From: Mastigocoleus sp. MO_188.B34
GTDB taxonomy: Bacteria; Cyanobacteriota; Cyanobacteriia; Cyanobacteriales; Nostocaceae
Direction of reading: 5' to 3'
Assembly (NCBI RefSeq): GCF_030065675.1
Contig: NZ_JASJDK010000023.1
Location: 1 to 64,000 of the forward strand
Length of the DNA: 64,000 nt
The position numbers and the translations under genes are program-made. Position 1 is the first letter of the stretch, and every line of letters begins with the position of its first letter. The notes under the pieces are model-generated. The model saw only the letters and a program-made list of their open reading frames with translations. It did not search any database and was not told where the DNA came from. Below, piece by piece: positions 1 through 64,000 of the stretch.

Positions 1-112
1 GAGGACAAATCTACTATTATCTTTCTCAGAATAAGTAGGAGCTTGAAAAATAGATATATACTTCACTCCCCCAAAGCACTACTTAATTTTACAAATCGAT
101 TAAATTGTAATA
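1..112 (-). repeat. Left copy of a duplicated lipoprotein 3' flank / lptF 5' end
   Basis: Read on the minus strand, this stretch aligns for about 105 bases with 2880-2990, which lies between the second lipoprotein gene and the LptF-type permease and runs into the permease start. Both copies share the CAATTTAAT, GTAAAATTAA, TGCTTTG and GTGAAGTATAT blocks and both reach GTAGATTTG. At the permease start the right copy reads MIKRLVDL. The left copy reads (L)RKIIVDL in the matching frame, with CTG where ATG stands and a net frame change upstream. A second permease gene or remnant therefore probably begins at the window edge. Whether it is intact cannot be seen. Confidence 0.6.
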
Positions 113-148
113 AATTAAAAAAACAAAGCGCGATCGCTGATTATATAT

Positions 149-535
149 TTACTCTTTAGGAATTACTGATGTAGAATCGCTATTGCGAACAGTGAAACTA
201 CCGTCGGAGTTTTCAGTAATCGTAGTATCGCCGTTAGGATCTTGAATAACAACAGGTTTACCATTAGAATCTCGCCCAACAATAGTATCATTCACTCGTA
301 AAATGACATCCCCATTAGCAGGTGTGCTTGATGAATCATTGTTAGCTGTAGCAGGAGTGGTATCACTAGTCGCTGTATTTGCGTTATTAGAGGCTGTGTT
401 TGTATTATTAGCGGCTGTATTTGTATTGCTAGTTCCTCTACTTGTATTGCTAGCTCTTCTAGTATTACTTGAAGTAGAACCACTGCAAGAAACTAACATT
501 ACAGATATAAATATTGCAACAAATAATTTACTCAT
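149..535 (-). CDS. Small putative lipoprotein, copy 1
   Basis: This 128-residue protein begins with a short hydrophobic signal and a lipobox (LVSC, Cys17), which predicts diacylglyceryl modification and membrane anchoring. Residues about 20-70 are a low-complexity linker rich in Asn, Thr, Ser and Ala, built from imperfect NTNTA-like units. The last about 55 residues form a compact domain containing DSNGKPVV, DPNGDTT and DGSFTV. That domain is closely similar to the C-terminus of the lipoprotein at 3012-3350, so the two are paralogues. The function is unknown. The neighbours are two double-glycine peptides and an LptF-type permease on the same strand. The lipobox and paralogy are seen directly; location in the cell is inferred. 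Confidence 0.8.
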   Translation of the reverse strand: MSKLFVAIFISVMLVSCSGSTSSNTRRASNTSRGTSNTNTAANNTNTASNNANTATSDTTPATANNDSSSTPANGDVILRVNDTIVGRDSNGKPVVIQDPNGDTTITENSDGSFTVRNSDSTSVIPKE

Positions 536-757
536 TATTTTACAAAAAACAATAGGATTGAGAATCTACAACCCCAGGTATAGTACAGGATTTAACTTGA
601 CAATGACATAAGTTCACATCCTTTTAATATGAAAAACAAATATCTTATCAGAAAAAATAAAAAAATAGCGCATTATAATTGTTGAACAGTGCTATAGTTT
701 CGTTCCCTAAATAATTAATATTTTTATAGTTAATTCATCTATTAAAAAAAATCAAAA

Positions 758-1060
758 CTAAAATCCTTGTAATACGACTATAATATCAGAACCATTCGCA
801 GCAATTTGATTGAGTACGTTACCATTATCCTGGTAGGGAAGATAAACAAAACTACCTGAAGATGCATTTATTTGATTAACAACTTTATTCCTATCTCCGG
901 ATTCAAAATTAACTATATTAATAGCAGAGAAACTTCCATTATTATGTAAACTTATAGAGTTAGCTGCTTCTAAACCTCCATGAATTATTCTTTGCTCTAA
1001 GACCTTTAAATTACTCAAATAAATATTTGTATTCGATTCTAGTTTTTTAATCTTTATCAT
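758..1060 (-). CDS. Small protein with double-glycine leader (peptide B)
   Basis: This is a 100-residue protein with ATG start and an AAGGA ribosome-binding site 9 bases upstream. Residues 1-29 look like a double-glycine leader: hydrophobic positions L-x-x-L-x-V-L-E-Q-x-x-I end in HGG. Leaders of this type are cleaved after GG by C39 peptidase domains of export ABC transporters. The predicted 71-residue product is rich in Asn, Ser, Ile and Val and ends in QIAANGSDIIVVLQGF. The upstream gene has an equal-length leader of the same pattern and a related C-terminus. No matching C39 transporter lies in the window. It could be a bacteriocin-like or other secreted peptide; the function is not known. 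Confidence 0.65.
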   Translation of the reverse strand: MIKIKKLESNTNIYLSNLKVLEQRIIHGGLEAANSISLHNNGSFSAINIVNFESGDRNKVVNQINASSGSFVYLPYQDNGNVLNQIAANGSDIIVVLQGF

Positions 1061-1239
1061 TGGCTTATTTCCTTTAATTTAATTGAATAATGCAGTAAAA
1101 ATTGCAATTTTTTAGCATCACAAGATAATTTTTATTTATCGGTATCTTTTTATTAAAATTTATAAGTTACTGTCTCGAACATTAATTCAGACAGTAACTC
1201 TAATATTTTCTAACGATTTACCAAATAGACTGATGCTGG

Positions 1240-1530
1240 CTAAGGAGTCTGACCGTCATAAATCATTATACTAATGTTAGAACCAACATTAGCGATTTGA
1301 GGTTTGTCAAGATTACCACCATGAAATATATTCTGTGACACGTGTCCTCCTGTTTGAACACCTTCTTTGATTAAAGTTTCTGTTTTTCTATGAAATTTTG
1401 TTTTTGTACCACCGAATAAATTTGGAAATGAAAAACCAAATAAGCCACCATTAATAGATTCTTGATCTAACACATCTAGTTCATTCAAATCATTTACAGG
1501 TGCTAATTGAGAAATTTGAAGTGCAGACAT
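1240..1530 (-). CDS. Small protein with double-glycine leader (peptide A)
   Basis: This is a 96-residue protein. The start at 1530 was chosen because AGAGG lies 9 bases upstream; an upstream in-frame start would add 18 residues without a visible ribosome site. Residues 1-29 form a leader with the pattern L-x-x-L-x-V-L-D-Q-x-x-I-N-G-G, the same length and spacing as in peptide B at 758-1060. The predicted 67-residue product has several GG pairs, a basic central part, and a C-terminus (QIANVGSNISIMIYDG) resembling that of peptide B. The two are probably tandem paralogues exported by a C39-type system encoded elsewhere. That role is inferred from the leader only. Confidence 0.65.
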   Translation of the reverse strand: MSALQISQLAPVNDLNELDVLDQESINGGLFGFSFPNLFGGTKTKFHRKTETLIKEGVQTGGHVSQNIFHGGNLDKPQIANVGSNISIMIYDGQTP

Positions 1531-1715
1531 TAATTTAAACCTCTTTAATCCAATTGAGTCAAATATATAAATGCTTTGTTTCACAAATAAGCTAGTGAAA
1601 AAGCAAACCTCTGATACTTATTAATATCTAGTTATTCTCATAATAAGTCAATAATAAAATCTCTATTTTTAGGACATAATATTCCTTTTTATGTCTTGAT
1701 TTTATTGACTATTTT

Positions 1716-2897
1716 TTAATTCTTGCGCATTAGTATAAAATAACCAATAGATAAACCTAATAAATTGGGAAACCAAACTCCCCAAAATATTGAAATTGAT
1801 TCTGAAATACTTAAAGTTGTACTCACAAATTGAGCACAGCAATAAACTACAATAACAATTGCTGCAACAGTAAAGCTGTTATATTTTGCTTTTCTTTTTG
1901 AGTTTATTCCCAAAGCTGAACCAAGTAAGGTAAATATCATACAAGAAACTGGTGCAGCATACCTTTGTTGGATACTAATTTCGATTTCACGAACTTTTTT
2001 AGTATTTGCGGTATCTCTCACAAGTGCTAATCTGCGATATAGTTCAATAATATTCATCTCACGATGATCGCGATCGTCGCTAACATAATCAAAAACTTTT
2101 CTGCCTAAATTTAAGGGTAATTGTTCGAATTTACGAGTACTAATATATTCACCCTCAGAATTTAATATATTCAAAATACCAGAAAATAATTGCCATTTTT
2201 GTTGTTTTTTGTCCCACTGTGCTGAACGAGCAAGTATTATTTGTCTGAGTTGTTTATTTTTGAATTTAAGTAAGGTAATTTCGAGCATTTTTTTACCATC
2301 AAAACGCTCAGCGAAAAATAGTATTTTTAAATGTTTACGATTTTCTTCAGTTTCAAATTCCTGATAGATAATTTCCTTTTTGTTATATTTAGCTAGTTGA
2401 GTCCGATCTACATTTAATTCCCACTCTAAATTTATCGCTGCTTCGTAATTTGCAGGAGGAACAATCACTTCCTGAATAGTAAACATAAACATCATTGCAA
2501 CACAGGCGATCACCAACGAAGGAATGATGAGACGATACAAGCTAATTCCAATACTTTTTAGAGCAATTATTTCATTTTTATTAGATAACTTCTGATAAAC
2601 AAGAAGATTAGAGATTAATAAAGTAAATGGTAGGACAATACAAATAAAAGCCGGTAGTTTTAACCAATGGGTATATACTGCGATCGCAGTAGATAAATCT
2701 TCCTCAATTGCAAATTTGATTTCTTCAAAAGATATACCTACCACCTCTGCAACAATAGAGCAAATAACGACACTGAAAAGGAATTTTGGAATTAGCTCTT
2801 TAATAATGTATCGGTCTAAAAGAGTAATTCTAAAGCTAATCTTAAAATTAATCTTAAAATTAATTCTAAAAAGCAAATCTACGAGTCTCTTTATCAT
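1716..2897 (-). CDS. LptF/LptG-family permease (YjgP/YjgQ)
   Basis: The protein has the layout of LptF/LptG permeases. There are paired N-terminal membrane segments after LLDRYIIKELIPKF, the conserved run around LVYQKLSNKNEIIALKSIGIS, a soluble central domain (about residues 150-290), and C-terminal membrane segments containing QQRYAAPVSC. In Gram-negative bacteria this family moves lipopolysaccharide off the inner membrane together with LptB. The start at 2897 (ATG, 393 residues) is preferred over a TTG at 2966, because 2897-2990 lies in a duplicated flank whose other copy is stopped in that frame. Residues 10-24 are an in-frame FRINFKINFKIS repeat not typical of the family. Flanking genes are small lipoproteins and double-glycine peptides. 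Confidence 0.8.
   Translation of the reverse strand: MIKRLVDLLFRINFKINFKISFRITLLDRYIIKELIPKFLFSVVICSIVAEVVGISFEEIKFAIEEDLSTAIAVYTHWLKLPAFICIVLPFTLLISNLLVYQKLSNKNEIIALKSIGISLYRLIIPSLVIACVAMMFMFTIQEVIVPPANYEAAINLEWELNVDRTQLAKYNKKEIIYQEFETEENRKHLKILFFAERFDGKKMLEITLLKFKNKQLRQIILARSAQWDKKQQKWQLFSGILNILNSEGEYISTRKFEQLPLNLGRKVFDYVSDDRDHREMNIIELYRRLALVRDTANTKKVREIEISIQQRYAAPVSCMIFTLLGSALGINSKRKAKYNSFTVAAIVIVVYCCAQFVSTTLSISESISIFWGVWFPNLLGLSIGYFILMRKN
2835..2872 (-). repeat. In-frame 12-bp minisatellite at the permease N-terminus
   Basis: About three tandem copies of a 12-base unit (AAAATTAATCTT on the plus strand) encode alternating IN/FK residues between the start and the first recognisable family motif (LLDRYIIKEL). 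The unit count is divisible by three, so changes in copy number would keep the reading frame. Confidence 0.55.
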
Positions 2898-3011
2898 AAA
2901 AAATTGGCTTTGAGAAAGAAAAATATACTTCACTTTCTCAAAGCAATATTTAATTTTACGAATCAATTAAATTGTGAAAATATCAAAAATCAAGAATTGC
3001 TGTTAGGACAG

Positions 3012-3350
3012 TCAAGGGGAGAAAGGATTGCTAGTAAATATAGTTGTACCACCAGAACCATTAGTAACAGTGAAAGTACCGTCAGGATTTTCAGTAAGGG
3101 TAGTATCACCGTTAGGATCTTCAAGAATAACAGGCTTACCATTAGAATCTGGCCCAATAAGAGCGCCATTCACTTGAAGAACGGCATCCCCATTAGCAGG
3201 TTGTACGGATGAGCCATCATTAGTTACAACTTGATTGCTACTACTGACTGTATTTGTACTGCGAGTAGTTCTTTTACTATTACTTGAAGTGCCACCGCTA
3301 CAAGAAGCTAGGATTATAGATATAAATACTACTACAAATATTTTCCTCAT
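3012..3350 (-). CDS. Small putative lipoprotein, copy 2
   Basis: This is a 112-residue paralogue of the lipoprotein at 149-535. The ATG at 3350 places a normal signal sequence (MRKIFVVVFISII) before the lipobox LASC; the longer frame to 3416 would put 22 polar residues ahead of the signal. The linker is shorter and less repetitive than in copy 1. The C-terminal domain keeps PANGD, DSNGKPV, DPNGDTT and GTFTV. Its 3' flank matches the flank of copy 1 and leads into the LptF-type permease, so lipoprotein plus permease form a repeated unit. The function is unknown. The lipid anchor is predicted from the lipobox. Confidence 0.78.
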   Translation of the reverse strand: MRKIFVVVFISIILASCSGGTSSNSKRTTRSTNTVSSSNQVVTNDGSSVQPANGDAVLQVNGALIGPDSNGKPVILEDPNGDTTLTENPDGTFTVTNGSGGTTIFTSNPFSP

Positions 3351-3604
3351 GATGTCCATCGAAACAATAGAATTAAGAATATCAAAACTTTTGCTATAGC
3401 ACATGGTTATAGTCATTGACTATAGAAATTTATGCTTTATTAGCATTTAAAGCAAAATATATCATAGTACAAAATCAGTAGAAAAAATAGGAATTACACA
3501 TTTGAAAAAACAATTAATCGCCAATGCAAAAAAATCATTTGCTCTGAGAGATGGATTCTTCTAAGATATGGTTGTGAAATTCTTTTGTGCGATCGAACTT
3601 AAAT

Positions 3605-4282
3605 TTAAATTAATCCCTCTCTTACAGCTTTCGCTGCTGCTTGAACGCGATCGTCCACACTTAATTTATTAAGAATATTCCGCACATAAGATTTAACTGT
3701 TCCCAAAGAAAGATATAGTTGCTTGGAAATTTCTGGGTTTGACATTCCTTCACTAATCAGTTGTAGTACTTCTCGTTCGCGAACGCTTAATACAGGAGCT
3801 AGAGGATCATCATTCGCAGGTTTTGGTGAAGGAGTAACTGTTGATTTGAGCATAATAGCTACTTTATAAGCAATTTGGGGGTCGAGGTAAGTTCCACCAC
3901 CTTGAATTAAGCGTATAACTGCTAGCAACTGAGGCCATTCAATTGTTTTGAGACAGTAACCATCAGCTCCAGCTGCAAGCATTGCAATTACTTGACTATC
4001 TTCACCAAAAGCACTTAAGGCTATAACCCGAGGAGGATTAGCCCCATTTTTAATCTCCTGGGTGGCTGTGATACCATCAACTATCGGCATATCAATATCC
4101 ATCAGCACCACATCTGGGTTGATTTGAGTGGTTAATTGAATCGCTTCTTGTCCATTCTTGGCTTCCCCGACAACTTCAAACTCTTTTTCTAAGCTAAATT
4201 GTCCTTTTAAACCCAGACGTATAAGATTATGATCCTCTGCAAGGAGAACGCGAATAGGTGAATTTTCTATCACTTCAGACAT
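3605..4282 (-). CDS. NarL/FixJ-family response regulator
   Basis: This 225-residue two-component regulator has a receiver domain at about residues 9-125, with the acidic pair E-D near position 16, the probable phospho-acceptor Asp62 in VVLMD, and a GADGYCLK segment. A LuxR-type helix-turn-helix follows at about 155-220 (SVREREVLQLISEGMSNPEI, then GTVKSYVRNIL). The ATG at 4282 was chosen because the receiver begins just after it; the longer frame would start inside the kinase gene. The gene overlaps the 3' end of the histidine kinase by 13 bases, which implies translational coupling and a cognate pair. Target promoters are not evident. Confidence 0.93.
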   Translation of the reverse strand: MSEVIENSPIRVLLAEDHNLIRLGLKGQFSLEKEFEVVGEAKNGQEAIQLTTQINPDVVLMDIDMPIVDGITATQEIKNGANPPRVIALSAFGEDSQVIAMLAAGADGYCLKTIEWPQLLAVIRLIQGGGTYLDPQIAYKVAIMLKSTVTPSPKPANDDPLAPVLSVREREVLQLISEGMSNPEISKQLYLSLGTVKSYVRNILNKLSVDDRVQAAAKAVREGLI

Positions 4283-5802
4283 GTTGTTTCTTCTTGTTTT
4301 TGTTTTGAATCCAACCTGGATCGCACTTCTTGTACTGGTAGAGTGAAACAAAACCTAGTTCCTTTACCAACCTTACTTTCGACCCGAATTGTTCCTTTAT
4401 GAGCTTCTACGATTTGACGACAGAGGTAAAGTCCTAAACCTGCTTTCCCTCTTCGACCTCGTCCCTGAACAAAGCGATAAAATAATTTGTCTTTGTCGCG
4501 ATCGGGTATTCCAGGACCTTCGTCATGAACGCAGATCTCAACTTGTTGGGAATTAATCGCTTTGACTTCAAGACATACTCTTTTACCCGGTTCGCTCACC
4601 TGCACTGCATTATCAAGTAGATTTTGTAATACTCGTCTGATTTCGACGATATCGCCATAAACTACTGGTAATGATGGTGGAATTTTTTGCAATAGCTGAC
4701 ATTTATTCTTAGTTACGGCGTGATTTGAAGAGATAACACGACCAAATATTTTCTCCCAGTTTAATGGTTCTCGATTGAGAATTTGGCTCAGTCCAGCTTC
4801 GTAACGGCTAATATCCAATAGAGTTTCAAGAAGTTTAAGTAAATCGTTATTCGCTAAGCGGTATTCTTTTAATAACTCTTTTAAGGTATCGTTTACGGGA
4901 CCAAATGCTCCTCCCAGTATTGCATCTAGCGTACTGCGATTTGCTAGGAGCGGAGTACGTAAATCGTGAGATAATGTGCCAATTAAATCTTCTAAGTGTT
5001 GGTTGCGTTGTTGAATGCGTTCCTGACGACTACCAATATCTCTAGCCATAGCATTGAGTACTTCAGTCAGTCTACCGATTTCGTCCGGAGATAAATAGTT
5101 GAATTGAGCATCTAATTGTCCTGCTCCCCAGGATTGACCGATCTCGGTTAACTGTTTTAAAGGAAATTCAATTCTTCGACGCATCAGTAAGATATTTATT
5201 CCTACCCCTGCTAAAACCACAATAATATTGAATCCACTTAAACCAATATCAATTTGGTTCAGTAGATTTAACCTTTGCTCGTGTTCTTCCAAAAGTTTTT
5301 TTTCATGATCGAGTATACTCCTAACAGAGACTTTTAAAGGTTCCACAGAGTCTTGCTTAACTAAATCATTCAAACTTAAAGAACCATCGAGGACTTTTTG
5401 AGTTAATTGAACTTGCCAACGAGCGTAAAAGGTTCTAATCTCATCTATTTGTTTAATCTGCAAGGAATCTTCTTGCACTAACTCTGACAAACTAGCTATG
5501 CTATTGCGAAATTTATCTTCTCCTATGCGATAACTTTTCAAGTTAGAATTATCGCGATTCATGGCATAATCTCTTAGGGCAATTTTCTCTTCTAAAATTG
5601 CTCCTAGTAGATGTTCTCCTTCACGTTTTACTTCTTGACGGCGATTGACTAAATCGACATTTTCTTGTTCAGAAGCTTCTACCATAAAACTTAGAGCTTC
5701 CTGTCCGAGTAATAGGACTGTTAGTATTGCAAGACTGGTGTAGAGTGGAGCAAATAAGTGATTTTTAAGGAAAGGCAGCTTAAACTTAAAAGAAGGTAAC
5801 AT
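4270..5802 (-). CDS. Sensor histidine kinase (CHASE3-like, HAMP, HisKA)
   Basis: This is a 510-residue membrane kinase. Membrane segments lie near residues 20-40 and 186-208. Between them is a helical extracytoplasmic region of CHASE3 type (EEKIALRDYAMNRD). A HAMP linker (about 208-262) leads to the HisKA motif LSHDLRTPL, with His279 as the predicted autophosphorylation site. The ATPase domain has the N box (LQNLLDNAVQVS), DEGPGIP and GLGLYLCRQIV. It is co-transcribed with, and overlaps, the NarL-type regulator that follows. The signal sensed is unknown; CHASE3 regions in cyanobacteria occur in stress and light kinases, but no ligand can be assigned here. Confidence 0.93.
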   Translation of the reverse strand: MLPSFKFKLPFLKNHLFAPLYTSLAILTVLLLGQEALSFMVEASEQENVDLVNRRQEVKREGEHLLGAILEEKIALRDYAMNRDNSNLKSYRIGEDKFRNSIASLSELVQEDSLQIKQIDEIRTFYARWQVQLTQKVLDGSLSLNDLVKQDSVEPLKVSVRSILDHEKKLLEEHEQRLNLLNQIDIGLSGFNIIVVLAGVGINILLMRRRIEFPLKQLTEIGQSWGAGQLDAQFNYLSPDEIGRLTEVLNAMARDIGSRQERIQQRNQHLEDLIGTLSHDLRTPLLANRSTLDAILGGAFGPVNDTLKELLKEYRLANNDLLKLLETLLDISRYEAGLSQILNREPLNWEKIFGRVISSNHAVTKNKCQLLQKIPPSLPVVYGDIVEIRRVLQNLLDNAVQVSEPGKRVCLEVKAINSQQVEICVHDEGPGIPDRDKDKLFYRFVQGRGRRGKAGLGLYLCRQIVEAHKGTIRVESKVGKGTRFCFTLPVQEVRSRLDSKQKQEETTCLK

Positions 5803-6040
5803 GATTACTGACTAAGATAATAAAAATCATAAATATACTTGGGTATATTTAATATCTTCCCAAGAAAAGGGAACTAAAATACCAAATTTGTGCAAATTAA
5901 AAATATTTAAAAAACCAGATTGGAGCTGATTATTGATAAACCTACATCATTGGCGAATGCGAAAAAAATATACTTAAGAAATATATTTAACAGATAAGTT
6001 CAAACTTTTTGCTTAAGTATGAGATAATTTTAAGCCCCAT

Positions 6041-6512
6041 TCATTTTTTAGAACTAGAAGCTCTATTTTCTCTCCACACAGTTAACCACCAACCCAATAA
6101 AAGACAAACTCCAGTAGCTAGTACGCTCCAAAACAAAGAAGATGCAATGGGATGAACTGGATATTTAAAATTAATTGTTGGTGCAATGGGTTTATCGATA
6201 TGTTGGGTGATGATTCCTGAAGCGATCGCACCACCACCCAAACCAATACCAACTATTTGTACTGTTTTTTCTAAGGAGCGGTCGCGTCTAGTTTGTTCGA
6301 TTTCAACAGTTCCGCGAATAGATTCGATTAGTTGCTCAAATATATTTTGACCGGAAGTCAGATAAGCTAGGTCTGTATTAATTTGTTCAAGAAAGGTATC
6401 TAGTATTTACAAGGCTTTGAGAACAATATTTGCAGATTCTCTTTCAACGTAGAAATTAGGGTTTGATACAGTTACTGATAGTTTAGACCAAAAAAATACT
6501 GTATAACGCTTT
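6041..6512 (-). pseudogene. Remnant of a small C-terminally anchored membrane protein
   Basis: The minus-strand frame is open from the repeat at about 6513 down to 6041 except for an in-frame TAA at 6407-6409. Before the stop it reads LSVTVSNPNFYVERESAN; after it, LEQINTDLAYLTSG, then EIEQTRRDRSLEKT, a glycine-rich hydrophobic stretch, and a second membrane segment near the end (SLFWSVLATGVCLLLGWW). No ATG follows the stop; the only later candidate is a TTG leaving about 66 residues. The 5' end abuts a palindromic repeat and no upstream start is seen. The best reading is a truncated, nonsense-mutated gene of unknown family. Confidence 0.55.
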
Positions 6513-6513
6513 A

Positions 6514-6545
6514 GAGCGATCAGCCACGCGGCTGCGCCGAACGCT
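6514..6545. repeat. Short GC-rich hairpin repeat
   Basis: A GCGATC box is followed by AGCC-ACGC-GGCT, a four-base stem with a four-base loop, and then GCGCCGAACGCT. It lies exactly at the truncated 5' end of the gene remnant and resembles the other small GC-rich hairpins listed in this window. Confidence 0.5.
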
Positions 6546-6636
6546 AATTTTTACTAATTTTAATTAGCTGGTAAAACTAAACTACCAATTCTAAGCCGAA
6601 CTAATCCACAAATATTTATTTATCATTAAAACCTCC

Positions 6637-6664
6637 GTAGAGACGTTTCATGAAACGTCTCTAC
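6637..6664. repeat. Perfect 28-bp palindrome (GTAGAGACG family)
   Basis: The two 14-base arms are exact reverse complements, with outer ends GTAGAGACG / CGTCTCTAC and a centre TTTCATGAAA. A second perfect member with a different centre lies at 11312-11339, and decayed members lie at 16435-16479 and 29108-29154. This one sits 16 bases from the 3' end of the HEAT-repeat gene and could also act as a transcript-end hairpin. Confidence 0.85.
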
Positions 6665-6679
6665 AAAGTGTTATTTAAC

Positions 6680-9094
6680 TTACTTTTGCACATACTCTAC
6701 AGACCGATCGCCACTAACCTCCAACTGATGCAAACCAGCCAAATATTCCGCCAAAGGATTGAGAACAAAACTAATTAAATCTTTCTTCTCACCACTACTA
6801 CGAATCAAATTCAGGTGATGTTCCAGATGATTTAAGCGACTTTCCGCATCATTTCCACCCAAAGCATTTAACGCAGTTTCCCGTGTAATCGGTTCTGGCT
6901 TATCATTCTGTCTGAAACATTCCCAAGCAATAGTTTTCGCATCTTGATGAATGTTATGATTATCCGATTGATTCTCAACCACATTGTCATTGAACTCGTT
7001 GAGATATGACAGCATCAACTCAAAATTCATAGAATCCTGTTCATTTAAGTTCGCGACCCTAAGAATTTTCAGCGCCGGTGCATGTATATTTTTATCTGCT
7101 TCAAGTTGAGTTATTTCTAGTTTCCGAGCTTGTTTGAGTTGTTTCTGAGAAGGAATAATATTCTTCCGAACCCATGCACTCATAATTCGACGTCGAGATT
7201 TAAACAAACTAAACAGGAGTAAATCCCGAGAACGCACATATGCACCACCAATTTGCTTGGGAAGTCGAAACTCGTAGCGTTGCAAAAACTTGTTGATTTT
7301 CAGTAAAGATAAAGGACTTAACCAGTAAATAATAAACCACAAAGATAAGAAGAAGAAAAGATAAGAGGATGAACCTAAAATAAAAGGATGGGAAAGCAAC
7401 CATTTCCAAAAGAGGTCATTTCTTTTTTCTTGGAGAAATAACAAAGGCTTTTGCAAACTATATATGGAGCGATTAGAGAAATTATTTGCAGGTTCTTGAA
7501 TTATTCTTGCAGCCTTATTTAAGTGGGGAACAACTCGATTTAATTCCGATAGAGATATGCGATTGTTCACCGCTTTATCCCTAATAATGGATGCAATCTT
7601 CTCCACCGCAGCAGCACCATTGGAACGAACAACTACATTTTCATCTTCGAGTAGTTGAACTAGTTGTGGTAGAATCGGTGTAGCTGATTCGCCAATTTTT
7701 CCCACAAGATCTGCTGCACTCGAACGGATGATAACATCCGGGTCTTGAAGCATTGGAATCAGTAGAGATAAAGCTGGTGCAGCTTGTTTTCCCATACCCC
7801 TCAAACCATTAACAGCACTGTAGCGTACGATTAAATCCTTATCTTTCAGAAGTTCAATTAGTTGAGGAACACTTTTTGCTGCTGACTCTCCGATTCCTCC
7901 TAACCCAATAGCAGCACTGGAACGAACATATGAATTTTTGTCTTTGAGAAGCGGAATTAATTGGGGTACACCTTGTTTTGCTTGGACTTCAAATTTTCCC
8001 AAAGTACTAGCAGCAGTTCCACGCACACCTGAATCTGTATCCTTGAGAAGTTTAATTAATTGAGGAATACTTTGCGCTGCTGAATCTCCAATTTTTCCTA
8101 CAGCATTAGCAGCACTGGAACGAACCTTGGGATCTTTATCTTTGAAAAGTTTAATTAACTCTGCAATTGCAGGTTTAGCTTCTTTCCCGATTTCTCCCAA
8201 GGTTTCAGCAGCGTTAGAACGAACGTAAGGATCGGAATCTTGAAGTAATTTAGTTAATGGTATTACAGCCTTTCGAGCTTTTTCTCTAAATTCTCCTAAA
8301 GTATCAGCAGCACTAGAACGAACATCTCCATCGGAGTCTTGAAGCAGTTCGATTAACTGAGAAATTGCAGGTGCAGCTTTTTCTCCTATTTCTCCTAAAG
8401 CGATCGCAGCACCATAACGCAATATAATGTCTTCATCTTTGAGCAGTGTAATCAACTGAGGGACGCTTGGTGCAGCCTTTTCACCAATTTTTCCTAAGGT
8501 ACTTGCAGCACTGTAACGTACCATCACATCCCAATCTTTCAGAAGCTTAATTAATTCTGGAACAGCAGGTGCAGCTTGTTCTCCGAGTCTTCCCAATATT
8601 TCAGCTGCACCACCCCGTATTTTTGCATCCTTATCCTTAAGGAGATTGATAAATATTGATGCGGTATCTAAATTTTTTGATTTTAGTCGCCAATTTTTAT
8701 CTCTAAGTAAAATAATTGCTCTACGACGTACCTGTGAACTTGGATTTTTTAAAGCTTTAATTAAAGTATCTACAACGCGATCGCTAATAGTATGAATTAT
8801 ATTTTTTAGTTCTAATCTAACTTGTGAATTATTTTCTTTTAAAATAGTATCTACTACTTGGGGAACAGCATCTTTCCCAATTTTTTTTAATGTTTTAAGA
8901 CTTTTTTCTCGTTCGGTTTTATTATCTGTATTTAATTTTTCAACCAAATTAATAATTTCTATCTCTTGGGGGTTTTTTGCCAAAGTATTTTCAGCAGAGA
9001 ATAATAATATAATAAATATGAAGACTAAAGCACCAATAAAGTTTATACTCAAATAAATCCTCGTAACAAAATCTTTCCAAGTGTTTTTAATCAT
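6680..9094 (-). CDS. Membrane-anchored HEAT-repeat protein
   Basis: This is an 804-residue protein. It has an N-terminal signal or anchor segment (residues about 15-35), then roughly twelve PBS-lyase-type HEAT repeats of about 38 residues each, with motifs such as VRSSAADTLGEIG and PQLIKLLKD. A single membrane segment lies at about 570-592, and a C-terminal domain of about 210 residues follows. Near the end, ALNALGGNDAESRL and LNPLAEYLAGL resemble the tails of cyanobacterial NACHT-HEAT proteins as I recall them; no NTPase motif is present. The ATG at 9094 has AGGG 8 bases upstream and is preferred to the ATG two codons earlier. HEAT arrays usually bind proteins; the partner is unknown. Confidence 0.82.
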   Translation of the reverse strand: MIKNTWKDFVTRIYLSINFIGALVFIFIILLFSAENTLAKNPQEIEIINLVEKLNTDNKTEREKSLKTLKKIGKDAVPQVVDTILKENNSQVRLELKNIIHTISDRVVDTLIKALKNPSSQVRRRAIILLRDKNWRLKSKNLDTASIFINLLKDKDAKIRGGAAEILGRLGEQAAPAVPELIKLLKDWDVMVRYSAASTLGKIGEKAAPSVPQLITLLKDEDIILRYGAAIALGEIGEKAAPAISQLIELLQDSDGDVRSSAADTLGEFREKARKAVIPLTKLLQDSDPYVRSNAAETLGEIGKEAKPAIAELIKLFKDKDPKVRSSAANAVGKIGDSAAQSIPQLIKLLKDTDSGVRGTAASTLGKFEVQAKQGVPQLIPLLKDKNSYVRSSAAIGLGGIGESAAKSVPQLIELLKDKDLIVRYSAVNGLRGMGKQAAPALSLLIPMLQDPDVIIRSSAADLVGKIGESATPILPQLVQLLEDENVVVRSNGAAAVEKIASIIRDKAVNNRISLSELNRVVPHLNKAARIIQEPANNFSNRSIYSLQKPLLFLQEKRNDLFWKWLLSHPFILGSSSYLFFFLSLWFIIYWLSPLSLLKINKFLQRYEFRLPKQIGGAYVRSRDLLLFSLFKSRRRIMSAWVRKNIIPSQKQLKQARKLEITQLEADKNIHAPALKILRVANLNEQDSMNFELMLSYLNEFNDNVVENQSDNHNIHQDAKTIAWECFRQNDKPEPITRETALNALGGNDAESRLNHLEHHLNLIRSSGEKKDLISFVLNPLAEYLAGLHQLEVSGDRSVEYVQK

Positions 9095-9339
9095 CAACAT
9101 TACCCTGTATATCCATTATTCCCATAGTAATTAAAATACATTAATAATTAAACGTTTTTTGATACTTATTACGGATAAAATAAATACTTAAGCTAAATAT
9201 TTTGTTCAACGATTAAATTTACGACAACCTTTAATTATTGTAGAGTGGATTACCAATTTTATTAGTAACCCACCCAGTATTTTATTGATTATCTAGATGA
9301 AAATTATTTGTTACCAGAACCAGCAATAAATCCTAAACT

Positions 9340-10836
9340 CTAAACTTCAACATGTTTAATAGGATAATACTCATCTTTGTTATAAATGCTGATAATGCTT
9401 TCACCAACTTCAAAAAATATTCCTTCTTTCTCTGCTGAAGAAAATTGTAAGTCTGGATATTTAGTGGCTAATTCACTTGCAGTTAAAGCTGCAGTTCTCA
9501 TTCCTTTTGGTAACACTCCAGTGGAACCTACGTGTAATACTAAAGGAGAAATTTTATCTCGGTAAATCTTTTCTGCGTAATCTTTCAATTGAGTTTGTAC
9601 TTTTTTCATTGCAACAAGCATTTCCTGCTTATCAATTGATTTCCCTTGATTTCTTTTTTGTAGCAACCGCATCAAATCCTTAGCACCAACTTTGGAAAGA
9701 ATAGCAATAGTTTTACCGTTATCCTCTATTCCTATAAAGTCATCAAAAATTGGTTTCATGAAATCATCTACTTTTGTAATTTTCATCCGAGATGATAGAT
9801 ATTTTTGACGACATGCGATATTTTTTTCAAACAGAATATCAAAAGTAGGTTTATTCAAAACTTCCCCAGTTTCTGTATTGTAAACTTGATATCTTCTTTC
9901 CAGGAATTTATTTGCAGAATGCAATTTAAACAAATTGAGAATTTCTTTGCTACCAATATCAATTCTCTGACTATTGCGAATATCTAAAACCTCGAAAGAT
10001 TTCGTTTTAGGAAAATTAAGATACAGGTTGGGAGAAATATAATTTTTTTGCAGTTCTGTTAACTGTTCTGGGACAAAAGTATCCAGATTATTTTTTAAAC
10101 AAGCAGAAATAATACTAGAAATCACTTTGATTTCTGCTAAGCGCTGGAATAAACCATCAATTTTACGCTTTTTCTGCTTTAAAGGGACTATTGGTAAACC
10201 ACCTAAGTTGATAGTATACTCACTATGAAAGTCAAATGTTGTCGCAGGTAAATCATCTTTTTCTAATACACCCTTTTTTTGCAGTAAATCAAAGAGCTTT
10301 TTACTACTAATTTTGACTTGTAGTGATCTAACATTTACTTGCCCATCTTTCACAATAGTATAGTTATTGAAAGTTTTCAGATCGTTTAATAGCAAACCTG
10401 CAACTTCGAGCGTGATCGCTTCATCCTCTGCTTTAATTAGATGAACTCTCTGTTCTAGCAAAATATTAATAGTAGCTGTATTATGGTTAATGACAAATTT
10501 TCCCATATCAACATAATCGCTATTATCAATGGGTTTTGTTTTTAACCAAGGTTCAATTAAATTACCATCTTTACCTCGATAACCGATAAACCGCTTCACA
10601 GTTTGTCTACAATAATCTTCTCGTAATTTAGTTATATTGAGAATAATGCATTGGCGATATTTTTCTAAAATTTCCATCACCTCAATAACTGAGGTTTGAA
10701 GAGATTTGTCTCGATTTTTTATGATTCTATTCCCTGGAATTTGATTTTCTGGAACTTGGTTTTTTACAACCTGATTTTTTACAACTTGATTTTTGACCAA
10801 GTCAGTAACCACATTTTTTGATGAATTCTTAACCAT
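9340..10836 (-). CDS. Unrecognised 498-residue protein with pentapeptide-repeat N-terminus
   Basis: The ATG has AGGG 6 bases upstream. Residues about 14-43 are a degenerate run of five-residue units (VKNQV three times, then PENQI, PGNRI and IKNR). The rest is a mixed alpha/beta, Lys- and Ile-rich protein with no membrane segment and no signal peptide. I recognise no catalytic motif. Readable landmarks are VKRFIGYRGKDGNLIEPW (about 83-100) and LHVGSTGVLPKGMRTAAL near residue 445. It is probably cytoplasmic. It lies 245 bases upstream of the HEAT-repeat gene on the same strand; a functional link is possible but not shown. Confidence 0.6.
   Translation of the reverse strand: MVKNSSKNVVTDLVKNQVVKNQVVKNQVPENQIPGNRIIKNRDKSLQTSVIEVMEILEKYRQCIILNITKLREDYCRQTVKRFIGYRGKDGNLIEPWLKTKPIDNSDYVDMGKFVINHNTATINILLEQRVHLIKAEDEAITLEVAGLLLNDLKTFNNYTIVKDGQVNVRSLQVKISSKKLFDLLQKKGVLEKDDLPATTFDFHSEYTINLGGLPIVPLKQKKRKIDGLFQRLAEIKVISSIISACLKNNLDTFVPEQLTELQKNYISPNLYLNFPKTKSFEVLDIRNSQRIDIGSKEILNLFKLHSANKFLERRYQVYNTETGEVLNKPTFDILFEKNIACRQKYLSSRMKITKVDDFMKPIFDDFIGIEDNGKTIAILSKVGAKDLMRLLQKRNQGKSIDKQEMLVAMKKVQTQLKDYAEKIYRDKISPLVLHVGSTGVLPKGMRTAALTASELATKYPDLQFSSAEKEGIFFEVGESIISIYNKDEYYPIKHVEV
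10735..10815 (-). repeat. Coding 15-bp minisatellite
   Basis: Five to six degenerate copies of a 15-base unit encode the VKNQV-type pentapeptides at the N-terminus of the 498-residue protein. The DNA copies near 10765-10795 (GATTTTTTACAAC / GATTTTTGACC) are nearly identical, which points to slippage expansion. Confidence 0.7.
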
Positions 10837-11276
10837 AACAATCCCTACCCAGTCGGAGTCTGAAGTAATTTGTACTATTTGGTGTTGTAATATTTAGTTT
10901 TTAAAGCTTTGTCTTCAGTTGTGAAACGGCTGAAAAATATGATTAATTCTCACAACTATAATTCATGATTTCATCAATAACTTATGGGAAATAATTCATG
11001 AGAAATAACTTATGAGTAAAAATTAAGTTGCAACCTTCCTCACTCTGCTAGTTTATTTCTACATCCCTACAAAAGTGACTTATCTTGTATGAGAACAGAT
11101 ATCACAAACAAAAAATATGCAGGGAGGGGTACAGGAGCAAAAAACAAAACTCCACTTTTTCTTACACCCCCATCTCAAGCTCATAACTATATAGTACAAA
11201 AATACTATCAAGGTGTCAAGTAGTTATTCTCTACAGGGTCTAACGAGAAAATAGGTGTAAAAAGCATCTCACTCCT

Positions 11277-11386
11277 AAATCCTAACTCCTGACTCCTGAT
11301 TCCTGACTCCTGTAGAGACGCGACATGTCGCGTCTCTACGATTCCTAACTCCTGACTCCTGATTCCTAACTCCTGACTCCTGACTT
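11277..11386. repeat. Heptanucleotide tandem repeats (ACTCCTG/ATTCCTG)
   Basis: Seven-base units of the forms ACTCCTG, ATTCCTG and ATTCCTA are repeated at 11277-11311 and again at 11340-11386, on both sides of an inserted perfect palindrome. Such short tandem repeats are common between genes of Nostocales. The array ends just 3' of the TPR gene. Confidence 0.85.
11312..11339. repeat. Perfect 28-bp palindrome inside a heptamer array
   Basis: It has the same outer arms (GTAGAGACG / CGTCTCTAC) as the palindrome at 6637-6664, but the centre is CGACATGTCG instead of TTTCATGAAA. It splits the heptamer array cleanly, which suggests it moved into the array. A miniature mobile element is the simplest guess; no transposase is nearby. 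Confidence 0.85.
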
Positions 11387-11390
11387 ACCC

Positions 11391-12233
11391 CTAAGACTGC
11401 AAATCCCTAATATTAACCTGTACCCGTTCGTAGAGTGGTTGGTTATTTTGTTTTTCAAATAAATTCGCAGCTTGCTGTAAATCCTTAATCGCTTTTTGTT
11501 TCTCTCCCTTCACCCCGTAAGCATTACCTCGATTGTTGTAAGCAGCAGCAAAATTCGGGTTGAGACGCACAGCTTGATTGTAATCTTCTATAGCTTTACT
11601 TGTTGCCCCCAAAGCCGCATGTGCATTTCCACGGTTATTGTAAGCAACTGCATAAGTCGGATTTATTTTGATCGCTTTAGTGTAATCTTCAATCGCTTCT
11701 TTTCTATTTCCTTGGGACGCTCGAGTGTTACCTCGGTTATTGTAAGCTTCTGCATACTTCGGATTAAGTTTAATCGCTGTGGTATAGTCCCTGAAAGCTT
11801 TTTGATTATCTCCTTGAGCAGCATAAGCATTTCCTCGATTATTAAATGCTTCTGCATCATACGGATTGATACGAATTGCTGAACTATAGTCTGCGATCGC
11901 TTCTTTTTTGTTACCCAAATCAAAATTGGTAAGTCCCCGACTATTGTAGACTGCACCATAATCAGGTTGAAGTTTAATTGCATCATTATAAGAGGCGATC
12001 GCGCCCTTTAAGTCTCCTCTAACGTGCTTATACTTACCTTGAATGTATAATTCCATTGCGCTACCGGGTCGAACCCTATAACTTGGAGGTTTATTTAGTT
12101 CGATTTCGGTTACTAAAACGTCCTCAGTTTTGCTACAACAAACAACAGTACTAGCAGCAAATAATATTGATGCAGCTAGGCTAAATATTTTCCCACAATA
12201 AATTAATTTATACCCTGAATAATATAATTTCAT
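11391..12233 (-). CDS. Exported TPR-repeat protein
   Basis: This 280-residue protein starts at the ATG at 12233, which directly precedes a signal sequence (SLAASILFAASTVVCC). The Cys pair could be a lipobox. About six tetratricopeptide repeats follow (residues about 60-265), each with the pattern AYNNRGNAHAALG then KAIEDYNQAVRLNP. TPR arrays form superhelical protein-binding surfaces; the partner is unknown. The repeats at DNA level are diverged enough to look old. Heptamer repeats lie immediately downstream. Confidence 0.88.
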   Translation of the reverse strand: MKLYYSGYKLIYCGKIFSLAASILFAASTVVCCSKTEDVLVTEIELNKPPSYRVRPGSAMELYIQGKYKHVRGDLKGAIASYNDAIKLQPDYGAVYNSRGLTNFDLGNKKEAIADYSSAIRINPYDAEAFNNRGNAYAAQGDNQKAFRDYTTAIKLNPKYAEAYNNRGNTRASQGNRKEAIEDYTKAIKINPTYAVAYNNRGNAHAALGATSKAIEDYNQAVRLNPNFAAAYNNRGNAYGVKGEKQKAIKDLQQAANLFEKQNNQPLYERVQVNIRDLQS

Positions 12234-12760
12234 TTTAAATATAATTTTTTCAATATAAATAAATATATCTACACACAATATTTATATCTGTTGGATTTAT
12301 TTTTTAGTTATAGAGTAATCATTCAGATGGATTTAAGCTAATAAAGACATCTCAGTTTATTTATAATAAGTAATTTATGTTTTTATAATTTACAGAAATT
12401 TTCGGTTAAATAAATCTCATACTAAGTAAAATTTTAGACAAAATGACAAAAATTAAAACATAAGTATATAGGAATACAAAAACGTTTTTTAATTACTTGT
12501 GTACCTGTAATTTATTTACTAGTAATATATACCATAATTAATCCATAAATTACTATGGCGTTATTATTTTATTTGTGAACATGTAATATCGATAGGAAAC
12601 TTCCACAAAATCTATGTACAACGTTAATTGTCATGGATAATTTAGGAACAACATAATATAGTACTGTGGAAATAAAGCAAATATATATAATAATTCAAAA
12701 GGGAAAATAGTAATTTTAATTGCAGTCTAGGGTTACTAGTAATTTTTAATTATTCTTCCC
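12234..12760. other. AT-rich intergenic region
   Basis: This stretch separates the RNase D-like gene from the TPR gene, both on the minus strand. It is very AT-rich and shows no supported open frame or strong hairpin. It presumably holds the TPR gene promoter; no convincing -10/-35 pair could be assigned. Confidence 0.5.
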
Positions 12761-13681
12761 TTAATCATCTGCAGATTGGCTGTCTTGATTTTTTGGCTTC
12801 AGACGAAAATAACTAGTTTTGTCTATATGTAGAGGTAATTGTTCGAGATTCATCCCTAAATCTTTTTGTAATTTTTGCGTTAAACTTATCGGAAAATCTA
12901 AATTAATTGCTTGATTTTCGGCAAATTTAACCAGTTCTTGAAATTGCACTTTCATTGTAGTGCGTTCGTAATTAAGTAATTTAAGATGGGCTGTTTCCGA
13001 CAAATTTTGTTCTTGCATTGCTGACTTCATACGCTCTTGCAAGTGTTCGTACTCTGACTTTAGGAGTTTGAGTTGTTCTTCGACTTGGATATATCGCTCA
13101 CCTAATGAGAGTAAATCTTCGCTAGCAGGACTAGGCGATATTTGTTTGATTAATTGCTGTAAGTGTAAATGAACTTGAGCCAAATAGATACAGTCAAGAT
13201 AAGCATATTCTATTTGTTCTTCACTAAGTGGTCTTTGTCCCCATTCACTACTTTGTTGTTCTTTATCTATGTCTTGAAAATTACAAAGTTTTACCGCTAA
13301 AGTTTCAAGCCTATAATTAGGCACCGGTAAAATATAGTAAGGAATTTTTTTGGCTAATTGATAGGTACAGGTAACGTTTTTGGCTTTCTTTTTACCTAAA
13401 AATCTTAAATCGTAGCTAGCGTTGTGAAATACCTTTTCAATCTCAGGATTTAGCATTATTCCTTCAATGAATTCATTAACTAGCTTTGTTTTTTCTAACA
13501 CATCTAAAATACACGTACATTCACCACTGAGATCGTTAGGATTATCCAAGATTTGAATTAGGGATAATCTGGGATTTCTACTCTGATAATCAGCAACTTC
13601 TGTATCAATCCACAAAGTTTTTGAATGAGTATATTTTGCAATCAGAGAACGGATTTCACTGGCTGATGTTAGATATGGCAT
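12761..13681 (-). CDS. RNase D-like 3'-5' exonuclease
   Basis: This is a 306-residue DEDD-type exonuclease. Exo I is LWIDTEVAD (metal ligands Asp and Glu near residues 26-28). Exo II is FHNASYDLRFL (Asp near 92). Exo III is YAYLDCIYL, with Tyr and Asp in the DEDDy arrangement (about 160-165). It should trim RNA 3' ends, as RNase D does for tRNA precursors. It is shorter than the E. coli enzyme and has no visible HRDC domain; instead the last 110 residues contain a Gln/Glu-rich predicted coiled coil. The substrate in cyanobacteria is not established. Confidence 0.88.
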   Translation of the reverse strand: MPYLTSASEIRSLIAKYTHSKTLWIDTEVADYQSRNPRLSLIQILDNPNDLSGECTCILDVLEKTKLVNEFIEGIMLNPEIEKVFHNASYDLRFLGKKKAKNVTCTYQLAKKIPYYILPVPNYRLETLAVKLCNFQDIDKEQQSSEWGQRPLSEEQIEYAYLDCIYLAQVHLHLQQLIKQISPSPASEDLLSLGERYIQVEEQLKLLKSEYEHLQERMKSAMQEQNLSETAHLKLLNYERTTMKVQFQELVKFAENQAINLDFPISLTQKLQKDLGMNLEQLPLHIDKTSYFRLKPKNQDSQSADD

Positions 13682-14313
13682 TTTAGGAGTTTATAAGAAT
13701 TAATTACAGCGCAGTCAATTGTTCACATTAACATTTTCTCATTACCATTATTGAGTAGATTTTGATACTAATCATGCCGTTTCTGTATTTTTTTCTGATT
13801 TTTATAAGCGTGTAAATACTTTGTTTTAATCCACAAATGTTATATGTTCTTCGATCCCCAGTGTGTATTTCCTTCACATCTGGGAATTTCCCGAATACTC
13901 GCCACACCTCCCACACTTTCCACAACCCTCTCATTCTAAAAAAGGATAATTAAATCCGGATTCATTATGATTCCTGACTTCCAACTTCTGACAGACGTAG
14001 CATGCTAAGTCTCTACGACTCCTGACTTCTTTCTCACCATTAGAAAAGCAGTCAGCTACCGCACACAATTCTGTAATAAATGAGCGCTAATTTATAACTC
14101 TTCATCAACAATTTTTATAATTTCTCAAGTTTTCTTTTTATTCGGAAAATACATTACTAGTTAGAGTTCTCCCGATCGTAAAATAGAACATGTTTTGTAT
14201 CAGTCGTAACTGCCTGCAGTGTAACTAAGGCAATACTTGCCAGTTAAATTACACCTGCGTCAATCTGTATACATTGGAAAATCGTAGCAATCAAATATTC
14301 TGGTTCAACTTTT
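13682..14313. other. Intergenic region upstream of argZ with repeat fragments
   Basis: The region separates the divergent exonuclease and argZ. It contains a run of CCTCCCACACT-like units (13885-13935), heptamer fragments of the CTGACTTC type, and a short hairpin (AGAC-GT-AGCATGCT-AA-GTCT) near 13992-14011. The argZ promoter must lie in the right half. I looked for a GTA-N8-TAC NtcA site and found no exact one. Confidence 0.55.
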
Positions 14314-16425
14314 ATGAGTTCGCCGATTCGCTTTTTAATGTGTTCTCCCGAACACTATGATGTTGACTATGTCATTAACCCTTGGATGGAAGGGAACATT
14401 CACAAGTCATCGCAACAACGTGCTGTGGAACAGTGGCAGAAACTTTACCATGTTCTCAAGGATAAGGCGATAGTTGACTTGGTTCCACCGGAAAAAGGTT
14501 GGCCTGATATGGTATTTACAGCTAATGCTGGATTGGTGTTAGGTGAAACCGCAGTTTTAAGTCGTTTTTTACATAAAGAGCGCCAGGGAGAGGAACCCTA
14601 TTTTAAGAAATGGTTTGAAAATAACGGCTTTACAGTCCACGAATTACCCCAAGATTTACCTTTTGAAGGTGCAGGAGATGCACTTTTAGATCGAGAAGGA
14701 CGTTGGTTATGGGCGGGTTATGGTTTTCGTTCGGAGTTAGATTCCCACCCATATTTAGCTAAATGGCTTGATATTGAAGTATTATCTCTAAGACTCATTG
14801 ACGAAAGATTTTATCATCTCGATACTTGCTTTTGTCCCTTAGCAAATGGCTATTTGCTTTACTATCCTGGTGCTTTTGACTCCTATTCCAATCATTTAAT
14901 TGAAATGCGAGTTGCACCAGAAAAACGTATTGCAATTAAAGAAGCAGATGCGGTAAATTTTGCTTGCAATGCGGTCAACGTAGAAAGCATTGTCATCATG
15001 AACAAGGCTTCGGATAATCTCAAAGCACGTTTAGCCGAAGTTAATTTTCAAGTAATTGAAACTCCGTTAACTGAATTTCTTAAAGCTGGTGGTGCGGCAA
15101 AATGTTTAACATTACGAGTAACTGAACCGGTTCGTGAAGAAATTCATGCTACCACTCAAGTAGAAAGTCGCGTTATCCGTATGGAAGGACATTTACTTGA
15201 TTCTGGTTTAATTAACCGTGCTTTAGATTTGATTGTGGATAATGGTGGTAGTTTCAAAGTTTTAAATTTCCATTTGGGAGAGCAAAGACAAAGTACTTCG
15301 GATGCACAAGTAAGCGTCTCTGCTCCTTCCCATGAGGTTATGGAAACTATTTTCTCCCACCTAATTGATTTGGGTGCGGTGAATTTACCAGAAGATGAAC
15401 GCGACGCCAAGCTTCAACCTGTCACTCAAAATGGTGTAGCACCGGATGACTTTTATGTTAGTACTATTTATCCCACAGAAGTCCGAATCAATGGCAAATG
15501 GGTGAAAGTACAAAATCAGCGCATGGATGGCGCGATCGCAATTACTCAAACCCCAAAAGGTCTAGTCGCCACATGTAAAATTCTTCGAGATTTAGAAGTA
15601 GGGGAAGAAGTAGTTGTAGACGTCCAAGGTATTCGCACCATCCGCAAAACTGAATCTCGGGAAAAACGTAATGCAGAAGAATTCAGTTTTATGTCGGCGG
15701 GGGTTTCCAGCGAACGTCGCGTAGAATTAGTTGTGGAGCAAGTCGCCTGGGAATTACGTCAAATTCGCGATAGTGGTGGTAAAGTAGTTGTCACTGCAGG
15801 ACCAGTAGTTATTCACACTGGTGGTGGCGAACATTTATCTCGGTTGATTCGAGAAGGATACGTCCAAGGATTATTGGGAGGAAATGCGATCGCCGTTCAT
15901 GATATCGAACAATCGACTATGGGAACCTCCCTTGGTGTAGATATGAGTCGGGGTATAGCAGTACGCGGAGGACATCGTCATCACCTCAAAGCGATCAATA
16001 CTATTCGCGCTCATGGTAGCATCGCCAAAGCAGTAGAAGCTGGAGTTATTACCCATGGTGTAATGTATGAGTGCGTAAAAAATAACGTACCTTTTTGTCT
16101 GGCTGGTTCCATTCGCGATGATGGTCCCCTACCGGATACCCGAATGGATTTGATTCAAGCACAAAGCGAATACGCCAAACTGCTTGAAGGTACAGAAATG
16201 ATTTTAATGCTATCCACCATGTTGCACTCCATTGGTGTAGGTAATATGACACCTGCGGGAGTAAAAATGGTTTGTGTAGATATTAACCCAGCGGTAGTTA
16301 CCAAATTGAGCGATCGCGGTTCTGTAGAATCTGTTGGTGTGGTGACAGATGTAGGTTTATTCCTGAGTTTGTTGGTACAGCAGTTAGATAAGTTAACAAG
16401 TCCTTACACTGCTAAGATGGCTTAA
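14314..16425 (+). CDS. argZ: Bifunctional arginine dihydrolase / ornithine cyclodeaminase-type protein
   Basis: This 703-residue protein matches cyanobacterial ArgZ (Synechocystis) / AgrE (Anabaena). The N-terminal half is a guanidine-modifying-fold domain that converts arginine to ornithine, ammonia and CO2. The residues known for catalysis and binding in ArgZ are all in place: Asn22, Asn71 (in MVFTANAG), His168 and the nucleophile Cys264 (AAKCL). The C-terminal half (about 285-703) is the LOR/SDH-type domain that in AgrE makes proline from ornithine. The pathway mobilises arginine nitrogen, for example from cyanophycin. The gene stands alone, with repeats on both sides. A hairpin followed by T-rich sequence lies 170 bases downstream. 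Confidence 0.95.
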   Translation: MSSPIRFLMCSPEHYDVDYVINPWMEGNIHKSSQQRAVEQWQKLYHVLKDKAIVDLVPPEKGWPDMVFTANAGLVLGETAVLSRFLHKERQGEEPYFKKWFENNGFTVHELPQDLPFEGAGDALLDREGRWLWAGYGFRSELDSHPYLAKWLDIEVLSLRLIDERFYHLDTCFCPLANGYLLYYPGAFDSYSNHLIEMRVAPEKRIAIKEADAVNFACNAVNVESIVIMNKASDNLKARLAEVNFQVIETPLTEFLKAGGAAKCLTLRVTEPVREEIHATTQVESRVIRMEGHLLDSGLINRALDLIVDNGGSFKVLNFHLGEQRQSTSDAQVSVSAPSHEVMETIFSHLIDLGAVNLPEDERDAKLQPVTQNGVAPDDFYVSTIYPTEVRINGKWVKVQNQRMDGAIAITQTPKGLVATCKILRDLEVGEEVVVDVQGIRTIRKTESREKRNAEEFSFMSAGVSSERRVELVVEQVAWELRQIRDSGGKVVVTAGPVVIHTGGGEHLSRLIREGYVQGLLGGNAIAVHDIEQSTMGTSLGVDMSRGIAVRGGHRHHLKAINTIRAHGSIAKAVEAGVITHGVMYECVKNNVPFCLAGSIRDDGPLPDTRMDLIQAQSEYAKLLEGTEMILMLSTMLHSIGVGNMTPAGVKMVCVDINPAVVTKLSDRGSVESVGVVTDVGLFLSLLVQQLDKLTSPYTAKMA

Positions 16426-16434
16426 ATTTATTTA

Positions 16435-16479
16435 TAGAGGCGTTCCGATACAAAGTCTCCAACCCTGGGACGTCTCTAC
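16435..16479. repeat. Decayed member of the GTAGAGACG palindrome family
   Basis: The ends ATAGAGGCGT and ACGTCTCTAC pair imperfectly around a longer unpaired middle. It lies directly after argZ. The ends match the perfect palindromes at 6637 and 11312. Confidence 0.5.
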
Positions 16480-16595
16480 CAAATTTTTTAGGGTTAATTA
16501 ACGGTTACGAACAACCTATCTTTATTTATTTGAACTACTACAGTTAGCCCGTCTTTCCTGAGAAAATCTGATGTAACATACTGACTCAAGTTTGT

Positions 16596-16626
16596 AGCTG
16601 TGCTTTAGAGCCACAGCTTAATTTTT
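16596..16626 (+). terminator. argZ: Probable intrinsic terminator downstream of argZ
   Basis: A stem AGCTGTG-G/CCACAGCT-type inverted repeat with a short loop (TTTAGA) is followed by TTAATTTTTT. The distance from the argZ stop (about 170 bases) is long but no gene intervenes. Confidence 0.5.
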
Positions 16627-16630
16627 TAGT

Positions 16631-16647
16631 GTGTCCGTTAGGACATA
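16631..16647. repeat. Hairpin of the GCGT-stem-ATA family
   Basis: GTGT is followed by the stem GTCC-GTTA-GGAC (on the second GT) and then ATA and GCGC. The flanks match members near 29267 and 59068, while the stem and loop differ. Confidence 0.5.
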
Positions 16648-16835
16648 GCGCAACTACGAACTTTATCGTAAATATTTTACCGGATACGATATCACAGTAT
16701 TAAATCAGTGAATGCACGAATGCATAGGAAAATGCATAGAAAATAGATAGTAAATTTGATTCAACTTCCTTAACAATTTTCCATAAACTGTTAAAATTTT
16801 TAAAAAATAGAATTTAAATTTTACTCAAAACAAAA

Positions 16836-17342
16836 ATGCTGCAGGGAATAACTTTCAGAAAGCAAATAGAAACCGTTAACTGGGCTAGCTTTATCGCAGA
16901 TTTTCTCCTAACGGGTATGGTGGTTGGTCCTCTGGCTGCTCCTTTTCTAGCTGCTTCAGGTGTAGCAAAGTTACCCATAATTGCAGAGATTATTTATTTT
17001 ATGGGTCATCACGTGTGCCCACAGCCAGAAATGGGGATAGCCCTTAAATCTCCTTTCCTTATGGCTGTATGTATGCGCTGTTACGGAACTGTAACCGGTT
17101 TATTACTAACGCGCTTGCAGTATATACCTACAAGAGGTCAGGGTTTTTATTGGCTACATCAATACGGATGGATTGGTGCAGCAGGAGCTAGCATCTTAAT
17201 GATGGCATATCCCTTGGAGCTAGCAGCAGAAGTTTTTGGATGGTGGAGTTTTAATAATTACGTGGTGTTTTTATTTGGTTTAATTACAGGTTTAGCCTGG
17301 GGGTTATTTACCATGCCAATATTGCACAACAATCAGAAGTAA
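16836..17342 (+). CDS. DUF2085 family membrane protein
   Basis: This 168-residue protein has the hallmark Cys/His cluster of DUF2085: HHVCPQPEMG followed about 25 residues later by CMRCYG. Four hydrophobic segments (about 18-40, 70-88, 112-132, 140-160) suggest an integral membrane protein. The clustered Cys and His might bind a metal. The family has no established biochemical role known to me. The next gene (the acyltransferase) converges on it. Confidence 0.85.
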   Translation: MLQGITFRKQIETVNWASFIADFLLTGMVVGPLAAPFLAASGVAKLPIIAEIIYFMGHHVCPQPEMGIALKSPFLMAVCMRCYGTVTGLLLTRLQYIPTRGQGFYWLHQYGWIGAAGASILMMAYPLELAAEVFGWWSFNNYVVFLFGLITGLAWGLFTMPILHNNQK

Positions 17343-17413
17343 TTTTCAATAATTTCAATTTTTCCACACTTTAAAGACAAACATTGAAACTGCATAGATA
17401 CATGTATATGCAG

Positions 17414-18487
17414 TCATTTAACTTTGTGCTGGCGTAAAGTAAATAAATATTGGAGATTAAGCTTCTGACAAATATCGGTTAAAGCAATTGGTCCATAGAT
17501 ACTGATGAGAACTCCCAAAAGTATATGGACTATCGGTTCATTTACTCCAAAGCCTTTGCTCAAAACTATTCTTAAAACAGACGCAAAAATACTATGAGCA
17601 ACAAAAATTTCAAGAGATAAAGTTCCCCATCTAGATAGGAAAGGTAAAAGATTTAAGTTCGCTAAGATATTCGCCAAAACAACCGAAGCAAAAATCCCAA
17701 CGATTGCAACTAAAGGAACAGTTACGATATTTTCAGTTATCCTAAAGTTTGTAGCTATACCTAATGCTAAATACCCACCTAAAGCTATCGACCACAAGAC
17801 AAGATGGCTCAATCGATTTTTCGCAGCAAGTAAATCATAATGACCTATATACTTACCGATGATTATTCCCAGCGCCACATATAAAGCATAACGACGTGCT
17901 AAATATAATATACCCCAAGGTCCAAAACTCACATCCAAAACATGCAAGCAATACACTGCAACAGAGATAGCAAAAAAGACTGCGGGCGTTATTTTCAGTT
18001 TATATAGCACCCCATATAACAGCACAATTACAAACAGCGTATAAAGAAACCAAAACTGCATTTGGGGTTGATAAACTATTTTCCAAATATCAGTAAGGGA
18101 TAAACTATTGTTTGTGTAATTAGATGCAATTAACTGCAGTGTACTTTGGAATATAGACCAAACAAAATACGGATAGGCTATTACATAAATTTTATCTAGG
18201 ATAAATTTTTTAAACGGTTTAGATAGCGATCGCTGAACAAATAAGCCCGAAAGAAAAAAGAATAGGGGCATATGAAAAGCATAAATCCAGCGATCAATAA
18301 ACTCTAAGGTGGGAGAATTAGGAATAATTGAACTGTTAATTAAACCCCTGATGACATGTCCAACTACAACCAAAAAAATGCCAATACCTTTTGCATAATC
18401 AACCCAGAGTAAACGTTTTTGTTTTCGTTGTTTTTCCGAATCGACCTGTGATGATGCTAATTCTCTTGAAGATGCTTCTCGAACCAT
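17414..18487 (-). CDS. Acyltransferase-3 family membrane protein
   Basis: This 357-residue integral membrane acyltransferase has about ten hydrophobic segments. The family start motif is WVDYAKGIGIFLVVVGHVIRG, with the likely catalytic His. FHMPLFFFLSGLF is the second conserved block. Members O-acetylate or otherwise acylate polysaccharides and lipids at the membrane (OafA and WcaF-like roles). The gene is the outermost member of the polysaccharide cluster, which supports surface glycan modification; the exact substrate is unknown. Confidence 0.88.
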   Translation of the reverse strand: MVREASSRELASSQVDSEKQRKQKRLLWVDYAKGIGIFLVVVGHVIRGLINSSIIPNSPTLEFIDRWIYAFHMPLFFFLSGLFVQRSLSKPFKKFILDKIYVIAYPYFVWSIFQSTLQLIASNYTNNSLSLTDIWKIVYQPQMQFWFLYTLFVIVLLYGVLYKLKITPAVFFAISVAVYCLHVLDVSFGPWGILYLARRYALYVALGIIIGKYIGHYDLLAAKNRLSHLVLWSIALGGYLALGIATNFRITENIVTVPLVAIVGIFASVVLANILANLNLLPFLSRWGTLSLEIFVAHSIFASVLRIVLSKGFGVNEPIVHILLGVLISIYGPIALTDICQKLNLQYLFTLRQHKVK

Positions 18488-18840
18488 GTAACAAAAATCA
18501 ATTTACTTAATCAACGAATAAGGCAAACAACACTAACTAGCAAGAATCCAATACTATGAGATACAGGATTAAGAAGTAGAAGAGCTGTTGAATTAAAGAC
18601 TTTTATTGAATTATTTTTAAGTTTCTTATTGTTGGGAAGTAAGGCGTTTTTTAGTTTAGAAGCTGATTATAGAATCATCATATTACATAAAGTATGAAAG
18701 TTACATAAAGCATTAAAGTAATAAAAAGCATGAAATCGATACTGATAATATGACTTGCATCACTGAAGAAAATATCATTTTTGATTTATCAAAATATTAC
18801 ACAGTAAACATAAAAATATAAATTTTCATTATTTATCAGT
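18488..18840. other. AT-rich intergenic region in the polysaccharide cluster
   Basis: No supported coding frame was found. It contains repeated ACATAAAG/GCATGAAA-like words (18680-18735) and no strong hairpin. Confidence 0.45.
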
Positions 18841-19902
18841 TTATTTTTCAAAGGCAGTAATTTCTTTCACGAAAGCTTGAATATATTGACGATGATTATA
18901 TTTTTCTATCATCAGCTGATAGCCTTTCTCGGCTTGGACTCGGGCTTGTTTGGGGTTGTTTAGCAGCTTGAGAATCACTTCGCGTAACTGCTCGTCATTT
19001 TCAGGATCGACCCCAAGCACGATTCCACTATCAATCAGGTCTTGGATAATTCCTGGACAACGAGTAATGACCACTGGTCGACGACAAGCAAGTGCTTCAA
19101 ACATAGTAGTTAATCCAGCTTGATAATTGTTTTTAAACAAACTTATAACAGCTAAGTCGCAATCACGATAAAGTTGCAATAAGTCTCCCCAATCATAAGC
19201 ATGGCAAGACATGTTATCTGGTAAAATTTCCGGGAAAGCTCGCTTGCATGCAGCTGCATTCGGTGAAACCGCACAAATTTTGACATCAATATCCAAATCG
19301 TGGGTTGCTTTAGCTAGAGTACAATAGTCGCGTTTTTCTAGCCCTCCACTAGCAATCAAGGGGCGTCGTTTATTCTGAGAAATCGATCCGGGTTTAAAGA
19401 AAGATATATCCGTAGGTTGTTCTAAAAATAAGCAGATGCGATTTTGTGGCAAATTCAGATATTCACTGAGGAAATCTGCTTGAGAAGGAGTGTAGGTCAT
19501 AAACAAATCAACACGTTTGCTCATTTCCAGCATTTTTAATGCGAAACGAGATCTTGGACGGTTGACATTATGAGTAAAAACTATTATTTTTGGTTTTTCT
19601 TGCTTACTGCTACAAAGAGTTGCAATTGGAAATCCCACATCCTCACCCGCACAGAAAATTACATCTTCGCTTCCAAGATTGAGCGCTAATCGACGTGCTA
19701 GCGCCCAATGTTGCGGACTGCTGATGACTTTAGCACGTACGGTATCTAGAGGTAAAACCTCCTCTGTAACTGGTTGATAAATAGTTGCTTTTAAAGTTTG
19801 ACTTATATCCCACATTACGTGGCAAGGGCGTTTTCCTGCTTGAGCATCTTGGTGTATGCCCTCGAGGTCAAACTGCCGGCTAAGTGCAATATGGTATTTC
19901 AA
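18841..19902 (-). CDS. Glycosyltransferase family 4 protein
   Basis: This 353-residue GT-B type transferase has a C-terminal Rossmann half with the donor-binding motif GLTTMFEALACRRPVV (E-x7-E region around residues 270-285). The N-terminal half is diverged and would bind the acceptor. The start is TTG at 19902, supported by AGGA 7 bases upstream. No membrane segment is visible, so it likely works at the cytoplasmic face of the inner membrane on lipid-linked sugars. The sugar specificity cannot be read from sequence. Confidence 0.88.
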   Translation of the reverse strand: MKYHIALSRQFDLEGIHQDAQAGKRPCHVMWDISQTLKATIYQPVTEEVLPLDTVRAKVISSPQHWALARRLALNLGSEDVIFCAGEDVGFPIATLCSSKQEKPKIIVFTHNVNRPRSRFALKMLEMSKRVDLFMTYTPSQADFLSEYLNLPQNRICLFLEQPTDISFFKPGSISQNKRRPLIASGGLEKRDYCTLAKATHDLDIDVKICAVSPNAAACKRAFPEILPDNMSCHAYDWGDLLQLYRDCDLAVISLFKNNYQAGLTTMFEALACRRPVVITRCPGIIQDLIDSGIVLGVDPENDEQLREVILKLLNNPKQARVQAEKGYQLMIEKYNHRQYIQAFVKEITAFEK

Positions 19903-20357
19903 GACGATTTCCTAGCTGATTTGTTGGGCATTATATTATTCTGCTAATAATAAGTTCTAGAGTATTTTTTTGCAAAAAGGAAATGTAAAGTCTTTGCCTG
20001 TAAAAACAGACTTTATATAAATTTTGTTTTGTAAAAGTGTGTTTAATTAGCTTTAAACATAAAAATAATTTACTATAAACTGACCGCAGATTCGCAGCCA
20101 TATATAGTAATTTTAAATCATTGTAAGATCGTTAATCTTGCAGATAGTGTTGATTATGGTAGCTTGTATATTATATGTCTTAATATTGTATGCCAGTGCG
20201 TTATGTCGCGGTGATAAATGTAACTAAAAAACATTATCTTGCACGCCAAATACACCCTTATTTAGGGTATATTTATACGCATCTTCTAAGCTCTCAAATC
20301 TTAATCAAACCTTTTACATACTAAGTAACAAAATTTGACAAGCAAAATTTGAAAATA
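19903..20357. other. Intergenic region, no gene seen
   Basis: It is AT-rich, with no frame of convincing length or composition. A weak inverted repeat (AATACACCCTTATTTAGGGTATATTT, spanning about 20248-20273) could form a hairpin upstream of the GT4 gene. Confidence 0.4.
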
Positions 20358-21383
20358 TCAACCAAAAGCAAGATCGAAATTACGGATACTCTTATGTAGG
20401 ATGTAAGACTTTTCCGAATCTATAATTCCACTTGTGATTAATTTCTCTAACTTGGAACGGAATTCTGAATAATGTTGTGCTGTATCTTTTGAGCAGTAAG
20501 TAACTCGATTCGATTTATCTGTGATACCTTTTTCCAATACATCTAGAGTTGGTATGGAATATGACCATTCTGATGGGTCGAATGCATCAATTAACAATCT
20601 AATTAATAAAATTCGAAAATAATCGTCTTCAAAAGGAGCATTACTCTTTTGAAACCAACGGTAAGTGCAAATTACATAGTTAAAATGGATAAATCCCCAC
20701 TCCTGTTTGTGGCGATCGATTTTATCGGGTTTTGTTTGACATTGAGGGTAAAGCATCGTGTCAAATGTATGTGCTTTATCGTGAATTACACCGTTATGAC
20801 CTCGATGTTCCCAAGGTTGGAATTGACGTGCCCAGCTAATATCAAACATTATTTCCCAAGTTGCAGTCAGATGATTCATACCATGCTCTTCATACCAGGA
20901 ATCCCATACAGGACTAACTCCTAAACACATCAAATTACGTTTCACACAAGTCTGGTAGTGAATTTTCATAAAGTCATCTTTGGTAATAAATAAATCAGCA
21001 TCATGCAATAGAGCATGGGTACTAACACTCGCATTTATACCTCTGACAATTTGTAACCAATGGTTGTTATGGGGATTATTTTGATAACGAGCAATTAGCT
21101 GTTCTATAGGATTAGGATTAATTAAACGAAGTGGACTAATATCAAATTTTTTTTTCCATTTATCAAAACATTCAGTAAAACCACTCACTTTTCGATCAGG
21201 AATTACAAGAGTTTCAATTAGACCTTCAGAGTCCTGATTCGCAGATACTTCCAAAGCAATTTTTAGGAAGACCGGTAAGTCACCAGGGACTGGGAGTAAA
21301 ACCGTGTAACCATCAATGGGCTTTTTGTCATATCTATCCCACTGAATATAAGACCATTTGGATAAAGTTGGTGTTTTTAGCAT
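20358..21383 (-). CDS. Putative GT-A-fold glycosyltransferase, unassigned family
   Basis: This 341-residue soluble protein has GAGGA placed 7 bases before the ATG. The N-terminal part (YTVLLPVPGDLPVFLKIALE) and a LLHDADLFI segment (about residues 124-132), with a DAD that could act as the DxD metal motif, suggest a GT-A fold. The C-terminal half is Trp- and His-rich (HDKAHTFDTMLYPQ). I do not recognise a named family. Its position between a GT4 gene and the flippase gene makes a role in polysaccharide assembly likely. It resembles the protein at 28071-29063 in general plan only. Confidence 0.6.
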   Translation of the reverse strand: MLKTPTLSKWSYIQWDRYDKKPIDGYTVLLPVPGDLPVFLKIALEVSANQDSEGLIETLVIPDRKVSGFTECFDKWKKKFDISPLRLINPNPIEQLIARYQNNPHNNHWLQIVRGINASVSTHALLHDADLFITKDDFMKIHYQTCVKRNLMCLGVSPVWDSWYEEHGMNHLTATWEIMFDISWARQFQPWEHRGHNGVIHDKAHTFDTMLYPQCQTKPDKIDRHKQEWGFIHFNYVICTYRWFQKSNAPFEDDYFRILLIRLLIDAFDPSEWSYSIPTLDVLEKGITDKSNRVTYCSKDTAQHYSEFRSKLEKLITSGIIDSEKSYILHKSIRNFDLAFG

Positions 21384-22504
21384 GACAATTTCCTCACAAA
21401 ATACTTGGTGTTTTTTGTAGTGAGTCTAAAATTTATTTATAGCGACAGGGCTAATTTAGCTCGTATAATTTTGATTTTTTGTCATTGGAGTTTCACGAAA
21501 AGTATGCACAATTTTTATGAAGGTATTTTTTGGATGCTTTATACTATCGAACTTCAATCAAATAGAACTTTTGATTTTATATTAGTTATGTGAGTAGTTC
21601 AAACATACGAAGTAAGGTCTTGACTTATTCCAACTGTAACTGCCACAACAAACCTATTAAATCCAGTTTGATATACGAACAAATTTTAGGTACACACCAT
21701 TAAACTTATTGCTTGAGTTATCCTAATGTTCCAAAGAGTAAATAGCAATTAAGCAGTAAATTTCATAATAAAAAACGTAATGCCATATAGTTCCAAATCA
21801 ATAAAATCCTGAATAACTAATTTCTAACAAACAGAACTTTCAAATGTTATCTGTTTTCAGGAATAACATTAGACTCCTAAAATTCATAACATAACTATCT
21901 CGGAATTTAAGATCGATGGTTATCTAATGATTGAGTAAAAAATATTAGTGACAAGGTATTACTCAAAATTTTATTCGCATAGGAAACACAAAACTAGTCA
22001 CTATTTATATGGGTAATGAAGATTACTATGAGTGTACTTCTCAGTTAGTGATATTGTTCAGTACCTTATTGAGTTGCATGGTACACTATTTTTCTTTATT
22101 TGTTAAACTTTTGGTAAATTTATCGGATAGGAATTATCAGCTGACTTGTATATTTAAACGTTTTCAACCTTTAAATATCAGGTAGCTTAGCGCTAATATT
22201 TTTTTTCGTTTTTCTCTTTGATTTATCATGTAAATCTGATTGCTGGTTTCAAATAATTAATCTAAATCATCTGACTTTTGCTGTGCTAACGCCCCACAAT
22301 ACCTATAGTACGCTGTCGCTAGGATCCGCTAATGACTTGTGTGTAGCGCCATACCTATTTGAATTAAGAGCAATGTGAACTGATTGTAAAAAAAACAAAA
22401 AAAGGGTCGTATCACGACCCAGTATTTCATATATATACTTGGATTTATCCAATTGATAATATTTTTTGTTTTTCAGCACTAAAATTCTTATTATTGATGG
22501 AAAT
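21384..22504. other. 1.1 kb gene-free stretch
   Basis: No open frame with coding character was found; a plus-strand frame at 21405-21593 has no ribosome site and no recognisable content. The right end holds a GC-richer repeat patch (22285-22352) with CCGCTAATGACTT and TGTAGCGCC, words shared with the repeat mosaics near 29.3 and 49.9 kb, and then the terminator of the flippase transcript. Confidence 0.5.
22388..22420 (-). terminator. Intrinsic terminator of the minus-strand flippase transcript
   Basis: On the minus strand a perfect 7-bp stem (GGGTCGT / ACGACCC, loop GAT, 22404-22420) is followed by a run of T residues broken by one G (22388-22403). It lies 85 bases after the flippase stop codon. 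Confidence 0.88.
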
Positions 22505-23854
22505 TCAACTAAATCCTGGGATTGCTTGAATTGGTAAGCCTAAACCCAAATACATCCGAATTGATACAAGTAGAGCGAGTGTCCCAACAAAAAGAGCAGT
22601 TGCCCAAATATCCTGAATCATACACAAAAGCTTTTCTCGCCAAAGACCGTATATATTCACTAGATATAAAGGTAAGTCGCTCAGAGCAATTACAACTATC
22701 ACTCCCAAGCTACCAACAAAGTTAAATGCTAGGGGCAATCCCAAACTAATCATGAGAAACCTCACAAAATTGCTTTGGGCCGAATATAAGGGTTTACCAA
22801 TTGCCAGTAAAGCCGGACTATTAGTATAAAACAAAACAGAAAACCAAATTCCCGTACATAAAATTGGCATCATCCAAGTAGCGTCAATATACCGATTGTC
22901 ATAGAGCCCCTTGATAACCAAATCTCCAACACTCACCAGACCAGCTAAAAATAGTGCAAATCCTACCAGTATTTTGCGGCGTTGATAGAGAATTTTCGAT
23001 CTTAGAGTCGCTCTGGGTAGATCCTTATGTCTGGAAATCGTGGGGAAAATAACTCGGTTGCCTAGTTTTTTAATTATTTCTCGTGGCATCGCAGCCAAAG
23101 TATAGGCTACGGTATAAATACCCAACATTTGGAAAGATAGTAACTTACCTAATATTAGACGGTCAGCTTGTTCCGCAAGAAACATTAAAGCTGTTGCAAT
23201 AAACATCCATCTTCCAAAAGATAAAATCTCTTTGAGGGCTTTTTTATTCCAGCAAATGCGGTTGCGAAATTTGTTACTTAATTGATGCGAAACCACCATT
23301 CGAAATAAGTGTAAAGAAACTCCACCAATAGCCAAAGACCAAATATTTGGTTTGTACCAAGCTAAAGCCAACATTACACCCATTGAAAAAACCTGGGCGC
23401 TCAGGTCAAACAACATTAGTTTGTCCAGAGCTAACTGTCGGTTAAGTACGGATAGATTGGTGGAAGCCAAACCAGACAAAACAGAAGAAAAACCAACAAA
23501 CGGAAGCAACCATAACAACCGCTCATCTTCGTAAAACTGAGCAGCAGGTACGGTAATAATTAAGCAAATTAACCATAAAACAAAGCCCCGAATAATTTGA
23601 ATTGTCCAAGCAGTATTCAAAAATTCAGGTTCTTCACCTTTGGAGTTAGAAACAATGCTCTGACCAATACCAACATCGGAAAATAGCTCTAAACTAATCA
23701 ATAATGTGTTGACAACAGCCATCAAACCGAAAAATTCTGGTACTAGTAGGCGAGTCAAAATAATATTATTAATAAATCTAAGACCTTGGGAGAATCCAAA
23801 ACCAGCTATTGTCCAAAATGCGCCTTTATAGGCAAGCTTTTTAATCGATGTCAT
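22505..23854 (-). CDS. Wzx-type polysaccharide flippase
   Basis: This 449-residue protein has about 12-14 hydrophobic segments and the N-terminal signature of the oligosaccharide-flippase/MATE-like superfamily (YKGAFWTIAGFGFSQGLRFI, then TRLLVPEFFGLMAVV). Such proteins move undecaprenyl-linked repeat units across the inner membrane. It lies at the 3' end of a run with the GT4 gene at 23927, 73 bases upstream. Its transcript ends in a strong intrinsic terminator. Together with the Wzy-like and Wzc-like genes it defines a Wzx/Wzy-dependent assembly route. Confidence 0.92.
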   Translation of the reverse strand: MTSIKKLAYKGAFWTIAGFGFSQGLRFINNIILTRLLVPEFFGLMAVVNTLLISLELFSDVGIGQSIVSNSKGEEPEFLNTAWTIQIIRGFVLWLICLIITVPAAQFYEDERLLWLLPFVGFSSVLSGLASTNLSVLNRQLALDKLMLFDLSAQVFSMGVMLALAWYKPNIWSLAIGGVSLHLFRMVVSHQLSNKFRNRICWNKKALKEILSFGRWMFIATALMFLAEQADRLILGKLLSFQMLGIYTVAYTLAAMPREIIKKLGNRVIFPTISRHKDLPRATLRSKILYQRRKILVGFALFLAGLVSVGDLVIKGLYDNRYIDATWMMPILCTGIWFSVLFYTNSPALLAIGKPLYSAQSNFVRFLMISLGLPLAFNFVGSLGVIVVIALSDLPLYLVNIYGLWREKLLCMIQDIWATALFVGTLALLVSIRMYLGLGLPIQAIPGFS

Positions 23855-23926
23855 ATTTTGTTGTTATAGTTATCTCACAAGTTAAAGCTCTGGTTTTATT
23901 GTTCAAACTTACCCATCATTGATTGC

Positions 23927-25147
23927 TCAGATATTGCCGAGTGTTTTTGAATAAGAATGGAATAGTTCAACTAATTTATCAGCTTCTCGTCCAATATTGT
24001 GTCTGAGAAATACTGACTTCGATCCTGCTTGACCCATTTGCGCTAAATCTTCTGCTGGTAAAACTAGAGCACTTCGAATAGCGTTCTTAAGTTCTTCTAT
24101 TGAACCTGCTGGAACTAACCAACCATTAACCCCATGGTTCACCAGTTCTGGAATACCTGCAACATAAGTACTGATGACCGGACGTCCCAATGCTAATGCT
24201 TCCATAATGACAACTGGTAAGCCTTCAGCAAAACTTGGTAAAACTAAAGCTCGAGCGTTAGCGATGTAATTTTTGACTTCTTCACCACTAGCCCATCCAG
24301 TGATTGTCACCTGTTCTTCTAATCCATATTCTTCAATTAAGGCTTCAACTTCTGGTCGCAGTTCCCCATCACCGACCAAAGTTAATTTGCACTTTTTACC
24401 TTCCTGTGATATTTGACCCACGGCTTGTAATAGTAGTAACTGTCCTTTCTGTTCGCACAAGCGCCCAACACAGGTTAAATGGAGTTCAGAAGAAATATCC
24501 TTAACTTTTTGATTTAAAAAGTTTCCATCGACTCCGCAATGAACGACATGAATTTTTGACCATTGCTTGTAGTCACACCACCGATAAAGCTGACTTTTTC
24601 CAAAAGAACAAATAGCAACAACAAAGCTTGCTCGATTAATCTTTTGTGCGATCGCTAAATCCTGAATACGATCGAATTCTTCTGGACCGTGGACTGTAAA
24701 ACTATAAGGGGGACCACCTAAAGCATTGCATAACATTGCAACTGTTGCCGAGTTGGTTCCAAAATGAACGTGAAGATGGTCAATATCTGCCTTTTGCAGC
24801 CACCCTAGTAAAACACAGGCTTCGGCAAAATAGATGAGATGGTAAAAAATACCTCGTTGTGAGGTTCTACCAATGTTTATTGCTAACCATAAAGATTTCA
24901 GCCAAGGAATAGGAGCTTTGAGGGCTACTGCAAATAGCTGTGTTAATAAGCCTTTAGGACCAACATCTAAAATAACTTTTGTTTTTTGAAATTCATTTTT
25001 GTCATCGGGATCTATAAGTTCGGATTCGCATTGTCTGACCGAAAATCTTTCTACTGTTAATCCTGATTTTTCAACAGCAGCAATTTCCCGACGAATAAAA
25101 CTATGACTGACTTTCGGGTATTGGTTAACTAAATAAGCTATTTTCAT
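23927..25147 (-). CDS. Glycosyltransferase family 4 protein
   Basis: This is a GT-B transferase of about 406 residues. The N-terminal acceptor half starts MKIAYLVNQYPKVSHSFIRRE, typical of the colanic-acid-type GT4 branch. The donor half has GRLCEQKGQLLLLQA and the E-x7-E motif EGLPVVIMEALALGRPV (about 312-328). The start was placed at the ATG pair preceding KIAYLV, where AGGTG lies close upstream; the longer frame adds six residues. It ends 72 bases before the flippase gene and is probably in the same transcript. Confidence 0.92.
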   Translation of the reverse strand: MKIAYLVNQYPKVSHSFIRREIAAVEKSGLTVERFSVRQCESELIDPDDKNEFQKTKVILDVGPKGLLTQLFAVALKAPIPWLKSLWLAINIGRTSQRGIFYHLIYFAEACVLLGWLQKADIDHLHVHFGTNSATVAMLCNALGGPPYSFTVHGPEEFDRIQDLAIAQKINRASFVVAICSFGKSQLYRWCDYKQWSKIHVVHCGVDGNFLNQKVKDISSELHLTCVGRLCEQKGQLLLLQAVGQISQEGKKCKLTLVGDGELRPEVEALIEEYGLEEQVTITGWASGEEVKNYIANARALVLPSFAEGLPVVIMEALALGRPVISTYVAGIPELVNHGVNGWLVPAGSIEELKNAIRSALVLPAEDLAQMGQAGSKSVFLRHNIGREADKLVELFHSYSKTLGNI

Positions 25148-25517
25148 CATCACCTTTAGATGCACGCATCAAGCTATTCCTACCATCAGAAATCATAAAC
25201 AAATAGCAATAAGTGTATTTTGGTAGTAAAATATACAGGGAAAATTCCAAAAAGGAAGAAATTAGGATTCAATTTTAGAATTAATCACTAATTCATTTTG
25301 GATTCTAGATCATAGCTGATGGTATTTTTTTATATTTTCAGTGAAGTTCTAGAAAAGCTATAGATTACCTGTAAAGAATACTTATTCCCATAGGCATCCA
25401 GTTTGATGATTACAATTATGCTTGGAGTAATAAAAGAACAGGGAATAGAAAGTACACTAAATTTTTGAAGCGCAAGCCCAGGTTATAAAAACAAAAATCT
25501 TTGGAATAGTTAGGATT
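25148..25517. other. Intergenic region, no gene seen
   Basis: This is an AT-rich spacer between two minus-strand glycosyltransferase genes. No supported frame or strong hairpin was found. It may contain the promoter of the GT4-flippase transcript. Confidence 0.4.
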
Positions 25518-26522
25518 TTAGACCTGAGGAGTTACACTTTTATATTCAACTAATGTTCGTTGTCGTCGCAATAACCGGGAAACATGAAACTGTATTTGTC
25601 CTTGAGCTTGAGGAAATTTTCCTAGCATACACCAGATAGCATACAAACGAGCATCTGATGCTGTCAGTTCTCTTCTTTGCGCCGACTGATATATTCGGTA
25701 AGTTAATAAAAGATAAGCAGATAAAAGTAGTAATAAACTTACACCTAAGGTAAACCAAGCTGTAGCTAAAGCTAACAGAGGTAGTATCAGTCCCCAAAAC
25801 CAGATGCTATGACTTTCCTTCAACCAATGTCGTTCCGGAGAACGACCATGCAGCCAAGAACCTTCTGCATATGCATGACCCGCTCTTAGCGATCGCTTCC
25901 ACCATTGTCCAAACTGGGTAATTTTCGCATCGTGTATGGTCATGGGAGCATCGATCCGAAAAATTTTACCTCCAGCTTGTCGCAAACGTACGCACAATTC
26001 TGGTTCTTCACCCGCAATTAATTCAGGATTAAATCCACCGACGGATTTAAAAGCACTGACGCGCATCATCGCATCACCACCACAGGCTTTAGCTTCTCCT
26101 ATGGGAGTATCCCACTCAATATCGCAAAGACGGTTGTAAATTGAGTCGTTGGGAAATTCTTCTTTCCTTCTACCACAGACCACTACAATTTCTGGGTTTT
26201 GCTCTAATTTTTTCAGAGCAGCATCCCACCATTGTTCTACAATCCGACAATCTCCATCCACAAATTGCACAAACTCGATTTTCGAATCCATCTGCTGCAG
26301 ATGTTCAAAACCTGTATTTCTTGCACGAGCTGCTGTAAATGGAATTGATAAATCTAATTCTACAACCCCGACACCTAAAGATTGAGCTAATTGTACGCTA
26401 CCATCTGTAGAACCAGAATCAACGTATACAACAGTTCTATTTTCTCCAATTGCAGATAATAGGCTTTTCTTGAGACGGTTACCTTCATTTCTACCAATAA
26501 CAACTACCCCAACTGATGTCAT
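25518..26522 (-). CDS. Glycosyltransferase family 2 protein
   Basis: This 334-residue protein has GAGGA 5 bases before the ATG. The GT-A domain shows GVVVIGRNEGNRL, the nucleotide-binding DSGSTDGS, the DxD-type FVDGDC (about 89-94) and an acceptor-side GEEPELCVRLRQAG segment. One or two hydrophobic segments follow at about 235-275, and then a basic tail. It probably adds a sugar to a lipid-linked intermediate at the membrane. The gene begins a minus-strand run opposite the acetyltransferase gene at 27134. Confidence 0.92.
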   Translation of the reverse strand: MTSVGVVVIGRNEGNRLKKSLLSAIGENRTVVYVDSGSTDGSVQLAQSLGVGVVELDLSIPFTAARARNTGFEHLQQMDSKIEFVQFVDGDCRIVEQWWDAALKKLEQNPEIVVVCGRRKEEFPNDSIYNRLCDIEWDTPIGEAKACGGDAMMRVSAFKSVGGFNPELIAGEEPELCVRLRQAGGKIFRIDAPMTIHDAKITQFGQWWKRSLRAGHAYAEGSWLHGRSPERHWLKESHSIWFWGLILPLLALATAWFTLGVSLLLLLSAYLLLTYRIYQSAQRRELTASDARLYAIWCMLGKFPQAQGQIQFHVSRLLRRQRTLVEYKSVTPQV

Positions 26523-27133
26523 AATTTTCCTCGCTGGTTAATTTACATATTATTTTTTGTACCGCAAGACCTTTAAAATCAACAAATTTTAGTTTTGACA
26601 CTACAGCATTTATTTCTAGTAAGTCAAAAAATCTACCAAAACAATAAAAATTCTTTAATTTATGAATCTTTTATTTATCAGCTTAATTCTTATCTGCAAA
26701 TTTAAATACTTGAATACTAAAATTACTTCCACTACTTTTGGATGTAAACAGTGAGTATCAAATAAAATTATTTTTTTCGTTTTACATTATTTATTGGAAT
26801 CGTTCTGTAGTGAGTTTTTTAGCTATACTCAGGCTGGAAGACTTCAGTTTTTTCTATTTCAGAATAATATATTAAGTATATTAACACACAGTGTTGTCCA
26901 AAGTTTATTTTTTCTATAAACCTTTAGTAATACAGTTACTATTAGCACCAAAAAATAACGATAAAGATAGCTTTTAGAGATAACAAAAGGATTGTATAGT
27001 TATTATTAATACCCTGTGATGGCTCTTTCTAAAACTCACCAAAATTAGTGTTGTATCGCTCGATTAATTCAAGCCAAAAAAATTAGTCGCAACTTAATTT
27101 ATTCTTCCAGTTTAGTAAATAGTCCGTAACTCC
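26523..27133. promoter_or_regulatory. Divergent intergenic region
   Basis: This 611-base AT-rich region lies between the divergent GT2 and acetyltransferase genes and should carry promoters in both directions. No coding frame is supported. No clear -10/-35 pair or known operator could be assigned by eye. Confidence 0.45.
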
Positions 27134-27802
27134 ATGAAAACAGCACTTGCTTTGGAAAGCACTAATCATGTTATCCAACTTCAAACAATTAAAGCACGCA
27201 TAATAACCAGTTTGTTAGGAGGTATTCCCCGTCCTTTAGGGACAATTATGAGACAGTGTTTGTACAAAACAATATTTGCGTATATGGGACAAAATGTTTA
27301 CATTCAAGCAGGTTCAGAGTTTTTAGGTACTAACGCCATTGAAATAGGTAATGATGTTAAAATAATGCGAGATGTTCGCTTGAATGTGAAGGCAATCAAT
27401 AGTTTTATTCGTTTGGGCAACAAAGTTTGCCTAGATCGAGGTGTTGATATCAATGCTGCTGGAGAAGATTGTTTGCTCGAAATTGGCGATCGCTCCTATC
27501 TAGGACCATATGTTTGTATGAGTGGACCTGGTCATATCAAAATAGGTAAGCAATGTCTAATCGCTTCACAAACGGGCATGTATGCTAACAATCACAGAGA
27601 ATATGGGCTGAGTAGAGAAGGAATTATCATTGAAGATAATTGTTGGTTGGGTACAGGAGTTAGAATTTTAGATGGAGTAACTATAGGTTGTGGTAGTGTA
27701 GTTGGGGCGGGAGCTGTAGTAACTAAGGATATCCCTCCTTATTCTGTAGCTGTTGGAGTACCAGCAAAAAGAATAAAAGCCAGTAAGGGTGGTTGTGTTT
27801 GA
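27134..27802 (+). CDS. Hexapeptide-repeat acyltransferase (WbbJ/LacA type)
   Basis: This 222-residue protein has an N-terminal helical stretch followed by left-handed beta-helix repeats from about residue 60. Typical isoleucine/valine-glycine hexapeptides are visible in IEIGNDVKIMRDV and WLGTGVRILDGVTIG. The loop ANNHREYG carries the likely catalytic His, and the end GVPAKRIK is typical. It probably O- or N-acetylates a sugar of the polysaccharide using acetyl-CoA. It is one of only two plus-strand genes inside the cluster. Confidence 0.9.
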   Translation: MKTALALESTNHVIQLQTIKARIITSLLGGIPRPLGTIMRQCLYKTIFAYMGQNVYIQAGSEFLGTNAIEIGNDVKIMRDVRLNVKAINSFIRLGNKVCLDRGVDINAAGEDCLLEIGDRSYLGPYVCMSGPGHIKIGKQCLIASQTGMYANNHREYGLSREGIIIEDNCWLGTGVRILDGVTIGCGSVVGAGAVVTKDIPPYSVAVGVPAKRIKASKGGCV

Positions 27803-27839
27803 TGTTTTTATCTGGTAAAAATTTTTAATATTTGTCTTG

Positions 27840-27971
27840 GAATTATAGTTTTTTTGAACTATAGTCTTTTTGAGCTATAGTTTCTTTGAGTAATGCTTTC
27901 TTAAACTATAAATTTATTATTTTCCCAATTATCAGCTTGCCAATTATTAATTTCCCAATTATTAATTTCCT
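27840..27971. repeat. Short tandem repeats between plus-strand genes
   Basis: Two different arrays are visible. Units resembling TTTTTGAGCTATAGT occur about three times (27848-27890). Units of CCAATTATTAATTT occur about three times (27923-27971). Both lie in the 268-base spacer after the acetyltransferase gene. Confidence 0.65.
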
Positions 27972-28070
27972 AAAATAAGGCTAAAGTTTTGAAGCTTGAA
28001 GGCTAAAGTAATCCTAAAAGCAGCAATAAAATTAAATTGTATATGGGTGTTGAATCTCTAAAGGAGTATT

Positions 28071-29063
28071 ATGTCCGATAAATGTCAGACTTCTTTTGTC
28101 TGCTGCGTTGAGTCCGGTGCGCTTGAGAATTATACGTTGCGAATGATAGAGAGTCTGCGAAAATGGGGAGGAAAGTTTGCAGATGCGCCAATATATGCTG
28201 TCACTCCTCGTTTTGGACCTCCTTTATCGCAACATACAAAGAATACTTTTGCTCGTTTAAACGTTAATCATATTCGCTGTAATCCTCGAACCAATTATTC
28301 ATGGCTTGGTTTTTTGAATAAGCCTTTAGCTTTAGTTGCTGCAGAGGAACGCATAACATCTGAGTCAGTTTGCTGGCTAGATAGCGATATTTTGATCTTA
28401 GGCGAACCAGAAGAACTGATTCTTAAGGAAGGAGAAGATTTTGTTGCTTGTGCTTCTGACAAAAATATTGGAAGTGTGGGATTGGAAGACCCTCAAGATA
28501 AATTTTGGAAAGAAGTCTACACAATATTCGATTTAAATATTGAAAATATTCCCTGGATCGTAACAGAAAGAGAAAAGAAAAATATTCGTATTTATTGGAA
28601 TAGTGGAGTTTTTGCATATCGCCGCTCCTTAGGATTTGCAAAAGATTATCTCCAAGTATGTCTTGACATTCTTGATGCTGGAATTGCAAACCATGAATCC
28701 AGTATCTTCTTTCACGAGCAAGTAGCTTTAGTTTTAGCCATGCTTAAAAGAAATCTGAAGTGGCGTGCTTTACCTTATTCCTATAACTATGGCATGGGTA
28801 GTAAGACTCACAGTCAATGGTACAGTGAAGAACAACTCAAAGCCACTAAAATAGTTCATTATCATGATGCTATGTGGCCCTGGTTTTGGGAAACCTTTGT
28901 TGACTGTTTAAATAAAACTTATCCACCCGTCGCCCAATGGCTCAAACCTCTTGGTCCATTAAAAAATGAAGCACCTATACAGTGGCGTGCTACAAGTAAA
29001 TTGCTTAAAGAAGTGCGAACGCGACAATTAAACAACTACAAGAAAACGTGTAAGGTGTTGTAG
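28071..29063 (+). CDS. Putative GT-A-fold glycosyltransferase, unassigned family
   Basis: This 330-residue protein starts at an ATG with AAGGAG 5 bases upstream. FLNKPLALVAAEE leads into CWLDSDILIL (about residues 100-109). A DSD preceded by hydrophobic residues matches the metal-binding DxD of GT-A enzymes, as in GT8-like folds. IYWNSGVFAYRRS and IVHYHDAMWPW further on fit an acceptor loop and metal-binding His. There is no membrane segment. The family could not be named. It lies in the polysaccharide cluster in the same orientation as the acetyltransferase. Confidence 0.65.
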   Translation: MSDKCQTSFVCCVESGALENYTLRMIESLRKWGGKFADAPIYAVTPRFGPPLSQHTKNTFARLNVNHIRCNPRTNYSWLGFLNKPLALVAAEERITSESVCWLDSDILILGEPEELILKEGEDFVACASDKNIGSVGLEDPQDKFWKEVYTIFDLNIENIPWIVTEREKKNIRIYWNSGVFAYRRSLGFAKDYLQVCLDILDAGIANHESSIFFHEQVALVLAMLKRNLKWRALPYSYNYGMGSKTHSQWYSEEQLKATKIVHYHDAMWPWFWETFVDCLNKTYPPVAQWLKPLGPLKNEAPIQWRATSKLLKEVRTRQLNNYKKTCKVL

Positions 29064-29107
29064 TAAATATCAATTTAATTCAATCAAATTAATTTAATCA
29101 AAAGTTT

Positions 29108-29154
29108 GTAGAGACGTCTAATTGCTGTACTACTACATATAATACGTCTCTATA
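29108..29154. repeat. Decayed GTAGAGACG palindrome
   Basis: GTAGAGACGT at the left and ACGTCTCTAT at the right can pair, with a mostly unpaired middle. It lies 45 bases after the gene at 28071-29063. Confidence 0.6.
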
Positions 29155-29250
29155 ATTTCATAAAGATTATGCAGAAAACTCTGTGAAGCTTATAACAGAT
29201 TAAAAGTAATATAGCTGCTATGGCTAGCCGTTAACGCCTTCTTGCACAGT

Positions 29251-29400
29251 CTGTTTTGTTAGCAAAGCGTGTCCACAGGACATATTTTGACTTTTGTTAG
29301 CGCCTAGCGATAGCGTACCGTATGTATTGCGTAACCGCAGGTTATATTTTGTTAGCAAAGCGTAACCGCAGGTTATATTTTGACTTGCGCGTAGCGCTAT
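29251..29400 (+). repeat. Cluster of GCGT-hairpin-ATA repeats
   Basis: A unit of the form TTGTTAGCAAAGCGT + small hairpin + ATATTTTGACT occurs twice, with stems GTCC-ACA-GGAC (29271-29281) and AACC-GCA-GGTT (29364-29374). A third hairpin AACC-GCA-GGTT lies at 29333-29343. The flanks are nearly constant while the stem sequence changes with compensation. The block ends in TTGCGCGTAGCGC, also present near 50155. Confidence 0.75.
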
Positions 29401-29405
29401 ATTTG

Positions 29406-30644
29406 TCATACAGAAAGTACTGTAGTGACAAACAGCACCCAATATATGTTGCTTTTGTAAAGTAAATAGCTTTCCATTATATTATTCATAAATAAGAACA
29501 AAAGAAAAGCTATGTACCATAAATTTTCTGGATGCACTGCAGCGTAAGCCTTTTGAAGACTTTTGAAATATGTTTTAAAAAAAACGATTGCGAATAATGC
29601 GAAGCCTATCAAGCCAACATCAAGGGCTAAATCAATAAAGCCGTTGTGGGCATGAGGTGGAACGAAATTCTCGGTCACAGCACGACCAGCTTCCACTGCA
29701 TAGGGACTTCCTGGAGCCCAAAATGCTGTACGCCCATAACCCAACAATGGTCTATCCATTAATCTAGTGAGAGTTACCCCCCACATCAAAGTACGTCCAG
29801 TTAAAGTTGGGTCTTTTCCAAGACCAGCCAAGATATCTACCCAGTAAGCAAAAACTATTGTTCCGACACATCCTAATAACAAAATACCTAGGTCTAAAAA
29901 TAGTACAGTGACTTTGCCACGCCAGCGATATTTACGGTAGAAAAACAAAGTTAAGAACAGTAAGAACACCATAGTCAAGGAAGTTTTGGAAGTCGAAAGC
30001 AAAATTAAAGCAATCGACATAAACAAACATATCCATTTCAAAAAGCGGTGAATTGGTCGCACAGGCACAAATACAAATGCCAATGTAGCCAAAATCATCA
30101 TACTTCCTAAGTTATTTTTATAACCATATACCCCTTTCCAAGCACCAGGGTGATCTGCTCCATGAATACCAATCTCAGGTATAGCAAGAGCAACGACAAA
30201 GCTCATCACAGCACCAATACCAAACGACAAAGCTACGAGTTTGAGCTGTTGCTTTAAGTCGAATCTGGCAGCAAAATATAAACCAAAGGTACTCATTTGC
30301 AGAACCTCTCGATTATCTGCCAAAGTTGATGGCAAATAATCAGACCACAGAAATGACAATAGGATCATCGCAATGAGAGCCCAAAGTACTTTACTGCGAC
30401 CTGCTATTTTCCGGGTACTTCTATGACGAAAAATCATCAACACTGTTGGTCCTAACCATACAATGTATCTGACGATTGAAATCACACCCGTTGGTGCAAT
30501 TTGAGCAAATATACCTGAAAAAAATAACAACCCTAAAACAGCGATTATTTTTTCTACTTTGTCTAGAGTTGGTTGTGGCATATGAGAGGATTGCCCTGAG
30601 GAAGTATATTGATTTTTGTCCTGCGCTTTCGCTCCAATTTGCAT
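29406..30644 (-). CDS. O-antigen ligase/polymerase family protein (Wzy-like)
   Basis: This 412-residue protein has about ten to twelve hydrophobic segments and a periplasmic loop holding the Wzy_C/O-antigen-ligase signature: GRTLMWG, DRPLLGYG and VPPHAHNGFIDLALDVG, with the conserved Arg and His residues (about 290-345). It would polymerise lipid-linked repeat units, or ligate the glycan, on the periplasmic side. It lies next to a GT4 gene on the same strand. Whether it is a polymerase or a ligase cannot be told from sequence. Confidence 0.9.
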   Translation of the reverse strand: MQIGAKAQDKNQYTSSGQSSHMPQPTLDKVEKIIAVLGLLFFSGIFAQIAPTGVISIVRYIVWLGPTVLMIFRHRSTRKIAGRSKVLWALIAMILLSFLWSDYLPSTLADNREVLQMSTFGLYFAARFDLKQQLKLVALSFGIGAVMSFVVALAIPEIGIHGADHPGAWKGVYGYKNNLGSMMILATLAFVFVPVRPIHRFLKWICLFMSIALILLSTSKTSLTMVFLLFLTLFFYRKYRWRGKVTVLFLDLGILLLGCVGTIVFAYWVDILAGLGKDPTLTGRTLMWGVTLTRLMDRPLLGYGRTAFWAPGSPYAVEAGRAVTENFVPPHAHNGFIDLALDVGLIGFALFAIVFFKTYFKSLQKAYAAVHPENLWYIAFLLFLFMNNIMESYLLYKSNIYWVLFVTTVLSV

Positions 30645-30799
30645 TTTATACTTGCTTTGCTTGTAGAAATTAAAATTGGTAGTTATTGCTATCAGCGCCC
30701 CTGGAATATTCTTCCTAACGGTAGCGCTATATAGTACTTAAAATCAAAACTGGAAACTATTAATCCCTAATATGTAACCAATAACTAATAATAAAGTCA

Positions 30800-32026
30800 C
30801 TAGATACTGGTAGTATTTAATTCTTTTACTTCTCTACCTTCCTGTATTGCTAACAGTATAGATTTGAGAGCAGTTCCCCAACTTTTCTCTACATCATAAA
30901 ATTGTTCTTTTACCCTAGAACAAGCTCGTCTTTTTGTTTCATAAAGCTCAGGATTTTGATACAGTTCCAGTAATGCATCGCCATAGGCTTGAATATCATT
31001 GGGTGGTACTTCCATTACCGCATCTTGGACGTAACATAAAGCCGGACAAACGGCAGAAGTAACAACTGGACGATGGGCAAGAATACTTTCCCCTACTACC
31101 CGGTTGAAACCTTCAACAAAATCAGTTCGAGTTGGAACTATCACAACATGCGAACGACCAAACATCTCTCGCATTTGCGATTTCTTGCAATAACCATGAC
31201 ATATAAAATTTTCTTCTACTTTAGCCTCGGAAGCTTCTAAACGTAAAGGATCTAAGGCTGAACCAGTACCACAAATATCAAATACTATTTCTTTGATTCC
31301 CTGCTCTGAAAACCGTTTGGCTATTTCCAATAAATCGAATACACCTTTATTTTCTTCGACTCGTCCAGCAAATAATACCCTGAAGGTTTTGCCATTTTTT
31401 GGTGGTTCGGGAATATTCACAAAATCAGCTTGACGAAAAGTTGGAAAAAACTCAAAAATTGGTGGATGTTCTCCTCGTGTTAGTTCATCCACTTGTTTGG
31501 CAATATCATGAGAAACTGTTAATATTCCTCGACATTTCTTTCTGAAAAAATAACTCCCCAGTTGCAAGCTCAGTTTATCCGATAAACTTTTAGCCGCATA
31601 CTTCCGCCATAGAACACAATGTAGGGAAGGCACCACATTAATTCCTAACCAAGAAAATATTGGTAATAAAAACCAGTGGGTATTCCCACTAGAAATAACT
31701 GCCACATTTGCCCTGAAGCGAATTGCTCTCACAAGCAACCGTAACGCACACCAAAGTTGTTGCAAATGATATACGATTCCAGAAGCATTTTTTATGGGTA
31801 CAGGGCAACTTTCAACAATAAATTGCTCTTTGTGCAAATATTCCGATTTCCTTGTCGGAGCGATAACGTACGCGCGAGCATCAAGAGCGCGACAAACTTC
31901 ATAAAATTGTCTGCAATAAGGTACTGAAACCTGAGAAGGTACATCTTGGTTCTGAATCCAGAAATTGTAAGCCTCAATGACATCTTCAGGACCAGACGCA
32001 TAAAGAATCCGAAGCTGTTTGGGCAT
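30800..32026 (-). CDS. Glycosyltransferase family 4 protein
   Basis: This is a GT-B transferase of about 408 residues. The start at 32026 (MPKQLRILYASG) was chosen because it begins the first Rossmann strand and has AAGG about a dozen bases upstream; the longer frame adds 13 residues. The donor half contains FRVLFAGRVEENKGVFDLLEIA and the E-x7-E-like block EGFNRVVGESILAHRPVV (about 310-330). It lies 76 bases downstream of the GT2 gene at 32103 and is likely co-transcribed with it. Confidence 0.9.
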   Translation of the reverse strand: MPKQLRILYASGPEDVIEAYNFWIQNQDVPSQVSVPYCRQFYEVCRALDARAYVIAPTRKSEYLHKEQFIVESCPVPIKNASGIVYHLQQLWCALRLLVRAIRFRANVAVISSGNTHWFLLPIFSWLGINVVPSLHCVLWRKYAAKSLSDKLSLQLGSYFFRKKCRGILTVSHDIAKQVDELTRGEHPPIFEFFPTFRQADFVNIPEPPKNGKTFRVLFAGRVEENKGVFDLLEIAKRFSEQGIKEIVFDICGTGSALDPLRLEASEAKVEENFICHGYCKKSQMREMFGRSHVVIVPTRTDFVEGFNRVVGESILAHRPVVTSAVCPALCYVQDAVMEVPPNDIQAYGDALLELYQNPELYETKRRACSRVKEQFYDVEKSWGTALKSILLAIQEGREVKELNTTSI

Positions 32027-32102
32027 TATTTCAGTACCTTTGTAAATTCCAATAAATTTAAACACAATAGCTTAGGTTGCTTAATGACATCATACAAATA
32101 GC

Positions 32103-33317
32103 CTAGCCTAGTGCATTATTTTCAATTGATTCTCTTTTTGTTCTTTCCCATACTTTTTGAGGTTTCACTAAAAACTTCAAGTAGATGGGAATTTTCCAAA
32201 GCACGTAAATAGGGATAATCAAAAGTTTGTGCAGGGGAATATCCGCTCGTCCAAATTTTACCCAAGCTATACTAATCGCTAATAACAAACAACAACCAGC
32301 AACTGTTAAAATCATTGCTGGAATCCAAGAAATTCCTAAAATTCCCACCAACAAAGAAATTCCCAAGAAAGTAGACCACATAACTACTAACAAAGATAGA
32401 GGCGGTACGGATAAATCCAGTGCACTCAAAAACAATCGCAATCTTTTTTGCTGGAATGCTTCTAAAAGCATCTGGGGAACATAAGTAAGCAAAGTTTGTA
32501 AGTGACCGTGTTCCCAACGAGTTCTTTGTTTGGTTGCAGCTTCATTGTCTGAGGGCAAATATCCTTTAACAATAGCTTGGGAACAAAAAACTGGTTCATA
32601 TCCAGCAAGGGTCAGATCCATACCAAGTTTCATATCTTCAGTGATGTGACCGCTTGCAAGGTCAATACTGCGGATAACCTTCCAAGGGAAAGCCATTCCC
32701 GTACCAGTTAACAAACAAGGTAATCCCAAACGTTTTAACCCCTCAAAACGGACTAAATTTTTAACTTTGAAAGCAAAGTTAGAAATTAAATCTTTATATC
32801 TGGGGTTGGGAGGAGCTTCCATCAAATAACTTGCTTGTACTGGTTTACCTGTATATATGGCTTGAGCTACAAGCATATCGATCGCACTACTTTCGACGTA
32901 GCAGTCAGCATCTACGAATATCACCACATCAGGCGGATCGTTTTCTAAAAAATTCAATCCATAGTCTAAGGCATAGCCTTTACCCTTCAGGTCAGAATTG
33001 TAACGCTCTATAACTGTTGCGCCCGCAGCACGAGCAATTTCTGCTGTTCGGTCTTGACAGTTATCAGCAATTACAACCACTTTATCTTCAGGTTTTCGAG
33101 CCAGAGACAATTGTTTAAGAGTAGCACAAATAACACTTTCTTCATCATGAGCGGGAATTAAAATTGTAACTTTAGTTCCCTTTGGTCTATTTTTACCACC
33201 AGGTTGTAAATTCAACGGAAACAGGGCTGAAAAAGACTCAACAAAAAGCACTAAGCATGGTATCGATACAATTATTGCTCCAGGTATTAACAGGCTCTCG
33301 GTAGCAAAAATAGTCAT
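32103..33317 (-). CDS. Processive-type GT2 glycosyltransferase with membrane segments
   Basis: This is a membrane GT2 enzyme of about 404 residues. One N-terminal hydrophobic segment precedes the catalytic domain: VTILIPAHDEESVI, ADNCQDRTAEIA, the DxD-type FVDADCY, TEDMKLG and the QRTRWEHGH motif, which corresponds to Q(R/Q)xRW of processive synthases. Two or three membrane segments follow (about 290-345 and 365-390). Such enzymes either polymerise or transfer single sugars to lipid carriers. An ATG at 33317 was taken as start; a GTG six codons upstream is also possible. Confidence 0.9.
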   Translation of the reverse strand: MTIFATESLLIPGAIIVSIPCLVLFVESFSALFPLNLQPGGKNRPKGTKVTILIPAHDEESVICATLKQLSLARKPEDKVVVIADNCQDRTAEIARAAGATVIERYNSDLKGKGYALDYGLNFLENDPPDVVIFVDADCYVESSAIDMLVAQAIYTGKPVQASYLMEAPPNPRYKDLISNFAFKVKNLVRFEGLKRLGLPCLLTGTGMAFPWKVIRSIDLASGHITEDMKLGMDLTLAGYEPVFCSQAIVKGYLPSDNEAATKQRTRWEHGHLQTLLTYVPQMLLEAFQQKRLRLFLSALDLSVPPLSLLVVMWSTFLGISLLVGILGISWIPAMILTVAGCCLLLAISIAWVKFGRADIPLHKLLIIPIYVLWKIPIYLKFLVKPQKVWERTKRESIENNALG

Positions 33318-33426
33318 ATTATTTACTGGTGTCACAGGTATCTATCGCACCCCTATTTATTTGCTTAATTACTAGTGGTTAATGATCGATCTATGTTTTA
33401 GGGCAAAATACAATACGTCAATCTCT

Positions 33427-34005
33427 TTATTTCTTAGACTTAGGATAATTTGTAATAATTTTTGCAGGTATGCCTACCGCAGTTGCTTTACTTGGAACAT
33501 CGTTTAATACTACAGCATTGGCACCAATATTAGCTCCATCATTAATGGTGACATTACCAAAAATTTTGGCACCAGCACCAACATTAACATGGCGACCTAA
33601 TTTTGGCGCATCAAAAGGATGCTCTAAATACCGATTACCTAAAGTTACGCCCTGACGGATGATAGAATCATCTCCAATCTCGCAGTTCCCGTGAATTACA
33701 ATTGCCCCTTGATGCTCAAAAATTACACGACGACCCAATTTTACCGAATAAGGTAATTCAATCCCGTAGGTATTGCGAATCTTGCGAAACAGCATTCTAT
33801 ATAAAATGCTTAGAGGCGCCCGAAGCAACTTCGGTTGAACTTTCATTCGCCAAACCCCAAAGCGATGTACCGCTACAGCGCGAAATCCCGGCTTAGTCCA
33901 ATCACGTCCATGGGCAACCCAATCTTCATGAACTTGCTGCCAGATGCTCAAGTTTGTGTTTATTTTGTTGTCTGTATTAATTTTGGCTTGTAATTGTGTG
34001 TCCAT
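33427..34005 (-). CDS. Serine acetyltransferase-like hexapeptide protein
   Basis: This is a 192-residue protein. The ATG at 34005 begins just before the alpha-helical N-terminal part; the frame to 34095 would add 30 residues of unlike composition. The left-handed beta-helix runs from about residue 95 (IHGNCEIGDDSIIRQGVTLG, GAGAKIFGNVTINDGANIGAN) and ends in GIPAKII. The fold is that of CysE. In a polysaccharide cluster it more probably acetylates a sugar than makes O-acetylserine, but the acceptor cannot be proved by sequence. Confidence 0.85.
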   Translation of the reverse strand: MDTQLQAKINTDNKINTNLSIWQQVHEDWVAHGRDWTKPGFRAVAVHRFGVWRMKVQPKLLRAPLSILYRMLFRKIRNTYGIELPYSVKLGRRVIFEHQGAIVIHGNCEIGDDSIIRQGVTLGNRYLEHPFDAPKLGRHVNVGAGAKIFGNVTINDGANIGANAVVLNDVPSKATAVGIPAKIITNYPKSKK

Positions 34006-34366
34006 TACATAATTGCTTGGAATCAGCGTGTTAGCTTTGCGCATGCACTTTATGCTAAACCCCACTGTACTAATGAGGCACAGTAAGGCGAACATGCATA
34101 TGGCAAAAATGAATTATACCCCCATTCACAATCTCAAAAGCTGTCATGGGGTAAATATATTTTGTAATGAGACTTACGCGAAAGTACAAAAATTTTGAGT
34201 AAAGATATTGCAAATACAAATATTGCAAATACAAATAAATCCTGCAACTATTTACTTATTTTGCAAATGCGCAATTTAACCTGAAATAGTTTATTGAACT
34301 ATTTTTCAGTTTATTTTTTACTTTTTTAAATTTGACCTATGCCGCGAAGTTCTGAATTCTAACTTT
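34006..34366. other. Intergenic region, no gene seen
   Basis: This spacer between the Wzc-like and acetyltransferase genes contains a direct repeat AATATTGCAAATACAA/AAATATTGCAAATACAA (34207-34236). It has no supported frame. Confidence 0.45.
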
Positions 34367-36571
34367 CTAACCTGTGAAATTTGGTTCTGAAAATACATTT
34401 GTACTTTCGGTTTCTTTAGAATAAGAGTCCGAACGGGAATGATTATAGTAGAAATTGTTCTCGCCGTACTGTCTTACATCTACTGCGTTAACAATCAAAC
34501 CCATTACATTTACTTCTGCACGAGTTAGGAGGGATTTCGCAGCTAGTGCACTCTTAGAATCAACAAGTCCAGGTCGAGATACAACTAGTACTCCATCAAC
34601 CATCTTACCCAAAACCGCAGCATCTGCTGTCCCAGCTAAGGATGGAGTATCAAATATAATGTAGTCGTAATTCTCATTGAGCATATCAATCAAAGATGTC
34701 ATGCGCTCTGAGTCTATGAGAGCTAAGGGATTAGGAGGAACCACACCAGAGGTAAGTACAGATAAGCTTGGAGTTACTTTTTGAACCGCCTTGGAAAATA
34801 ACTGCTGTCCTACCATCACATTACTTAAACCTACTGAGTTAATTAAACCCCAAAGGTGATGTTGGGCTGGTTGACGCATATCTGCATCTACCAATAGAAC
34901 TCTTTTACCAGATTGTGCAATAACTGCTGCTAAATTTGCAGCTACTTCGGTCCGACCTTCCCCAGGAACAGAACTAGTGACGACTATTTTGCTAACCTTC
35001 TTATCTAGGCTGACGAATTTTAAATTAGCCTGAAGCATTTGGTAAGCTTCGTGAAGCACTGAACGAGGTGATGTGGCAACAATCACCCTGGGAGAAATTC
35101 CTTCCAAACCTTCAGCTTCGACAAAGGACGGATGATTCATCTCATACTTGGGAATTAGTCCCAATAAAGTATAGCCGAACAGTGCTTCTGCTTCTTGAGG
35201 TGTCTTCAATCTTCGATCTATTAGGTCAACAAAATAAGCTGCAGCAACTCCCAATAGCAGACCAATAAATACTCCACCACCAGCAATCAGGAGATTTTTT
35301 TTCAAAGCTTTGACACTACTTTGAATTTTGGCATATTCTAAGATGCTGGCATTACCGACGATTTGCTTCTGGGCAATATTAATTTCTCGTTCTTTTGTCA
35401 GTAAATCTTCGTAGCTTCCTTGTGCTACAGATAATCTTCTTTGTATATCTCCTTGTCTTTTTTCCAAGTTAGGAAGAGTATCAGCTCTTTGTCTGTATTT
35501 CTCTCGGATCAAAACCAAAGAATTGATTTTATTCTGCAAACCAGAACGGGTAGATTCTATTCTTGCTAACTCAGTTGCTAATCCTTGTTTGATATCTCCC
35601 ATCTGTAACTTTCCGGGAGCAATCTGTGCATCATAGCCCAAAGATTGATTAGTTCTTTGATCCAATAAAGCTTGTAAATTAGCTTCTTTATTTCTTAGGT
35701 CAACCAGTGTTGGATGATTTGGTTGTAGAAGACTGCTATTAGTAGCTATTTGAGCTTGGACTTCCTGGAGTTGCTTAAGGACACCTTGTACCCCTTCATT
35801 CTCACTTAACGAAGCAATGTCAACAGAGCTATCAGCGACCTTTAATTGACGACGAATTTGTTGTTCTCGAGCAGTCAAATCTGCTAATTCAGATCTGACT
35901 GTATTAATTTCTTCATCAATTTTTGTGATATTTTTAACTGTACCACTAGTTTCTTCTTGCAGGTTGATAATTTTATTTTTTGCCTTAAATCTTCTTAAAG
36001 CTTCCGCAGCTTCATTCAGTTCCCGTTTTGCTGTACGTACTTGTTCTTGAATGGAGTCAGCCGCCCCTGAAGCTTCTAAGCGATTTCTTTGAGTGTTATC
36101 ATCTATATAAGCTTTCATCGCCTGGTTGACAACTGCTTTTGCCAATACAGGATCTTCAGATGAAAAAGAAACTTTTAAAACATCTGTACCAGTAACTGAT
36201 TCTATATCAAGAGCAAGAGCTCCAGCATCAAGAGGAGCACCATCTTTATCTTTAAGTTTAAGGGTATCAACAACTTCTTTTAAAACTGATTCTGAATTGA
36301 TTAACAGAGCTTGGGTTTTGAGTGGATTTGCTTCTTTACGAATAGAATCCAGATGTCCAATTTTTTCTCCAACCCCCGTCAGAGAAGAAGCCTTACTAGA
36401 TTGAAATAATAGCTTTCCGCTGGCTTCATAAGCCGGTTTCTGTAATAACAAACTCAGCCCGGCTAGCCCTGAACATACAGCAAATACTCCCGATGCTATA
36501 AGCCAGCGACGTTTGAGAACTAGCAAGTATTTCTGAAGATCTATCTCTTCGGGATAGCCTTTATTTTCCAT
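34367..36571 (-). CDS. Wzc-like chain-length regulator and BY-kinase
   Basis: This 734-residue protein has the full layout of a bacterial tyrosine autokinase/polysaccharide co-polymerase. A membrane segment lies near residues 22-44, then a Wzz domain, a long periplasmic coiled coil (about 165-400) with a GNVR-like end, a second membrane segment at 427-449, and a cytoplasmic P-loop domain. Walker A' (VLLVDADMRQ, 558-567) and Walker B (IIFDTPS) are intact. Walker A reads SSVPGEGRT, so Arg540 stands where the catalytic Lys is expected. The C-terminus has only a sparse Tyr cluster (YGENNFYYNHSRSDSY). It should control polymer length with the Wzy-like protein; kinase activity is uncertain. Confidence 0.92.
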   Translation of the reverse strand: MENKGYPEEIDLQKYLLVLKRRWLIASGVFAVCSGLAGLSLLLQKPAYEASGKLLFQSSKASSLTGVGEKIGHLDSIRKEANPLKTQALLINSESVLKEVVDTLKLKDKDGAPLDAGALALDIESVTGTDVLKVSFSSEDPVLAKAVVNQAMKAYIDDNTQRNRLEASGAADSIQEQVRTAKRELNEAAEALRRFKAKNKIINLQEETSGTVKNITKIDEEINTVRSELADLTAREQQIRRQLKVADSSVDIASLSENEGVQGVLKQLQEVQAQIATNSSLLQPNHPTLVDLRNKEANLQALLDQRTNQSLGYDAQIAPGKLQMGDIKQGLATELARIESTRSGLQNKINSLVLIREKYRQRADTLPNLEKRQGDIQRRLSVAQGSYEDLLTKEREINIAQKQIVGNASILEYAKIQSSVKALKKNLLIAGGGVFIGLLLGVAAAYFVDLIDRRLKTPQEAEALFGYTLLGLIPKYEMNHPSFVEAEGLEGISPRVIVATSPRSVLHEAYQMLQANLKFVSLDKKVSKIVVTSSVPGEGRTEVAANLAAVIAQSGKRVLLVDADMRQPAQHHLWGLINSVGLSNVMVGQQLFSKAVQKVTPSLSVLTSGVVPPNPLALIDSERMTSLIDMLNENYDYIIFDTPSLAGTADAAVLGKMVDGVLVVSRPGLVDSKSALAAKSLLTRAEVNVMGLIVNAVDVRQYGENNFYYNHSRSDSYSKETESTNVFSEPNFTG

Positions 36572-36719
36572 TGCATTGACCTTTTGATGAGGACACTCAC
36601 TGAAAAAAACTACAAAACTATTGAGTTATGGGGATATTGATTATATCCAACTCAGTTTTTCATGTAGGTTAATTATTCTTTGTACATTCTCCTATAAGTT
36701 TTGGCTAAGGATTTTAGTC

Positions 36720-37499
36720 TTATAACTCTTTTCTCCTTATGTTTGAAGACCAAGGATTTCTATATAGTAGTAGCCGTTGTTTCAAAATTAGCCATAAAAA
36801 TGGTAAAGCATCCAACAGATACCTTTTCCATAGTCGTCTTGGTTCATTCAAGAGTCTATATAACCACTCAAAACCAATTTCACTCATCCATTTTGGTGAA
36901 CGCTTGACATTGCCAGCTTCAAAATCGATTGTTGCTCCGATAGCCAAAAATATATTAATATTTTTCAATTGCTTTTTGTATTTGGCAATCCACATTTCTT
37001 GCTTGGGAGAACCTACACCGATAGCCAAAACTGTAGCCCCAGAATTATTAATTAATTCTACTATTCTTTCACATTCATCTTCTTTTTTCTCAAAACCAAA
37101 TGATGGTGAGTGTGCTGCGATAATAATATTTCTCCCAACCCTAGCGTTAATTTTTCTCTTCGCAGTTTGAACTATTTTCTCTTGAGAACCTAGTAAAAAT
37201 ATCTTGACATTTTCATCATTTTGGTAATATTTGTAAAAAGCTGGAAATAAGTCAGAGCCAGATATTTTTTCTAAAATTGGAGATCCCAAAAAATTAGATG
37301 CGTACATTAGTATCTTGCTATCGCAAACTCTGTAATCAGCTTCTTGATAGATGGAATAAAATTCCTTATTTTTCTGTAAGCATACTATGTGATTTACGTT
37401 GGGTGTAAATACCACTCCACCGCCGCGTAAATTTTCCAGCAAATCAACCATCTTGATATTGTGAATGGTTGTATTTAATAGCGTCACCCGTCTCATCAT
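36720..37499 (-). CDS. WecG/TagA/CpsF family glycosyltransferase (GT26)
   Basis: This protein of about 259 residues has the family signature: TPNVNHIV near the N-terminus, the acidic YRVCDSKIL segment, VKIFLLGSQEKIV, and the C-terminal GVGSPKQEMWIAKYK with FLAIGATIDFEAGNVKRSP. These enzymes transfer a ManNAc-type sugar to an undecaprenyl-linked acceptor. The ATG at 37499 was used; a TTG three codons upstream is possible. It opens the minus-strand run that continues into the Wzc-like gene, and it follows a 1.4 kb gene-free region that likely carries the cluster promoter. Confidence 0.92.
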   Translation of the reverse strand: MMRRVTLLNTTIHNIKMVDLLENLRGGGVVFTPNVNHIVCLQKNKEFYSIYQEADYRVCDSKILMYASNFLGSPILEKISGSDLFPAFYKYYQNDENVKIFLLGSQEKIVQTAKRKINARVGRNIIIAAHSPSFGFEKKEDECERIVELINNSGATVLAIGVGSPKQEMWIAKYKKQLKNINIFLAIGATIDFEAGNVKRSPKWMSEIGFEWLYRLLNEPRRLWKRYLLDALPFLWLILKQRLLLYRNPWSSNIRRKEL

Positions 37500-38909
37500 T
37501 ATTTTCAAAACAAAATGAATAAATATACTAAATATTAGTCATTTACTAGGTACAATTAACTAGGATATATCAGCCAATAAATTAGGATAGTCACTTACTC
37601 TAACAGTAATTGGGATACTAATAAAAACCAAAAAGTGTTTTAGGTTTATTAAATCTATTTTGAAAGTTTTTTCAAAGCATTTAAGGTCAAATTCAAGGTC
37701 AATATTATACCAAGCACAAACCTCAAATCCTATCTTTTTGAATTTAATTGATATGAGTACGTAAAACTACGACCTATTTATATCAATTCAATTTTAATTT
37801 TGTTTATTTTTGACATCTCTTTGATTGATAACACTCATCTGAAAAAAAGATGTAAACCATTTTTTGTGCCAGAATTTTTTCAGCTAAAAGAATTGCTGGT
37901 TTTCAGTGATTATTTATCCTTAATTGCGTGAAACATCTTTATACACGAAATTCAATCTAGTAAATTATATTGTTTATTTTGTCTGAAGCTCTACATCGGA
38001 TTGTGAAGCAAAGAACTTTTTACGATAGGAATATGTGTATTTTTAATGAATTTTATTCTACTAATAATTGGTTATAGGGATAGTGCATATAATTTCCAAA
38101 TACGTATGCCGAACATATAATCCAAATGTACATCTCAGAAATTAAACTAATTCAAAAGTAACCTGTGGGGTTATTCTGATATTTTAAGCCCAAAACAATC
38201 TATTTATTCTCTGCACTAGTACTTAGTTATACGATAATTAATATACACTTAAGTAAAGTTTTATTTGCACTAATAAAACTTACATTTTGTGGAATTTAAA
38301 TACATTACACTGAGTGTATATTTGACACCCTAGCAATCAGATATACTAGGCTTGAGGTAAATTATGTGCTATTGATAAATAGTAATTAATTAAGAAAGTA
38401 TAAGTTAGATGATATTTCCTGAAAAACATGGGTATGTACTGAATAATTCATGTAAAGCTGGAACATATAAAATTCAATAGTGAAACTTCAATAGGGTATA
38501 GAAAATATTTTTTGGTTGAAGCTCAACAAAAAGTTAAGTTGTAAGCGAACAAACCACATTTTACAATGATATCTCATTTGCACATCAATTTTCTTGTATC
38601 AACAAGATATCATTTAAGTAGGTGTTTTTTTGATGACACGTAATTAGAATTCATTCCAATAAATTTGGATACAGGTATCAAGTTAAAAAATCAAAACTTG
38701 TAGCATTTTTAGTGGCTGACACTTTATTAGGTAAAATTATTTTACACATATTTCTCAATTTATTACCTAACAGTAAAATTCTTTCTTTATCAGACTATTC
38801 AATAATTTGTTAGTCTCTGGAGGCAGAATCATACTGTTAGTGTGTTTGTATTTGTACGTGATGATGTTTACAAAGACTGGCTATAAAACCTGGGAATTAT
38901 AAATTTTGT
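37500..38909. promoter_or_regulatory. 1.4 kb gene-free region ahead of the polysaccharide cluster
   Basis: No open frame with coding character exists on either strand. The region is uniformly AT-rich, with small direct repeats (AAGGTCAA near 37683 and 37695). TTGACA at about 38321 on the plus strand is followed by TATACT with a spacer of about 14, shorter than normal. Its length and position before a minus-strand operon suggest a long leader or several regulatory sites, but no specific element could be proved. Confidence 0.4.
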
Positions 38910-40697
38910 TCAACGCACAGTCTTAAACCACTCCACAATTCCATCTGCAAGGGTGTTAGCTAATTTTTGTTGAGATTTGGGATTAACTACCCATTCAAAT
39001 TCTGAAGGGTTACTCATAAAACCCAACTCCAATAAAAGTGAAGGAGCTTCTGCTGGACGGGTTAATGCTAAATTATTCCAAAACACACCATAGGATGGTC
39101 TATTAAGTTTTTTGACTAAGTAATTGTGCAAAAATATTGCCGAACTATGGGCTTGGGGATGATACCAAAAAATACCTACACCTCTAGTATTCTCTGCATC
39201 TCCATAATCTGGGAGGGCATTGTAGTGAACTGAAAGTGCAAGTGCTGGTTCTTCTCGAGCAATAATTTTTTGACGTTCTCGCAAAGAAACGTCTTGATCG
39301 TCTTCCCGGGTCATGACAACCGTTGCACCCCTTTTCACCAAAGCATCCCGTAGTAATTTAGAAACACTTAGATTGACATCTTTTTCCGGATAACCTGTAG
39401 GACCAACCGCACCACTTTCTTTACCTCCATGTCCAGGATCGAGTAAAATTTTAATACCAGACAGTGGCTTACGTCGGCTACGCGAAATTCTCGGAGCATG
39501 ACGTAGCTTTAAGACTAAACTTGTGCCTTCGTAGCTCAGTGTGTGTCCCCATTGCTGTTCTGATTTAACATTAAAGGTGTATCGTACCTGACTTGGGGTT
39601 ATTTGCTGCCAGTCCAGTCGTGAAATGAACGGATTATCATCCAAACGAATAATGTCAGTTTGTGCCGTCGTGTTGTGTAGGGTAAGAGAAAAAGTGCGAT
39701 CGCTTTGGTGGACGCTAATAGGTACCGGAACTTGTAGTGGGAAAGTTATCTGAGTAGCATCAGAAAATTTTCGCGATCCAACACTACGAATTACAGTTGC
39801 TGGCGGGATAGCACCATTCAAAATCTGGGTTTCTTTACCGTTAATCCAAGCACCGTAGTCCAAACGTAACCAGTCACCTTCCGAGCCAGTAATTGCCGCT
39901 CTTGTTCCCTTTGGTAATGGCGTCAGTCTAGAATAATTAGTACTTGGTCCCGTACGTGCTACCCCTGCATCCGCTGTGACCTCAACCACTTGTAGGATTG
40001 CTGGTGAAAGAATAGATACTTTACCTGGTGCTCTTTGAGTAAATTTCTTGCCTTTAAGGTCAAGCTTATAAACGGGTTGTCCAAAATTCCCAGATCTTCC
40101 TACAACAGTACAACCTGCATATTTACCACCCATTTGTTTGTTATAAGGCTGATTTGTTCCCGTTAAGGCTGCTAAATTGCTTGGTAATTTAGCTTGTTGT
40201 GGTTGGGGATAAAGACGAATGTTTCGATAGCCTAATCTAACGGATACCTTGCCATCCGGGGGTGCTATAGCACTAAAACAGATCCTATCATCTGGCATTC
40301 TGGCTATATCTACTGCTGGAGTTAGAGAATTTACAGCAAATGCTAATCCTCGGGGAATTTTTGGTTCAGTGGCTACTCTAGTCACCACTATTTCAATTTT
40401 TTGGTTTCCGTGGCGGACTGTAAACTTATTATCTCCTAATTTCAGGGGAAAACTGGGAGCAAAATGACCAGCTTGGGAACGTGTTATTGACCGATCATTT
40501 ATGAAAACCTGTCCGGTTTGCGGTGCTGTACCAATGAAGAAAATTTTATCCGAAGATGTTTTATGGTTCGTCCGGGGATAAACCACCTTCAGAGACTGTT
40601 CTTGTGCTACAGCAGGGGAGTGATTAACGATGATAGGCGTTAACAGAACTAATCCAATAAGAGGTTTGACGTTAACAGAAAACAAATTTCTCAACAT
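38910..40697 (-). CDS. N-acetylmuramoyl-L-alanine amidase (Amidase_3) with SH3-like domain
   Basis: This 595-residue exported cell-wall hydrolase has a signal peptide (about 1-31), then beta-rich regions including an SH3b-like segment (about 235-295: TADAGVARTGPSTNYSRL and WLRLDYGAWI). The C-terminal zinc amidase domain (about 410-592) has the metal and catalytic residues DPGHGG (His), PEKDVNL (Glu), SVHYNA (His) and LLELGF (Glu). It cleaves the bond between muramic acid and the stem peptide. In filamentous cyanobacteria AmiC-type amidases also drill septal nanopores; whether this is such an enzyme is not shown. It is divergent from pyrG, with a 59-base gap. Confidence 0.93.
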   Translation of the reverse strand: MLRNLFSVNVKPLIGLVLLTPIIVNHSPAVAQEQSLKVVYPRTNHKTSSDKIFFIGTAPQTGQVFINDRSITRSQAGHFAPSFPLKLGDNKFTVRHGNQKIEIVVTRVATEPKIPRGLAFAVNSLTPAVDIARMPDDRICFSAIAPPDGKVSVRLGYRNIRLYPQPQQAKLPSNLAALTGTNQPYNKQMGGKYAGCTVVGRSGNFGQPVYKLDLKGKKFTQRAPGKVSILSPAILQVVEVTADAGVARTGPSTNYSRLTPLPKGTRAAITGSEGDWLRLDYGAWINGKETQILNGAIPPATVIRSVGSRKFSDATQITFPLQVPVPISVHQSDRTFSLTLHNTTAQTDIIRLDDNPFISRLDWQQITPSQVRYTFNVKSEQQWGHTLSYEGTSLVLKLRHAPRISRSRRKPLSGIKILLDPGHGGKESGAVGPTGYPEKDVNLSVSKLLRDALVKRGATVVMTREDDQDVSLRERQKIIAREEPALALSVHYNALPDYGDAENTRGVGIFWYHPQAHSSAIFLHNYLVKKLNRPSYGVFWNNLALTRPAEAPSLLLELGFMSNPSEFEWVVNPKSQQKLANTLADGIVEWFKTVR

Positions 40698-40732
40698 TTA
40701 CTGTGGCACAATGACGGGATGTATTTTTTTAG

Positions 40733-42394
<1,662 letters not shown>

Positions 42395-42530
42395 GTCTGC
42401 CAAAATTTTGATATTTTGTCCGGGTATATACGCAGAACGTTACAGTACTTAACCCCTTATACTTGCCATAGGGGATGTTGTACTAAAGTATGCTGACGAC
42501 ATCAAGACAAACAAACTTGAGGAGATGAGG

Positions 42531-42965
42531 GTGGCGTACTGGGCAAAAATAGTTCACGAGAGAAATGAATATGTAGTGAATTTTGAGCGAGTGACTGCTT
42601 TTTGCTGTGAAGCAAATGGCAGAGTAACGTTTTGGCTACCAGATTGTGCAATACCCATCGTCATTAATCCCTTAAGTAACCCCCAAGACTATAAAAAAGT
42701 TCTGGAGTACATCAAGCGATTTACAGAGTTGGAATTTGAGAATACTTATTGGGTAAAAATTTTCTACGACAGAAATGAATACATTATCAATCTCAACTGT
42801 ATTAGCTCTTTTTGTCACGAGCCAAATGGCAGGATAACATTCTGGTTGCCAGATAGTACCATACCTATCATAATTAATCCTGTAAGTAACTCAGATTCTT
42901 ACAAAAAAGTCTTAGAGTATATTCACAAGGAAACGGGATATTATTTTACAGAAAGTCAAAAGTAA
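42531..42965 (+). CDS. Tandem-domain protein of unknown function
   Basis: This 144-residue protein is made of two copies of a domain of about 70 residues. Shared blocks in order are YWAKIVHERNEY / YWVKIFYDRNEY, the C-x-E-x-NGR-x-TFWLPD core, IPI-x-INP-x-SN and YKKVLEYI. GAGGAG ends directly before the ATG at 42525, which is too close, but is 6 bases from the in-frame GTG at 42531, so GTG is the better start. It has no signal, membrane segment or known motif. Conserved Cys residues (FCCE and FCHE) occur in each copy. It follows pyrG by about 135 bases; the function is unknown. Confidence 0.75.
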   Translation: MAYWAKIVHERNEYVVNFERVTAFCCEANGRVTFWLPDCAIPIVINPLSNPQDYKKVLEYIKRFTELEFENTYWVKIFYDRNEYIINLNCISSFCHEPNGRITFWLPDSTIPIIINPVSNSDSYKKVLEYIHKETGYYFTESQK

Positions 42966-43044
42966 AGTTATATCGGACATTTGATTATCTACTCTAGATT
43001 TATTTGTAAATTAGAACTGCCAATTATCCATTACCTTTTACCAA

Positions 43045-43936
43045 TTACCGAACTAAGGCAAGTGCTAATTTGGTAGCACCAAGCATTCCAGGTGAGTTAC
43101 CCAACTTAGAAGTTAATATTTCTAAGCCAATGCGAGAAGTTGGCATGACTCGTTTTTCAACTTCTGCGATCGCAGTTGGTAAGAAAAAAATTGCACTAGC
43201 GCTAAAACCACCTCCAATTACAATTGCTTCTGGGGTAAGGACATAAATTAAGCTGGTTAAGCCAACACCCAAATCACGACCATATTGTTGCCAAAGTTTT
43301 AAGGCATTGATGTCACCACTTCTCGCAGCCTCAGCTAATTCGTGGGGCTTTTTACCAGTACGCTGATAAATAGCGGTAGCAGAGGTGAACTGTTCTAATG
43401 AACCTTGATTGCCACTTTTACACTTCGATCATTGAGCCTTGAAAGTAATTATACTTAATTCTCCTCCAGTCCCTTGATGAGTAATAAATAAATTGCCGTT
43501 TAGAATTATGGCACCCCCAATTCCAGTACCCAAGGTCAGAAGAATAAAGTTCTGAAAATTACGACCAGCACCCAACCAAGCTTTACCTAAACCCGCACAG
43601 TTTGCATCGTTTGCTATAACTGCTGCTTTACCTGTCCTTGCTTCTATCTCCGAAGCAAGAGGAATATCATACCATTGAGGTAAATTAATTGCAACCTTCG
43701 CTATTATCCCATTTGCATCGGCAGGTCCGGGAGTTCCTATACCAGTTGCTCAAGTTTGATTTTCTGTATCTATTTTGGCGCTCGCATCTACCATTGTTGA
43801 GATCGCTGCTTCTGGAATCGCCAGTTGGGGAGTAGGTACAGTTAGGGACTACAAACAGCTACCCATCAGCAGTAAACCTTCCTAACTTAATAGTTATTCC
43901 TTGGAAGCCAATGCCCACTACTTGAAAATCATCCAC
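43045..43936 (-). pseudogene. Decayed ROK-family sugar kinase
   Basis: Conceptual translation of the minus strand gives an almost full ROK kinase: IKLGRFTADG, GTPGPADANG, VIANDANCAG, LTLGTGIGGAIILNG, the CxSGNQGSLEQ-like zinc region, and the C-terminus PEAIVIGGGFSASAIFF. It is broken by a one-base frame change after FTADG and by in-frame stops. These are a TAG in the same area, a TGA before ATGIGTPG (about 43750) and a TGA before SKCKSGNQG (about 43430). The N-terminal ATP motif is also degenerate (GIGFQGITIK where GIDLGGTxIK is usual). The intact enzyme would phosphorylate glucose or a similar sugar. Confidence 0.9.
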
Positions 43937-43996
43937 TGAAACTTTTTCAAATGATTTTGTGTCAAATGTTTGACTAATAGCTCCTATTTTTTATAT

Positions 43997-44269
43997 TTAT
44001 TTATAGCAGTTGTAGCGAACAAATTCGCTAGGGTAAATATCATAAACTAAATTATTGAAATTTTTTGTATTGAAAATATTTGTAGTTTGCCATAACGGTT
44101 CTGCTCGGTCGGGAATAGCATACGCTTGTTCTAGCCCGCTACTTGGGGGATAAAAACTTGAATTACTTTGCCAAGAAACCAATGGAGTTCCTCGCAATAT
44201 ACCAGTTAGGGCAACAAAAAGCATAAAACCGCCTGCAGCTGCAGCAATTAGAGATAAGTTATCTTTCAC
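43997..44269 (-). CDS. Small predicted membrane protein
   Basis: This 90-residue frame begins at a GTG. One hydrophobic segment (about 5-24, LIAAAAGGFMLFVALTGIL) is followed by a polar, Ser/Tyr/Asn-rich tail of about 65 residues with Trp at two positions. The topology would be a single anchor with an exported or cytoplasmic tail. I do not recognise it. It lies between the ROK kinase remnant and the ABC permease, and the good hydrophobic segment argues for a real gene. Confidence 0.5.
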   Translation of the reverse strand: MKDNLSLIAAAAGGFMLFVALTGILRGTPLVSWQSNSSFYPPSSGLEQAYAIPDRAEPLWQTTNIFNTKNFNNLVYDIYPSEFVRYNCYK

Positions 44270-44419
44270 ACCAAAATCTCACATAAAAGTACAACAGATA
44301 ATCAATCGTGTTAGACCATGAAGTTAATGTGTTAGTGGTATTTGTACTGAGTCAAACACTAATAACAAACTACTACTCCATAAATACGAATTTCCAACAA
44401 CAAATAATCTACAAGCAAA

Positions 44420-45301
44420 TTATTCTTTTCCTGTGCGGGGATTGATAAACTCATTCAATCCCTCACCAAGTAAAGATAGTCCCACAACCATTAAAGTCAT
44501 TGCCAAACCAGGAAATAGTGTTGTCCACCAAATCCCTGTGGGTAAAGCTTCTAAGGCTTGGCGTAAATCGTGACCCCATTCTGGTACTTCCGCTGGTAAT
44601 CCCAAACCTAAAAAACCCAAGCCTCCCAAAACCAGAATTGCATCTGCAGCATTCAAGGTGAAAAGCACGGGTACGCTTTGAATTACATTTAAAAACAGAT
44701 ACCTAGAAAGCACCTGCCAAGTATTTGCTCCCATTGCTTGGGCTGCTTCAATGAATACCTCTGTTTTCACGCTAACTGTATGATTGCGGACAACTCTATA
44801 ATATTGAGGTATGTAAGCAATACTGATTGCGATCGCGGCGTTTAATATTCCCCTACCGACAACAAAAGCTAAGGTAACTGACAATAGCAATCCTGGTAAT
44901 GTGTAAATACTGTCCATCATAAACAGTAATACCCGATCTAGCCAGCCGCCTAAATAGCCACTTACCATTCCTAATGGTACCCCAATAGCCATACTCAGCG
45001 CTGTTGCTAAAATTACTACCTTTAGCGCAGCTTGTATGCCAAAAATTGTCCGAGAAAAGATATCATATCCCAGACGACTAGTGCCAAACCAATGTTGCAA
45101 TGAAGGTAAGGTGTGAATTGGATTGTCAAGAAATTCAGTTGGGTCTTGTAGTAAGCCCAAACCTTGAAACAAAGGGGCAAACAAAGCGAGAAAAATAAAT
45201 CCTAGAGTAATAATTAATCCTATAAACGTTAACTTTTGGGAGAGATTAGGATTTTTAGTCAAACGAAATAATCTAGGTAGGGAAGTTTTGACAACTGTCA
45301 T
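44420..45301 (-). CDS. Oligopeptide/nickel-type ABC transporter permease (DppC/OppC)
   Basis: This 293-residue protein has six hydrophobic segments. It has the N-terminal OppC-type region (LFAPLFQGLGLLQDP, GTSRLGYDIFSR) and the EAA loop EAAQAMGANTWQVLSRYLF (about 185-203), which contacts the ATPase. Importers of this class take up peptides, nickel or similar solutes. The partner permease, the binding protein and the ATPases are not beside it, so in this genome the system is split, as is common in cyanobacteria. The substrate is not predictable. Confidence 0.9.
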   Translation of the reverse strand: MTVVKTSLPRLFRLTKNPNLSQKLTFIGLIITLGFIFLALFAPLFQGLGLLQDPTEFLDNPIHTLPSLQHWFGTSRLGYDIFSRTIFGIQAALKVVILATALSMAIGVPLGMVSGYLGGWLDRVLLFMMDSIYTLPGLLLSVTLAFVVGRGILNAAIAISIAYIPQYYRVVRNHTVSVKTEVFIEAAQAMGANTWQVLSRYLFLNVIQSVPVLFTLNAADAILVLGGLGFLGLGLPAEVPEWGHDLRQALEALPTGIWWTTLFPGLAMTLMVVGLSLLGEGLNEFINPRTGKE

Positions 45302-45707
45302 ATAAATATTTACAGATTATGAATCATAATTTATGTTAATGCCTATCCCTTGTGGTGGCTTTGCATATATTTTTATCACTCTAAGCCCTCAAAGGTAAGT
45401 TGTAACAGAAGAAAGTTTCAATTTCGCAAGTAATTTTCTCAACTCAATATCAAAAACTCAATGCTTTACACTACCACTTGTATAGATAATATGTAATTTT
45501 TAATGATAAATTAGTGCAAAAGATGTTATTATTACCACTCCTGATTCCTAACCTCGAATTACTGTTGGTTACCCCATAGAATTCTCTGACACCTCCATAA
45601 ATGGAGAATCCCCACGCGTAATACATGGTGAATTACAAGAACTTTCAGTATTAGCGCAGAGCATCAGCAGGATATTACAAATGATAAATTATTTAAATTA
45701 CTGGAAA
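45302..45707. other. Intergenic region with small hairpin
   Basis: No coding frame is supported. A short inverted repeat CTCCAT-AA-ATGGAG lies near 45593-45606, and it is flanked by GC-richer sequence. Confidence 0.4.
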
Positions 45708-47069
45708 TCACAAATTACTGGAAATTAGTTCGCGGTATTGACTTTTTTGCTTCACACCTTTGACTTCATGTAACAATTCTTTATTTTTGAAAAATTGGAT
45801 TGTTGGGGTTCCAGTAACACCAGCTTGTTCAGCAATTTCTCGTTCTTCATCGATATCAATTTCTACAAAATGAATTTTCCCATCAAACTCATCTATTACT
45901 TTATTTAATATGGGTTTGAGTGTGTGACAGGGTCCACAACCAGGAGCGACATATTTGACTATCAACAAGCGATCGCTATCGTGAAATAGCTTTCTCAGAG
46001 CATAACTACCTACATGGCGCATCTGATCGATATGAAATCCTTCTGGTGCTGCGCTTGTAGTTGAGTGCTTTTCCCGTTTCTGCTCTATTGCTTCTGCTGT
46101 TTGATGAAATTCTTGCACCAAGTTATTCATAGATAACCAACGTTCTGCGAGTAACGCCGCCATGCAGCCCGTACCAGCAGCAGTGATAGCTTGACGATAT
46201 TCATGGTCTTGTACGTCACCAGCAGCAAATACTCCTTCTAAACTGGTTTCTACTGAACCAGGCTTGGTAACAATGTATCCCCCTGCATCTAATTCCAATT
46301 GTCCTTGAAATAAAGATGTATTGGGGTTGTGACCTATGGCGTAAAACAAACCTTTTGCTTGTAGTTCTTTTTCTTCGCCAGTTTTGCGGTTACGAACTTT
46401 GACCCCTTCCATCCAGCCATTTCCGAATACATCCACGGCTTCTGTATTCCAGTGGACTTCGATTTTGGGGTTATTTAAAACTCGGTCTTGCATCGCTTTG
46501 GACGCTCGCATTTGCTCGGAACGCACCAATAAATTAACCTTAGAACCATACTTAGTCAGGTATGCAGCTTCTTCTGCAGCCGAATCACCACCACCAATCA
46601 CTGCTAATTCTTGACTGTTAAAGGTTGGTGTCGCACCATCACAGATTGCACAAGCAGAAATTCCCCGACTCCAATATTCTTTCTCGCTTGGTAACCCCAA
46701 ACGTTTTGCCGTCGCTCCTGTCGCAACAATAATTGTATTAGCTTTAAATTCACGCTCTTCCGAACGCACCGTAAAAGGGCGTTGAGACAGATCTACTTCT
46801 GTCACATCTTCCGTATATAATTCGGCTCCCCAGCGTTCAGCTTGAGCTTTCATATTATCCATTAAGTGCGGTCCCGTAATTCCTTCAGGAAAACCTGGGA
46901 AATTTTCAACCTCGGTTGTCGTCATCAATTGACCCCCAGGTAATCCCCCCGCTTGGAAACCTTCGAATACCACAGGTTTGAGATTTGCTCTGGCTGCATA
47001 AATCGCTGCTGTGTATCCAGCAGGACCAGAACCAATTATCACTACATTTTCTACTGCTTGATTGGTCAT
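45708..47069 (-). CDS. NADPH-thioredoxin reductase / thioredoxin fusion (NTRC)
   Basis: This 453-residue fusion protein has an N-terminal flavoprotein domain with the FAD motif [18 protein letters not shown], the redox pair CAIC and the NADPH motif [11 protein letters not shown]. The C-terminal thioredoxin domain (about 345-453) has the active site CGPC and the cis-Pro loop [15 protein letters not shown] uses NADPH to reduce 2-Cys peroxiredoxins and other targets, so that thioredoxin control can work in the dark. ATG 47069 begins [15 protein letters not shown]. The longer frame to 47207 has the wrong composition. The thioredoxin part is complete. Confidence 0.95.
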
Positions 47070-47455
47070 TGTATTCATAATCATAACGACTACGACTAAT
47101 ATAACACAATCATAACTTATCGAACCTTTATTCAAGTATGAGGGTTTGGGAAGAGTAGAAACTCTTTTGTATTCTGCTAAATCCCAAATCAAGGCGCATA
47201 AATGCAAATATTTTTCTGGTTATTACTGTTTCGTCACAGTTGTAGTGATCGCTGCAGTCATCATCCCACACCCATACTTTCTAAAAAATATTGGCTTTAA
47301 AAAGCTTCTAAATATGATGAGAGCAAAGGATTCAGCCTTCACTTTGAAAATTACTCCAAAAAATTTTTTCAAGAGTGATATGAAACGATTTCGAGGTGGG
47401 TAAGTTATTTCTAGAAACCAATAAAACAGTATTTATCATAAAAGGAAATCCAGAT
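47070..47455. promoter_or_regulatory. Divergent promoter region of NTRC and pilin genes
   Basis: This region of about 386 bases separates NTRC (minus) and the pilin gene (plus). No gene is supported inside it. AAAGGA at 47441-47446, 9 bases before the ATG at 47456, is the pilin ribosome site. No promoter boxes were assigned with confidence. Confidence 0.45.
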
Positions 47456-48016
47456 ATGAATACCAGTTTAAAAGCTAAGCTTATTCAAAACTTATCGAGT
47501 AAAAATAAAGGTGATGAAGGTTTTACTCTAATTGAATTATTAGTTGTAATTATCATTATTGGAATTCTTTCTGCTATTGCATTACCATCTTTTTTGAACC
47601 AAGCAAATAAAGCGAAACAATCTGAAGCAAAAACAATTGTTGGTTCTATGAATAGAGCCCAGCAAACATATTACTTAGAAAATAACGAATTTGCAGATAA
47701 AGATGGTTTTGGTGGATTAGGTCTTGGTGTTAAAACAGAAACTGATAACTATAAGTATGAAATATCTGGTGGTGGTACTGGTAAGACATTAGTCACCAAC
47801 CAAGCACAATTGAAAGCAGCAAAAAGTGCACTCAAAGCTTATATTGGTGGAGTTACTGTAGGAACTGTTAAAGATACAAATGAAGCAACAACTATAGCTA
47901 CACTGTGTGAAGGCTTAAAACCTGGAAGCGCTGGCGGAAAAGATGGAAAACAGGATGTTACTGCTACTGCAAACGAAGTTAAATGTCCTGCAGACTATAA
48001 GAGTTTATCTAGCTAA
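47456..48016 (+). CDS. pilA: Type IV major pilin-like protein (PilA)
   Basis: This 186-residue prepilin has a polar leader of about 22 residues ending in Gly. The prepilin peptidase site and hydrophobic spine follow, EGFTLIELLVVIIIIGIL, with Glu5 of the mature protein conserved. NQANKAKQSEAKTIVGSMNRAQQTYY is typical of cyanobacterial PilA. Two Cys residues near the C-terminus (TLCEGL and VKCPADY) can form the disulphide loop. The start at 47456 is set by AAAGGA upstream. It should assemble into pili for motility, adhesion or DNA uptake. It is monocistronic, with a terminator 50 bases downstream. Confidence 0.93.
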   Translation: MNTSLKAKLIQNLSSKNKGDEGFTLIELLVVIIIIGILSAIALPSFLNQANKAKQSEAKTIVGSMNRAQQTYYLENNEFADKDGFGGLGLGVKTETDNYKYEISGGGTGKTLVTNQAQLKAAKSALKAYIGGVTVGTVKDTNEATTIATLCEGLKPGSAGGKDGKQDVTATANEVKCPADYKSLSS

Positions 48017-49267
48017 TAATTGAGAGTTATCATAAATTTTATTTACTCAAAATAATTCTCTGTTTGAAGTGGGTAGAAAATCTATCCACTTTTGTTTATG
48101 AAATTAAAACTGTACTTAATATAATAAACTTTTATTTTTGTTTGGCAATTGTTAAATTGAACTGATAAGCTTATGTCTGATAAACTATAATTCATGGCTA
48201 ATGTTAATTATATTCAGCCTTGTATCTCAAAGTTTTCAAGAACCGGCTTAAATCACGTTTGTGTAAGTCTCACGAATTTACGTTATTTCAGTTTCTAATT
48301 CACATAAGGCGTAATTCATTAGGAATCGCTGTCAGATGAAAATATTTTTTCCCAGATTGTATTTTTAGCTGTATCAGAGAAATTCTTCTCACAGTAACGG
48401 ATAGAAAAATTTGTCCCAACTGTCACCAGTTGTCAGTTGAATTTATCAATTCTGCAGAAAATAGAACCTCAAGATTTAACAATATTCTACATTTATTAAT
48501 TAATTAGGCGTAGTTTAAATTACTTATGCTGCAACCCAGGCGTGCCGCACAGCCAAAAATAAAATTAATTATGACTTTATGTTATCAGATGGACATAACA
48601 CTATTTTTCTCTCATAATTATAAATTGTTAGGTCATGAAAGCGTAACTGTGTAAGAAATAAGTTGTAGCATAATCTTTATTTGGTTAAGTAGTAATACAT
48701 GATTTTTATTGTCTTTCGTATACCCGGATGTCACCCAAATATAGTAAGCTCTATCTGAAAAATTAAAATTTTATAAAGCTTTTTTTGATTTTATGTTAGG
48801 AGGTCGATGTTTGCGATACTCTATATGAAGTCTCACTGCATACAGCAAATATCTTTAGATCCATACTCTAGCTAATCGTCAATGATTAATTCCAAAAAAT
48901 CGATTAATTACTATGAATCCTTAATTCAAAGGATTTGCCAGTAAAAAGGCGGTTTTTAGATTCCTATGAAGAGCAAATACAGGCAAATAGGCAGAAGTGT
49001 TAAGATGTTTGCAATTAGCAATGTGAATGGTGATGCCAATCATTCATTAAGGTCAATACCCTGCTGAGTTTTATTGATTAGGGTAGTGATTACCGTACAA
49101 ATGAGTTTTACTGTTACTTTATTGAGTTAAGTATGGTATAGTTAAAAATGCAAGACTTGCTTTGCCAAAGTACAAAACTCTACATATAAGTAATGGTCTG
49201 AAGTTTGCTTGTAAAGCGGTTTTGATTTCAAGTATTTACTAAAACAAATCAGAGTTCAATTGAGGTT
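48017..49267. other. 1.25 kb gene-free stretch after the pilin gene
   Basis: Apart from the terminator at its left end, no coding frame or recognisable RNA was found on either strand. The sequence is AT-rich without obvious arrays. It ends upstream of the DUF4327-like gene and may hold unrecognised small RNAs; nothing visible proves one. Confidence 0.45.
48067..48098 (+). terminator. pilA: Intrinsic terminator of the pilin gene
   Basis: The 11-base arms AAGTGGGTAGA and TCTATCCACTT pair with one central mismatch around a three-base AAA loop, and are followed by TTTGTTT. This begins 51 bases after the pilin stop codon. Confidence 0.85.
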
Positions 49268-49486
49268 ATGGCTCAACAAGTAATTCACCCCATGGTGAAG
49301 TTGCAACGGAACGTGCAATCACTGGTAGATTCAAAAATTATCAAGCCTAGCGATAGTATTTTAAAAATCGCTCTACTTTTTGGTGAGGAATGGCAATATT
49401 GGAAGCGCGAACTACTGGACTTTGGTTTCAGTACCCAGGATCCAGTTAGTGAGTTGTTAGCAGTAGAAGCTTGGGATGAGGAGTAA
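49268..49486 (+). CDS. DUF4327-like small conserved cyanobacterial protein
   Basis: This 72-residue acidic protein reads IHPMVKLQRNVQSLVDSKII, then PSDSILKIALLFGEEWQYWK, and ends ELLAVEAWDEE. It matches the pattern I know for the cyanobacterium-specific DUF4327 family, at the usual length. It has no membrane segment or signal and the family function is unknown. GAGG lies close before the ATG. It stands alone between two long gene-free stretches. Confidence 0.8.
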   Translation: MAQQVIHPMVKLQRNVQSLVDSKIIKPSDSILKIALLFGEEWQYWKRELLDFGFSTQDPVSELLAVEAWDEE

Positions 49487-50668
49487 GATAGCTATTTTAA
49501 TTTATTTTTTGCAGAGACTCCCACCGTAATTAGTGTTATGTATGGATTGTTTTGAACTTTTCAAATTACGATAGATTATAAAAACTTAAAGGATTTTTTA
49601 TAGTCTTGCCAAGTCTGAGAGATAAGTTCATAAGTTGGGTAACAAACTTACTAAGACGAGTTACCTTTTTTGCGAAATAGTTAAAGTACTGCGATTGTGA
49701 TTTTGGGTTTACCAGATATTTCACTCCAATTAGTGACGATCGCACTTAGTACTTGACTGGGATAATTGACATCGGCGATGCATTTATCTGCGATCCAAGA
49801 CTAATAAAATGTTTGCATTATTGTGCTTGAAACGATCAAATTTTTGGCTGTGAATGGAAGTGAAGATACGATAGGAACGTAGCGCAGCTACAGGCAACAG
49901 CTCCGCTAATGACTTTTGTTCGCGCTTAGCGTTAGAAACATCTACGATGTTAGCGACAGCGTGACGTTGGTCATGAGGCTTTGCCGCGTTCTAAGGGTAT
50001 CGTAGGTTATGACGCTGTAGACACTGAAGTGTCTGTGCTTACGCCCCGCCTTGCTAACACTTTATGTTTGCCCGCATCCTGACGGATGAACAGCTTTGCT
50101 GTCTATAACGCGTCACACTACGTTAATGCCTGACTGCCGGTCACATTTTAACTTGCGCGTAGCGCCATAAATTGCAAAAGACTAGTAGAAAATGGTTTTA
50201 AAAGAGCATACAAGATAATATCCTTCATACCTAGACATCAGTTATCCAGATAGTTTTCTTGATATTTTTTGATGGGTGATATATTTGTTTATTCCAGGAT
50301 TTTTGAGTACTTCTTAGCAAACATAATTTTAGATAAGTTTATGGTCTGGAAATTAGCCGTAAAAATTTTTGTTCCCTGTATTATCCCAGCATCCGCACAG
50401 AGCCAATATTATGAATTGTGTTTTTTTCTCGCAATTTTGAGTGATAATTAATACCTCTATCTTGTTTTTAAAGACATAGCGTTATGTTATTGGGTTAAGG
50501 TATCAATAGAATCTAAGCCTATTATGAGTAGTTTTTTAGTGCTTTGATGGGTCTCTTCCACCCAGGATACTCTGGCGTGACTACAGGTTATATTTCACTT
50601 ATATAACGCTGTGTAATAAGGTTAGAACATTAATTAGTAAATCCTGTTTGTCGTAGATGCCCCAAAAG
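49487..50668. other. 1.2 kb gene-free stretch with a repeat mosaic
   Basis: No convincing gene was found; a 60-residue frame at 50269-50451 has no ribosome site. The centre (about 49862-50170) is the hairpin mosaic annotated separately. A further fragment of the same type (CTACAGGTTATATTTCACTTATATAACGCTG) occurs near 50581-50612. Confidence 0.5.
49862..50170. repeat. Dense mosaic of small GC-rich hairpins
   Basis: At least six compact inverted repeats follow each other. They are AACATC-TAC-GATGTT (49937-49951), TGAC-GTTG-GTCA (49962-49973), GACACT-GA-AGTGTC (50020-50033), CATCC-TGAC-GGATG (50075-50088), CAGC-TTT-GCTG (50091-50101) and GAC-TGCC-GGTC type near 50132-50142. The block is clearly GC-richer than its surroundings and ends in TTGCGCGTAGCGCC, the same end as the cluster near 29.3 kb. 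Reverse-strand copies of GTTAGCAAGGCG are also present. Confidence 0.7.
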
Positions 50669-51910
50669 CTAGTGGCAATCACCCAAAGCATTGGCTAGCT
50701 CTTTTGCTGTTTGATAGCGATCGCGCGGTAGAGGTTCTGTAGTGCGATCTATAACCTTTTTTAGTTTGTCAGTAAATGTAGGGATACTACTAAGATCGAA
50801 TCGAAAAGAATTACCGCGACGACGATAAAACTTAAATGGATTTTCCCCAGAAAGTAGAAAAATTAGTGTTGGTCCAATAGCATATAAATCGGACTGGGTC
50901 AAAGGCTGTCCTCTTTCTTGTTCTGGTGCACAATAGCCTTCAGCACCTATACGAGTTCCTGGTGTAGTACCAATTTCTTTAACTGCACCGAAATCTAAAA
51001 CCATGATGTGATTATCGGCATTTCTTACCATCAAGTTAGCAGGTTTGATGTCCCTATGAATCAAAGGTGGTTTATGACTGTGAAGATATTCAAGAATATC
51101 ACAAGTTTGAATCATCCAAGTAATTGCTTGACTTGGCAATACAGGACCATTTGCGCAAATTAATTTTTCTAAATCCTTACCATGGACTAATTCCATTGCC
51201 AAATACTTTTTACCTGCTTCTACAAAAAAATCATAATATTTGGGAATACCAGAGTGATTGAGACTGCGAAGGGTATTCGCCTCACGTTCAAATAATTCTT
51301 GCGCCTTAGAAATTTTTGCCATATCAGCATTCATTTCTTTTAATACCAATAGTTGGGATCGATCAACAAATTTACCTCTTTCGTTCCAAGCGAGGTAAGT
51401 AGTTCCCATCCCGCCTTGTCCCAAAGGACGCAAGACTTGATAATGACAAATTCTTTGTCTTATATTTAACGGCTGTCCGCAGTGAATACAAAATAAGTTG
51501 CCAGCTGAATTTCCTTCATGCTTACAATTATTAGTAGATTTATTACTTGTTGGAGATGGGCTAGTAAATGGTTTTTCGGCATTCACTGGATTAATTTCGA
51601 ATTTTAATAACGGACCTCCCTGGGCTAGTTGTAATTCTGAGTTATCTTCGATATTTTGCAATTTGTTGCTAGTTACCAAAACACCATTGAGAAAAGTACC
51701 GTTAATACCTTGACTAATCATTTGCCAACCAATACTTCCATCAATATTACGGGTTTGACGGATTTCTAAATGATGTCGAGAAACAAGATTATCAGTTAAA
51801 ACAATGTGATTGTCTACAGCGCGACCAATGCGAATGATTGACTCGCCTTCAAAATGCCATTCCCGAATTGGCGTTTTTTGTTGCAGTTTTAACAAAGTCA
51901 GCGCGATCAC
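50669..51910 (-). CDS. FHA-domain Ser/Thr protein kinase
   Basis: This 413-residue protein starts at a GTG. An N-terminal FHA domain (about 20-90: IRIGRAVDNHIVL, SRHHLEI, NGTFLNG) should bind phosphothreonine. A short Cys/His zinc-ribbon-like piece (CKHEGN...FCIHCGQ, about 128-145) follows. The Hanks-type kinase domain (about 152-410) has GQGGMGTTYLA, VLKEM (Lys), the catalytic HRDIKPANLM, DFGAVK and APEQERG. There is no membrane segment, so it is cytoplasmic. It lies 298 bases downstream of a PP2C phosphatase on the same strand, so the two may act on common targets. Confidence 0.94.
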   Translation of the reverse strand: MIALTLLKLQQKTPIREWHFEGESIIRIGRAVDNHIVLTDNLVSRHHLEIRQTRNIDGSIGWQMISQGINGTFLNGVLVTSNKLQNIEDNSELQLAQGGPLLKFEINPVNAEKPFTSPSPTSNKSTNNCKHEGNSAGNLFCIHCGQPLNIRQRICHYQVLRPLGQGGMGTTYLAWNERGKFVDRSQLLVLKEMNADMAKISKAQELFEREANTLRSLNHSGIPKYYDFFVEAGKKYLAMELVHGKDLEKLICANGPVLPSQAITWMIQTCDILEYLHSHKPPLIHRDIKPANLMVRNADNHIMVLDFGAVKEIGTTPGTRIGAEGYCAPEQERGQPLTQSDLYAIGPTLIFLLSGENPFKFYRRRGNSFRFDLSSIPTFTDKLKKVIDRTTEPLPRDRYQTAKELANALGDCH

Positions 51911-52207
51911 ACTTTTAATTTAGAAATTGAAGATTGAATAGAAGCTAAAGATTGAATAGAATCAAGAAAACTGAGCAAGTATCTGCAAAATTAAACAGCC
52001 CAATAAGTTTTTCCTAATATTTGCAGGTAAATACCCTTTCTCAAACAAAATTTATCAAAGACTGTAAGAAGAAAGATTTACTGTGTTTTAAGTAAACATG
52101 CTGTCAAAAACAAAATTTGAAGACATTTGACTTAGTTTATAAGTTTAGTCCTCTATTTGGGTTCTTAGGTCAACATAATAGGACTAATTTTTCATCTTTT
52201 GACATTG

Positions 52208-54184
52208 TTAACAACGAACATTTGTTCCAACTTTTGAGCGAATAAGTACTGCTGTAATATTGTCATGACCATTGTATTTGTTAGCCAGATCTATTAACTC
52301 TCTAAGTCCAGATTGTAAATTAGCATCACTTTTAAGCAAAGGTTGCAAACTTTCTTGCCAGTGATTTTCTAATAAATTGTTATCCGACAAACCATCTGAC
52401 ACTAAAATAAATAAACTATCTTCATCAATATCAAAAAATTGTACTTCTGGAGCAATAAAACTATCATCTCGCGGCCCGAGCGCTTGTGTCAATTGATACG
52501 CATCAGGACGAGAGTAAGCAATGGAAGGATCCACCCCTCTAATAATTTCTCGCTGACCGACTTCATGGTCTACAGTGATTTGTTCAAACCCACGTTTGCG
52601 AGTTAAACGGTAAAGACGGCTATCACCGACATGAACTGCTGCGACGTTGGTATCCTGTATTAAAACCATTACCAAGGTTGTTCCCATCCGTCCGATACCA
52701 GAACGGGCTTCTTGTTGGTTGACATCATAAATGGCTTTGTTTGCAGAGTTCACAGCTTCCAAAATAGTTTCTTTACTGGGTAAGGTATCTATCCAGTGCT
52801 TTTGAAAATATTCTCGTAGAGTATCAACTGCTAATTTGCTAGCAACTTCTCCCCCCGCATGTCCGCCCATCCCATCACAAAGAATATACAAGCCGCGCGC
52901 TCCAATATTTCCACTTCTGGGTAGCTCCAGCTTACTAATTTTAGTTTCAATTCCAAAGTAATCCTCATTGTGGTCGCGTTGAGATCCTACATCTGTTACT
53001 CCTGCATCTTCCAAACTAATAAGATGGAGAGGTAATGTTACTGTTGGTGAATCTTCATTCATTTTTTCCCCTTCTTCTATATCATCATTTACTTGTAAAA
53101 GTGTTGGTGAAGCAATATTGTTTGAATATTGCAATTGGGTACCTATCTCCTCTAAACGCAGCTGTAACTGCTTCAAGGTTTGGATTTTACCAAATTCTAA
53201 ATCCCCCAATAACTCAACAAAAGCACCAACCTGGGTTCGTTGAGATTGACGAAACAAAGCTTGCCAAATCCTTCCCAAAGCTTGAACTTTCAATGGTGAG
53301 TTTTGTACGGGTGTATGTGTCCCTTTTTTTGCCAAAGATGAAATTCCAACATTATTTATATCGTCGCTGACAGAATCAAAGTATAGCTTTTGTAAGGCTA
53401 CCGCTTGGTCTTCATCCAGCTTAAGATTAGGTAATTGCAAGAGACTTCGGCAACAATTGAATGGTTCGAGAATTTGCCAAAGTACGGTCATTTGGTGACA
53501 ACAATGTAAAATTTGGAATGATGTAGTTGTATCTGCACTCCATAAATCCAACAGTGATTTCCAATTAGACCTATCTTCAAGCAAAATTACTTGCATATCT
53601 CCTTGTTGCCATGCATCATGAATTAGGGGTACCCCATAATGCACTTGAGGATATAAAGCGACATAAGTTTTAGCAACATCTGGTATTAGTTCTGATTTTA
53701 GTACTTCACTATTAGTCTTTCTAGAAATATTTTCTAAAACTGCCGTGAGTGGTGATATCTGATATGGTTGGGAGTCCAATACTTTGACACAAATCTCACT
53801 TTCTGCTTCAAATTCCTCCCAAATGGGTAGATTTTCTAATAATTGGTAGCGTTGTTGTGAGTCTAAATGATAACCTACTTCCAGTGGTAGAAAAACAACT
53901 TGTTCGGAACTAATTAGTTCGCTATTACTTGTTGTTTCGGTTTCTTTTGAACTATCCCCGCTAGATTCCCCTCTATTAACCGTAATTTGTCCCGTTGGTG
54001 TTTTGACAATGGTTGCTAACCATACCACTCCACATTCAGCACCACAGCTTTCACACTGCTTGGCATTAATTGCCACACCAGTGCCACATTCGGGACAGAT
54101 CTTTTGGGTCAGGGAAGTACCGCAGTTTTGACAAAATTTATTGCTATTCGGATTCTCAAATTTACACTGAGGGCAAATCAGCAT
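52208..54184 (-). CDS. PP2C-family Ser/Thr phosphatase with zinc ribbons
   Basis: This is a 658-residue protein. The ATG at 54184 begins MLICPQCKFENPN. Three CxxC pairs in the first 60 residues form double zinc ribbons (CPQC, CQNC, CPEC and CESC). A middle region of about 300 residues is unassigned and may be a degenerate kinase-like module. The C-terminal PP2C domain (about 410-655) has SQRDHNEDYFG, LCDGMGGHAGGE, HVGDSRLYRL, VSDGLSDN and GHDNITAVLI, so all metal-binding Asp residues are present. It should remove phosphate from Ser/Thr, and it pairs with the FHA kinase gene immediately downstream. Confidence 0.93.
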   Translation of the reverse strand: MLICPQCKFENPNSNKFCQNCGTSLTQKICPECGTGVAINAKQCESCGAECGVVWLATIVKTPTGQITVNRGESSGDSSKETETTSNSELISSEQVVFLPLEVGYHLDSQQRYQLLENLPIWEEFEAESEICVKVLDSQPYQISPLTAVLENISRKTNSEVLKSELIPDVAKTYVALYPQVHYGVPLIHDAWQQGDMQVILLEDRSNWKSLLDLWSADTTTSFQILHCCHQMTVLWQILEPFNCCRSLLQLPNLKLDEDQAVALQKLYFDSVSDDINNVGISSLAKKGTHTPVQNSPLKVQALGRIWQALFRQSQRTQVGAFVELLGDLEFGKIQTLKQLQLRLEEIGTQLQYSNNIASPTLLQVNDDIEEGEKMNEDSPTVTLPLHLISLEDAGVTDVGSQRDHNEDYFGIETKISKLELPRSGNIGARGLYILCDGMGGHAGGEVASKLAVDTLREYFQKHWIDTLPSKETILEAVNSANKAIYDVNQQEARSGIGRMGTTLVMVLIQDTNVAAVHVGDSRLYRLTRKRGFEQITVDHEVGQREIIRGVDPSIAYSRPDAYQLTQALGPRDDSFIAPEVQFFDIDEDSLFILVSDGLSDNNLLENHWQESLQPLLKSDANLQSGLRELIDLANKYNGHDNITAVLIRSKVGTNVRC

Positions 54185-54747
54185 TTCGGAAGTTCCTTCA
54201 TTCCCGTTCCAAGGTGCTCCTATCAACTACAATTGCAATTACCATTTTTTCACATACTTGAAGTACATTTATTGGTAATAGATTGCATTTTTAGTGGATA
54301 ATTTATATAACATTATTAATTATTATGTATATTAACGCTTAGTTTTAAATTATCGGCAAGTGAATTACTACAAATAAGTTGTCATCAAATTGAAATAGTG
54401 TGCATACATCAACATATATCTTAACAATTTAATTAGTTTCATAAACAATATAAACAAAGTATAAGTAAATTAACTTTAAATGCTAGCTCCCAGATAAACT
54501 CAGTTTATTAGGATAGTTTTATTGGTGTAAATAATCCAAAGTAAAGATATCTGTGTATAGTATGATTTGAACAGATATACTCGATGATATTTCGGTTAAA
54601 TTTAGAAATTGGTTGAATTTAGAAATTGTTTAAACTTAAATAATATACTGGATAAGATATTTCTAGGCTTGACAGAAGATATATAAATTTTCCAGATTTT
54701 TCCAGATTTTTATGCCAGAGTTTTACTTTAACTTATGTCGGTTCAAT
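54185..54747. other. AT-rich intergenic region, no gene seen
   Basis: No supported frame was found. Small direct repeats occur (GAATTTAGAAATTG at 54598-54630 and TTTTCCAGA at 54690-54710). The promoter for the phosphatase-kinase pair is expected at its left end, but no boxes were assigned. Confidence 0.4.
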
Positions 54748-56478
54748 CTAGTCAATAGGTAATTGAACTGTAAAACAAGTATAGTTTGAATCACTCTTGA
54801 CTGTAATATTTCCTCTTAAAGACTCAGTAAGTTTTTCCACTAATGCTAAGCCTAAGCCGGTTCCACCTTGTTTACAAGGATCATTACTGGGAATTTGGTA
54901 AAACTTATCAAAAATACGAGCTAATTCAGCTTCCGGAATTTCTACGCCAGTATTTGTGACCTGAAACTGAATGTTTTGAGATTTAACTCGGACACTCATA
55001 ATAATTTTTTCCCCAGAAGGACTAAACTTATAAGCATTAGTCAACAATTCAATGATGATACGTTCCAAGGTAAATGGATCGCAAGTTAGTAAAGGAATAT
55101 CACTTGCAATATCTAATTGCAGGTCATGCTTGCAGCAATTACATCGTCGCGATTGAAATACTCTCACTACCTGTGACAGCCATTCTGGTACGGAAATACT
55201 TTCAAGAACCCATCCCTGGGGATTGTTATCCAAGCGTTGTAAATCTAAGAAATTGTCGATTAAGGTAATTTCTCGTTCGCATTCATTATTTAATATTTGT
55301 AAATAAATATCTGCCTTGGATGGGATCTCGTATCTGGCTTCTGATTGTGTTGGAAGGGATTTATCCCTCTGTTCCAAGATTATTCCTAACATCTGAATAG
55401 CCATCTTCATATTACTCAATGGCGCGCGCAATTCATGGGATATCTTACCAAGAAATTCATCCCTTAGGTGGTTCAGTGCTATTTTTTCTTCTAATTCTTT
55501 TTGTAAAGCCTGCTTGCTTTTTTCTAATGCTGTTTTTGCAAGATTACTTTCAGTTATATCAACACAAGAACCGATATAGCCTAAGAAATTACCAGTTTTT
55601 TCATCAAATCTAGGCGAACCTCGGTCTAGAAGCCAACGATATTCGCCATCAGCTTTTTTACAACGATATTCGATTTGGAATTGTTCTTTTGTGCTGAATG
55701 CTTGTTCAAAACTATCCAAGTATAAATTTTTATCATCTGGATGAATAAGTTCTAACCAATCTAAATCGGATGGTTTTCGATGATAGATTATTTGTTCTGG
55801 ACTTTTCAGTTTGCAAGTCCACGTATCATAACCAATGAACGTAAGTAACTGCTTGTTGAACAATGAATAGCATCCATCGGAGCTACTCATCCACGACATC
55901 ACTGGAATATCATCCACGGTAGCCCCAAGGAACCCAAAATCTTGCTCGCTCTCTTCCATTGCATATTTTGTGTGCTTGCAGGCGGTAATTTCTTCGAATA
56001 CCATCAGAATTACGGGCTTGTGGTCTTTACTTGCTGAGGTTCTAGCATTAATTTTCACCCAAGCAAGATTCCAGCCCGGACATTCCAGCTGAAAATACCA
56101 ATAGTGATTCTTATTGCCTATAGTTTGATTTGATAATCTGGTAAAAGCTTCAGTCAATAACGGTTTTTCAGAAGCAGCGAATAACTGGAATACAGATTTT
56201 TTGAGTAAATCCTCAGGTAAATATCCTAGGGATAAAGCACCTATTCGGTTGACAGATAAAATTTCGCCACTCAGATCTACGCACAGATATACAGGAGGAG
56301 AATTCCTATAGAGACAAGAGTCACATAAGGAATCATGCCTTACTGGAAACAAAATTTCAAATAAAGAATTATCCACATAATTATTTCCTTCAGGTAAAAA
56401 TTTCCAGCAAGGAGGTTCATTCATTGGTATTTTTTTATGGCAAATAGAATGCCTAGTAGATAGATGCCTAGAGTCCAT
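54748..56478 (-). CDS. PAS-domain sensor histidine kinase (soluble)
   Basis: This is a 576-residue kinase without membrane segments. A PAS domain (about 60-170, after a Cys pair DSLCDSC) is followed by a PAS/PAC domain (about 180-312: PEQIIYHRK, WLELIHPDDK, YRWLLDRGSPRF, GSCVDITE). A coiled coil leads to HisKA with ISHELRAPLSN. The ATPase domain has LLTNAYKFSPSGEK, VTNTGVEIP and GGTGLGLALVEKL; the usual Asp-x-Gly box reads TNTGVEI, so the Asp is replaced. ATG 56478 was taken over a TTG five codons earlier. No response regulator gene is adjacent. Confidence 0.92.
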   Translation of the reverse strand: MDSRHLSTRHSICHKKIPMNEPPCWKFLPEGNNYVDNSLFEILFPVRHDSLCDSCLYRNSPPVYLCVDLSGEILSVNRIGALSLGYLPEDLLKKSVFQLFAASEKPLLTEAFTRLSNQTIGNKNHYWYFQLECPGWNLAWVKINARTSASKDHKPVILMVFEEITACKHTKYAMEESEQDFGFLGATVDDIPVMSWMSSSDGCYSLFNKQLLTFIGYDTWTCKLKSPEQIIYHRKPSDLDWLELIHPDDKNLYLDSFEQAFSTKEQFQIEYRCKKADGEYRWLLDRGSPRFDEKTGNFLGYIGSCVDITESNLAKTALEKSKQALQKELEEKIALNHLRDEFLGKISHELRAPLSNMKMAIQMLGIILEQRDKSLPTQSEARYEIPSKADIYLQILNNECEREITLIDNFLDLQRLDNNPQGWVLESISVPEWLSQVVRVFQSRRCNCCKHDLQLDIASDIPLLTCDPFTLERIIIELLTNAYKFSPSGEKIIMSVRVKSQNIQFQVTNTGVEIPEAELARIFDKFYQIPSNDPCKQGGTGLGLALVEKLTESLRGNITVKSDSNYTCFTVQLPID

Positions 56479-56789
56479 TATTACACCCAACAATTCATCT
56501 CAACTTTAAAATTAGTTTCAAATTTAAAAATATTTCAAAACCGGTATTGTGCAGATTAAAATCTGACTTTTGGCAAAATACGACTGTTATGAAAACATTA
56601 TGTGCATTTGTTTTTATAGCTTGTTACTCTAACTTTTATGAATAGCTGTATTCCATGAATAACTGGATTTCATAAATAGCTGGAATTCTAAAACTCAAAT
56701 ATTTTGAAATTTGCCTGAAATTTGCCCATTTCGACTTTTAATAAAAGTTATATATAGATTTAGTTTAGTTCAATAATTTTTGCATTTAT
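56479..56789. other. Intergenic region with a degenerate tandem repeat
   Basis: It contains about three copies of an ATGAATAACTGGATTTC-like unit (56637-56694). Otherwise it is AT-rich, without a supported frame. Confidence 0.5.
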
Positions 56790-57422
56790 TTATTCATAGG
56801 ATAAGGAATGGTTAACTGAGAAAACCTTCTTGGATTCAGCAGAGCTAAGATAACGCCATTGACCGGGCTGAAGTTTTTCTAAAGATAAATTAGCAATACT
56901 GACTCTTACCAGTCTTAAGGTGGGAAAACCAACAGATGCAGTCATGCGGCGTACTTGACGGTTTTTACCTTCTGTTAGGGTCATTTCTAGCCAAGCTGTA
57001 GGTACATTGAGGCGAAATCTAATTGGTGGATTGCGATCAGGTAGATTGGGTGCTTGCGGTAATAATTTAACTCGTGCAGGTTTAGTAAAGTAGTTTTTAA
57101 TTGAGACTCCGGTTCGTAATTTTTCCAAAGCCTGTTCATCAGGAATTCTTTCAACTTGCGCCCAGTAAGTACGTTGGTGTCCAAATCGAGGATGGGAAAT
57201 AAGATGTTGCAGGCGACCATTATTAGTTAACAACATCAAACCTTCACTATCCCAGTCCAAACGTCCTACGGGATAGACATCGGGAAGTTGAATATAATCC
57301 TTAAGCGTACTCCGATTTGGATTATCTTTTGTAAACTGACTGAGGACTCCGTAGGGTTTATAAAACAAGATAGTTCGATCTTGATTTCTTTTTTGTTGTC
57401 TTTGTTGTTTGCCTTTTGTCAT
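56790..57422 (-). CDS. RsuA/RluE-family rRNA pseudouridine synthase
   Basis: This is a 210-residue enzyme. The ATG at 57422 opens with a basic segment ([16 protein letters not shown]), then [14 protein letters not shown], the catalytic block [21 protein letters not shown] (Asp in GRLDWDSEG), and the C-terminal [23 protein letters not shown]. It lacks an S4 domain, as RluE does, and its size fits RluE, which modifies 23S rRNA U2457 in E. coli. The same target is likely but not proved. It is divergent from the thiC riboswitch. Confidence 0.92.
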
Positions 57423-57527
57423 TTTTCTTTTATTCAATTCACCGAGGATCGGTATCAATGACAAGTTACCAATTGACAAATCCCAATCCCAATCTATATT
57501 TTTCCAATAATTATTCTTAAATAACTA

Positions 57528-57557
57528 TTAACTTATACCAATTAAAAGTGGTAGAAT
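57528..57557 (+). promoter_or_regulatory. thiC: Candidate promoter of thiC
   Basis: TTAACT (57528-57533) and TAGAAT (57552-57557) are separated by 18 bases. The predicted start, about 7 bases later, falls just before the riboswitch. This is a weak match chosen by position. Confidence 0.35.
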
Positions 57558-57566
57558 TCATAACCA

Positions 57567-59040
<1,474 letters not shown>

Positions 59041-59385
59041 AGGCGATTGGGGATTAGGTATAGCACTGCGTGCCGCCTTGCGGCATAGAGCCTACGGCGT
59101 CGGCGGAGCCTCTGGCGACTAGGTATTGGGGATTGGCTACTGGGAAGACCCAGAACGATATTTGAATTACTGGTTACGACTTATGTGAATTAGAACTGGA
59201 ATCACTTTATTCCGTGGAATTAAATAAAAAGCTGATTTCTAACGGCTCTTAAAATTCTTGATATTACAAGGCTAAATTTCATTCACATTAGAACCTAGTT
59301 CCAAATCTCTAATCCCTATTCCCGATTGCAAAGCAGATTCCTACGGCATATCGCCAATCCCCTATCGCCAATATTTTGCCAATCC
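59041..59385. repeat. Repeat-rich intergenic region between thiC and pyrE
   Basis: It holds GGGGATT-type heptamers on both sides (59045-59060 and 59125-59140). A hairpin GCGT-GCCGC-CTT-GCGGC-ATA lies at 59068-59087, followed by a GC-rich CGGCGTCGGCGGAGCC patch. CGCCAATCCCCTAT-like units follow at 59345-59395, which is the reverse orientation of the left heptamers. No gene was seen. Confidence 0.7.
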
Positions 59386-60006
59386 CTATCTCCTCAACTC
59401 CCTAAAGCGCTTTTGAATTTCAGTAATTGAAAATATTGCTGAAAATTTTAATCCTGCTGATTGATAAAGCTCCGCACCACCTTGTAACCTGTCTACCAAC
59501 GAGATGACTTGCTCTACGGTATAACCTGCATCTCTAAGTCTGGTAACAGCCTTCATTGCTGATTGTCCGGTGGTGACAACGTCTTCCAATACTATTATTT
59601 TTGCCCCTGGTGGTAAGTTTGGTCCTTCAATATAAGCTTTGGTTCCATGTCCCTTGGCTTCTTTCCGAATAATAAGTGCTGGTATGGGTCGTTTGTTTTG
59701 CGCTGAGATGACGCTGACTGCTGTCACTATTGGATCTGCTCCTAATGTTAATCCTGCGACCCCTTCAGTATCAGTAGGTAACATAGAAAAAATTATTTGA
59801 CCGATGAGTAAAGCACCTTGAGGGTGCAAGGTCACTTGAGTTTTATTCACATAGTAAGAACTACGCAACCCAGAAGAAAGAACAAAATCTCCTTCTTGAT
59901 ATGCTAATCGGGAAAACAAATCCAGCAAATCTCTACGTAAATTATTTAACTCAGTATTATATTGCTGTGAGTCCGATTGTGCCAGGGATTGGGACTGATT
60001 TGTCAT
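59386..60006 (-). CDS. pyrE: Orotate phosphoribosyltransferase
   Basis: This 206-residue enzyme transfers ribose-5-phosphate from PRPP to orotate, giving OMP. The PRPP motif is IIVLEDVVTTGQSAMKAV (about 135-152). The catalytic loop with RKEAKGHGTKAYIEG (about 112-126) and GVAGLTLGADPIVTA are also in place. The N-terminal 20 residues are a Gln/Ser-rich extension. Convergent to thiC and divergent from the next exported protein gene. It is the second pyrimidine gene in the window, but pyrG is 17 kb away. Confidence 0.96.
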   Translation of the reverse strand: MTNQSQSLAQSDSQQYNTELNNLRRDLLDLFSRLAYQEGDFVLSSGLRSSYYVNKTQVTLHPQGALLIGQIIFSMLPTDTEGVAGLTLGADPIVTAVSVISAQNKRPIPALIIRKEAKGHGTKAYIEGPNLPPGAKIIVLEDVVTTGQSAMKAVTRLRDAGYTVEQVISLVDRLQGGAELYQSAGLKFSAIFSITEIQKRFRELRR

Positions 60007-60136
60007 TACAGATGTATAAAAAATTATGCTAAACCAAAGATTGAACTAATCTAAGTTCTGTAATTAAGGATAAGTTAATACTCGCTCAAATACACAACAA
60101 ACCCAAAAGTAAACTCAAACGTAAAGGACTAAAATT

Positions 60137-60637
60137 GTGAATTTGAATTTAAATATGAATTTGAACTTGAATTTGAATGGGAACTTAAAACTTAAAGCTT
60201 TTAGGAGTGCGATCTGCAAGCAGATGGCTATGCCTATTGCACTTATAGCTACGCCTATAATTTTATTCAGTCCAGTAGTAACTGAAGCACAAACAAACAA
60301 CTACGAAACACCCAACGACATCATTGAAAGGGCTTTTTTCAAAAATGACCCTAATTTTTATCAAAATAATTCTCTCAAACGCCAAGTTGACTTTTTGCTA
60401 GGACCAGGTTCTCTATTTCGCAATTCCTTCCCAGAGAGTGAAATCGCCCGTGATGCGGAATTAGTAAATGAAGTTTATCAAGATATGCTCCAACAGCAAG
60501 TTGGTAGCGATCCCTATATCCGCACCCCCGACCTACCAAATCCATATAACTCTTCTTTATTGTCATCTCCGAAGTTTAGGCGCAGTGAGTTAAAAACAGG
60601 TACTGAATTCCGTTTTGAGGAAATACCATCTCCTTAA
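60137..60637 (+). CDS. Exported protein with Asn/Leu-repeat N-terminus
   Basis: This is a 166-residue protein. AAGGA at 60124-60128 is 8 bases before the GTG at 60137, so the repeated NLNLNMNLNL segment appears to be translated. A hydrophobic signal-like segment (MAMPIALIATPIILFSP, about 30-46) ends in VVTEAQ. A start at the ATG at 60224 would give a more normal signal peptide. The mature part is acidic and polar, with NDIIERAFF, FLLGPGSLFR and PDLPNPYNSS; no known domain was recognised. It is divergent from pyrE. Confidence 0.65.
   Translation: MNLNLNMNLNLNLNGNLKLKAFRSAICKQMAMPIALIATPIILFSPVVTEAQTNNYETPNDIIERAFFKNDPNFYQNNSLKRQVDFLLGPGSLFRNSFPESEIARDAELVNEVYQDMLQQQVGSDPYIRTPDLPNPYNSSLLSSPKFRRSELKTGTEFRFEEIPSP
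60140..60200 (+). repeat. Hexanucleotide microsatellite in coding sequence
   Basis: About ten copies of a degenerate AATTTG/AACTTG/AACTTA hexamer encode alternating Asn-Leu (or Lys-Leu) residues. The period is six, so copy changes keep the frame. Confidence 0.75.
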
Positions 60638-61108
60638 AATATTTTGCTGCGGCTAACAATTCTTATTTTTGTGATATCAAGTTCAGTTAACTTTTGTAAA
60701 TCAAATATTTGTTCTGAGTTGGGCAAAAAAGCTGTTTACTTGTAAATAGTATTCAATATTTCAGGATTTAAATTTTTAACACTTGGGAACAATAATGAAT
60801 TACTTGAGGGTGCTGAACTTGAATCAACGTAAAAGTATTGATTATTGAATTCAAAGAATTACTTGGAAAATGGGAATTGAGTGTTAAGTCTTTTTAAGAC
60901 TGTAACAAATGTAAAATAAACCTAAAACCTATTATATAAAAACTTGATGATTCCTAAAAATGATTCTCCGAGATTTACCATCTACAGAGGTATTGCCAAT
61001 TTTTAGTTTCAATTTCAAACTTAAACTTGAAGTTGATATCTCAAAATAAACCTCTCAAGTTTAGGCTGAGGCTTTAAAAGGAGATATTGAGATTTGGAGT
61101 TTATCAAT
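60638..61108. other. Intergenic region, no gene seen
   Basis: It is AT-rich without a supported frame. A CAGGATTTAAATTTTTAACA stretch and short direct repeats are visible, but nothing can be assigned. Confidence 0.4.
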
Positions 61109-61181
61109 CCAGGGTGCAGGAGTTGAACCTGCCTAAGGCGAATTATGAGTTCGCTGCCTCATCCGCTCGGCCAACCCTGGT
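61109..61181 (-). tRNA. tRNA with CAU anticodon, probably tRNA-Ile2 (tRNA-Met as alternative)
   Basis: On the minus strand a full cloverleaf folds. The acceptor stem is CCAGGGT/ACCCTGG, the D stem GCC/GGC, the anticodon stem GCGAA/TTCGC with loop CTCATAA, and the T arm GCAGG-TTCAACT-CCTGC. No CCA is encoded. The AACTCATAATT core is the one found in chloroplast trnI-CAU, whose C34 is changed to lysidine so that it reads AUA. Automated tools often call this tRNA-Met. The Ile identity is inferred from that resemblance. Confidence 0.92.
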
Positions 61182-61631
61182 TTCAGAAAATGATTATAGC
61201 GTATATTTGCTATTTTGGAAATCCTAAAATTAGGATAGCAGATTATTTGTCAAGTTGATGTTGCACGAAGTTAATTTTTCAACAAAATTAATACTTGACA
61301 AAAATTGCTAAAACTGGGGATAACTTTTTCTTTCGGACAGGGAAGACCGGAGGAATAAGGAATTTTAGAAATCAAATATGATCGATTTATTTGGCTTAAG
61401 TCCAGTCTGTTTTACATAAATAATTGAGGAAATAGTGCAAACTATTAGTACTCGACTTTAACTTTTTGACTAGAGAATAATTGAAAACTAGTCAAATAAC
61501 CACTAAGGAAAGCCGATAGCCTTCCAAGTTCCCGTAAAATTCCGTAAAAATAAACATTTTTCGCATTTGTTTGAAGCAACAACTTCAAAATTTAATCAGC
61601 AGATAGAATATTTTAAAGTAGCTTGTCAAAA
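61182..61631. other. Intergenic region between the tRNA and an exported-protein gene
   Basis: No frame is supported. It should carry the tRNA promoter at its left end (for minus-strand transcription) and the promoter of the gene at 61632 on the right. No boxes were assigned with confidence. Confidence 0.4.
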
Positions 61632-62330
61632 ATGAGAATAAATTCGACTGTACTTCTAACATTAATTTTGTTATCCATGATGTTGGGAGCGGGTTCTGTA
61701 AGTGCTTTTTGGGGATTCACTATTGGAAGTTCTGCACTTAAAGGTGTATCACCCCCTGACGGACGTCCAAACAGCAAACTTCCGAGTCCAAAAACCGGAT
61801 ATCCCCAAGATGGTGGGGTAAACTTTTTAAAGGAAGAAGAAATATTAAAAATTGTTAAAGCGAGAGTTCAAGGTAAAGCTAAAACCACTAAGGCTAGAAA
61901 ATTATTAGATGAGGAAGATATCGAAAACAACAAAGAAGCCGAGACACAAAACACAGAGCAAACTACCCCAGAAAAGCCCCAAAAGGGCTTTCCAATCGCA
62001 ACAGAAAGTGAAGGCGTTACATTATCCGTACTGTCGAGTCGCTATTCTGGAGGCGACTTAATCTTGAAAGTCAGAATGCAAAACAAAGGGGATGATTCCG
62101 TACGATTTCTGTATAGTTTCTTAGACGTTACTGACGATAGAGGCAGAACATTGAGTGCAAGTACCCAAGGCTTACCTTCGGAGTTAACAGCCAACGGACC
62201 CACTCATGATGGAACTATTAATATTCCTACCCCTCTGTTAGACAACGTGAAAAAGATTTCCCTTGCTCTTACAGATTATCCAGCACAAAAATTGCGTTTG
62301 GAAGTTTCTAATATTCCGGTAGAAAAATAA
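61632..62330 (+). CDS. Exported protein of unknown function
   Basis: This is a 232-residue protein. The ATG at 61632 begins a signal peptide (VLLTLILLSMMLGAGSVSA, cleavage predicted after SVSA). The mature protein starts with FWGFTIGSS and continues with a Pro-rich linker and a charged helical region (about 75-110, KEEEILKIVKARVQG). The C-terminal half (about 120-230) looks like an all-beta domain (GVTLSVLSSRYSGGDLILKV, FLYSFLDVTDD). I recognise no family. It lies upstream of the CNNM/CorC-type gene in the same direction. Confidence 0.75.
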   Translation: MRINSTVLLTLILLSMMLGAGSVSAFWGFTIGSSALKGVSPPDGRPNSKLPSPKTGYPQDGGVNFLKEEEILKIVKARVQGKAKTTKARKLLDEEDIENNKEAETQNTEQTTPEKPQKGFPIATESEGVTLSVLSSRYSGGDLILKVRMQNKGDDSVRFLYSFLDVTDDRGRTLSASTQGLPSELTANGPTHDGTINIPTPLLDNVKKISLALTDYPAQKLRLEVSNIPVEK

Positions 62331-62488
62331 CTAAAGCAATCTAAATTGGGGATAGGGAATTAAGGGGGTATGTGAATGAGTAAGGAAACTAACACTTTTC
62401 TCGCAACAATCAATCAAATAAACCTTCATCCCAGACCCAAACACTATTTTCCCCACCGGGGTGTAATTTTTATGCGAGTTCGAGTGCA

Positions 62489-63868
62489 GTGAGTGCTTCT
62501 CCTACCTTTTATTGGACGGATATCGGGCTGAGATTATTATCAGTAATCCTACTGATTGTTATCAACGCTTTTTTTGTGACGGCAGAGTTTTCCATAGTAA
62601 CAGTAAGGCGATCGCGGATTCATCAGTTAGTTAAAGCTGGTGACATTCAAGCGATCGCTGTTGAAGTCTTACAACGTAGCATTGACAGGTTACTATCTAC
62701 TACCCAGTTAGGTATTACCTTATCTAGTCTTGCCTTAGGATGGATTGGGGAAGGTACGATTGCGATTTTGATTAATGCATGGCTTCAATCTTTACCTTTA
62801 CCGCAGATTATGAGTCCTGTAGTGGCTCACTCAATATCAATACCCATTGCATTTTTTTTAATTGCTTATTTACAAATTGTCTTGGGAGAATTATGTCCTA
62901 AGTCAGTAGCAATACTTTACTCAGAAAAATTAGCACGATTTTTAGGTCCATTAGTTAGAGCGATTGTTCGGTTTTTTAGTCCGTTTATTTGGATTTTGAA
63001 CCATTCCACCCGTTGGTTACTACGCTTATTTGGCGTTGAATACACCGGTTTGAGCTGGAGAACACCTGTAACCCCAGAAGAATTACAGCTAATTATCTCT
63101 ACCGAACGGGAATCGACAGGGTTAGAAGCAAAAGAACGGGAATTACTCAAAAAAGTCTTTGAATTTGGGGAAGTGACTGCTGAAGCCATTATGGTTCCCC
63201 GCAGCAGAATTACTACCATACCCAAAAATGCGACAATTCAAACCTGTCTAAAGCAAATGGCTTCTACAGATTATTCTTGCTACCCAGTGATTGGCGAATC
63301 TTTAGATGATATTAGGGGCATTATTTACTTTAAAGACTTAACCAAAGCTCTAGCTTCGGAAAATATTGACTTGAATGCGCCAATTCAGTCTTGGATGCGT
63401 CAGGTGAGATTTGTTCCAGAACGGACTCCTTTGAACGAACTGTTACCAATGATGCAGCAAGATAAGCCAACAATGGTAATGGTAGTGGATGAATTTGGTG
63501 GAACTGTAGGACTAGTAACAATAGAAGATGTAATCGCTCAGATTATTGGCGATACAGAAGATACAGAAGAGAACGACAAATTATTGATACAGATTTTAGA
63601 CGAACAAACATTTTTAGTTCAAGCTCAAATCAACTTGGAAGACTTGAATGAAGTTTTAGATATCAATTTACCTCTGACCAAGGATTATCAAACCTTGGGT
63701 GGCTTTATTCTGTACAATTTGCAAAAAATTCCTTCTTTTGGAGAAGTATTTACCTACTACGATTTGGAATTTACCGTTGTTTCGGTTGTGGGACCGCGTC
63801 TCCATCAAATCCAATTACGCCGTTTAAACGGAGCGAAAATCATCCAGAAACAAACATCTGATGCTTAG
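62489..63868 (+). CDS. CNNM/CorC-type membrane protein (DUF21, CBS pair, CorC_HlyC)
   Basis: This 459-residue protein starts at a GTG. A DUF21 membrane domain (about 15-195, with FFVTAEFSIVTVRRSRIHQL and TTQLGITLSSLALGWIGE) is followed by a CBS pair (about 215-340: MVPRSRITTIP, GIIYFKDLT, MVVDEFGGTVGLVTIEDV). A C-terminal CorC_HlyC domain (about 365-445) has GDTEDTEEND, DLNEVLDINLP and TLGGFIL. Relatives take part in magnesium and cobalt transport or efflux. They are often annotated as haemolysins, for which there is little support. The ion carried here is unknown. Confidence 0.93.
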   Translation: MSASPTFYWTDIGLRLLSVILLIVINAFFVTAEFSIVTVRRSRIHQLVKAGDIQAIAVEVLQRSIDRLLSTTQLGITLSSLALGWIGEGTIAILINAWLQSLPLPQIMSPVVAHSISIPIAFFLIAYLQIVLGELCPKSVAILYSEKLARFLGPLVRAIVRFFSPFIWILNHSTRWLLRLFGVEYTGLSWRTPVTPEELQLIISTERESTGLEAKERELLKKVFEFGEVTAEAIMVPRSRITTIPKNATIQTCLKQMASTDYSCYPVIGESLDDIRGIIYFKDLTKALASENIDLNAPIQSWMRQVRFVPERTPLNELLPMMQQDKPTMVMVVDEFGGTVGLVTIEDVIAQIIGDTEDTEENDKLLIQILDEQTFLVQAQINLEDLNEVLDINLPLTKDYQTLGGFILYNLQKIPSFGEVFTYYDLEFTVVSVVGPRLHQIQLRRLNGAKIIQKQTSDA

Positions 63869-64000
63869 GGGTGGGGATTGCGACTGGGGATTGGCGATTG
63901 GCGACTGGCGACTGGGGATTGGCGATTGGCGACTGGGATTTACCAGTTGTAGTGACCCATTATCCATTACCCATTACCCATTACCCATTACCCATTACCC
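63869..64000 (+). repeat. Heptanucleotide tandem repeat arrays at the window end
   Basis: Two arrays are seen. Interleaved GGCGACT, GGGGATT and GGCGATT heptamers run at about 63874-63940. CCCATTA heptamers, about six copies, run from about 63956 to the window edge. They start right after the stop codon of the CNNM/CorC-type gene and continue outside the window. Confidence 0.9.

What the first reader, a model, noticed from the sequence alone, without database searches (positions are those of the whole stretch)
758..1530. Two tandem peptides share a 29-residue double-glycine leader
Seen: both small proteins have leaders of exactly 29 residues with the pattern L-x-x-L-x-V-L-[DE]-Q-x-x-I-x-G-G, each with a ribosome site 9 bases before ATG. 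Their C-termini also align (QIAxxGSxI). Known: GG leaders direct cleavage and export by C39-peptidase ABC transporters. Inferred: a peptide export system in which an LptF-type permease and lipoproteins may take part. The mature parts match no bacteriocin class I know.
Basis: partly seen in the sequence, partly recalled or inferred. Interest (0 to 1): 0.75.

Follow-up and report, generated by a model that had tools for sequence, protein, structure and literature searches.

The report
Two exported double-glycine leader peptides
A marine rock-boring cyanobacterium (genus Mastigocoleus) encodes two small proteins with a cut-here tag for a cleave-and-export pump; in a sister genome the same two genes lie in one cluster with such a pump, so they are new members of a known kind of secreted cyanobacterial peptide whose role is untested.

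Summary
Window 758-1060(-) and 1240-1530(-) encode 100- and 96-residue proteins, each with a 29-residue leader ending in GG and a ribosome site 9 bases before ATG. A leader profile built only from another genome ranks them first and second in the window (E 1.9e-9 and 0.021; next 2.9). The predicted exporter exists. The own genome (GTDB genus of Mastigocoleus) has eight C39 domains, including on contig C180 an intact cNMP-binding/C39/ABC exporter with HlyD and a PpiC rotamase. In Mastigocoleus testarum BC008 the orthologues of both peptides sit on one contig with the orthologue of that operon, with more GG peptides in between. In a Pleurocapsa-like genome both best relatives lie in a ten-member GG array beside the same kind of exporter. 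This matches the cyanobacterial C39/HlyD/SurA 'bacteriocin' clusters of Wang et al. 2011: a new member of a known kind, with new core sequences. LptF is not supported as a part. One curiosity: against BC008, DNA identity falls from ~95% to ~55% right at the GG codons of the second peptide. Biological activity is unknown.

The parts
758..1060 (-). pep1: GG-leader precursor, 100 aa (stop codon included)
   Evidence: orthologue in BC008 61% identical; dN/dS 0.31
974..1060 (-). pep1 leader, 29 aa, ends GG
   Evidence: leader profile from an unrelated locus E 0.021, second best in window
761..973 (-). pep1 predicted mature part, 71 aa, no Cys, pI 4.4
   Evidence: no Pfam/NCBIfam family; core dN/dS 0.23; single-sequence fold uninformative
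1070..1073 (-). AGGA ribosome-binding site of pep1, 9-base spacer
   Evidence: sequence
1240..1530 (-). pep2: GG-leader precursor, 96 aa (stop codon included)
1444..1530 (-). pep2 leader, 29 aa, ends GG; 27/29 identical in BC008
   Evidence: leader profile from an unrelated locus E 1.9e-9
1243..1443 (-). pep2 predicted mature part, 67 aa, no Cys, pI 9.3; largely replaced in BC008
1540..1543 (-). GAGG ribosome-binding site of pep2, 9-base spacer
   Evidence: sequence
1438..1450 (.). Junction at the GG codons where identity to M. testarum BC008 falls from ~95% to ~55%

Best explanation
Pep1 and pep2 are substrates of a peptidase-containing ABC exporter system. The C39 domain of a 1061-residue cNMP-binding/C39/ABC protein would recognise the amphipathic leader, cut after GG and drive the 71- and 67-residue cores out through the HlyD adaptor and presumably a TolC-type channel; a PpiC/SurA-like rotamase from the same operon may assist folding. 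The most likely roles of the released peptides are antagonism of neighbours (class II-like unmodified bacteriocin/microcin) or a structural or matrix role in the attached lifestyle, as for EbfG. Shown: leaders, exporter operon, same-contig linkage in the sister genome, GG conservation, purifying selection on the pep1 core. Inferred: cleavage, export, role.
For: Leader test on an independent profile. C39 domains in the own genome, with a complete operon on C180 whose domains are cNMP_binding, Peptidase_C39, ABC_membrane, ABC_tran, HlyD_3 and Rotamase; the QQSSSDCGAA, HWEGKHY and VGDPA stretches expected to hold the catalytic Cys, His and Asp are intact. BC008 contig C110 holds the orthologous operon (94.6% DNA identity over 6.9 kb) and the pep1/pep2 orthologues with their right flank (90.8% over 5.7 kb), with further GG peptides between. 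In L019 both best hits lie in one GG-peptide array beside the same type of operon. Across 80 related exporter loci, GG-leader ORFs are about seven times denser than in shuffled sequence (11.6 vs 1.6 per 100 kb; 69 of 80 loci have at least one). Precedents: C39-dependent secretion of EbfG1-4 (PMC4997328) and peptidase activity of HetC (PMC10986499).
Against: In the window's own genome the peptides and the operon are on different contigs (the window begins at base 1 of C88), and C180 and C88 do not meet in the assembly; the 7 kb between them in BC008 is not conserved here. Several other C39 exporters are present, so the cognate one is not proved. No immunity-like gene lies directly beside pep1/pep2. 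No expression or mass-spectrometry data were available. The cores have almost no homologues outside the genus.
Confidence: 0.85

Rival explanations
1. Export and cleavage as above, but the products are biofilm/matrix or surface proteins (EbfG-like, some amyloid-forming) rather than antagonists.
For: EbfG1-4 of S. elongatus are GG-leader proteins whose secretion needs a C39 peptidase; they enable biofilm (PMC4997328) and EbfG1-3 form amyloid (PMC9981879). The pep1 core has no Cys, is 23% N+Q and is under purifying selection. Mastigocoleus is an attached, carbonate-boring organism (PMC4732328, abstract).
Against: No sequence match to a known matrix protein; single-sequence folds are uninformative; the pep2 core is nearly replaced between congeners, which fits antagonism better.
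Confidence: 0.3
2. Bacteriocin-like antagonism, with pep1 (acidic) and pep2 (basic) perhaps acting together as a two-peptide pair.
For: Cluster type named bacteriocin by genome mining (PMC3140520); arrays of divergent cores behind one leader type; pI 4.4 versus 9.3, with the same polarity in BC008; abrupt core divergence of pep2.
Against: No immunity gene beside them, no bacteriocin family match, no activity data.
Confidence: 0.4
3. Secreted signalling peptides (HetC-like developmental or quorum signals).
For: The related cNMP-C39 exporter HetC is a peptidase needed for heterocyst differentiation and is proposed to export a signal (PMC10986499).
Against: Mature parts of 67-71 aa are long for a signal, and many different cores share one exporter.
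Confidence: 0.12
4. LptF permease and lipoproteins form part of the peptide system.
For: Adjacent and same strand; this LptF is the second copy in the genome and keeps its place in BC008.
Against: No LptF homologue in the L019 peptide array or in any of the 80 exporter loci fetched; the flank also includes an ordinary two-component pair; one lipoprotein is absent at that place in BC008.
Confidence: 0.06

Closest known systems
Cyanobacterial C39/HlyD/SurA 'bacteriocin' gene clusters, groups I/II (Wang, Fewer & Sivonen 2011, PMC3140520)
   Same: Long-type C39 ABC transporter with N-terminal cNMP/CAP_ED domain, HlyD and a SurA-type rotamase, with arrays of GG-leader precursors of 28-164 aa and hardly conserved cores
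   Different: Pep1/pep2 leaders and cores match no named family (no NHLP or N11P hit); in this assembly they are on a separate contig from the operon
EbfG1-4 / PteB of Synechococcus elongatus PCC 7942 (PMC4997328, PMC9981879)
   Same: Tandem small GG-leader proteins and a C39 peptidase exporter
   Different: No core homology claimed or tested; function here untested
HetC of Nostoc PCC 7120 (PMC10986499)
   Same: cNMP-binding + C39 + ABC domain architecture
   Different: HetC has no known substrate; here GG precursors accompany the exporter in the sister genome
Gram-positive class II bacteriocin / ComA-PCAT1 systems
   Same: GG leader cleaved by the C39 domain; the C180 exporter aligns with PCAT1 and ComA structures along their length
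   Different: Gram-negative envelope with HlyD; 67-71 aa cores of unknown fold

Membership tests
GG-leader peptides exported by C39 ABC transporters | Leader with conserved hydrophobic positions ending in GG directly before the core | tested here: met
GG-leader peptides exported by C39 ABC transporters | Dedicated C39 exporter with intact catalytic region in the genome | tested here: met
GG-leader peptides exported by C39 ABC transporters | Precursor genes linked to the exporter | tested here: met
   Same contig in BC008 and in L019; in the own assembly on different contigs, so unresolved there
GG-leader peptides exported by C39 ABC transporters | GG conserved in homologues | tested here: met
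   the porin, FHA and similar hits are judged chance
GG-leader peptides exported by C39 ABC transporters | Demonstrated cleavage after GG and secretion | not testable with these tools
   needs mass spectrometry
Wang et al. group I/II clusters | Long-type C39 transporter (cNMP/CAP_ED) + HlyD + SurA-type rotamase | tested here: met
   PMC3140520
Wang et al. group I/II clusters | Assignment to group I or II by exporter phylogeny and extra modification genes | not tested
   no tree was built
NHLP (nitrile hydratase leader) / N11P (Nif11) precursors | Match to the family leader models | tested here: not met
   No such hit in NCBIfam or Pfam at E up to 1
Class II bacteriocin | Antimicrobial activity and immunity gene | not testable with these tools
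   activity needs assay; no immunity-like ORF directly beside pep1/pep2
Lanthipeptide or Cys-based RiPP | Cys in the core and a modification enzyme nearby | tested here: not met
   No Cys in either core; no modification-enzyme match among the operon proteins scanned; other ORFs around the operon were listed but not all scanned

The most novel reading that the evidence does not exclude
The leader-core border is a recombination boundary: cores are exchanged as cassettes behind a fixed leader, with leader DNA serving as the homology arm. Window versus BC008 would be one captured event: ~95% identity up to the pep2 GG codons, ~55% immediately after. This would explain how one exporter keeps a changing set of peptides.
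Probability: 0.25. Interest if true: 0.55.

Novelty: new member of a known kind. Interest (0 to 1): 0.32.

Why it matters
It links two unannotated precursors in a rock-boring marine cyanobacterium to a defined exporter and gives two short products (71 and 67 aa) that mass spectrometry could look for. The sister-genome comparison catches one place where the leader stays and the core changes, which bears on how such arrays diversify. Otherwise it adds members to a known, poorly characterised class.

Tried and rejected
Viral contigs with pep2: no relative. Plasmid and phage collections: no match. Core homologues across ~390 genomes of the order: only porin/FHA-like hits beyond the genus and L019, judged chance from the proteins hit (SLH/OprB-type porin, filamentous haemagglutinin, by my reading of the sequences) and their E-values for single genomes. 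AlphaFold on the single cores: mean pLDDT 45 and 53, uninformative; no fold search was run on them. Similarity to acetolactate decarboxylase and deiodinase in Pfam/NCBIfam: far below cut-offs, rejected. LptF as a component: rejected for lack of linkage outside the genus. C180 and C88 adjacency in the own genome: plausible by synteny with BC008 but not shown.

Full report
OBSERVATION. The window is contig C88 of the genome, bases 1-64000, so nothing lies to its left in this assembly. Pep1 (758-1060, minus) and pep2 (1240-1530, minus) are as described: 29-residue leaders ending GG, predicted mature parts of 71 and 67 residues, ribosome sites with 9-base spacers. Neither has a Pfam or NCBIfam family. 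Neither core contains cysteine; pI is 4.4 and 9.3.

MORE THAN CHANCE. A leader profile built only from ten peptides of an unrelated locus (L019) was run over all 1,858 stop-to-stop fragments of the window: pep2 ranked first (E 1.9e-9), pep1 second (E 0.021), and the next was 2.9; the best hit on reversed sequences was 1.3. Pep1 also matches L019 peptide 5157-5435 into its mature part (LEAANSISLHNNGSFSAIN against LEVKNSITVRPNGSYIALN). A profile of all nineteen leaders found in three genomes only the sequences it was made from; no further place passed E 0.1. That says the type is confined to these loci; it is not an independent test. The QIAxxGSxI resemblance of the two C-termini is not significant for the window pair alone, but it is for the BC008 pair and one cross pair.

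SURROUNDINGS AND RELATIVES. The own genome has eight Peptidase_C39 matches, five of them strong. Contig C180 carries a full operon: a 1061-aa protein with cNMP_binding, C39, ABC membrane and ATPase domains, a 480-aa HlyD and a 265-aa PpiC-type rotamase, with the stretches expected to hold the catalytic Cys, His and Asp present; it aligns with PCAT1 and ComA structures. GG-type small ORFs lie on the same contig (2201-2416; also 688, weaker). A genome of the same GTDB genus (G374) has orthologues of both peptides. Its contig C110 has the same length, 99,202 bases, as Mastigocoleus testarum BC008 record NZ_LMTZ01000110.1, found independently through the exporter. In BC008 the C180 operon (94.6% DNA identity over 6.9 kb) and the pep1/pep2/LptF flank (90.8% over 5.7 kb) are on that one contig; the rotamase gene ends about 7 kb, and the exporter gene about 10 kb, from pep1, with several further GG peptides between. 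G374 is flagged 38% contaminated, but this contig is shown to be the congener's by its synteny with both own contigs. In the more distant G274, whose small-ORF coordinates on contig C276 coincide with locus L047 (Pleurocapsa sp. MO_192.B19), the best hits of pep1 and pep2 lie together in a ten-member GG array beside the same kind of operon. Among 80 related exporter loci, 69 have at least one GG-leader ORF by a generic pattern, 11.6 per 100 kb against 1.6 in shuffled sequence.

MECHANISM. Shown: leaders, exporter, linkage in a sister genome, conservation of GG in all close homologues, purifying selection on the pep1 core (dN/dS 0.23). Inferred from the families: the C39 domain cuts after GG and the ABC/HlyD/outer-membrane channel exports the core; the rotamase may assist folding. 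The role of the cores is open. Antagonism is suggested by the cluster type (PMC3140520) and by the changed pep2 core; a matrix role by EbfG1-4, which need a C39 peptidase for secretion and include amyloid-forming proteins (PMC4997328, PMC9981879); a signal by HetC (PMC10986499). I put antagonism slightly ahead of matrix.

PARTS REJECTED. LptF (1716-2966) has no homologue in the L019 array or in the 80 exporter loci as fetched, and a stronger LptF/G gene is at C133. Its neighbourhood with the peptides is conserved only within the genus. The two lipoproteins flanking it are 46% identical to each other, and BC008 has a GG peptide where the first would be.

A JUNCTION AT THE GG. Against BC008, 90-base blocks from 6408 down to ~1479 are 84-100% identical (typically ~95%), including the DNA upstream of pep2 and its leader (95.4% in the leader). 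Directly after the GG codons identity falls to 53-57% with gaps, and then 64-80% through pep1. Pep1 shows the opposite pattern: leader 45%, core 68% identical in protein. One event does not prove a mechanism. Within the exporter loci, paralogous pairs chosen for similar leaders (mean 91% DNA identity) average 66% in the first 60 core bases and as low as 26%, which agrees with known leader-constant, core-variable arrays; the choice by leader biases that comparison.

COMPARISON AND VERDICT. The architecture is that of Wang et al. groups I/II. The peptides are new sequences within that kind; NHLP and N11P membership was tested and not met. Group I versus II was not resolved. Novelty is modest; interest 0.32.

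Noticed in passing
L019:8494-10365 (-); also L047:3348-5363, L064:13095-15266, L086:3537-5585: HlyD adaptor fused to an N-terminal response-regulator receiver domain in four Pleurocapsa/Hyella/Waterburya-type loci (4 of 82 HlyD-like ORFs); in L019 a kinase-like protein (265-2400) closes the peptide array, which hints at phospho-control of peptide export.
   Followed up: partly
window 1438-1450 versus L028 (BC008): DNA identity to the congener drops from ~95% to ~55% right at the leader/core border of pep2.
   Followed up: partly
window 149-535 and 3012-3351: Two paralogous Ser/Thr/Asn-rich lipoproteins (46% identical), the first missing at this place in BC008.
   Followed up: partly
window 1716-2966: Second LptF/LptG-family permease of the genome besides C133:8476-9579; why two copies is unknown.
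   Followed up: partly
L020:2676-4115 (own contig C180): Three tandem paralogous 132-152 aa membrane-like proteins between a GG peptide and the rotamase gene; possible immunity proteins, no Pfam match for the one scanned.
   Followed up: no
L020:10899-11471, L027:5427-5993, L019:13461-14027: A ~190 aa HTH protein resembling the N-terminus of IS630 transposases lies next to the exporter gene in all three loci; possibly a domesticated regulator.
   Followed up: no
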